Source of the DNA: Shackletoniella antarctica
Lineage (GTDB): Bacteria; Cyanobacteriota; Cyanobacteriia; Phormidesmidales; Phormidesmidaceae
Length of the DNA: 32,767 nt
Assembly (NCBI GenBank): GCA_003241845.1
Contig: QBMN01000031.1
Span: 1 to 32,767 of the forward strand
Reading direction: 5' to 3'
The notes under the pieces are model-generated. The model saw only the letters and a program-made list of their open reading frames with translations. It was not told where the DNA came from and made no database searches. Below are positions 1-32,767 of the stretch, in pieces; the first letter of the stretch is position 1, and each line of letters starts with the position of its first letter. The position numbers were made by a program, and so were the translations under genes.

Positions 1-106
1 GTGAAGGGGTAGATGGGGGGGCAAGGGCGATCGCTCTGTTTTGACGCTGCTGCTGCTTTTGCCCTCTTTATCCTAGCGAGCCAGGGAAAATGGAGCTAAT
101 TCATCG

Positions 107-182
107 CCCCTATCCCCTCACTCATTCACCCCTAACCCCATTAACCCATTTACCCCTAACTTATCTATTCCCTACTCTTCAC
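107..182. repeat. Heptamer-like C-rich tandem repeat (STRR-like)
   Basis: The stretch is built from imperfect 7-base units of the CCCCTAT / CCCCTCA / ACCCCTA / ACCCCAT / TTTACCC kind. It runs from about 107 into the last codons of the ribonuclease gene, whose stop is at 172-174. Heptanucleotide short tandem repeats (STRR) are a known class in filamentous cyanobacteria. The units are degenerate, so the exact boundaries are approximate. Confidence 0.5.
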
Positions 183-2559
183 CCTCATCCCGTCCGCCAT
201 CGCGCCCTTCAATCCGATCGCCGTTGTCGTCTTCGCTGTAGTTGTTGTCTTCGTCTTCGGGGGCCTGACTGCCGCCGCCAACGGCCACCAGGTCAATCTG
301 CTGGCGGTAGTAGTCAACGCTCTTGACCTGCACGTCAACCTTGTCGCCCAGGCGATACTGCTGGCGGTTTTTGCGGCCCACGAGCTTTTGCTGGCGGGCG
401 CGGTACTCGTACCAGTCGTCTTTGAGCGAGCTGACGTGGACGAGACCTTCCACCAGCAGCTCTTCGATTTCGACAAAGAAGCCGTAGGACTGCACGCCGG
501 TGATCAGGCCGTGGAAGACCTCGCCGGTGTGCGATCGCATAAATTCCGCCTTCTTCAGCCCTTCCAGGTCTGACTCGGCCTCTTGAGCTAGGCGCTCGCG
601 CTCGGTCAGGTGAATGGCGATGCGGGGCAGATCGTCCTCTAGCTCGTGCTGAATCTCGGGGGGCAGCACGTTCCAGTTGACCTGGCCGTGGCAGGAGCTG
701 TGGCGCAGGTTGGCCGGGTCTTTGGAGCGGGTCGAGCGGCGATCACGACCCGACTCAAACACCGCGTGCAAAATCCGGTGCACCAGCAGATCGGCGTAGC
801 GCCGCGAGGGCGAGGTGAAGTGGGTATAGCCGTCGGTCAGCGCCAGGCCAAAGTGCAGATCGGCGTTGATGCTGTAGAAGGCAGGCTGAATGGTCTCTAG
901 CAGCAGGTAGGTGAGAATTTTCTCTGCCTCAGAGGCAGCAAATTTCTCCACAAACCGCTGGTAGTCCTTGGACTTAGGGGCGGCTTCATCATCCAGCGCC
1001 AGCTGAATCTCCATGTTTTCGGCCAGCTTGACTAGCTCTTGCACATCGTTGGCCTCGGGGGCGCGGTGCAGGCGATAGATGGCGGGCACCCCCAGCGCCT
1101 TGAGCTGCTGGGCAACCAGCTGGTTGCCCAGCAGCATGCACTCGGTGACGATCTGGCGAGAGGGCAGGCTAGGGGCCGTTACCATCACCCCCAGCAGGCC
1201 CTCGTCGTCGTACTGAAATTTGGGCGATCGATAGTGGGCCAGCGTTTCGCCCGCGTCGGCGGGAAAATCGTACTCCGGCAGGTTGAGTTCAAAGGAGCCC
1301 CGGTGCAGGCGCTGCCGCTTGATCGCCTGGCTGAGGTAGAGCAGATTGTCTAGCAGATCGTAGACCGGCTCTAGGGCCTTGATCGTCTTGGGTTTGATGC
1401 CCAGGCTCTTGATCAAATCAGAGTTGTCGCGCTCCAGCACCGCCTGGGCTTCTTGGTAAGAAATCTGGTGGTCTACTGCAACCACCGTAGGCTGCACCTC
1501 GTACTCCAGCACTGCGCCGGTGTCATCGAGCGTCACCAGCACCGAAATTGCCAGGCGATCTTTGCCCACCACCAGCGACCCCAGCGGCCCCGACAGGGGC
1601 GGCGGCAGCATCGGAATCACCTCGTCGCCCAGGTACACCGAGGTGCCACGCTTGGCCGCCTCTTGGTCAATGGGCGAATGGGCCGCCACGTAATGAGAAA
1701 TATCGGAGATGTGAATGCCCAGCCGCCACTGGCCCGCGGCGGTGCGATCTAGGGTGAGGGCATCGTCGATCACCTGGGCGTTGGGGCCGTCGATGGCCAC
1801 CGTCAGCGCCTCGCGCAGGTCGAGCCGATCTGTGAGGTCGGCCTTGAGCACGCGGGTGGGCAGGTCTTGGGCGGCGGTCAGCACCGCCTCAGAAAACTTG
1901 CGGGGCAGGTCGTGCTTGCAGTAGACAATATCGATGTCGGCGGCGGCTTCGGCGTCGCTGCCCAGCACCAGGGCCACCCGACCCTGGGGCGGGTTCTGAC
2001 CCAGGGGGTAGCGCACAATTTCTACATGGGCCAGCTGATCGACCGCCTCGGCTAGGGGGGCACCGTTTTCGACCAGGGCTAGCTCAAACAGCAGCCGATC
2101 ATCGAGGGGCACAGCGCGGTATTCTTCGGCCTCCTGCTTGACTCGGGCCAGCACCGAGGCATTAGCCCGCTCGAGAATGAGCTGCACTTCGCCTTCGGGG
2201 CTGCGGCGGCGGCTGCCCTCTTTGGTGACTTTGACCAGCACGCGATCGCCGTTCCAGGCCGTATTCAGCTGGCTTTCGCGCACGTAGATGTCGTCGGCCC
2301 CCTCTTCGTCTTGAATGGCAAAGCAAAACCCTTTGCTAGAGCAGCGCAGCTTGCCCTCCACCACGTCTTCGGCCAGGTCGCGACGGTACTTGCCCCGCTC
2401 TTTGATCAACACCCCCAAGCGCTCTAGGGCATCGACGGCAATCTGCAAATCGCGCTGGCTGTCATCGTCGCTGCAGTGCAGCTTTTTCTCTAGAGATTTG
2501 AGGTTGTGGGTTTTTTCTTTAGCGAAGCTTGCCAGTAGGGCCGCGATCGAGAGTTCCAT
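172..2559 (-). CDS. RNB-family 3'-5' exoribonuclease (RNase II/R-like)
   Basis: The protein has 795 residues with an RNase R-like layout: an N-terminal winged-helix-like region (about 1-60), cold-shock OB domains, the central RNB domain (about 240-560) and a C-terminal S1 domain beginning near GEVFHGLITGV. It should degrade single-stranded RNA from the 3' end in the cytoplasm. The RNA-clamping motif FTSPSRRYADLLVHR is present. In the metal-binding motif D257-x5-V263-x-D265-D266, the second of the four usual aspartates is Val. An open frame continues upstream to 2736, but the ATG at 2559 begins directly at the winged helix and the extra 59 residues look non-coding, so I chose 2559. Cyanobacteria carry RNase II/R-like and Zam-type members of this family; I do not assign a symbol. 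The family is certain and the catalytic state is open. Confidence 0.93.
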   Translation of the reverse strand: MELSIAALLASFAKEKTHNLKSLEKKLHCSDDDSQRDLQIAVDALERLGVLIKERGKYRRDLAEDVVEGKLRCSSKGFCFAIQDEEGADDIYVRESQLNTAWNGDRVLVKVTKEGSRRRSPEGEVQLILERANASVLARVKQEAEEYRAVPLDDRLLFELALVENGAPLAEAVDQLAHVEIVRYPLGQNPPQGRVALVLGSDAEAAADIDIVYCKHDLPRKFSEAVLTAAQDLPTRVLKADLTDRLDLREALTVAIDGPNAQVIDDALTLDRTAAGQWRLGIHISDISHYVAAHSPIDQEAAKRGTSVYLGDEVIPMLPPPLSGPLGSLVVGKDRLAISVLVTLDDTGAVLEYEVQPTVVAVDHQISYQEAQAVLERDNSDLIKSLGIKPKTIKALEPVYDLLDNLLYLSQAIKRQRLHRGSFELNLPEYDFPADAGETLAHYRSPKFQYDDEGLLGVMVTAPSLPSRQIVTECMLLGNQLVAQQLKALGVPAIYRLHRAPEANDVQELVKLAENMEIQLALDDEAAPKSKDYQRFVEKFAASEAEKILTYLLLETIQPAFYSINADLHFGLALTDGYTHFTSPSRRYADLLVHRILHAVFESGRDRRSTRSKDPANLRHSSCHGQVNWNVLPPEIQHELEDDLPRIAIHLTERERLAQEAESDLEGLKKAEFMRSHTGEVFHGLITGVQSYGFFVEIEELLVEGLVHVSSLKDDWYEYRARQQKLVGRKNRQQYRLGDKVDVQVKSVDYYRQQIDLVAVGGGSQAPEDEDNNYSEDDNGDRIEGRDGGRDEGEE

Positions 2560-2981
2560 GTAGCGAATGGTTCCTAAAACTATGCATGAATGGGGCGCCC
2601 TGGAGTTAGGCTGTTTGCCTGCGAGGGTCAGGGTCGGACAGCTGTAGTGCTCTGCCTGTGGCAACGAGGCAAAACCACAGCCGATTCTGAGGTTGATGGT
2701 GTAGCTAAACATCGACCCCGCACTGTGATTTCCCATGGAGATTTTCCAAGGAGAATCGCAGACACCAGGTGCCTGGATTTTCGCCTCCAGCTAATAGCCG
2801 GGAAAAACAGCCAGCGCCCAAGTCTAACTGCTACAGCCGCAGATGAACTTGGCTCAGGGCGACAACCGCAACCCCAGACAGACCCATAACCAGAACCGTC
2901 TCCACCACAGGAGGCGCTGCCACCTAACAGTTTCTCAGGAAACGGGACGCTGTCAAACCTTTTTGTCAATGATAGACAACG
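2560..2981. other. Intergenic leader upstream of the ribonuclease gene
   Basis: This gap lies upstream of the RNB gene and downstream of phoU, both on the - strand. Open frames crossing it lack family resemblance. I see short hairpins such as CTGTGG/CCACAG near 2656-2681 but no recognisable riboswitch or RNA gene. It probably holds the promoter and 5' leader of the ribonuclease gene. Confidence 0.4.
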
Positions 2982-3021
2982 TTTTGTAAAGGGGACGGGT
3001 TAACCCGTCCCCTTTACAAAA
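2982..3021. terminator. Perfect 40-bp palindrome after phoU
   Basis: The 20-base arms (2982-3001 and 3002-3021) are exactly complementary with no spacer. The element begins 3 bases beyond the phoU stop codon. The GC-rich core (GGGGACGGG, TTAA, CCCGTCCCC) would form a stable hairpin in the phoU transcript. The trailing T run is only three bases, so termination is an inference; it could also be a cruciform or a protein-binding site. Confidence 0.6.
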
Positions 3022-3024
3022 TTC

Positions 3025-3690
3025 TCAGGTGCGATCGCCGGTAACAATGTAGGCCACTCGCTTGCCAATGTTGGTGGCGTGGTCAGCAATCCGCTCCAGG
3101 TAGCGAATCGACAGCACCAGCAGCACCGTCGGCTCGACCGAGCCAACTAGGTTGGTCTGGTTGGCCAGCAGCGCGTAGATCTCTGCATAGTCGGTGTCGA
3201 TCGCATCGTCTTTTTGCTTAATCTCTAGGCCGCTCTTGGCGTCTAGGTTAGACACCGCCAGCAGGCTCATGGCCACCATTGATCGGCAGCGGTCGAGCAT
3301 GGTCTGCACCCGCCCCATCAGGGGGTGTATCGGGTAGGGAAACAGCTTGATCGCCACCTCGCCCAGGTCTTCGGCATAGTCGCCGATGCGCTCTAGGTCG
3401 CGCACCATCTGCATAAAGGCTCCAATTCGCCGCAGGTCTTTGACTCCCAGCGATTGCAGGGTAAACAAATGCATGCAGTCAAGCTCGATCTGGCGGTAGA
3501 ACTGGTCAACCTGCTTGTCGTGGGCCTTGAGTTTTTGGGCCGCGTTGAGGTTGCGATCGCACAGCGCATCTCGGGCCAGCACGCAGGAATTTTCCACCAG
3601 TGCCCCCATGCGCAGCAGGTCGCGCTGCACCCGCAAAATCTGCCGTTCAACGTCGCCGCGCACCGGTTGAGTCGTATCCACATCGGTCAT
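3025..3690 (-). CDS. phoU: PhoU phosphate signalling regulator
   Basis: The 221-residue all-helical protein has two PhoU repeats, each with the metal-binding E(R)xxD-type signature: DLERIGDYAEDLGE in the first half and YLERIADHATNIGKRV in the second. Length and pattern fit PhoU, which links the Pst phosphate transporter to the SphS/PhoR sensor kinase and represses the Pho response when phosphate is plentiful. There are no pst or sph genes nearby, so here it stands alone. A GTG directly precedes the ATG at 3690 and is an equally possible start (222 residues). psaM is divergent from it across 275 bp. Confidence 0.95.
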   Translation of the reverse strand: MTDVDTTQPVRGDVERQILRVQRDLLRMGALVENSCVLARDALCDRNLNAAQKLKAHDKQVDQFYRQIELDCMHLFTLQSLGVKDLRRIGAFMQMVRDLERIGDYAEDLGEVAIKLFPYPIHPLMGRVQTMLDRCRSMVAMSLLAVSNLDAKSGLEIKQKDDAIDTDYAEIYALLANQTNLVGSVEPTVLLVLSIRYLERIADHATNIGKRVAYIVTGDRT

Positions 3691-3965
3691 CACTGAGGCT
3701 CACCAAAATTAAGGGGGCAGCCGCTGGGGGTCTTTAGCCTAGCAGCCCAAGACAGTTAACTCCGCATCAGGAACCCGGCACCGCCCAGCCAGATTCCCGT
3801 TAAGCTCTGTAACAGTTGGGGCCAGTGCCCTCGCGAAGGCCCCCATCTTAGTTAACAATCGGTCTAGATAACGTAATCTGGCATTAGGCATTCTGAAATC
3901 AATCAGACGCTTTAACCAGACACTTTAGTTCAGCAATATTCACCCAGACTTCGAGGAGTATTTTG

Positions 3966-4061
3966 ATGCCCCTTTCAGATACCCAGATTTTTATCGCCCT
4001 AGCCCTAGCTCTATTGCCAGGTATTTTGGCAGTTCGCCTATCCACTGAGCTTTATAAATAG
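3966..4061 (+). CDS. psaM: Photosystem I reaction centre subunit XII (PsaM)
   Basis: This 31-codon gene encodes MPLSDTQIF at its start and RLSTELYK at its end. The length, single hydrophobic helix and the LSDTQI and RLSTELYK motifs match PsaM, a one-helix subunit of the photosystem I core in the thylakoid membrane that contributes to trimer contacts. A strong Shine-Dalgarno GAGGAG lies at 3953-3958, seven bases before the ATG. The gene is monocistronic: phoU is divergent upstream and a large hairpin (4103-4149) follows. It is short enough to be missed by automatic gene finding. Confidence 0.95.
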
Positions 4062-4102
4062 GTTAAGCTGCGGCGCGTCTTAACGCCTCTCTCCTGAGGC
4101 CA

Positions 4103-4149
4103 CCATAACAAAAGGGTTGAGGAACAGTTCCTCAACCCTTTTGTTATGG
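4103..4149. terminator. Bidirectional hairpin terminator between psaM and pyk
   Basis: The 23-base arms (4103-4125 and 4127-4149) are perfectly complementary around a single central base. The GC-rich core is followed by TTTTGTTAT on both strands because the element is palindromic. It lies 41 bases after psaM and 16 bases beyond the pyk stop, as expected for a shared intrinsic terminator of convergent genes. Confidence 0.85.
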
Positions 4150-4165
4150 AAATTTGACTTTAGGT

Positions 4166-5953
4166 CTACAGGCTCATGGCCGGCTCGTTTTTCACGGGGC
4201 CTAAAGCCCCGGAGTAGACCAGCCCTCGCCGCGTGTCTAAGGTGAGAATGCTGCCGTCGCGAATGATCTCGGTGGCATTTTTTACCCCCACAATCACCGG
4301 CACCCCAAGCCGCAGCCCGATCACCGCCGCGTGGCTGGTAAGGCTGTCGTCTTCAGTGACGATGCCCCCCGCCCGCCGAATCACCTCCACAAAGTCAGCG
4401 CTGGTGTGGGGTACCACCAAAATTTCGCCATCGTTAAAGTCGTTGACCTCTAGGCTGTTGCTGGCCACCCGAGCGCGGCCGCTCACCGAGGCTTCGCCAA
4501 CCCCCGTGCCCCGCCCCAGCACCGCCGTCACCACATCCACCTTAATCAAGTCAGTAGAGCCTGAGACCCCTTGCAGAGTGCCCGCCGTCAGCACCACCAG
4601 GTCGCCGTCGTTGAGCAGACCTTTTTCTTGGGCCACGCTCATCGCCGCCTGAAAGGTCTGGGTGCTAGAGGGTAGGTCGAGCACCAGCAGCGGCCTCACC
4701 CCCCACACCAGCTGGAGCTGGCGGGCCACATGGACGTGGGGGGTCACCGCCAAAATCGGTGCCTGGGGCCGATACTTCGACACGTTGCGAGCGGTGGCTC
4801 CAGATTTGGTCAGGGTCATAATGGCGGCGGCGTCGAGCTGCGTCGCAATCCGTCCCACCGCCTGGCTAATGGCGTTGGGAATCGAGCGCGCCCCCACTTC
4901 CTTGCGATCGCCCAGGGCTAACCCCTCCTGCTCAGTGCACTCGGCCACCCGGGCCATGGTCGCCACCGCCTCCACCGGAAACTTGCCCACAGCGGTCTCG
5001 TTAGAGAGCATCACCGCGTCGGTGCCGTCGAGAATGGCGTTGGCAATGTCAGACACCTCGGCCCGCGTGGGGCGAGGGTTAGACACCATGCTGTCGAGCA
5101 TTTGGGTGGCCGTAATCACCGGAATGCCCAGGGAATTGGCGGTGGCAATCAGCCGCTTTTGCAGAATTGGCACCACCTCGGCGGGTAGCTCGACCCCCAG
5201 GTCGCCTCGGGCCACCATCACGCCGTCAGACAGCGAGAGAATCGCCTCCATCTGCTCGATCGCCTCGTGCTTCTCAATTTTGACGATCACCGGCACATGC
5301 TTCCCCGCCGCAGCGATGATTTCTTTGATCTCCAGCACGTCCTGGGGGTTGCGCACAAAGCTCAGGGCCACCCAGTCAACCCCCTGATTGAGGCCAAAGA
5401 CTAAATCTTCGCGGTCTTTGTCGGTGAGCGCCTTGACCGAGAGATACACCCCCGGAAAGTTAACCCCCTTGTTGTTTGACAGGGTGCCGCCCACCACCAC
5501 CCGGCAGTGCAACTCCTGGGTCTCGAGATCCACCGACTCCACCTGCATTTCGACCTTGCCGTCGTCGAGCAAAATCGTGGCTCCGGTGGGCACCTCCGGG
5601 GCCAGTTTGTCGTAGGTGACGCAGGCCCGCTCATGATTGCCCACAATAATCTCGCTGGTGAGCACAAAGGGGTCGCCCTTTTCGAGCACAATCGAACCCT
5701 GCTCAAACTTGCCCAGGCGAATTTTTGGCCCCTGCAAATCTTGCAAAATGCCTACCGGCTGGTTGAGCTCAAAGGAAATTTGGCGAATCAGCCGAATGCT
5801 GCGCTGGTGGTCGTCGTGACTGCCATGGGAAAAGTTTAGGCGCAGGGTGGTGGCTCCGGCCTCGATCAGCGATCGCAGCACGTCAGGGTCTTGGGTGGCA
5901 GGGCCAATGGTAGCCACGATCTTGGCGCGGCGCGTGGGGTTGCGCAGGGGCAT
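4166..5953 (-). CDS. pyk: Pyruvate kinase with C-terminal PEP-utiliser domain
   Basis: Pyruvate kinase converts PEP and ADP to pyruvate and ATP in glycolysis. The 595 residues comprise an N-terminal segment, the A/B barrel with KIVATIGPAT (11-20), the B domain (about 75-170), catalytic Lys225 in VKIEK and MVARGDLGVE (246-255), MLSNETAVGKFP (315-326), and the allosteric C domain with SGATARNVSKYRP (384-396). About 100 extra residues (487-582) form a PEP-utiliser mobile domain with the swivelling-His motif TSHAA (539-543). That extension is known in some bacterial and cyanobacterial pyruvate kinases and explains the length beyond the usual 470. The start ATG at 5953 gives MPLRNPTRRAKIVATIGPA, which fits the family. 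Confidence 0.97.
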   Translation of the reverse strand: MPLRNPTRRAKIVATIGPATQDPDVLRSLIEAGATTLRLNFSHGSHDDHQRSIRLIRQISFELNQPVGILQDLQGPKIRLGKFEQGSIVLEKGDPFVLTSEIIVGNHERACVTYDKLAPEVPTGATILLDDGKVEMQVESVDLETQELHCRVVVGGTLSNNKGVNFPGVYLSVKALTDKDREDLVFGLNQGVDWVALSFVRNPQDVLEIKEIIAAAGKHVPVIVKIEKHEAIEQMEAILSLSDGVMVARGDLGVELPAEVVPILQKRLIATANSLGIPVITATQMLDSMVSNPRPTRAEVSDIANAILDGTDAVMLSNETAVGKFPVEAVATMARVAECTEQEGLALGDRKEVGARSIPNAISQAVGRIATQLDAAAIMTLTKSGATARNVSKYRPQAPILAVTPHVHVARQLQLVWGVRPLLVLDLPSSTQTFQAAMSVAQEKGLLNDGDLVVLTAGTLQGVSGSTDLIKVDVVTAVLGRGTGVGEASVSGRARVASNSLEVNDFNDGEILVVPHTSADFVEVIRRAGGIVTEDDSLTSHAAVIGLRLGVPVIVGVKNATEIIRDGSILTLDTRRGLVYSGALGPVKNEPAMSL

Positions 5954-6283
5954 AGACGACCTCTACTGGGAGTAAAACTTGGGAATGAAACACTACCGGC
6001 ATAGAGCCTCGGGCGAGGCCGTAAACCGGCAGCAATAAAGCACAGGGATAGTAGCACGAATGCCAATGGGCTTTACGCTCCGCCCCAAAACCAGCAAAAA
6101 TTTCAGCGTTTTCAAGGACGGCGTCCATCAGGATTGGCAGAACTGGGGTTTAGATCACCCATCGCTTTAGGGCGATACCTGAAGCGCCCAAGCACCCTAA
6201 ATCCTGAGGCTGTGTCACAAAACTTTATTCTTGATACGTCGTAGCTTATACTACCGAAGACCCTGGTGTAGGAGCGAGGCATC
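5954..6283. other. Divergent intergenic region pyk/crtR
   Basis: This 330-bp stretch lies between two divergent genes and should hold both promoters. A GCCTCG-GG-CGAGGC hairpin at 6006-6019 would be in the pyk 5' leader. A -10-like TATACT lies at 6247-6252 on the crtR side. I see no gene in it. Confidence 0.4.
6247..6252 (+). promoter_or_regulatory. Possible crtR -10 element
   Basis: TATACT lies 31 bases before the crtR ATG. A convincing -35 at 17 bp spacing is not visible, so the assignment rests on the hexamer and its position only. Confidence 0.3.
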
Positions 6284-7171
6284 ATGTCGGTGGCAACTGA
6301 AGCCCTGACTATACGTAAAACGGTTCCCCCTGAGTTGCTTAAAACTGAGGGTGGCTTAAGTCCGAATTCTCTAATGTTCATAGCCTCCGTGGGCTTGATC
6401 GGTTTATCTACGGTGGGCTATTTTTGCTGGCACTGGGCGGGCTGGTGCGTGTTTTTGATGAATGTCCTCTCCCTCCATCTGGCGGGGACGGTGATTCACG
6501 ACGCTAGCCACAACTCGGCCCACCGCAATCGGGTGGTCAACGCTCTGCTGGGCCACGGCAGCGCCCTAATTTTGGGGTTTTCATTTCCGGTGTTTACGCG
6601 CGTGCACCTACAGCACCACGCCCACGTCAACGATCCCGAAAACGACCCCGACCACTTTGTCTCGACCGGCGGCCCTCTATGGCTGATTGCCGCCCGTTTT
6701 TTCTATCACGAGATCTATTTCTTTAAGCGTCGCCTGTGGCGCAACCACGAGCTGCTGGAGTGGTTCTTAGGCCGTCTGGCGGTGGCTCTACTGGTGTTTG
6801 CAGCCTGGCAATTCGACTTTTTGGGCTACATCTTTAACTACTGGTTTTCGCCTGCGCTGGTGGTGGGCATTGCCCTGGGCCTATTTTTTGACTATCTGCC
6901 CCACCGCCCCTTTGAGGACCGCGATCGCTGGAAGAATGCGCGGGTCTACCCCAGCCCGATCCTCAACCTGCTGATCATGGGCCAGAACTATCACCTGGTG
7001 CACCACCTGTGGCCCTCGGTGCCCTGGTACAAGTATCAGCCCACCTACGAGGTGATGCGCCCCCTGCTCGACGAGAAGGGGTCACCTCAGTCCCTCGGGC
7101 TGTTGAAAATGAAAGACTTCTTTGGCTTCCTCTACGACCTCTTCCTCGGTATTCGGCTGAAGGGCCACTAG
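6284..7171 (+). CDS. crtR: Beta-carotene hydroxylase CrtR
   Basis: The 295-residue integral membrane di-iron hydroxylase belongs to the fatty-acid-desaturase fold. The three histidine clusters are visible: HDASHNSAH (72-80), HLQHHAH (108-114) and HLVHH (237-241), with YLPHRPF (204-210) in front of the last. These features and the sequence around them match cyanobacterial CrtR, which adds hydroxyls to beta-carotene or deoxymyxol rings to make zeaxanthin and myxoxanthophyll. Several hydrophobic helices lie at about 31-70, 85-105 and 165-205. GGAG at 6271-6274 supports the ATG at 6284. The gene is single, with aroH convergent downstream. Confidence 0.95.
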   Translation: MSVATEALTIRKTVPPELLKTEGGLSPNSLMFIASVGLIGLSTVGYFCWHWAGWCVFLMNVLSLHLAGTVIHDASHNSAHRNRVVNALLGHGSALILGFSFPVFTRVHLQHHAHVNDPENDPDHFVSTGGPLWLIAARFFYHEIYFFKRRLWRNHELLEWFLGRLAVALLVFAAWQFDFLGYIFNYWFSPALVVGIALGLFFDYLPHRPFEDRDRWKNARVYPSPILNLLIMGQNYHLVHHLWPSVPWYKYQPTYEVMRPLLDEKGSPQSLGLLKMKDFFGFLYDLFLGIRLKGH

Positions 7172-7180
7172 AAAACCTGG

Positions 7181-7211
7181 GTGAGTAGGTAAGCAATGCC
7201 TATTTACTCAC
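7181..7211. terminator. Weak hairpin between crtR and aroH
   Basis: GTGAGTA (7181-7187) pairs with TACTCAC (7205-7211) around a 17-base loop in the gap between two convergent genes. There is no U tract, so this is only a candidate transcription end. Confidence 0.3.
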
Positions 7212-7223
7212 CAATCAACCAGC

Positions 7224-7601
7224 TCACCCCATCATCACTAAGTCAGGTCTCAGGTCACGGGCATCGCGCAGGTAAACATGCCGAATCTTAGGGTGAACGG
7301 CGGGAAGCTGCACATGCATCAGCACCCGAATGCAGCAGGGTAGACTGCCTTCCACATGCATATGCTGCACGTCGAGCAGGGGGATATTGTCCCATCGGGG
7401 GCGCTGGCGGGCGATCGCCGCCGGAAACGCCGCATCTAGGTCACGGGTGACCGAAAAAGTAGCGCTAATAATGCAGCTGGGGTCGAGCTGATTGCCCCGC
7501 TCTAGGGCATCCACCAGTTCTGTCACCGCCTCACCAATGGCCGCCTCGGTATTTTCTGGTACCGTCACTGCTCCCCGAATTGCCCACATTCGCCAGTCCA
7601 C
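7224..7601 (-). CDS. aroH: Chorismate mutase, AroH type
   Basis: The 125-residue protein belongs to the trimeric AroH (pseudo-alpha/beta barrel) family that converts chorismate to prephenate for Phe/Tyr synthesis. Aligned by eye with the Bacillus subtilis enzyme, Arg9 (R7), Arg65 (R63), Arg92 (R90 in CIRV) and Tyr110 (Y108 in RHVYL) are kept, as is the tail LRPDL. The position of catalytic Glu78 is His80 and that of Cys75 is Asp77. A longer frame reaches 7769, but a GTG at 7601 is preceded by GGAGG with 7-base spacing and gives the family's normal length; an ATG at 7589 is the alternative. The family call is firm; activity needs testing given the substitution. Confidence 0.9.
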   Translation of the reverse strand: MDWRMWAIRGAVTVPENTEAAIGEAVTELVDALERGNQLDPSCIISATFSVTRDLDAAFPAAIARQRPRWDNIPLLDVQHMHVEGSLPCCIRVLMHVQLPAVHPKIRHVYLRDARDLRPDLVMMG

Positions 7602-7917
7602 GCCGCAACCTCCAAACGTTCTAATGCTCTGCTCCCGAAGTACTGCTGTAGGCAGGATTGCCGTCAGCATGGGGGCAAAGAGTAAACTGAATTTTACAGT
7701 TTTAATCCTACCAGGACAGATCGCTAACCTGGTTTTCAGCGGCCTTAGAGTATCCCAACTAAAAAACATCCTTTCTAAGAACTCTTAAGGACGAATGGCA
7801 CTGACATAAGCTGAAATTAACCCTCGCAGATCGCCAGAAGCCTTGATCTGCCGTAGGGTGGGCACTGCCCACCAGCCTTAATTCAGTGACATTCCTCTTA
7901 AGGACAATTCTGACAAC

Positions 7918-7985
7918 GAAAATACCCGAGGATTCTGCTGCCCCCTGAGGGCGTAGGCTCTGCGCCCCTACCAGTGGGTATTTTC
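7918..7985. repeat. 68-bp element with 10-bp terminal inverted repeats
   Basis: GAAAATACCC (7918-7927) and GGGTATTTTC (7976-7985) are exact inverted copies. Inside, GGGCG and CGCCC can form a second, nested stem. The shape resembles a small hairpin repeat or MITE-like remnant, but no second copy is present in this window. Confidence 0.45.
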
Positions 7986-8043
7986 TTTCTCAAAACCCCC
8001 ATAAGGCCGCGAACTCAACCCGCTGGGTCGGTCACGGTCAGAG

Positions 8044-8073
8044 CCTAGAAAGTATTAGTGGGATACTCCTAGG
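8044..8073 (-). terminator. Hairpin just downstream of sppA
   Basis: The paired blocks are CCTAG (8044-8048) with CTAGG (8069-8073) and AGTAT (8051-8055) with ATACT (8063-8067). The structure lies 5 bases beyond the sppA stop on the - strand. The following sequence is only moderately T-rich, so this is a tentative terminator. Confidence 0.4.
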
Positions 8074-8078
8074 GCCAT

Positions 8079-8936
8079 CTAGGGACGATATAGCCAAAGC
8101 GGTAGTCCGCTGGTGGCCCGCTCAAACTCTAACCACTCTAGGGTGGCGTTGAGGGCGGGTACGGCTAGGCCAGGGTAGGCCAAGCCAGGCAGGGCGCTAG
8201 CCCGGCTGTTGCCAGCCGTCAGCCGTCGCAGCAGGGGTTTCTTTTCATCGAAGGTGACGCACTCGGCCTTGTCGGGGTCGAGGCCGACCAGTTCTGCGGC
8301 CCAGCGGCGGGCCTCATCTTCGCTGCCCAGGCGATCTACCAGGCCCAGTTGCACGGCCTGTTCGCCAGTAAAAATGCGGCCGTCGGCAAAGCTGCGCACG
8401 GTTTCTTCCCCGAGGTCGCGGGCCTCGGCTACGGTCTTGACAAACTGGCCGTAGCTGACGTCGATCAATTCTTGCAGAATGCCTTTCTCAGGGTCGGTCA
8501 GCTCCCGATCAAAGGCGAGAATATCTTTGTAGGGGCCAGATTTAATGACTTTGAACGAGACCCCCACCCGGTCGAGCAAACGCTCTAGATTGTTGCCCCG
8601 CAAAATCACGCCAATGCTGCCGGTGATGGTGCCGGGGTTGGCCATGATGTGGCTGGCCCCCATGCCGATGTAGACCCCGCCCGAGGCCGAGATATTGCCG
8701 AAGCTGGCGACAATTTTGAGCTTGTCTTTAAGCCGCTTCAGAGCCGTGTAAATTTCTTGGGAGTCGCCGACAGTGCCGCCGGGGCTGTCGATGCGCAGCA
8801 GCAGCGCCGGGAAGCGCTTATCCTCGATTTCTTTGAGGGCTTCGAGCATGCGCTTGCGGGTGGCGGCGGCAATTACACCGGTGACTTCAATGCGGGCGAT
8901 AGCCTTACGAGAGCGGGGAGAAAACGGCCAGACCAT
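8079..8936 (-). CDS. sppA: Signal peptide peptidase SppA-type serine protease
   Basis: The 285-residue protein is the short (36K-type) SppA, a membrane-associated Ser/Lys protease of the ClpP/crotonase fold that degrades cleaved signal peptides. RIDSPGGTVGDSQEIY (48-63) is the oxyanion-side motif, Ser85 in SASGGVYIG is the nucleophile and Lys137 in SGPYKDI is the general base. The N-terminus MVWPFSPRSRKAIARIEVTGVI fits cyanobacterial homologues and has no long signal peptide. The frame continues upstream to 9443, but that part overlaps the divergent transporter gene and is not SppA-like, so ATG 8936 is chosen. The Pro/Leu-rich tail after about 240 is variable. Confidence 0.92.
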   Translation of the reverse strand: MVWPFSPRSRKAIARIEVTGVIAAATRKRMLEALKEIEDKRFPALLLRIDSPGGTVGDSQEIYTALKRLKDKLKIVASFGNISASGGVYIGMGASHIMANPGTITGSIGVILRGNNLERLLDRVGVSFKVIKSGPYKDILAFDRELTDPEKGILQELIDVSYGQFVKTVAEARDLGEETVRSFADGRIFTGEQAVQLGLVDRLGSEDEARRWAAELVGLDPDKAECVTFDEKKPLLRRLTAGNSRASALPGLAYPGLAVPALNATLEWLEFERATSGLPLWLYRP

Positions 8937-9189
8937 AGGGTGCAAACATTCGTGAATGGTAGACAGCCAAGGCACCGCCGAGGCTGCGCTTAATTGTAGC
9001 CAATCTAACCACGCGCCGGGACAGTGGGCATTGGGACCGTGGGAATTAGAGTAGGGGCCGTTGTGGGATGGTGGCGAGCACGGCATCCGATCCTGAACTG
9101 CGTTAACATTCCCTAAAGAAAATCTGCGGTCACAGCCGCTGCGATCGCCCTCTGGGCCAGCGCTTAACCATCGCCCCCTTCCCCACTCT

Positions 9190-10197
9190 ATGGATTCTTC
9201 TACCGCTCCCCAAACCGCCACTCGCAACCCGCTGGTGCTGATTGCCCCCTTCTTTTTGTGGGGCACCGCCATGGTGGCTATGAAGGGGGCCATGCCCCAC
9301 ACCGGCCCGTTTTTTATGGCGGGTGTGCGCTTGGTGCCGGCCGGAGTCGTGGTGCTGCTGGCAACCCTGCTGCTGGGACGACCCCAGGCCATCAGCCGCC
9401 GGGGCTGGCTCTGGGTGGCGCTGTTTGCCCTGGTAGATGGCACCCTGTTTCAGGGCTTTTTGGCGGCGGGCTTGCAGCGTACCGGGGCGGGCCTAGGCTC
9501 TGTCATGATCGACTCTCAGCCCCTGGCGGTGGCGGTAATGGCGCGGGGCCTGTTTGGCGAATACATTGGTGCCCTGGGGTGGATTGGTCTGCTGTGGGGC
9601 ATTGCGGGCATTGGCCTACTGGGCCTGCCCGATGAGTGGATTTTGTCGCTGCTCCACGGCGACACCGCCTGGCTCACCGGGGGCACCGCCCTCAATACCC
9701 TACTCCAGGGGGGCGAGTGGCTAATGCTGCTGGCGGCCCTGTCGATGGCCACAGGCACCATTTTGATTCGCTATGTGTGCCGCCATGCTGACCCAGTGGT
9801 AGCTACAGGCTGGCACATGGTGCTGGGGGGCATTCCTCTGTTTGTGTTGTCTGCCCTGGGGGAAGTGCAGCCCTGGCAGGGGCTGACGGGTCTAGACTGG
9901 GGGGCGATCGCCTATTCGACCCTCTTTGGCAGTGCCCTGGCCTACGGTATCTTCTTTTGGCTGGCGGCTCAGGGCAACCTCACTAGCCTCAGCGCCCTGA
10001 CCTTCTTGACCCCGGTGTTTGCTCTACTGTTTGGCAATCTGTTTCTGGGGGAAACCCTCAGTTCACTCCAGTGGGTGGGGGTGAGCTTTACCCTGGTGAG
10101 CATTTACCTGATCAACCAGCGCGATGCCATTACCCAAAAGCTGCGCCAGTGGGTTGTGGCCTCTGGGGCGGCGACATCTCCGGCGGAGTCAGATTAG
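9190..10197 (+). CDS. DMT-superfamily (EamA) transporter
   Basis: The 335-residue protein is a multi-helix membrane protein with two EamA halves (about 15-150 and 170-310), each with about five hydrophobic helices. The first half contains PFFLWGTAMVAMKGAMP (20-36), typical of the first DMT helix, and the second ends with LTPVFALLFGNLFLGETL (274-291), the conserved EamA end motif. Members export amino acids, nucleobases or other metabolites; the substrate cannot be read from sequence. It is divergent from sppA with a 253-bp gap. The first ATG at 9190 is used. The soluble tail after 315 is short and not conserved. Confidence 0.9.
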   Translation: MDSSTAPQTATRNPLVLIAPFFLWGTAMVAMKGAMPHTGPFFMAGVRLVPAGVVVLLATLLLGRPQAISRRGWLWVALFALVDGTLFQGFLAAGLQRTGAGLGSVMIDSQPLAVAVMARGLFGEYIGALGWIGLLWGIAGIGLLGLPDEWILSLLHGDTAWLTGGTALNTLLQGGEWLMLLAALSMATGTILIRYVCRHADPVVATGWHMVLGGIPLFVLSALGEVQPWQGLTGLDWGAIAYSTLFGSALAYGIFFWLAAQGNLTSLSALTFLTPVFALLFGNLFLGETLSSLQWVGVSFTLVSIYLINQRDAITQKLRQWVVASGAATSPAESD

Positions 10198-10200
10198 TGG

Positions 10201-10252
10201 GTGGGTGAGGGGGCGATGACTGCCGCTTACCCACACCTGCTCACCTGCTCAC
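10201..10252. repeat. Short tandem and inverted repeats after the transporter gene
   Basis: CACCTGCT is repeated twice (10234-10249), followed by CAC. GTGGGT (10201-10206) is complementary to ACCCAC (10229-10234). The block resembles the C-rich repeat at the start of the window and may act as a weak terminator. Confidence 0.35.
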
Positions 10253-10331
10253 TACCTACGCTGTAGATCGCGGGGTAAGCTACCGTAGGGGCATCTGACT
10301 GGGGAGCCGCTGCTGCTAGCCATGGGCAAAC

Positions 10332-11435
10332 ATGAGAGCTAGAACGACATTGCCAACAAGGAGGGAGTCAATCGCCAACCGGGTGATGGGCTATGCCGCT
10401 CTGGCTCTGGCGGCTGGTTTGTTAGACCTTGGCTCCGGTCTATTTTCGAGAGCGGTTGCCGCCTCACCGCTGACAATTCACCTCTTAGCAGCTCCAGTCC
10501 TAGATCAACCCGCCCAGGTTGCTGCCCCTGCCAACCCGGTGCTGCTTCAGCCCAGGGCCGAAGGCAATGAAGTGACCATTTCCCAGGCCGCCCCCAGCCC
10601 CGCCGAACCGACCGAGGCCTCTAGCGAAGCACTCGCCGAGGAGGATGCCCCTGAGAACGATATCCCTGAGAGCGATATCCCTGAGAACGATACCGCTGCA
10701 CCCGACGGCGATCTCCCTCCGAGCGGAGAGCGCCGCCTCGGCTGGTGGCTGGTGGGCAGTCTAGCCCTAGCTACCAGCCTGGGCGGCTGGCTGCTTTTAG
10801 GCAGAGGAAAGCAGCGCTCCCGCGCCGATGGGTTAGCCTCCGCGCCTGCGGCGGACGTGCCGCCATCGCCCAGCCAAACAGAGGGCGCAGCGGCGGCCCT
10901 CGCCGACACCAATGCCCTTGTGGCAACCGAACCGCCCCTAGAATCCACTATCCGCCTCAGCTCTGTGGATCTTGTGGATTCTCTAGTCAACCAGCTAGCC
11001 AGCACCGATGCTGCCTCCCGTCGCCACGCCATTTGGGAACTGGGGCAGCGGGGCAATTCCGACGCGATTCAGCCCCTGGTAAACGGCCTGCTCCAGGGCG
11101 ACTCCCAGGAAAAGAGCCTGATTCTTGCCGCCCTGGCTGAAATCAGCAGCCGCAGCCTCAAACCCATGCACCGCGCCCTGGCCCTGGGGCTGCAAGACCC
11201 CAGCCCCGAGGTGCGCAAAAACGCCATTCGTGACCTCAGCCGGGTTTACGATACGGTGGTGCAACTCAGCCACATGCTCGCCCACGCCAGCCAAGACCCT
11301 GACCCCGGCGTGCAAGAAACCGCCCAGTGGGCGCTCAGCCAGCTCAACCGCATTCCTGCGGCTCCCTACCCCAGCAAACCCGCTGCTCTAGAAACTTCCT
11401 ACGATGGTGAGGGCCATCGACTCCCCCCCAGCTAG
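10332..11435 (+). CDS. Membrane-anchored HEAT-repeat protein
   Basis: The 367-residue protein begins with a possible signal sequence or anchor (about 17-45), then an acidic, Pro/Glu-rich linker (75-130), a clear transmembrane helix (137-157, WWLVGSLALATSLGGWLLLG), a second low-complexity linker, and HEAT-like helical repeats (about 205-345). The repeats contain SRRHAIWELGQRG, SPEVRKNAIRDLSRV and DPGVQETAQWALSQL. HEAT repeats usually bind proteins; no enzymatic motif is visible. The linker has a 15-bp sequence repeated three times (10650-10694), read as PEND/PESD-I units. The end of the gene lies just before the GT4 gene, possibly in one transcript. The exact start is uncertain because several Met codons lie in the first 20 residues. 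Confidence 0.75.
   Translation: MRARTTLPTRRESIANRVMGYAALALAAGLLDLGSGLFSRAVAASPLTIHLLAAPVLDQPAQVAAPANPVLLQPRAEGNEVTISQAAPSPAEPTEASSEALAEEDAPENDIPESDIPENDTAAPDGDLPPSGERRLGWWLVGSLALATSLGGWLLLGRGKQRSRADGLASAPAADVPPSPSQTEGAAAALADTNALVATEPPLESTIRLSSVDLVDSLVNQLASTDAASRRHAIWELGQRGNSDAIQPLVNGLLQGDSQEKSLILAALAEISSRSLKPMHRALALGLQDPSPEVRKNAIRDLSRVYDTVVQLSHMLAHASQDPDPGVQETAQWALSQLNRIPAAPYPSKPAALETSYDGEGHRLPPS
10650..10694 (+). repeat. In-frame 15-bp minisatellite, three copies
   Basis: Three units at 10650-10664, 10665-10679 and 10680-10694 differ by one or two bases and encode PENDI, PESDI and PENDT in the acidic linker of the HEAT-repeat protein. Copy-number change would keep the frame. Confidence 0.85.
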
Positions 11436-11451
11436 CGTCAATATAATTCCC

Positions 11452-12555
11452 ATGCCCTCTCCCCTCCGCCTGCTCTTCGTCTCAACCCCCGTAGGGCCAC
11501 TGGGGTCGGGCCTCGGCGGCGGCGTCGAGCTAACCCTGACCAACCTATGTCAGGGGCTAAGGGAGCGGGGGCACCACATCACTGTGCTGGCTCCCGAGGG
11601 GTCTAAGCTGGGGAATATTTCCATTGTGGAAATCGGCGGGCAGCTTCAGCCCACGGCCCACACCCAAGGGCGCAGTACGCCAGTGATTATCCCCGGCGGC
11701 AGCGTACTGGGCGGCATGTGGCGCTATGCCCGGCAGCAGCAAGATCAGTTTGACCTGATAGTTAACCTGGCCTACGACTGGCTGCCCTTTTACCTGACCG
11801 AGTTTTTTAGCACTCCCGTGGCCCACTTTGTCACCATGGGTTCTCTCAGCGAGGCCATGGATCAGGCGATTCAGCAGGTGGCTAAGCAGTTTCCTCGCCG
11901 CTTGGGAGCCTACACCCGCAGCCAGGCTGAAACCTTTGGGGCCGAGACCTTCGGGGCCGAGACCTTTGGGATGGCCGATGCCTTTGCAATTCTCAGCAGC
12001 GCCATTGACCTAGATTTATACGATTTTTGCCCCACCCCCGGCAGTGCCCTGGCCTGGCTGGGCCGCATCTCCCCTGAAAAGGGCCTGGAGGATGCCCTAG
12101 AGGCCGCCGAAATCGCCCAGGCTCCGCTCAAAATTCTCGGCAAGCTGGAGGATGGAGAATACTGGCGAACGATTTGCGATCGCTTTCCCCACGCCACCGA
12201 CTGCTACCTGGGCTTTTTGCCCACCCGCGAGCTACAACAAGTGCTGCGCCAGTGCCGCGCCCTATTGATGACGCCGCGCTGGGTCGAAGCCTTTGGCAAT
12301 GTGGCGATCGAGGCCCTGGCCTGCGGCGTGCCGGTGATTGCCTACCAGCGGGGCGGCCCCGCCGAAATTGTGCGCCATGGCACAACCGGCTGGCTGGTGC
12401 CGCCGGACAATGTGCCGGGACTGGTGGATGCGATCGCATCTATCGACCACCTCGACCGCCACGCCTGCCGCCATCAGGCGGAAACCGAGTACTCCCTCGA
12501 TGCCCTAGCGCTGCGGTTTGAGCAATGGTTTGAAGCAATCATCCAAACCGTGTAA
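11452..12555 (+). CDS. Glycosyltransferase family 4 (GT-B fold)
   Basis: The 367-residue protein has the two Rossmann halves of a GT-B enzyme. The N-terminal half has LLFVSTPVGPLGSGLGGGVELTLTNL, the glycine-rich acceptor-side loop. The C-terminal half has LGRISPEKGLEDALEAA and the donor-binding E-x7-E motif EAFGNVAIEALACGVPVIAY followed by GGPAEIV. Such enzymes transfer sugars from nucleotide-sugars to lipids, glycans or small molecules; the acceptor is not predictable. An earlier ATG at 11404 would overlap the upstream gene by 32 bases, whereas ATG 11452 starts right at the first strand and is preferred. Residues 159-173 are three copies of A-E-T-F-G from a DNA minisatellite. Confidence 0.88.
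   Translation: MPSPLRLLFVSTPVGPLGSGLGGGVELTLTNLCQGLRERGHHITVLAPEGSKLGNISIVEIGGQLQPTAHTQGRSTPVIIPGGSVLGGMWRYARQQQDQFDLIVNLAYDWLPFYLTEFFSTPVAHFVTMGSLSEAMDQAIQQVAKQFPRRLGAYTRSQAETFGAETFGAETFGMADAFAILSSAIDLDLYDFCPTPGSALAWLGRISPEKGLEDALEAAEIAQAPLKILGKLEDGEYWRTICDRFPHATDCYLGFLPTRELQQVLRQCRALLMTPRWVEAFGNVAIEALACGVPVIAYQRGGPAEIVRHGTTGWLVPPDNVPGLVDAIASIDHLDRHACRHQAETEYSLDALALRFEQWFEAIIQTV
11926..11970 (+). repeat. In-frame 15-bp minisatellite, three copies
   Basis: Units at 11926-11940, 11941-11955 and 11956-11970 encode AETFG three times within the GT4 gene, in the region leading to the interdomain linker. Differences are confined to four positions, two of them at third codon bases. Confidence 0.85.
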
Positions 12556-12619
12556 ATCGGGCACCCCTGTTTAGGCCTCGCCCACAGGTGGTGACTGGAA
12601 AACGGCTTGGCCAGCATCA

Positions 12620-12648
12620 CCAAACAAAGCTAGGACTGTCTTGTTTGG
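12620..12648. terminator. Inverted repeat between GT4 and J-domain genes
   Basis: CCAAACAA (12620-12627) pairs with TTGTTTGG (12641-12648) around a 13-base loop, in the gap between convergent genes. It is AT-rich and lacks a clear U run, so it is a weak candidate for a bidirectional terminator. Confidence 0.3.
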
Positions 12649-12693
12649 GAGGTACTGGGGGCTGTCATCAATAAGCTAAATTCCAAAATCGCC

Positions 12694-13377
12694 TTACTGC
12701 GCCTGGGGCATAGGAGCCTGGCGCAGGTACTCAAGCCGCTGAAAATCATTCAGCAAGGCCTGGCGCAGGGATTTATTTTGAGGATCAACCCGACGGGCTT
12801 TTTTCAGGCAGACCTCGGCTTTTGGGAGATTGCCGTTGTTCAGCAGGTCGTGGCCCCAACGGTAATAGGTGATGGCATGCCATTGTCGAATTTCGGGGTC
12901 TTCAGGAAAGCGTTGCACCAGCCCCTCCACCAGGGCCACCGCGCGGGGAAAGCGCTGCCCACCAAAAAACTCTCGCAGCTGCTTATAGCTATCGATTTTG
13001 AGCCGCTGATCGGCCTCAGAGCCGCCAGGAGTAGGGCTAATGGTAAATTCGACTGCGGCAGCCGGAGCTGGCTCAGATTGAGCCACCGGTCGCGAAGCGG
13101 GTTTTGCAGCGGGTGGGGCCGCTTTAACGGGGTGCTCAGAGGCCACAGGCCTAACCGGAGCAGCCCGACGGGTGGCAGCCACAGATGCGGCGGGTAGGGC
13201 ATCCACCAAAGACTGGTAGGCCTGGGTAACCTGAATAAACTTTTCCTTCGCCAGCTGATCGCCGGGGTTCACGTCGGGATGATACAGCCGGGCCAAATTG
13301 CGATAGGCCAGCTTGACATCGTCAAAGCCGGCCCCAGTTCTTAGCCCTAGTATGCGGTAGTAGTGCGCCAGCGCCAT
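12694..13377 (-). CDS. J-domain protein with TPR-like C-terminus
   Basis: The 227-residue protein has an N-terminal J domain (1-61), HYYRILGL...AYRNLARLYHPDVNPGD, with the HPD triad at 33-35 that stimulates DnaK ATPase. A Pro/Ala-rich linker (about 62-125) follows, then a helical C-terminus (about 135-225) with YKQLREFFGGQRFPRA and YYRWGHDLLNNGNLPKA, which resembles TPR-type helices. It lacks the G/F and zinc-finger regions of DnaJ, so it is a specialised type III J protein. The frame opens with a TTG at 13386, but ATG 13377 is the likelier start. Substrates are unknown. Confidence 0.85.
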   Translation of the reverse strand: MALAHYYRILGLRTGAGFDDVKLAYRNLARLYHPDVNPGDQLAKEKFIQVTQAYQSLVDALPAASVAATRRAAPVRPVASEHPVKAAPPAAKPASRPVAQSEPAPAAAVEFTISPTPGGSEADQRLKIDSYKQLREFFGGQRFPRAVALVEGLVQRFPEDPEIRQWHAITYYRWGHDLLNNGNLPKAEVCLKKARRVDPQNKSLRQALLNDFQRLEYLRQAPMPQAQ

Positions 13378-13522
13378 TGTTGCCAACTCTATAGCAGAAG
13401 GTAGGTGTGCTGCCCCTATTTTGCCAACAGTTGGTAAAAATGGCGCGTCTATACCGAGTCCAGTTCAAAGATCTGGAATTTTCCCAGACAAACCTCCACC
13501 TCTGGACTTGAATTTGGCTGGC

Positions 13523-14158
13523 TTAGATGGCAGCCGATGCGGGTGTGACCAACTCTTGGGTGCGTTCTTCAATCACCCGGTCGATCAGACCGTAGGCAAC
13601 TGCTTCTTCGGCAGACATAAAGTAGTCGCGGTCGGTGTCTTTTTGAATTTGCTCAATGGGGCGACCGGTGTGGCGAGCCATCATTTCGTTGAGCTCTTGG
13701 CGCACCCGCAAAATCTCTTTGGCCTCAATGGCAATGTCGCTGGCCTGGAGGCGTTGCCGCCCGGTGCCACCCATGGGCTGGTGAATCATGATGCGCGAGT
13801 GGGGCAGAGCCACCCGCTTGCCGTGGCTGCCCGCCGCCAGCAAAAACGCCCCCATGGAGGCCGCCAAACCCAGGCAAATGGTGACCACGTCAGACTTGAT
13901 GTACTGCATGGTGTCATAGATCGCCATGCCCGCCGTCACCGACCCGCCGGGGGAGTTGATGTACAGATAGATGGGCTTGCTGTTGTCGTCAGAGTCGAGG
14001 TACAGCAGGGCCGCCACAATGGAGTTAGCGAGGGTATCAGTGACCTCTTGACCCAAAAAGATAATTCGCTCCTGGTTCAGGCGGGTGTAAATGTCAACCC
14101 ACTGGGAGTACTGGCTACCGGGCAAACGATAGGGAACCTTGGGAGTGCCGATGGGCAT
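13523..14158 (-). CDS. clpP3: ATP-dependent Clp protease proteolytic subunit (ClpP3-like)
   Basis: The 211-residue subunit has an intact catalytic triad: Ser101 ([11 protein letters not shown]), His126 (RIMIHQP) and Asp174 (QKDTDRD). The [19 protein letters not shown] motif is also intact. It should form the tetradecameric Clp core with ClpR and work with ClpC to degrade proteins. The assignment to ClpP3 comes from its position directly after clpR, matching the known cyanobacterial clpR-clpP3 arrangement; sequence alone gives only ClpP. The ATG at 14158 yields the normal length. The 93-bp gap to clpR contains a HIP1 site inside a short palindrome, and the two genes are probably co-transcribed. 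Confidence 0.92.
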
Positions 14159-14251
14159 AGTGCTCTTTCAACCTAAAAACAAAACAACGGACGTGGAATG
14201 GTTCAAAGATGGCTTTGAGGGGCGATCGCCCTTAAAGCTTAGGCTACGGGG

Positions 14252-14935
14252 CTAAACCCCTATTGGTGCGGGCATGGGCAGCTCTTTGCGGCTGGTCAAT
14301 ACCCGGTCAATGAGGCCATATTCCTTGGCCTCTTCAGGCTTCATATAGAACATGCGGTCAGAATCGCGCATCAGCTGCTCGGCGGTCTTGCCGGTGCTCT
14401 TGGCCAAGATATCCATCATTGAGCGCTTGTTGTCAAGCACTTCTTTTGCCCGAATCTCGATGTCGCTGGCCTGGCCCTGGGCACCGCTGCGGGGCTGGTT
14501 GAGCACAATGCGGGCGTGGGGCAAACTGGCCCGAAAACCCTTGGTACCCGCCGCCAAAATCACGGCGGCAGACCCCATCGCCTGGCCCAGGCAAATGGTG
14601 TGTACCGGCGGCTTGATATAGTTCATGGTGTCGCAGATGGCAAAGGCTTCGGTGTCGAAGCCAATCATGCTGCCGTCGTACCAGGAGGTGCCGGTGGAGT
14701 TGATGTAGAAGAAAATAGGCTTATCGGGGTCGTCGAACTGCAAGAAGAGCAGCTGAGCAATAATCAGCTCGGTGACATCAATGCCTACCTGCTGCTTAAC
14801 GTCATCCCCCGAGAACAGGGGTAGGCCCAAATACACGATCCGCTCTTTGAGCAGCAAAGAGGGCAGATCTGGGGGCGGCGTGCGGTACGTCGCGTCGCCA
14901 TAGGGTGCCTGCACGGCTTTAATCTCTAAACTCAT
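14252..14935 (-). CDS. clpR: ClpR, non-catalytic Clp protease subunit
   Basis: The 227-residue ClpP paralogue lacks two of the three catalytic residues: the Ser position is Gly121 (GQAMGSAAV) and the His position is Asn146 (RIVLNQP), while Asp191 remains. It also has about nine extra residues in the YINSTGTSWYDGSMIGFDTE segment compared with ClpP. Both traits define ClpR of cyanobacteria and plastids, which pairs with ClpP3 in a mixed ring that is essential in Synechococcus elongatus. It is the first gene of the pair with the downstream clpP3. Start ATG 14935 gives MSLEIKAVQAPYGDATYRTPP, as expected for the family. Confidence 0.95.
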   Translation of the reverse strand: MSLEIKAVQAPYGDATYRTPPPDLPSLLLKERIVYLGLPLFSGDDVKQQVGIDVTELIIAQLLFLQFDDPDKPIFFYINSTGTSWYDGSMIGFDTEAFAICDTMNYIKPPVHTICLGQAMGSAAVILAAGTKGFRASLPHARIVLNQPRSGAQGQASDIEIRAKEVLDNKRSMMDILAKSTGKTAEQLMRDSDRMFYMKPEEAKEYGLIDRVLTSRKELPMPAPIGV

Positions 14936-15368
14936 AGACCGAAGACGCCCAAATACGGGTTTTTAACAGTGTAACGCGGGATAGAGCTGGGTTCTACGCC
15001 GCCCCCAAGACGGATATCCCCACCTGAATCTCCCCCGGTTGAGATAGCGCCGGTGACCGGCTCACCGCCTGGCTTACCCCAGCGCAGGCTAGCCTGCATT
15101 ATTCATAACCCTAAGAAAATGCCCGTTATTCCCGTAGAAATGGGAATCTACGCGAAGCAGTCTACTCTCGACTGGATTCCCTCCCCATGCCTTCGCGGGG
15201 GCAGGCACTGCGCGAGAATGACGGCCTTCGACTTCTGTTCTCGTAAATAATTCGAGCTAGGGAGCAGCGGGGTTTAGGGTAGGGGCTGGCCCATGGTAGC
15301 CCTGCCCTGAGGATTTGTTTACACTCTAGATCTGTTTACACGTTAGAAAAATTTCTTTTCTGCACCCC
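14936..15368. other. Intergenic region clpR/methyltransferase with degenerate repeats
   Basis: This 433-bp stretch separates two divergent genes and should contain both promoters. No gene is visible. From about 15110 to 15225 it carries repeat-like sequence, including a 20-bp inverted repeat at 15128-15147 and a GGATTCC...CTTCGCGGG...GAATGACG block at 15175-15222. Confidence 0.5.
15128..15147. repeat. dRS3-like 20-bp inverted repeat
   Basis: ATTCCC and GGGAAT flank exactly eight bases, which fits the pattern ATTCCC-N8-GGGAAT known as dRS3 in Neisseria. The neighbouring block (15172-15222) looks like a diverged second copy of a similar CTTCGCGGG repeat. A chance match is possible for the short pattern alone. 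Confidence 0.5.
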
Positions 15369-16031
15369 ATGCTGCTTCAGCCCGATCAACGCACCAAGCT
15401 AGACGACTCTAGCGACACCTTTTTCTACGACGCGCCTCGCTTTGTCACCCACGTCGATGACGGCTTCATTCGGCAGCTGACAGATCTATACAAAGAGCGC
15501 CTTAGCCCCAACAGCCGTATCTTTGACCTGATGAGCAGCTGGGTGTCGCACCTGCCAAAGGATTTGGCTTTCGAGCACGTCGAAGGCCACGGCATGAACG
15601 CTGAAGAACTGGCCAAAAACCGCCGCCTCAACCACTATTTTGTGCAAAACCTGAATGAGAACCCCAAGCTGCCCCTGGCGGATCAATCCTTTGATGCCGT
15701 GCTGAATACGGTGTCGGTGCAGTACCTCCAGCAGCCTGAGGTGGTGTTTGGCGAGATCTATCGCGTTCTCAAGCCAGGCGGCATTGCTATTGTCAGTTTC
15801 TCAAACCGAATGTTTTACCAAAAGGCGATCGCCGCCTGGCGCGACGGCAGCGAAACCCGCCGGGTCAACCTGGTGAAGAGCTATTTTGGCGCGGTGCCGG
15901 GCTTTAGTAGCCCTGACGTGATTACCCACACCCCCAGCGCTCCCTCTATTCTGCAAATGCTGGGCATGCCCGGCTGCGACCCCTTCTACGCCGTCATCGC
16001 TGAGCGTCTGGAACCCCTGGTGACGCCATGA
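15369..16031 (+). CDS. Class I SAM-dependent methyltransferase-like protein
   Basis: The 220-residue protein has the C-terminal half of a Rossmann methyltransferase clearly visible: SFDAVLNTVSVQYL (107-120, strand 4 and helix) and VLKPGGIAIVSFSNRMF (133-149, post-motif with the LKPGG turn). The SAM-binding motif I, normally D/E-x-G-x-G-x-G, appears instead as RIFDLMSSWVSHLP (50-63), with an acidic turn and no Gly-rich loop. The substrate is unknown. ATG 15369 lies about 45 bases after AT-rich promoter-like sequence (TTTACACTCTAGATCTG near 15318). The SRPBCC gene converges from the right. Confidence 0.75.
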   Translation: MLLQPDQRTKLDDSSDTFFYDAPRFVTHVDDGFIRQLTDLYKERLSPNSRIFDLMSSWVSHLPKDLAFEHVEGHGMNAEELAKNRRLNHYFVQNLNENPKLPLADQSFDAVLNTVSVQYLQQPEVVFGEIYRVLKPGGIAIVSFSNRMFYQKAIAAWRDGSETRRVNLVKSYFGAVPGFSSPDVITHTPSAPSILQMLGMPGCDPFYAVIAERLEPLVTP

Positions 16032-16047
16032 CCGCAGTTTTTATCGC

Positions 16048-16072
16048 ACTGGCTGTCCGCCAAAGCCCTAGT
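16048..16072. terminator. Possible hairpin between convergent genes
   Basis: ACTGGCT (16048-16054) pairs with AGCC-CT-AGT (16064-16072), with a two-base bulge. It occupies most of the 50-bp gap between the methyltransferase and SRPBCC stops. There is no U tract. Confidence 0.25.
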
Positions 16073-16081
16073 GAGTGCTAA

Positions 16082-16675
16082 TCAGGTACCAAAAAGGAGG
16101 GCAGTGCGGTCAGCGATCGCTCCCAGGTTTCGGCTCAAGTCGTTGCGAATATGCCGTTCGATCAGGGCCACGGGCATGGCTCGCGGCGGGCGAATCACCA
16201 AGTCGTAGCCCAGACGCACTATAGAATCCTGGGCTTCAGCCACAGGCTCCAGCGTCCACTTGCCCTCAAACTGGCGAAAGTCACCCTCCACCATCGAGAA
16301 GCGCAGTTCCCGAGGGAAAGCTTCGACCATATCGAGCACCACTCGGGCGCAAAATTTAATGTTGAGAAAGCACTGGGAACCCATCTGCTCTAGCCGAATG
16401 CCCCCCTCAGGGTGGCTGAGCCGCTTGCTACAGGAAAGGTTAGGAATAAAGCTGGCCAAATTGTCGTAGTCGGTAATCACCTGCCAAACCTGCTCAGCGG
16501 TAGCGGGTATCTCGGTAAAGGCCAAAATGCGCCGCTGCTGCCCCTCTAGCTTTTCGGTGTGAACAGTCACATCGGCAGCCCTAAAGACTTGACTCTTTGC
16601 CCTAGCTCCGGCAAAAGTCTCAGCGGCGAGGGACGCTGTCTTGAGGTTGGTGGTGTCGGAGATGTTTGCAGTCAT
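16082..16675 (-). CDS. SRPBCC/START-like lipid-binding fold protein (COQ10/cyclase type)
   Basis: The 197-residue protein has the helix-grip fold signature of the polyketide cyclase/COQ10 group: ILAFTEIPATAEQVWQVITDYDNLASFIPNLSCSKRL (about 50-86), a central beta-rich part with FCARVVLDMVEAFPRELRFSMVEGDFRQFEGKWTLEP, and a C-terminal helix (about 170-195). The fold forms a hydrophobic cavity that holds lipids, quinones or pigments; the ligand cannot be told here. The first about 45 residues are low-complexity. The start at ATG 16675 is the first in frame. The upstream histidine kinase gene ends 107 bp away on the same strand. Confidence 0.8.
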   Translation of the reverse strand: MTANISDTTNLKTASLAAETFAGARAKSQVFRAADVTVHTEKLEGQQRRILAFTEIPATAEQVWQVITDYDNLASFIPNLSCSKRLSHPEGGIRLEQMGSQCFLNIKFCARVVLDMVEAFPRELRFSMVEGDFRQFEGKWTLEPVAEAQDSIVRLGYDLVIRPPRAMPVALIERHIRNDLSRNLGAIADRTALLFGT

Positions 16676-16781
16676 TGGTTAAAACCAGCTGTTAGCGGTG
16701 CAGTTTAGCCAGGCTGCCGCGCCTGTGCTCAGAATACCAGCAAATTTTGATGGCAGGGTGTTGCCCCGATGAATTCTTGTC

Positions 16782-18191
16782 CTAGGAATTTTGCTCCGAT
16801 GAACTGTAGATAGATGGGTCATGGCGTTCAAACTGTAGGGTGAAGCAAGTTTGCCAGAGCTGGCCGTCGCTGGGTTGACTTGATACCTTAATGGTGCCCT
16901 CCAGACGCTCCATTAGCCCACGCACCAGGGCCAGCCCGGTGCCCGTACCCGCAATACCTTCCTTAGTGGCCTTAGATCCCCGGCGAAACTGGTCAAAAAT
17001 GTGGGGTAAATCGTCGGCTTCAATGGCCATGCCTAGGTTGCTAATCTGTAGCGTCACTCGCCCGTTTGGGGTCTGGTTGTCGGCCAAGGCAAGGGTAATC
17101 ACCGTCTCGGGAGCCGAGTATTTGCGGGCATTCTCCAGCAGCTCTTGCACCACCTTAGTCAGGCTCTCTGGATCGGTAGCCAAGATTACTGGGGCAGCAG
17201 GCACTTGGCAATTGAGAGTGAGTTGCGCCTGTTGCCAGGTTTCCTTTGACTGCCCGGCCAGGTCGGTGAGCAGCTGCCCTAGATCAATAGACTGACCAAC
17301 AGACTGGCGGGCAACGGCATCGGGCTTAGCCCCCAGGGTTTGCAGCATCAGCAGGTCGTTAACCAGGCCAATTTCGCGGCTGCACTGCTGCTCCAAGATA
17401 TCTAAATACATGGCTGAGCGCTCTGGGGTGAGGTCGGGGCGGCGCAGCATGCGAATGGCCAGCATCATGCTGGTGAGGGGGGTGCGCAACTCGTGGTTGA
17501 GGGTGCTGAGAAAGTCTTCTTTGAGGTGCTGCAGGTAGCGCAGCTGCTCGGTGTGGCGCTGGGCCTGCCCCTGTAGGTATTGCTGGTGGAAGGCGATCGC
17601 CCCCAGGCTGGCCAGGTTAGCCCGCACGGTTTGCTCTAGCCCCAGGCCAGCCGCACCTAGCAGCAACATAGCTCCCTGCAAGCCCGACCCATCTACGGCG
17701 ATCGCCGTGGCGGCAGAAATAGATCGCAGCCAGATCGGGGGGCAGTTGTCTGCTTGCAGCAGCTCCGCCAGGCCCTTGCGCCAGTGACGCAAGCCCTGAC
17801 CCGACGCTTGGTCGAGGGTCTGCCCAATTAGGCCTAGGGCCACTCGCCGCTGCCAATCTAGCCGAGAGTCGGCCTCTGTCGCCCCCAGCCGATGGCAGGT
17901 GGGAGGCGTGCCCCGGTGCCAGCAGATATAGATGAGGTCGTTGGTGGCGGGGTAGTGGCACAGCAGTAGGCAGGCTCTGGCACCAAAATGTGTGCCCAGT
18001 ACCTCGGCTAAATCGGGCAGAGGGCTAGGGCTATTGAGGGTAGCGGCAAGGGCGTGAACCAGCGGCCAAGTTTCTCGATCTTCGGCACCCTCGCGGCCCT
18101 CGGCTAAGGGGGTGGGCCGCGAGGCCCCGGCGGATAGCATCCCCTCTAGCGGGCGGGCTTGGAACAAAACCGGCGAGTTTTCAGATGCCAT
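16782..18191 (-). CDS. Sensor histidine kinase with N-terminal GAF-like region
   Basis: The 469-residue soluble kinase has no transmembrane helix. Residues about 40-205 look like a divergent GAF sensor. A short coiled segment (205-225) leads to the dimerisation H-box NHELRTPLTS with phospho-acceptor His233. The ATPase domain has the N-box ELLENARKYS (350-359), F-box IFDQF (398-402) and G2 box GTGTGLALV (415-423). The G1 motif is ISNLGMAI (383-390) instead of D-x-G-x-G, a form I recall from other cyanobacterial kinases. No response regulator lies in the window, so it is an orphan. The divergent HerA gene lies upstream with a 318-bp gap. Confidence 0.9.
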   Translation of the reverse strand: MASENSPVLFQARPLEGMLSAGASRPTPLAEGREGAEDRETWPLVHALAATLNSPSPLPDLAEVLGTHFGARACLLLCHYPATNDLIYICWHRGTPPTCHRLGATEADSRLDWQRRVALGLIGQTLDQASGQGLRHWRKGLAELLQADNCPPIWLRSISAATAIAVDGSGLQGAMLLLGAAGLGLEQTVRANLASLGAIAFHQQYLQGQAQRHTEQLRYLQHLKEDFLSTLNHELRTPLTSMMLAIRMLRRPDLTPERSAMYLDILEQQCSREIGLVNDLLMLQTLGAKPDAVARQSVGQSIDLGQLLTDLAGQSKETWQQAQLTLNCQVPAAPVILATDPESLTKVVQELLENARKYSAPETVITLALADNQTPNGRVTLQISNLGMAIEADDLPHIFDQFRRGSKATKEGIAGTGTGLALVRGLMERLEGTIKVSSQPSDGQLWQTCFTLQFERHDPSIYSSSEQNS

Positions 18192-18509
18192 GGGCAGCCA
18201 TCGAGCGACATGTGCCTAATTTCCTCAGCCGAGGGCAAGATGTCAGCATTGCTGGTCTTACCCTCGACCTCCTTTAGCCTATCGACTCGATACCGGGGCA
18301 GTATCCGTGAATCCGCCAATCTTTCTACGGCCCTGCCGCCGAGGAATCCGCAATCTCCGCGTAATTGCAGCCGCTGTTTTATAGTCTCTATTACCTCTGC
18401 TCAATATTGCCCCTACCCTAATTTTCAGCAGGACATTAGTATTAATGAAGCCTGGGCCAAGATAGCGTGGCCCTGGCGAGGCGAACAGCGGTTTTTCAGC
18501 GGGGTTTCT
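18192..18509. other. Divergent intergenic region histidine kinase/HerA
   Basis: The gap between two divergent genes should contain both promoters. A frame open across it joins the HerA gene but overlaps the kinase gene and gives a sequence unlike HerA, so I treat it as non-coding. No RNA gene or repeat is visible. Confidence 0.45.
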
Positions 18510-20198
18510 ATGGCACGGTCATCAAAGCCTTCGGTATCGCCGGTCATCGGCACCGTCAAGGGGCCGGGGGAAGACGGTAACCAGTACTTATTCATTACTG
18601 CTGACAATCGCCAGGTCAAAATTGGCGAGTTTGTCTATTACTCGGTCGATCTGGCCGATACGCCAGGCGCTCAAATCTTGGGCAAAATCTCTGACCGCCG
18701 CCTGATTGACCACCTGCCCGATCGCCTCTTTGCTGACCCCGATATTGACCCCGAGGCGATCGCGGCCCTGGTCGGCTTTGCCCACCCCCACCCCGAAATC
18801 TACGAAGTCACCGTCGATGTGGTGGGCCACTTTCACCCCGCCCTCGGGTTTATGAACCCTCGCATTGCCCCAGACCCCGGCGCTAAGGTGCGCCTGGCCG
18901 ACGACGAGAGCCTGCGCCAGATTATCAACAAAAAACAGCGGGAAGAAATTGGCTCGGCCCACATTGGTTCCCTGCTGCTGCGCCCCGGTGGTCGGGTGCC
19001 CGTGACGCTGGATGTGAAAGAACTGGTCAGCACCCACATGGCGATTTTGGCGGGCACCGGCTCCGGCAAGTCTTACACTGCCGGGGTGCTGATCGAAGAA
19101 TTGCTCAGCCCCTATAACCGCGCCGCCGTGCTGATCTTTGACCCCCACGGCGAGTACGGCACCCTGGCCGACATGCGGGGCCACCCCAGCTTCGCCAGCG
19201 ATGACGGCTACAGCCCTGAGGTTAAGCTGCTCACCCCCGACGACATTCGCATTCGCATGTCGTCCCTCGACTACTACGACATTCTGACCCTGCTGCCGGA
19301 TATGAGCGATCGCCAGCAGGCCATTCTCAACAAGGCCTTTAGCCTGCTGGGCAAGCACAAGTTTGGCGAACACCGCTGGGACGTGCAGGATTTAATCTCG
19401 GCCTGCTACGAGTCAGACCGCAGCACCGATGACGAGGGCAACGAGAAAACCGGATCCTCGGCCCCGGCCCTGGAGTGGAAGCTGGGCAAACTGGAGCGAT
19501 CAGACTACTTTCACCGCGTGGAGCACCTGGCCCCAAAAGACCTCTTTGCCCCCGGCCAGGTAACGGTGCTGCAAATGAACGAGATCAGCCAGGAAGAGCA
19601 GCAGGTAATCTGCGCCGCCGTGCTGCGCCAGAGCTACCAGGCCCGCATCAACACCGCCAAGGACAAAATCTCTGCCGACGACGAAAACTACCTGCCCTAC
19701 CCGGTGTTTATTTTGATCGAGGAGGCCCACCGCTTTGCCCCGGCCAACGAACCGGCCCGCTGCAAGCAGGTGCTGCGCACCATTCTCAGCGAGGGCCGCA
19801 AGTTTGGCATGGGAGTAGGGCTGATCACCCAGCGCCCCGGCAAGCTCGACTCCGACGTGCTCTCGCAGTGCATGAGCCAGTTTCTCATGCGCATCGTCAA
19901 CCCGGTGGATCAAGATAGTCTGAAATACGGCGTGGAGGCCGCCGGGCGCGATCTGCTCAAAGAACTGCCCTCGCTGACCAAGGGCCAGGTGATTGTGTCG
20001 GGGGCCTGCGTCAACACCCCGGTGCTCTGCCAGGTGCGCCAGCGCCTCACTAAGCACGGCGGCGAAACCATGAATGCTCCCGAAGCCTGGATGAGTCATT
20101 TTCAGAGCCACCGCCAGCAGGCCCGCCAGCTCGAGAAAGCCGCCCCGGCCAGCCCCGGCAAAAAAGCCGAAACCTTCGGCGGGGTGAGTATTGAGTAA
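18510..20198 (+). CDS. herA: HerA-type hexameric DNA translocase/ATPase
   Basis: The 562-residue P-loop ATPase belongs to the HerA/FtsK clade. An N-terminal HAS-barrel (about 8-90) precedes the ATPase core with Walker A AGTGSGKS (181-188), IFDPHGEY (209-216), Walker B FILIEEAHRF (400-409) and the sensor-like LITQRPGKLD (438-447). HerA proteins pump DNA and in archaea work with the nuclease NurA in end resection; bacterial relatives occur alone or in defence operons. No NurA-like gene is adjacent. The frame extends to 18159 but that part overlaps the opposite kinase gene, and ATG 18510 starts at a typical N-terminus. smpB converges 17 bp downstream. Confidence 0.85.
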   Translation: MARSSKPSVSPVIGTVKGPGEDGNQYLFITADNRQVKIGEFVYYSVDLADTPGAQILGKISDRRLIDHLPDRLFADPDIDPEAIAALVGFAHPHPEIYEVTVDVVGHFHPALGFMNPRIAPDPGAKVRLADDESLRQIINKKQREEIGSAHIGSLLLRPGGRVPVTLDVKELVSTHMAILAGTGSGKSYTAGVLIEELLSPYNRAAVLIFDPHGEYGTLADMRGHPSFASDDGYSPEVKLLTPDDIRIRMSSLDYYDILTLLPDMSDRQQAILNKAFSLLGKHKFGEHRWDVQDLISACYESDRSTDDEGNEKTGSSAPALEWKLGKLERSDYFHRVEHLAPKDLFAPGQVTVLQMNEISQEEQQVICAAVLRQSYQARINTAKDKISADDENYLPYPVFILIEEAHRFAPANEPARCKQVLRTILSEGRKFGMGVGLITQRPGKLDSDVLSQCMSQFLMRIVNPVDQDSLKYGVEAAGRDLLKELPSLTKGQVIVSGACVNTPVLCQVRQRLTKHGGETMNAPEAWMSHFQSHRQQARQLEKAAPASPGKKAETFGGVSIE

Positions 20199-20215
20199 AG
20201 CTGATGCCGCCCCGA

Positions 20216-20686
20216 CTAATCTCGCCCGCTGAGGGCGCGGGCGGTCTCGCGACCCTCTTGCTTGCGCTTGAGACTTTCGCGCTTGTCGTGGAGTTTTTTA
20301 CCCTTTCCTAGGGCGATCGTGGCCTTAACCCAGCCCCGCTGGAGATAGAGCTTAAGCGGTACTAGGGTCAGCCCTTTTTGCTCAACCTTGCCGATCAGCT
20401 TGCGAATTTCGTCGCGGTGCAGCAGCAGCTTGCGGGCGCGCTTGGCCTCGTGGTTGTAGGCCTTGTTGGTCATGGTGTAGGGAGAAATGTGCACGTTGTG
20501 CAGCCACAGCTCACCGTCTTTGATCAGGGCGTAGCCGTCGCGCAGGTTAACCCTGCCCTGGCGAATAGACTTGACCTCTGAACCCATCAGCTCTAAACCA
20601 GCTTCGTAGGTCTCTAAAATTTCGTACTCGTGGCGAGCCTGGCGGTTGTCGCTGACAATTTTGTACCCATCACTTGAATCGGCCAC
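20216..20686 (-). CDS. smpB: SsrA-binding protein SmpB
   Basis: The 156-residue protein binds tmRNA and brings it to stalled ribosomes for trans-translation. It shows the conserved SmpB core: [45 protein letters not shown], and [11 protein letters not shown], and ends in a basic, helix-forming tail ([16 protein letters not shown]). The start is a GTG at 20686: it is preceded by AGGAG with 8-base spacing and gives the usual family length. The longer frame to 20719 would overlap yciI. The Shine-Dalgarno overlaps the yciI stop codon (20698-20700), which suggests translational coupling. No ssrA gene is in the window. Confidence 0.95.
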
Positions 20687-20697
20687 GGCGCATTCTC

Positions 20698-20964
20698 CTA
20701 TTCGACCACCAATCGCCATTCGTGCAGCTCGTACTCGACGCAGTTGTTTTGAACCAGCGGGTCAGCGGCGACGATGGCGCGGGCCTCATCGATTGAATTG
20801 GCTTTGAATAACAGCATACCACCCCCATATTCGGCCCAGTAGCCGGTCTTGGCTGCGTGGCCCTTGGCTATGAGGTCTTTGACGTAGGCCACATGGTCGG
20901 CCACAAACAGGTCAAAGGTGGCTTTGTTGACAACGCCTTTTTCGAGCTTGACGAACCAGGGCAT
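20698..20964 (-). CDS. YciI-like protein
   Basis: The 88-residue protein has a ferredoxin-like fold of the YciI family: [27 protein letters not shown] with His24, a Gly-rich [15 protein letters not shown] turn, and the [15 protein letters not shown] helix with the conserved Asp-Pro. YciI proteins are small dimers, in some cases hydrolase- or dehalogenase-like, but their role is mostly unknown. The gene sits 37 bp after mgdA and 11 bp before smpB on the same strand, so it is probably the middle gene of a three-gene transcript. A HIP1 site lies just upstream of its start. Confidence 0.88.
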
Positions 20965-21001
20965 GGGAATGCGATCGCAGAAAAACTATCTGAACACGAG
21001 C

Positions 21002-22438
21002 CTAGGGCACATCGACCCGAAGGTCTTCTTCGCTGCCCAGGTGATTGGTCTTCACCCAGCGCAGCCGCTTGGGCCGCACGGCCAGGCGCATCGCCATGGT
21101 AGCAATCACCAGCAGCCAGTGCACCATGTACACATTGCCCCACAGGGTCTGTAGCCCGCAGACCCACACCGACTGCTGTCGATTGCGCCGCAGCCCGCAA
21201 AACATACCCACCATAGAGAGCGTCAACACCAGGCTTGACACCGGCAAAAATATCGGCAGTCGGTGGCGCAGCACCGCCATTGTAAAGTCTGGCAGTGCCA
21301 CCGTGGGCAAGCCGTACTGAATCAGCCAAAATGCAGCCATATCTAAGGTCTTAGCTGGCACCATATGGTTTTGGACAATCAGCCGCCAGTAGTCGAGATA
21401 GCGCTGATAGCCCCCCTCAGCCCAGCGGTTGCGCTGATGCCACAGGGCTAGGGGCTGCTCAACGCCCTCTTCGCCCACGGCGGGGTGGAGCAAAAAGTGA
21501 ATCTCCCAGCCGCTAAAGTGCAGGCGCAGGGTCAGATCTAGATCGTCGGTAATGGTTTCTTCATTCCAGCCGCCGCAGTGGGTCAGGGCGGTGCGGCGCA
21601 CAAACTGGCCATTGCCCCGCAGTTCGCCAATGCCGCCTAGCCTAATGCGCTGCTGCTGAAAATAACTGTCGAGGGCCATTTCAGCCTGCTGTCCACGGGT
21701 CCAGAGGTTTTTGGCTCGGTTGACGATGGCTTTTTGCATCTGCACCGCCCCCACAGCCTTCTGGTCAAACAGGGGCACAATGTGGCGTAGCGCATCTCTA
21801 GGCACTCGGGCATCGGCATCAAAGACCCCGATAATATCGCCCTGGGTATCGGGCCAAACCTGGTTGAGCGCCCCTGACTTGCCGCCGCCAGCCCCGGCAG
21901 GGCGAGGCAACACCCGCAGCTGTGGATACCGGGCAGCTAAATTTTGCAGGCGCTGGGCCGTGCCGTCGGTGCTGTTGTCGTCGACAATCCAGACATCGTA
22001 GCGGCTGGCGGGGTAGTCGAGCTGGCACAGAGCCGCCACCAGGGGTTCAATCACCGTTTCTTCATTTTTGGCGGCCACTAGCAGCGATACGTAGGGCCAC
22101 GCCAGAGCATCTTGAGCGCCTGCTTGCGCAACTTTTTTCGCTACTACTTCCTTGGGCGCGTCTGCTGGTTTGGCGGTGGAGGGCAGCGGCACTACCGCCG
22201 CTGATGGCTTCGCCAGCAGAATTCTCAGACCGTGGGTCGTGAGCATAGCCGTTAGCCCCAGCACCACCCAGCTACCCCAGGACAACAGGTGCAGAATAAC
22301 CGTCACGCCCCACAGCAAGCTTAGGGTCAGGGCAGCCTTAGAGCGCCGACCGGTATAGCCCGGAAAATCTTCAATCTCTAACTCTTCTAGCGGAGTAGAA
22401 AAGCGCTTGGTAGAGAAGCGTTCAGGAAAATCAGCCAT
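21002..22438 (-). CDS. mgdA: GT2 glycosyltransferase, MgdA-like (monoglucosyldiacylglycerol synthase)
   Basis: The 478-residue membrane enzyme has two N-terminal hydrophobic helices (about 36-73), a GT2 catalytic domain (115-345) and three or more C-terminal helices (370-465). Catalytic motifs are VDDNSTDGT (152-160), DAD (207-209), TDD (297-299) and QRNRW (335-339). The layout, length and stretches such as KSGALNQVWP and WNEETITDDLDLTLRLH match my recollection of Synechocystis Sll1377, which makes glucosyldiacylglycerol from UDP-glucose, the first step to MGDG and DGDG. Other GT2 synthases share the motifs, so the lipid role is an inference of moderate strength. It is the first gene before yciI and smpB, divergent from ebsA. 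Confidence 0.78.
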   Translation of the reverse strand: MADFPERFSTKRFSTPLEELEIEDFPGYTGRRSKAALTLSLLWGVTVILHLLSWGSWVVLGLTAMLTTHGLRILLAKPSAAVVPLPSTAKPADAPKEVVAKKVAQAGAQDALAWPYVSLLVAAKNEETVIEPLVAALCQLDYPASRYDVWIVDDNSTDGTAQRLQNLAARYPQLRVLPRPAGAGGGKSGALNQVWPDTQGDIIGVFDADARVPRDALRHIVPLFDQKAVGAVQMQKAIVNRAKNLWTRGQQAEMALDSYFQQQRIRLGGIGELRGNGQFVRRTALTHCGGWNEETITDDLDLTLRLHFSGWEIHFLLHPAVGEEGVEQPLALWHQRNRWAEGGYQRYLDYWRLIVQNHMVPAKTLDMAAFWLIQYGLPTVALPDFTMAVLRHRLPIFLPVSSLVLTLSMVGMFCGLRRNRQQSVWVCGLQTLWGNVYMVHWLLVIATMAMRLAVRPKRLRWVKTNHLGSEEDLRVDVP

Positions 22439-22563
22439 GAACTAAGGTAGGGAGCACAACAAACAGAGCAGTGGCCAGGCGGTCATCATCGGAGAAAATA
22501 CACCTTACCCCAAGCGTGCCCTGGCCTAGGTCTATCATCCTTGATTTTGCGGGAAATATTTTA

Positions 22564-22615
22564 GTGATACCCCTAGCCCTATCCTGGGGAATGATAGCTG
22601 TGTGTAAAGTATCAC
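22564..22615. promoter_or_regulatory. Inverted repeat in the mgdA/ebsA divergent promoter region
   Basis: GTGATAC (22564-22570) and GTATCAC (22609-22615) are exact inverted copies 38 bases apart, with CCCC/GGGG able to pair inside. The position between two divergent starts fits an operator or a structured leader. No regulator family can be named. Confidence 0.35.
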
Positions 22616-22713
22616 CGGCCAATCTGGCAGGGTGAGGATCTAGTATCCTAGGCAGCTAAATCCGATGACCGCCAGAATAATCGTTTGTTGAAACTCGACC
22701 TAAGGCCAGACCC

Positions 22714-23094
22714 ATGAGTTTGACGTTTGAGGCAATTCAGCCCGCAGCTAAGCAAGATATCAGCGTTTACATGCCCTACTACCAGGGCAATAAGCGCAAT
22801 GCGCTGCCCTACGCTATTTCTCTCTACAAGCAGGGTAATTTGGAGGGTGAGCGAGAGATTGAAGGGAGTGAGAGCATTGCCTTTGTAGCCACCTGGAACG
22901 TGTCGGTGCTGCCCGCCGATCTGACCCGCTGCCGCATGCAGTTTGATGCCGACAACGATCTCAGCTACGAGATCACCATGGCAACCTTTGAATTTGTTGA
23001 CTTTTTATTTGATGTGATTGTAGCCCTGCGGCAAAAGCGCCCCGCCGACTTCTCCCAGGGCTTTTACCGCAAGCTGCTGCGCCTAGACGATTAG
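22714..23094 (+). CDS. ebsA: EbsA family protein (type IV pilus-associated)
   Basis: The 126-residue protein contains DISVYMPYYQGNKRNALPYAIS, EGEREIEGSESIAFVATW, VLPADLTRCRMQFD and YRKLLRLDD, which agree with the cyanobacterial family EbsA. In Synechococcus elongatus, EbsA associates with the type IV pilus machinery and is needed for biofilm self-suppression; it is soluble and has no enzymatic motif. The gene is single. A Shine-Dalgarno-like GG near the ATG at 22714 is weak. No pilus genes are present in this window, which agrees with ebsA standing apart from pil clusters. Confidence 0.85.
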   Translation: MSLTFEAIQPAAKQDISVYMPYYQGNKRNALPYAISLYKQGNLEGEREIEGSESIAFVATWNVSVLPADLTRCRMQFDADNDLSYEITMATFEFVDFLFDVIVALRQKRPADFSQGFYRKLLRLDD

Positions 23095-23169
23095 GGCCTA
23101 GACATACACCAAATCCAGCTCGGGAGCTGTGGTTTTCCCACAGATAGAACTCCACTCCTGGACTGGGAT

Positions 23170-23200
23170 GGGGTTTAACTGGGGTTAACCGGGGCCGGGG
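23170..23200 (+). other. Canonical G-quadruplex motif
   Basis: Four runs of GGGG lie at 23170-23173, 23181-23184, 23191-23194 and 23197-23200, separated by loops of 7, 6 and 2 bases. This meets the usual G4 rule (runs of at least 3, loops 1-7). It is on the coding strand in the gap between ebsA and the DRTGG gene, about 150 bp before the latter's start. Confidence 0.65.
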
Positions 23201-23347
23201 TTTTGCAGATGCCTGATGCCGACAGACTCTGAGGTGGCAGAATGGGTGTGGTACTGTGCCTACTGATGTAACCTATCACTGGTTTGCGTTGCAGACCCAG
23301 AGTTGGGCGTCAGAGATCAGTGCGTTAGCCCACGGAGGACTTGCAGC

Positions 23348-24430
23348 GTGCCCAGTTCAGCGAAACGTTTGATAATTGGTTCGACCGAGTCGTACAGCGG
23401 CAAATCGGCGGTATTGCTGGGTATTGGGCTACAGCTTCAGGGGTTGGGCATGGATCTTGGGTTTGGCAAGCCCATCGGCAACTCGATCAATGGTGAGGGT
23501 AAAGACCCGGACCTAGACTTTATTGTTGAAACGCTGCATCTGCCAGCGTCACGGTACTATGCTCCTTCTATTTCGCTGACTGAGGCTACGGTGGCTGACC
23601 AGCTCACCCTCAGCGGTGGATCACCCAGCAGCTATAGTTTGCAGCGATATACCGAGCACCAGGGAGAGGCGCTGGTACTGCTCGAAGGCCCTGGGAACTT
23701 AACCGAAGGTACTCTGCTAAACCTCTCGGTGGCCCACATTGCCGCCGAGATCAATGCGGCAGTGCTGCTGGTGACCCGCTACGACTCTTTGCTGCTGGTG
23801 GATCGGCTGCTGGCGGCTAAGGCGCAGCTGGGTTCACGTCTGATTGGGGTAATCATTAATGATGTGCCTGCTGAGGCGGTGGAGACTTGCTCAGATCTAG
23901 CCCGGCCCTTTTTAGAGCACCAGGGCATTCCGGTGCTGGCGCTGCTGCCGCGATCGCCGATTATGCGCAGCATTACCGTGCGCGAAATTGTGGCTCGGCT
24001 CAACGCTGAGGTGCTGTGCTGCGAAAACCGGCTTGATTTGATGGTCGAAACCCTGACCATTGGGGCTATGAATGTGAACTCAGCGCTGCGGTATTTTCGC
24101 AAGGCTACCAACATGGCGGTGGTGACGGGGGGCGATCGCACCGACATTCAGTTTGCGGCCCTTGAGACCTCTACCCAATGTCTGGTGCTCACTGGCCAAA
24201 TTCCCCCTTCTCCCGAGATTTTAGAGCGGGCCTCAGATATGGAGGTGCCCATTGTCTCAGTCGACTCTGACACCCTATCTACCGTTGAGCGCATTGATGA
24301 GCTGTTTGGCCAAGTGCGCGTACACGAACCCATCAAAGTGCAGTGTATTCAAGAACTAATTGCCGCCCACTTTGATATGGATCGACTGCTGCAGCTGCTC
24401 GATCTGGGGTTACCTGTGTCCGCTGGCTAA
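23348..24430 (+). CDS. BioD-like P-loop/DRTGG-domain protein (phosphotransacetylase N-terminal family)
   Basis: The 360-residue protein has an N-terminal BioD/CobB-like P-loop (GSTESYSGKS, 11-20) in a dethiobiotin-synthetase-type NTPase domain (about 5-200), and a C-terminal DRTGG domain (about 210-325) with MNVNSALRYF and TGGDRTDIQFAAL. The pair occurs at the N-terminus of long phosphotransacetylases, but here the PTA catalytic domain is absent. The role is probably regulatory or nucleotide-sensing and is not established. Start: the frame opens at 23303, but GTG 23348 follows GGAGG (23334-23338) with 9-base spacing and begins right at the first strand. Length and domain order are normal for cyanobacterial members. 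Confidence 0.82.
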   Translation: MPSSAKRLIIGSTESYSGKSAVLLGIGLQLQGLGMDLGFGKPIGNSINGEGKDPDLDFIVETLHLPASRYYAPSISLTEATVADQLTLSGGSPSSYSLQRYTEHQGEALVLLEGPGNLTEGTLLNLSVAHIAAEINAAVLLVTRYDSLLLVDRLLAAKAQLGSRLIGVIINDVPAEAVETCSDLARPFLEHQGIPVLALLPRSPIMRSITVREIVARLNAEVLCCENRLDLMVETLTIGAMNVNSALRYFRKATNMAVVTGGDRTDIQFAALETSTQCLVLTGQIPPSPEILERASDMEVPIVSVDSDTLSTVERIDELFGQVRVHEPIKVQCIQELIAAHFDMDRLLQLLDLGLPVSAG

Positions 24431-24461
24431 AGAATTGGCCTATGGCCTTATCCTCGGCTTC

Positions 24462-24470
24462 TGATACAAT
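24462..24470 (+). promoter_or_regulatory. Extended -10 promoter element
   Basis: TGATACAAT has the TG-N-TACAAT form of an extended -10. It lies in the gap between the DRTGG gene and the Rossmann-fold gene, 45 bases before the chosen ATG. No good -35 is seen, which extended -10 promoters tolerate. Confidence 0.4.
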
Positions 24471-24514
24471 AAAGCCCGTTATTCTCGCATTCGGTGCAGC
24501 CTTTGAGTCAGTCC

Positions 24515-25018
24515 ATGGAAGCGTCGCTCGAATCCGCTAAAGTCGACACGTTTTTGCAGGAACTCGCGGCCATTCAACAGTCGGGTTCTAAGCGGGTAGC
24601 TATTTTGGGGTCGCGCCATGTGCCCATTACCCACCAGCAACTCATTGAGCTGATGACCTATGCCCTGGCCCTGGGGGGCAATCGCATCATTACCTCGGGG
24701 GCGACGGGCACCAACTTTGCCGCCATTAAGGGGGCGATGAAGGCTGACCCTAACCTGCTCACCGTGATTTTGCCCCAGAGCCTGGCCCGGCAGCCCCAGG
24801 AGTCGCGCGATCAGCTAGAGCAGGTGATGCATCTGGTCGAAAACCCCGCCAACGACACCATGGCTCTGGCGGAGGCAAGCTCGGTGTGCAACCAGGAGAT
24901 TATTTCCCGCTGCCAGCAGCTGATCTGCTTTGCCTTCCACGACAGCACTACCCTGCTAAAAACCTGCCAGGATGCGGAAGATCAGCGCAAGATTGTGACG
25001 CTGTTTTACTTTGACTAG
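24515..25018 (+). CDS. DprA/LOG-like Rossmann-fold protein
   Basis: The 167-residue protein has a Rossmann pattern of the DprA/lysine-decarboxylase-like superfamily: RVAILGSRHVP (27-37) and GGNRIITSGATGTNFAAIKGAM, which are the nucleotide/DNA-binding loops of that fold. Cyanobacterial members are often annotated DNA recombination-mediator protein A, but the protein is shorter than true DprA and lacks its SAM and winged-helix domains, so that function is not shown. It ends in QRKIVTLFYFD. A GTG at 24494 is an alternative start; ATG 24515 has GAG about 9 bases upstream. Own promoter likely at 24462-24470. Confidence 0.72.
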   Translation: MEASLESAKVDTFLQELAAIQQSGSKRVAILGSRHVPITHQQLIELMTYALALGGNRIITSGATGTNFAAIKGAMKADPNLLTVILPQSLARQPQESRDQLEQVMHLVENPANDTMALAEASSVCNQEIISRCQQLICFAFHDSTTLLKTCQDAEDQRKIVTLFYFD

Positions 25019-25175
25019 CGGTCCTGGCTACATCCTGGCTAAAGTTGATGGGTTAAGAAGCTGGCCGGTTTAGAGCTTTCCAGCCTGCTAATTTTCCGAC
25101 TTAACCTGCCGACGCTCTAATCTGCTAACGTCTCCCGATTCCCACCACACCAGAAATTAGCGAGGATAGCGATTT

Positions 25176-25592
25176 ATGGCATCTGTGCTCACCATGCCAG
25201 GGTTTTTGCTGGTCAGCATCGGGCTGGCGGCGCTGCTGGTCTATCTGCCGTTTTTTGCCGTGGGCTATGGTCGCTTTGCGGTGGGCTACGACCAGGCGGC
25301 CCCTCGGGCGATGTTGTCTAAGCTGCCGCCCTACGCCCAGCGGGCCACCTGGGCCCACGAAAACGCCTTTGAGTCAATAATTTTGTACTCCCCGGCGGCG
25401 CTGATGGCCTACGTGACGCAGCAAGATTCGGGGCTGGCGCTGGGGGCGGCGATCGCCTATCTGATTGCCCGCACCCTTTACCCAGTGGCCTATGTCTTAA
25501 ATGTGCCCATTGGGCGATCGCTGATGTTTGCCGTCGCCAACCTGAGTACCTTTACCCTCTATTTCTTGAGCTGTCGGTCGGCCTTGATGTAG
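25176..25592 (+). CDS. MAPEG family membrane protein
   Basis: The 138-residue protein has four hydrophobic helices, as expected for MAPEG (membrane-associated proteins in eicosanoid and glutathione metabolism). The stretch AQRATWAHENAFESIILYSPAAL, with the Arg/His/Glu-Asn-Phe-Glu pattern at the second helix, is the family hallmark, and YLIARTLYPVAYVLNVP matches the conserved R-x-x-Y segment. Bacterial members are poorly understood; some bind glutathione. The start at ATG 25176 is the first in frame. It stands between the Rossmann gene and yajQ with gaps of 157 and 102 bp. Confidence 0.88.
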   Translation: MASVLTMPGFLLVSIGLAALLVYLPFFAVGYGRFAVGYDQAAPRAMLSKLPPYAQRATWAHENAFESIILYSPAALMAYVTQQDSGLALGAAIAYLIARTLYPVAYVLNVPIGRSLMFAVANLSTFTLYFLSCRSALM

Positions 25593-25694
25593 TCTGTTGG
25601 TGCATAGACAAACTAAATCCAAGCCCAAAAATGGAGGTTTGCCTGCGGGGAAACGACCGCTCCCAATCTGAGCTTGGCATACAAAACGGTACCC

Positions 25695-26186
25695 ATGGCT
25701 TCTAGTTTTTCCTTTGACATCGTCAGCGATTTTGACCGCCAAGAACTGGTCAATGCCCTCGACCAAACTCGGCGCGATGTGATCGGCCGCTACGACCTCA
25801 AGGACACCAAAACCGCTATCGACCTGGCGGACAGCACCATCACCATTGAAACCGCCAGCGACATGACCCTGGACGCGGTGAAGGATTTGCTCCACCAAAA
25901 AGCAGCCAAGCGCAACCTTTCCCTCAAGATTTTTGAGTACGGCGAGGTGGAGGCCGCCAGCGGCACCCGCGTGCGCCAGGCCGTCACCCTCAAAAAGGGC
26001 ATCGAACAGGAGATGGGCAAGCAAATCACCAAACTCATTCGCGACAACCTGAAGAAAGTCACCGCCGCCATCCAGGGAGACGCGGTGCGGGTGTCGGCCA
26101 AGTCTAAGGATGATTTGCAGCAGGCCATGCAGTTGGTAAAACAGGAAGACTGGCCCGTGGCGGTGCAGTTTACCAACTATCGGTAA
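25695..26186 (+). CDS. yajQ: YajQ family cyclic-di-GMP-binding protein
   Basis: The 163-residue protein begins [24 protein letters not shown] and contains [18 protein letters not shown]-like [12 protein letters not shown], and [26 protein letters not shown], all typical of YajQ (UPF0234). These proteins have two ferredoxin-like domains and bind nucleic acids or c-di-GMP; in Xanthomonas a member acts as a c-di-GMP-responsive transcription co-regulator. The frame starts at 25674, but ATG 25695 begins at the conserved N-terminus. yraN follows 45 bp downstream and may share its transcript. Confidence 0.94.
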
Positions 26187-26231
26187 TTTTTGGGCAAGCT
26201 GAAGGGGAGCATTACCCCGGAGCATCTACCC

Positions 26232-26684
26232 ATGGCCGCCGAACTGAGCAAAACCGAGCTGGGCACCCTGGGAGAAACCCTGGCGTCTAACTGGCTGGTT
26301 GCCCAGGGCTGGCGACAGTGCGATCGCCAGTGGCACTGCCGCTGGGGCGAGCTAGACCTGGTCATGGCCAAAGGCCCCGCAGACAGCCAGGGGCAGATCG
26401 CCTTTGTAGAGGTCAAAACCCGCAGCCAGGGCAATTGGGACGCCTACGGCCTGATGGCCATTACCCGCACCAAACAGGCCAAGCTGTGGAAAGCCGCCCA
26501 GCTCTACTTGATGAAGCAGCCCCAGTGGGCCGAGGCCGCCTGCCGCTTTGATGTGGCCCTGGTAGCCTGCCGTCGCGATCGCCCACCGGCCGCTAACCCA
26601 GCCCAGCGACTGTCGCTAGAAGATGGCCGCTATCTGGTGCTGCAAGACTATATCGAACACGCCTTTGACGCGACCCGACGCTAG
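26232..26684 (+). CDS. yraN: YraN family (UPF0102) endonuclease-like protein
   Basis: The 150-residue protein has the restriction-endonuclease-like fold of YraN. LGTLGETLASNWLVAQGW starts the first helix, WGELDLVM supplies E-x-D, and IAFVEVKTRSQG supplies E-x-K, giving the PD-(D/E)xK pattern of a possible nuclease. YraN relatives are widespread, linked to DNA processing or competence by context, with no fixed biochemical role. The frame opens at a TTG (26190), but ATG 26232 has GGAG nine bases upstream and fits homologues. It is probably co-transcribed with yajQ. Confidence 0.92.
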   Translation: MAAELSKTELGTLGETLASNWLVAQGWRQCDRQWHCRWGELDLVMAKGPADSQGQIAFVEVKTRSQGNWDAYGLMAITRTKQAKLWKAAQLYLMKQPQWAEAACRFDVALVACRRDRPPAANPAQRLSLEDGRYLVLQDYIEHAFDATRR

Positions 26685-26775
26685 GGAAAGCCCCTGGAGT
26701 ACCCCCCTGAGCAACCTTCTGAAGCAACCTAGGGCGCAAATTCTTAAGTAAATAATAACGCCCCATTAACGGCAA

Positions 26776-26805
26776 TTGGCTGTTCATAGCCTATGCTGCT
26801 ATATA
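26776..26805 (+). promoter_or_regulatory. Sigma70-type promoter upstream of the 189-aa gene
   Basis: TTGGCT (26776-26781) and TATATA (26800-26805) are separated by 18 bp, and TG-C directly precedes the -10, giving an extended -10. The element lies 110 bp before the ATG at 26915, so the transcript would have a leader of about 100 bases. Confidence 0.5.
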
Positions 26806-26914
26806 GAGGTATCGTCGTTGTCCTGCCTCTATCCCTAGCGTCTGCATCGAGCCGGTGGGCGAGAGCAGGCTTCCTACCGTACTTCCCAGCCCGTTGTTTC
26901 TCTGGGAATGTCAT

Positions 26915-27484
26915 ATGACAAAATTTGCTATTTATGTTTGCCCGACCGGGAGCCTGGCTGAGCAGATTCAGCGGTTTTTAGCCGAGCACCGCGAAACAGC
27001 AGCCCCCATTGAGCAAGGCCCTGATGCCTGCTGCCTGCTGATCGAAGGCTTTGAGGAGCAGTCTGGCGCCGCCCCGGTGTATACCCGCAGCCTAGATCGC
27101 GCCTACAACCGAGGTCTCAAGGCGCGTCCATCTCCGGCGCTCACCCTTGAGGGTCTAGTCACTAAGCCCGACTGGAGCGGGCTGGCGATCAGCTCTCCCT
27201 GGCTGAAGCAGGTAATGGTGAATTTTGCCTGCACCGTCAAGTCACCCACCCGCAAAATGCCCCTGCGCATTCAGGATGAGCTGGGGCTGCCTTTGGTCTA
27301 CGGCTCTAACCGCAAGCAGGCCAAGGCCGTGTTTGCCGAGGCCAAAGCCGCCATTGACTGGAAAACCCCCACCCAGTGGGAACTGCGGTTTTATCAACAG
27401 CTCACCAACCAAAGCTGGAAATGCCACAGCAGCTGGGAGCTGGGCGAAGGCCAGCCCTCGGTAATGCAGGCCTCGGTAAGCTAG
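26915..27484 (+). CDS. Conserved-looking protein of unknown function
   Basis: I do not recognise this 189-residue protein. It has no signal peptide or membrane helix. It begins MTKFAIYVCPTGSLAEQIQRFL, a likely beta-strand/helix opening, and is fairly rich in Trp and Lys in its second half (PDWSGLAISSPW, KCHSSWELGEG). KSPTRKMPLRIQDELGLPLVYGSNRKQAKAVF is a basic central segment. Codon use matches its neighbours, and the + strand run with yajQ/yraN before and the RibD-like gene after argues that it is real. The frame opens at 26855, but ATG 26915 starts at the folded part. A good promoter lies at 26776-26805. Confidence 0.7.
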   Translation: MTKFAIYVCPTGSLAEQIQRFLAEHRETAAPIEQGPDACCLLIEGFEEQSGAAPVYTRSLDRAYNRGLKARPSPALTLEGLVTKPDWSGLAISSPWLKQVMVNFACTVKSPTRKMPLRIQDELGLPLVYGSNRKQAKAVFAEAKAAIDWKTPTQWELRFYQQLTNQSWKCHSSWELGEGQPSVMQASVS

Positions 27485-27509
27485 AGGTTACTTTCTACAG
27501 ACCTGACCG

Positions 27510-28247
27510 TTGGCGATCGCCCCCAACGCACCGCTTCCCCACGTTACCCTGGTGCTGGCCATGAGCCTGGACGGCAAAATTGCTGACGCCCAGGGCGGGG
27601 CCGCGCGGTTTTCGTCTGCGGCAGACCTGGCCCACCTGGAGGCCCAGGTGGCGGCAGCGGATGGAGTGTTGTTTGGCGGCGGTACTCTGCGGGCCTACGG
27701 CACCACCCTGAGCGTGCGCGATCTAGATCTGCTGGCCCAGCGGCAACAGCGGCGGCAGCCAGAGCAGCCCATCCAGATTGTCTGGTCGCCCTCAGGTAAT
27801 CTAGACCCCCAATTGCGCTACTTTCAGCAGCCCGTCCCCAGAGGGCTATTAACTACGGCGGCGGCGGCCCCCAGGTGGGTACAGTCGGGTCTGTTTGACA
27901 CCGTTTGGCCAATCAGTGAGGGTAGAACTCAGCCCTGGGATTGGCCCTGGATTTTGGCTCAGTTCAACGCAGCAGGAATTGAAACCCTGGCTCTGTTGGG
28001 GGGCGGTGGACTGGCGGCGGAACTGCTGCGCTGCGGCTGCGTCCATGAAATATTCATCACGGTGTGCCCGCTAATCTTAGGCGGCATCGCGGCTCCAACC
28101 CCAGTGGAGGGTAAGGGGTTTTTGACGGCAGCAGCCCCCCGCTTGCAGCTTTTATCTCACCGAGTTGTAGAAGGCGAAGTGTTCTTGCACTATCGGGTGT
28201 GCTCCACCTCTGCACGGGGCGATAATTTCCTTTACCCTGGGGAATAA
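27510..28247 (+). CDS. RibD C-terminal-domain (dihydrofolate-reductase-like) protein
   Basis: The 245-residue protein matches the reductase domain of RibD. PHVTLVLAMSLDGKIAD (9-25) is the N-terminal strand and conserved M-S-x-DGKIA, followed by ADGVLFGGGTLRAYGTTL (the G-x-x-T region), a variable middle part, and LALLGGGGLAAELLRCGCVHEIFITVCPLILGG (about 158-190), the NADPH-side GGG-x-L segment. It lacks the deaminase domain, so it is a free-standing reductase of riboflavin or a related pathway; substrate is inferred only. The only upstream start is a TTG at 27510, 25 bases after the preceding stop. The conserved strand requires a start before the ATG at 27561. Confidence 0.82.
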   Translation: MAIAPNAPLPHVTLVLAMSLDGKIADAQGGAARFSSAADLAHLEAQVAAADGVLFGGGTLRAYGTTLSVRDLDLLAQRQQRRQPEQPIQIVWSPSGNLDPQLRYFQQPVPRGLLTTAAAAPRWVQSGLFDTVWPISEGRTQPWDWPWILAQFNAAGIETLALLGGGGLAAELLRCGCVHEIFITVCPLILGGIAAPTPVEGKGFLTAAAPRLQLLSHRVVEGEVFLHYRVCSTSARGDNFLYPGE

Positions 28248-28268
28248 CTGTCTCCTAGCTAACCACCC

Positions 28269-29441
28269 ATGGGCTACCCCGCTGCGCCGCCGCTAACCGC
28301 CACCTGGATTCGCCACATTGAGGAAGTGCCTGAGGCGGTGTGGGATGAGCTAGCCCAGCCGTTGGCTACCCCATTTTTAGAGTGGAGCTGGCTGCACAAT
28401 ATGGAGCGCTCTGGCAGCGTGGGGGCCAATACCGGCTGGCTGCCCTGTCACCTGACAGTCTATCGCGGCCAGACCCTGGTGGGGGCCGCGCCAATGTACC
28501 TCAAGGGCCACAGCTACGGCGAGTTTGTGTTTGACCACCAGTGGGCCGACTTGGCCGAGCGGCTGGGGGTGCAGTATTACCCAAAGCTGTTGGGCATGGC
28601 CCCCTTTACCCCGACGGAGGGCTATCAGTTTTTGATTGTCCCTGGGGAAGATGAGCGGGCGGTGACCCTGGCCATGGTAGAAGCGATTGACAGCTTCTGC
28701 GATCGCAACTCCATCTCGGGCTGCCACTTTCTCTACGTTGACCCCCAGTGGCGGGCCACCATGGTTGAGCTGGGCTTTGCTGAGTGGCTGCACCACGGCT
28801 ACGTGTGGCAAAATCACGCATTTCAGAGCTTTGACGACTATCTGGGCATGTTTAACGCCAACCAGCGGCGCAACATCAAGCGCGAGCGCAAGTCAATGGA
28901 GACGGCGGGCCTGCGGCTGGAGGCGGTGACAGGGGATGCGATCAGCAAGGCGCTGTACAACCAAATGTACGACTTCTATGCCGACACCTGCGACAAGTTT
29001 GGTTGGTGGGGCAGCAAGTACCTGACCCGCAAATTCTTTCAGCTGCTGCACCACGACTACCGCCACCGCACGGTGTTTTTTGCCGCCTATGGCGAAGACG
29101 ACGACAACCCAGTGGGCATGTCGTTTTGCCTGACCAAGGGCGATCGCCTCTATGGCCGCTACTGGGGCTCGACCCTAGAGATGAGCAACCTGCACTTCAA
29201 CGCCTGCTACTATGCGCCGATTGAGTGGGCGATCGCCAACAACATCACCCTGTTTGACCCCGGTGCGGGGGGCCGCCACAAAAAGCGCCGGGGCTTTCCG
29301 GCCTTGGGCAACTACAGCCTGCACCGCTTCTACGAGCCACGCCTGCAAACTCTGCTGACCCGCTATATCAGAGAAGTCAACGAGCTAGAACAAACAGAAA
29401 TCGACGCCATTAACGCTGATTTACCCCTCAAGCTGCCCTAG
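28269..29441 (+). CDS. FemAB-related GNAT-fold acyltransferase (COG3146-like)
   Basis: The 390-residue protein belongs to the peptidogalycan-biosynthesis/recognition group, in which two GNAT-like halves are fused. The first half has PFLEWSWLHNMERSGS and YLKGHSYGEFVFDHQWADLAERLG; the second has FNANQRRNIKRERKSME and the C-terminal FDPGAGGRHKKRRGFPALGNYSLHRF motif that marks this family. Related Fem enzymes transfer amino acids or acyl groups to cell-wall or cyanophycin-like substrates; the true reaction here is unknown. ATG 28269 is 21 bases after the RibD-like gene stop, so the two may be co-transcribed. Confidence 0.85.
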   Translation: MGYPAAPPLTATWIRHIEEVPEAVWDELAQPLATPFLEWSWLHNMERSGSVGANTGWLPCHLTVYRGQTLVGAAPMYLKGHSYGEFVFDHQWADLAERLGVQYYPKLLGMAPFTPTEGYQFLIVPGEDERAVTLAMVEAIDSFCDRNSISGCHFLYVDPQWRATMVELGFAEWLHHGYVWQNHAFQSFDDYLGMFNANQRRNIKRERKSMETAGLRLEAVTGDAISKALYNQMYDFYADTCDKFGWWGSKYLTRKFFQLLHHDYRHRTVFFAAYGEDDDNPVGMSFCLTKGDRLYGRYWGSTLEMSNLHFNACYYAPIEWAIANNITLFDPGAGGRHKKRRGFPALGNYSLHRFYEPRLQTLLTRYIREVNELEQTEIDAINADLPLKLP

Positions 29442-29604
29442 GGCGGTAGGGGGAATCGACTGGGATTATCCTGATCTTTTCTGAAAAATTCTCCACGGCC
29501 CTAGAAAATCCAGGCAGGGTAATTAAAAGAAGAAACTTTTTTGGCCAGCCTGTGTGGCCAACGGGAGTGGGTTGAGACTAGTTCGGTGGGGCTAAGGAGA
29601 AACT

Positions 29605-30774
29605 ATGAATCGATGGTTGACGGTTGATTTGATGCGGCTATGGCGCTGGGCGCGCCATTCCCAGAAAGGCGACTCGATTGGGCTAGGTCTTAGTCTCTTG
29701 CTATTGGGGGCCTGCGGGCAAGCCCAGCCCGGTGCCCCGGAGGGCCGCTCTCCCGAGGCCACCGCAATGCTACAGTTCATAAACCCTCAGCCCGTTGCCC
29801 TAGCCAGCGCCATGACTAATCCTCTGCTCTTCGACAGCGTTTCAGACTTTGCCGAGGGGGTGGCCCTGGTGCGGATGAAGTCGCAACTGGCCTACATCAA
29901 CCGCGACGGCCAGGTCAGCATTCGGGTGGCGGATGACAATGTGACCGTCGCCACTGACTACGCCGAGGGGCTGGCGGTGGCACAGGCGGGGGACTTCTTT
30001 GGCTACCTCGATCGCAGCGGCAGCTGGGGTATACCCGTACAGTTTCGCAAGGCCAAGGCATTCTCTGAGGGGCTGGCGGCGGTGCAGGGGGGCACCAAGT
30101 ATGGCTATGTCAACCCCCAGGGCGAATGGGCGATTGAGCCGCAGTTTGACCTGGCCGAGCGGTTTGTCAACGGTCGCGCCCTGGTCAAGCTAGAAGATGC
30201 CTACGGCTATGTGGACACCACAGGTCGACGGGTGGTGCCCCTAACGCTCAAAGACGCCTGGAGCTTTGCCGAATCGCTGGCGGTGGCGCGGGTCGATCGG
30301 CTCTACGGCTACATCAACCCCGATGGGGAGATGGTGGTTGCCCCCACCTACGACGGGGCCTTTAGCTTTGCAGAGGGGCTGGCGCGGGTGCGTCAGGGGC
30401 GTACCTTTGGCTTTATCAACGCTGAGGGCAAGATGGTGGTAGAGCCAACGCTGGCCTTTGCCTCAGACTTTTCGGAGGGGTTAGCCGCGGCGCTGATAGA
30501 GGGCCAGTGGGGCTACATTGACCCGACGGGCCGGGTGGCCATTGCCCCGCAGTTTGACTACGCCGCCGACTTTTCGGAGGGGCTGGCGGTGGTGCAAAAA
30601 GACGGGCGCTACGGCTACGTTAACCCCCAGGGCGAATGGGCGATCGCTCCCCAGTACGCCAACGCCGGGAGATTCTCCGAGGGCCGAGGCCGAGTGCAGA
30701 TTGACCACCGCTGGGGATTTGTCGACGCCGAGGGCAACCTGCTCAGCGGGGCCGGATTCAAGGATGTTGAGTAA
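29605..30774 (+). CDS. Lipoprotein with nine WG (KWG) repeats
   Basis: The 389-residue protein starts with a long basic N-terminus and hydrophobic stretch ending in LGAC, a lipobox with Cys37, so it is probably an exported lipoprotein. Nine repeats of about 34 residues run from about 75 to the end, each of the form F(S/A)EGLA-V-(x)n-GYINP-GE-(x)-I-P-F, as in the WG/KWG family. Such arrays form a beta-rich, likely protein-binding surface; none is enzymatic. The Shine-Dalgarno AAGGAG (29594-29599) is five bases before the ATG, supporting the start. The gene ends 43 bp from the convergent hydrolase gene. A 10-base tandem repeat GTCGATGGTT lies at 30800-30819. Confidence 0.88.
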   Translation: MNRWLTVDLMRLWRWARHSQKGDSIGLGLSLLLLGACGQAQPGAPEGRSPEATAMLQFINPQPVALASAMTNPLLFDSVSDFAEGVALVRMKSQLAYINRDGQVSIRVADDNVTVATDYAEGLAVAQAGDFFGYLDRSGSWGIPVQFRKAKAFSEGLAAVQGGTKYGYVNPQGEWAIEPQFDLAERFVNGRALVKLEDAYGYVDTTGRRVVPLTLKDAWSFAESLAVARVDRLYGYINPDGEMVVAPTYDGAFSFAEGLARVRQGRTFGFINAEGKMVVEPTLAFASDFSEGLAAALIEGQWGYIDPTGRVAIAPQFDYAADFSEGLAVVQKDGRYGYVNPQGEWAIAPQYANAGRFSEGRGRVQIDHRWGFVDAEGNLLSGAGFKDVE

Positions 30775-30817
30775 TGGCAAATTGAGAAGTCTTGGCATCG
30801 TCGATGGTTGTCGATGG

Positions 30818-31708
30818 TTACAGAGCCATTGCCTCCAGGAATTGCTGAATCAGCCCGATGGTGACGCCGGGTACCTCGAGCTGAGGAGTTAGCCCCACCC
30901 CAGGCAGGGCCTCAAACCGGCGAATAGCGGTGGGGTTGAGGGCGGCGAGGCGACGACCTGTGTCGATATCGGTGAGCTGGGCGGCCTCGCCCCAGAGCAT
31001 GGTCGTCGGGGTGGTGAGCTGGGGCAGGTCAACGGCCAGATCAAAGCTCAGGTCGCCTCGCACAAAGGCCAGGGCAGCCACATCGGCGTTGGGCTGCTGG
31101 GCCGAGGCCAGGTAGGCGGCGACCATTTCGTCAGAGATTTTGCTGGCGTCGGCAAACTGGCGCTGGGCCAAAAACAGCTTGATGCCTTCGGCGGTGGCGA
31201 TCGCCCCCCGGTACAACAGCTGGTCTATCAGCGGTAGTTTAACGACTTGGTTGATGAAAGAGCTGCTGGGGTCTTGGCCAAAGTCGGCCAGCCCCGCCGG
31301 GGTAACGAGAAACATGCCCCGGATTAGCGTGGGATGGGCGATCGCCACCCGCACCAGCATGGCGGCACTGAGAGAAGACGCCACCACCATCGGCGGCTCA
31401 GGGCAGAGCTTTTGCAGAATTTCGGCCAGCAGCGCCTCGTAGGCGGCGGTGGTCAGGGGGCGATCGGGGTGGTCAGACTGGCCCCAGCCGATTAAATCGG
31501 GGGCCAGCACCGGATAATCTGCCGCAAAGGCCGGGTAGACCTTAGACCACTCGTAGCTCGATGACCCACCCCCAAACCCGTGGATAAACACCAGGGGCCG
31601 AGGGGATGCCGGGGGCGCAGGCCAAAAGTCTGGATCGGCCTCAAAGTAGACCACCGTGCCCTGGCTGAGCACGAGCGATCGCTGAACAAAACCGGGGGGA
31701 ATAAACAT
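30818..31708 (-). CDS. Alpha/beta-hydrolase-fold protein with degenerate catalytic triad
   Basis: The 296-residue protein has the fold's usual order: VFIHGFGGGSSSYEWSKV (40-57, oxyanion loop), LAPDLIGWGQSDHP (68-81), nucleophile elbow VVASSLSAAM (108-117) with Ser112, and WGEAAQLT (239-246) where the acid is expected. At the acid position there is Ala243, and in the final loop GLTPQLEVP the usual catalytic His is Leu273. The glycines around the nucleophile are also changed. The fold is certain, but hydrolysis is doubtful and it may be a binding protein or use other residues. Neighbours give no pathway. Confidence 0.85.
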   Translation of the reverse strand: MFIPPGFVQRSLVLSQGTVVYFEADPDFWPAPPASPRPLVFIHGFGGGSSSYEWSKVYPAFAADYPVLAPDLIGWGQSDHPDRPLTTAAYEALLAEILQKLCPEPPMVVASSLSAAMLVRVAIAHPTLIRGMFLVTPAGLADFGQDPSSSFINQVVKLPLIDQLLYRGAIATAEGIKLFLAQRQFADASKISDEMVAAYLASAQQPNADVAALAFVRGDLSFDLAVDLPQLTTPTTMLWGEAAQLTDIDTGRRLAALNPTAIRRFEALPGVGLTPQLEVPGVTIGLIQQFLEAMAL

Positions 31709-31793
31709 GGGGCCACGCCTTTACTGCCTTTTGAGTACCACGAAAAGCCACCCCTTGCCCACCAGCGCTCGGCATAGAAACCTGAGCAGCACC

Positions 31794-31827
31794 TAAAAAC
31801 AAAGCTGGCTCAGACAACTGAGCCAGC
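31794..31827 (-). terminator. Intrinsic terminator of the COP23-domain gene
   Basis: GCTGGCTCAG (31804-31813) and CTGAGCCAGC (31818-31827) form a 10-bp stem with a four-base loop. On the - strand it is followed directly by a T-rich tract (TTTGTTTTTA, 31794-31803). It lies 66 bases after the stop of the COP23-domain gene and in front of the hydrolase start. Confidence 0.85.
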
Positions 31828-31892
31828 CAGCACAAGGCAGTATTGGGGAATTTCGCTGTTTTTTAGTTGGGATACTCTAGCGAAATATAGCC

Positions 31893-32600
31893 CTAGCGAA
31901 AGGCATCGGGGTTGAGGGATCGCCCGGCAGAACCGCCGCCGCTCAGGCGAGCACCAGTACCGCCATCGGTGGAGTCTAGAAAGGGCTTGAGGTCAATGCC
32001 GCTGCTGCGAGGGCTAGGGGTGGTCGAACTGGGCAGACCCAAAATGTTGCCGATTTGCCCCAGCACATCACTGTTGCCGCCAGTGAAGGTGGTGACCCCC
32101 TGGGTCTGGTCGCCCCGGTCAGCCACGGCCAGATTGTCAAACACGCGATCGCGCGTCAGCATCGGGTCTTGGCCGGGGGGAACCGTAAACACAATGCGGC
32201 AGCCGGGGGTAGATTCGGTGGTCACACAGACGGTGTTGTAGCCGTTTTCTACAGAGGTTTCTAAGGCTAAGAGCCCGTCTGGGCGATAGCGCTCTAGGCG
32301 GGCGCTAATCTCGGCGCAGCGGCGCTCGGCGGGCCAGGCGCTGCCCAAGTCCTGGGGCACCGCCCAGGGGTAGGCCTGCCCTGGCTGGCTGGTGGGGGCA
32401 TACATCACGGTGTGCTGACCGTCTTGTATCTGGCAGGTAAAGCGGGGGGCAGTATCGGCCGGCTCTGCGGGAGTGTTTTCGGGCGTCCCCTCGGGGGTTT
32501 GGGCTAGGGCCGCTGGCCCCGCTATGGGCGCAATTAATAGAGCAGTAGCTAACCCGCCCGTGAGCAATGTGGCGCGGTTAGTGATCGTAGAACGACCCAT
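31893..32600 (-). CDS. Secreted COP23-domain protein
   Basis: The 235-residue protein begins with a signal peptide (about 1-33: basic start, hydrophobic LLTGGLATALLIAPIAGPAALA, likely cleaved near AQT). A Pro/Thr linker is followed by the COP23-type domain (about 52-150): RFTCQIQDGQHTVMY, QAYPWAVPQ, RRCAEISARLERY, NTVCVTTES and CRIVFTV. The four conserved cysteines (C55, C94, C124 and C132) are positioned as in the 23-kDa circadian oscillating protein first found in Cyanothece RF-1, a membrane-associated protein of unknown role. The C-terminal third is low-complexity, Gly/Ser-rich. Start ATG 32600 is preceded by GGAG about 10 bases upstream. An intrinsic terminator follows. Confidence 0.82.
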   Translation of the reverse strand: MGRSTITNRATLLTGGLATALLIAPIAGPAALAQTPEGTPENTPAEPADTAPRFTCQIQDGQHTVMYAPTSQPGQAYPWAVPQDLGSAWPAERRCAEISARLERYRPDGLLALETSVENGYNTVCVTTESTPGCRIVFTVPPGQDPMLTRDRVFDNLAVADRGDQTQGVTTFTGGNSDVLGQIGNILGLPSSTTPSPRSSGIDLKPFLDSTDGGTGARLSGGGSAGRSLNPDAFR

Positions 32601-32767
32601 GGTGTGCTATCTCCAAAGTCAAGTTGTGTGAGTGCGTGTTTGCCCAGGGTGCCCCATCGGTGGTGGGTTAGACCATGATGCAACGTTGCTTAACCCCAAA
32701 CGGGCGCTTGTACTGATCTACGCGACGCGATCGCCATCCCGCTTGTTCCCCCCGCTTGTCCTCACCC

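Follow-up and report, generated by a model that had tools for sequence, protein, structure and literature searches.

The window, that is, the whole stretch of 32,767 nucleotides of Shackletoniella antarctica DNA analysed herein, carries a predicted AroH-type chorismate mutase gene whose product has His in place of the active-site Glu78 of the Bacillus subtilis enzyme, which raises the question of whether the protein still works as a mutase and, if it does, which residue supplies the acid. Chorismate mutase is a standard model of enzyme electrostatics in which Glu78 is counted among the catalytic residues. Published studies describe Glu78 of B. subtilis AroH as bonding the C4 hydroxyl of chorismate with the Cys75 amide alongside (PMC10782440), count Cys75 and Glu78 among the hydrogen-bonding residues with a salt bridge from Arg90 to Glu78 in the substrate complex (PMC5458464), and give Cys and Glu78 among the catalytic residues of 1DBF (PMC11796326). 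A paper of 2025 states that AroQ and AroH mutases repeatedly position a glutamate to meet the hydroxyl of the ligand, the contact being critical for efficient activity (PMC12329711).

The features of the locus are listed below, with residues of the window AroH numbered from its GTG start; family columns are given throughout in B. subtilis AroH numbering.

7224..7601, minus strand: aroH coding sequence, 125 amino acids plus stop (GTG start at 7601, stop at 7224; PF07736 and TIGR01796)
7359..7373, minus strand: motif Asp77-Val-Gln-His80-Met81, equivalent to B. subtilis Cys75-Met-Gln-Glu78-Met79 in gap-free sequence and structure alignments
7371..7373, minus strand: GAC codon of Asp77, at B. subtilis position 75; candidate for the relocated catalytic carboxylate
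7362..7364, minus strand: CAT codon of His80, at B. subtilis position 78; candidate neutral partner replacing Glu
7575..7577, minus strand: Arg9 (B. subtilis Arg7)
7407..7409, minus strand: Arg65 (B. subtilis Arg63)
7326..7328, minus strand: Arg92 (B. subtilis Arg90)
7272..7274, minus strand: Tyr110 (B. subtilis Tyr108)
7248..7250, minus strand: Arg118 (B. subtilis Arg116)

The translation of 7601..7227 (minus) reads VDWRMWAIRGAV...PLLDVQHMHVEGSL. It matched PF07736 (CM_1) at 148.5 bits against a cut-off of 27, as its sole Pfam match at E 0.001 and with no match to the AroQ family CM_2 (PF01817), and it scored 143.4 bits against a cut-off of 82 with TIGR01796, the curated AroH equivalog model. 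A GGAGG lies 5' of the GTG at 7601, and an in-frame TAA stands directly before the same GTG in five of the nine other same-genus loci inspected, which excludes a longer protein for those five; the GTG at 7601 is likely the start of the window gene as well. The neighbouring genes, for pyruvate kinase, a fatty acid desaturase, an S49 peptidase and an EamA transporter, are functionally unrelated. Within the genus, the median dN/dS of aroH was 0.057 (97 unsaturated pairs), indicating that the gene is under purifying selection. An AlphaFold2 monomer model built from a 68-row alignment reached a mean pLDDT of 95.2 and a pTM of 0.89 for a protein whose active site lies between subunits, and an alignment-free fold with a mean pLDDT of 53.8 was set aside. 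All 28 Foldseek matches of the model at E <= 0.001 were AroH chains or designed cages or crystals built on one, so that the protein as modelled has the AroH fold.

Structural comparison with VIA-align, with rows at Z < 8 (among them Rid/YjgF and FtsZ) treated as background, placed the model closest to known enzymes of this family. Against B. subtilis AroH (BsCM; PDB 1com, 2cht, 1dbf, 3zo8), chain 1com_C gave Z 21.2 over 119 residues with an rmsd of 1.6 and 40% identity; the two proteins share Arg7, Arg63, Arg90, Arg116 and Tyr108, whereas Cys75 and Glu78 of the B. subtilis enzyme are Asp and His in the window AroH. The AroH proteins of Thermus thermophilus (1ode, 1ufy) and Clostridium thermocellum (1xho) have the same fold (Z 20.2-20.7) and, unlike the window protein, retain Glu78 and have no Asp75; they illustrate that, alongside a retained Glu78, both Ser and Cys are possible at position 75, the Thermus PDB chains being Ser75/Glu78. 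The protein is hence an AroH that falls outside the B. subtilis-type (Cys75/Glu78) subtype because it has His at column 78.

The first-pass annotation, working by eye, had equated His80 with Glu78 and Asp77 with Cys75 and had noted that the equivalents of Arg7, Arg63, Arg90 and Tyr108 were kept, all of which was borne out, together with the Arg116 equivalent; it had set the change at 7359-7372, and the codons of Asp77 and His80 lie inside or touch that interval. A Glu in a shifted register was rejected, as phmmer against B. subtilis AroH and the MAFFT alignment were both gap-free at the site, and the structural alignment with 1com_C ran from 4..122 on 2..120 (119 residues) at a constant offset of 2. 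A base error or one-strain oddity was likewise rejected, since Asp75/His78 was present in 19 of 19 own-genus sequences, the window included; the 20th genome of the genus (G435) gave no AroH match.

In order to place these two columns in the family, 409 loci were collected, comprising the own genome (1), the PheA and TyrA loci, and the remainder from the own phylum, Bacillota and plasmids. The own-phylum loci were the 30 best of the phylum sample, 30 from the own family, 30 from a small-genome family, 80 chosen regions and 30 from low-scoring genomes. On the Bacillus side, 80 loci of named Bacillus relatives were supplemented from the phylum to which the Bacillus genome with L032 belongs, namely with its 30 best loci, 29 stretches taken from 26 genomes with low scores, and 60 further regions; this second phylum is called Bacillota herein because of L032, and 116 of its 289 genomes with a match were read besides the named ones. 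Seven actinobacterial plasmid loci, out of 11 matching plasmid records, were also included. No AroH domain came from L282 (PheA), L409 (TyrA) or L347 (a 30-residue fragment), and the remaining loci together with two reference chains yielded 410 domains, of which 402 (one per locus; 400 from loci and the two reference chains) had at least 95 residues; four other pieces do not span columns 75 and 78. The counts below describe the groups sampled (own phylum, Bacillota, the Thermus chains and the seven loci from actinobacterial plasmids). The sample is non-random: many loci were the top scorers of the search that yielded them, and the own family is represented more heavily than others.

Across the 402 domains, the residues at columns 75 and 78 were strictly linked. 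Glu78 accompanied a non-acidic residue at 75 in 235 domains (Cys 224, including both references, Gly 7, Ser 2, Asn 1, Thr 1), while Asp75 was combined with Gln78 in 126 and with His78 in 40. Both acids together (Asp75/Glu78) occurred once, in L354, a second case, L346, being a fragment, and no domain of at least 95 residues (0/402) lacked an acid at both columns. A carboxylate at 75 or 78 was therefore present in 402/402 domains, the window AroH with its Asp75 included, by a criterion derived from these same data, and column 78 was limited to Glu, Gln or His. When 80%-identity cluster representatives of the two kinds were compared (102 Asp75 rows with Gln or His78 against 161 Glu78 rows without Asp75), the Jensen-Shannon divergence was 1.0 at columns 75 and 78 only, with the next column at 0.76. 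Although the rows are related sequences, the comparison argues that the exchange is not merely background divergence. The first-pass annotation had allowed for a compensated active site, and this is well supported by the presence of Asp75 in 166/166 domains without Glu78, which makes Cys75 → Asp the likely compensation. Another nearby acid as the substitute was rejected: of the columns where half or more of the rows of one kind or the other are acidic, column 75 alone goes from 0.0 to 1.0. Columns 52 and 118 are acidic in nearly all of both kinds, and column 32 is acidic in 0.01 of the Glu78 kind versus 0.61 of the Asp75 kind, its commonest letters in the Asp75 Bacillota being Thr, Ile and Met. 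Columns 76, 65, 24 and 32 also differ between the kinds, and the pocket of the Asp75 kind may have changed in further ways as well, while Arg7, Arg63, Arg90, Tyr108 and Arg116 were kept in 156/156 same-class and 10/10 Asp75/Gln78 Bacillota sequences.

The distribution of the pair followed taxonomy within the own phylum. Asp75 was found in 156/156 sampled sequences of the own class, whose column 78 held Gln in 116, His in 40 and Glu in none, whereas Glu78 was found in 45/45 sequences from the other classes. The remark in the earlier annotation that cyanobacterial relatives vary at this column is thus right as regards Gln and His within the class and wrong if taken to include Glu there. The Gln78-type AroH of other families of the class share Asp75 and the Arg and Tyr residues with the window AroH and differ in having Gln instead of His. 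The 57 genomes of the own family yielded 54 AroH sequences, of which 53 were read (the short G428 match was omitted): His78 occurred in the own genus (19/19), g2 (6), g144 (8) and g146, g150 and g154 (1 each), and Gln78 in g3, g145, g147, g148, g149, g151, g152 and g153 (17 in all). Beyond the family, His78 was found in f2 (2/2), f9 (1/2) and f18 (1/1). Given that Gln and His at column 78 interchanged at least seven times on a quick tree of 264 rows and that their codons are one base apart (CAR → CAY), the His of the window looks like a later variation on the Asp/Gln site.

The genome supplied further context. The own genome (G000; 287 contigs, 4.71 Mb, 99.93% complete, 2.76% contamination) encodes one AroH, a prephenate dehydratase (PheA) and a TyrA-type dehydrogenase. 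The first-pass annotation had proposed looking for a second, AroQ-type mutase in it; a profile search with CM_2 returned no match in the own genome, with the control matched in 13 of 14 genomes. Considering the AroH and AroQ types, the window AroH is probably the sole chorismate mutase of its genome; PMC1173090 names AroR as a further type. Among 386 sampled genomes of the own phylum, AroH was nearly universal (373) and AroQ was found in 26 (25 above the curated cut-off), namely in 8 of the 13 genomes lacking AroH as against 18 of the 373 that have it (Fisher p 1.4e-7, a guide only, as the genomes are related). None of the six known His78 genomes in this sample (G000, G170, G135, G002, G118, G085) had an AroQ match, and Synechococcus elongatus, a named control, had an AroH match and no AroQ match. 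Five genomes of the phylum (G001, G026, G048, G050, G337) showed neither type at E 0.001, G048 being listed as 99% complete; their mutase gene possibly sits on a contig absent from the assembly, or they may rely on a mutase of a different type. Six genomes (G030, G125, G147, G183, G251, G382) had two AroH matches each, and both copies were read for G030 (L242, L243) and G251 (L193, L194) only. With a single AroH, no AroQ match, PheA and TyrA present, and purifying selection on the gene, the natural conclusion is that the window AroH is a working chorismate mutase.

As for how it would work, we consider it probable that the window AroH is a working mutase of a second natural active-site type, in which Asp75 replaces the carboxylate of Glu78 and Gln or His at 78 serves as a neutral partner; the catalytic acid has most likely been moved rather than lost. 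In the B. subtilis type, Glu78 accepts a hydrogen bond from the C4 hydroxyl of chorismate beside the backbone amide of Cys75, while the window type carries its carboxylate at 75 (Asp77) and a neutral side chain at 78, with the overall electrostatic arrangement presumably preserved by the unchanged arginines and tyrosine. Asp75 appears well placed for this role because its side chain starts beside the C4 hydroxyl, although the Asp side chain is shorter than that of Glu, which counts against a simple replacement. Since only Gln or His occurs at 78 in the Asp75 kind, this neutral or mostly neutral, hydrogen-bonding residue is suggested still to hold Asp75, Arg90 or the substrate. What the analysis shows is the sequence itself, the strict exchange across the sampled domains and the context of the genome; contact between Asp75 and the hydroxyl, a supporting role of Gln/His78 for Asp75, and normal activity are what we infer. 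In a genetic selection at Glu78 by Kast in 1996, an acid at either 75 or 78 was reportedly sufficient. A laboratory parallel is the B. subtilis mutant C88K/R90S (PDB 1fnk), in which an active-site charge is shifted by two positions within the same enzyme; in that case mutagenesis relocated a positive charge, whereas in the window AroH a negative charge would have been moved in nature. The mutant is said to have come from selection and to be active.

Four other explanations were weighed. The first, which we regard as unlikely, is a naturally slow mutase that no longer has Glu78 and gains little from Asp75, so that the cell gets by on the slow enzyme or with a partner protein. Changing Glu78 is described as lowering the rate in B. 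subtilis in PMC10782440 (citing Cload 1996), and the AroQ mutase of Mycobacterium tuberculosis is, according to PMC7762937, naturally slow and in need of a partner; however, a merely degraded site would not require the Asp75 found in every domain without Glu78, and the window AroH is the only mutase found in its genome. It is doubtful to a somewhat greater degree that His80 (Gln in relatives) is itself the hydrogen-bond partner of the hydroxyl, with Asp75 merely orienting His80/Gln or Arg90: column 78 is indeed not free to vary, yet it is Asp75 that is invariant among the 166 Gln78 and His78 sequences, while column 78 itself switches between the two residues. A function other than chorismate mutase, also entertained by the first-pass annotation and favoured by the exchange of a residue that is catalytic in the studied enzyme, is very improbable and found no support: the protein passes the equivalog model and keeps the other active-site residues, and its genome, although without an AroQ match, has PheA and TyrA, which act downstream of the mutase step. 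An alignment or assembly artefact has a negligible chance in the face of the gap-free alignments and the 19 concordant same-genus sequences, and nothing was found in its favour.

In terms of the family as a whole, we lean slightly towards regarding AroH as a two-state family, in which the hydroxyl-binding carboxylate can come from either of two positions. If the relocation of the acid to Asp75 is real, a whole bacterial class becomes a natural experiment on whether the essential feature is a negative charge near the hydroxyl, its attachment point being interchangeable. PMC5526877 lists Cys75, and not Glu78, as an adjacent-chain residue; if this chain assignment is right, the swap would pass the catalytic role between neighbouring subunits of the trimer. 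Among the titles and abstract openings listed by searches of the open full-text literature, a scope outside which most subscription papers lie, none describes a 75/78 swap; specialists may already have noticed it elsewhere.

Shared ancestry could explain much of the 75/78 pattern, because changes at column 75 were few and a single clade was not rejected. The best tree of 100 rows required four changes at column 75, one of them the Asp/Glu row L354, as judged from a larger tree. Asp75/Gln78 was found in 10 Bacillota domains, five of them divergent and inside the large same-class clade, and five in two other places; the best trees kept the latter as separate groups, L291/L302 and L388/L405/L406, and a careful tree joined the divergent five and the same-class clade (23 rows) with support of 99/98. 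In AU tests, a single clade for all Asp75 rows with Gln or His78 was not rejected at p-AU 0.517, the constrained tree being slightly better than the free tree; adding either Bacillota group to the large clade gave 0.408 and 0.314, neither rejected, and a clade of the same-class sequences alone was not rejected at 0.28. Judging from the 115 columns, a single origin of the swap with transfer and several origins would both fit. The divergent five (L332, L333, L341, L342, L343), which end in RPEW, have Asn at 106 and are about five residues shorter before the YLR motif, adjoin the small-genome family f20, a placement that may reflect either transfer or long-branch attraction.

The extant codons are single-base neighbours: TGT/TGC (Cys), GGT/GGC (Gly) and GAT/GAC (Asp) at 75, and GAR → CAR (Gln) → CAY (His) at 78. 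One of the seven Gly75/Glu78 domains has a GGA codon. The path C75/E78 → G75/E78 → D75/E78 → D75/Q78 → D75/H78 could thus be walked without an acid-less enzyme, the path being one of extant neighbours rather than a reconstructed lineage.

The window contains several other features. A ClpP-family protein is encoded at 14252-14935 (minus; NCBIfam PRK12552, 413.1 bits); ClpP-like subunits that lack the catalytic triad occur in cyanobacteria. The window also encodes EbsA, a type IV pilus protein. EbsA and the PRK12552-type ClpP are cyanobacterial types, which points to a cyanobacterium of the photosynthetic class as the source and agrees with the view of the first-pass annotation. A protein with seven WG beta repeat stretches was matched at 29605-30774 (plus; PF14903, 279.7 bits). 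A protein with a HerA-type helicase domain (18159-20198, plus; DUF87, 167 bits), whose ORF is taken from a TTG, shares 33 bases with the beginning of a divergently oriented ORF for a histidine kinase (16782-18191, minus), and because of this overlap the true start of one of the two probably lies further in.
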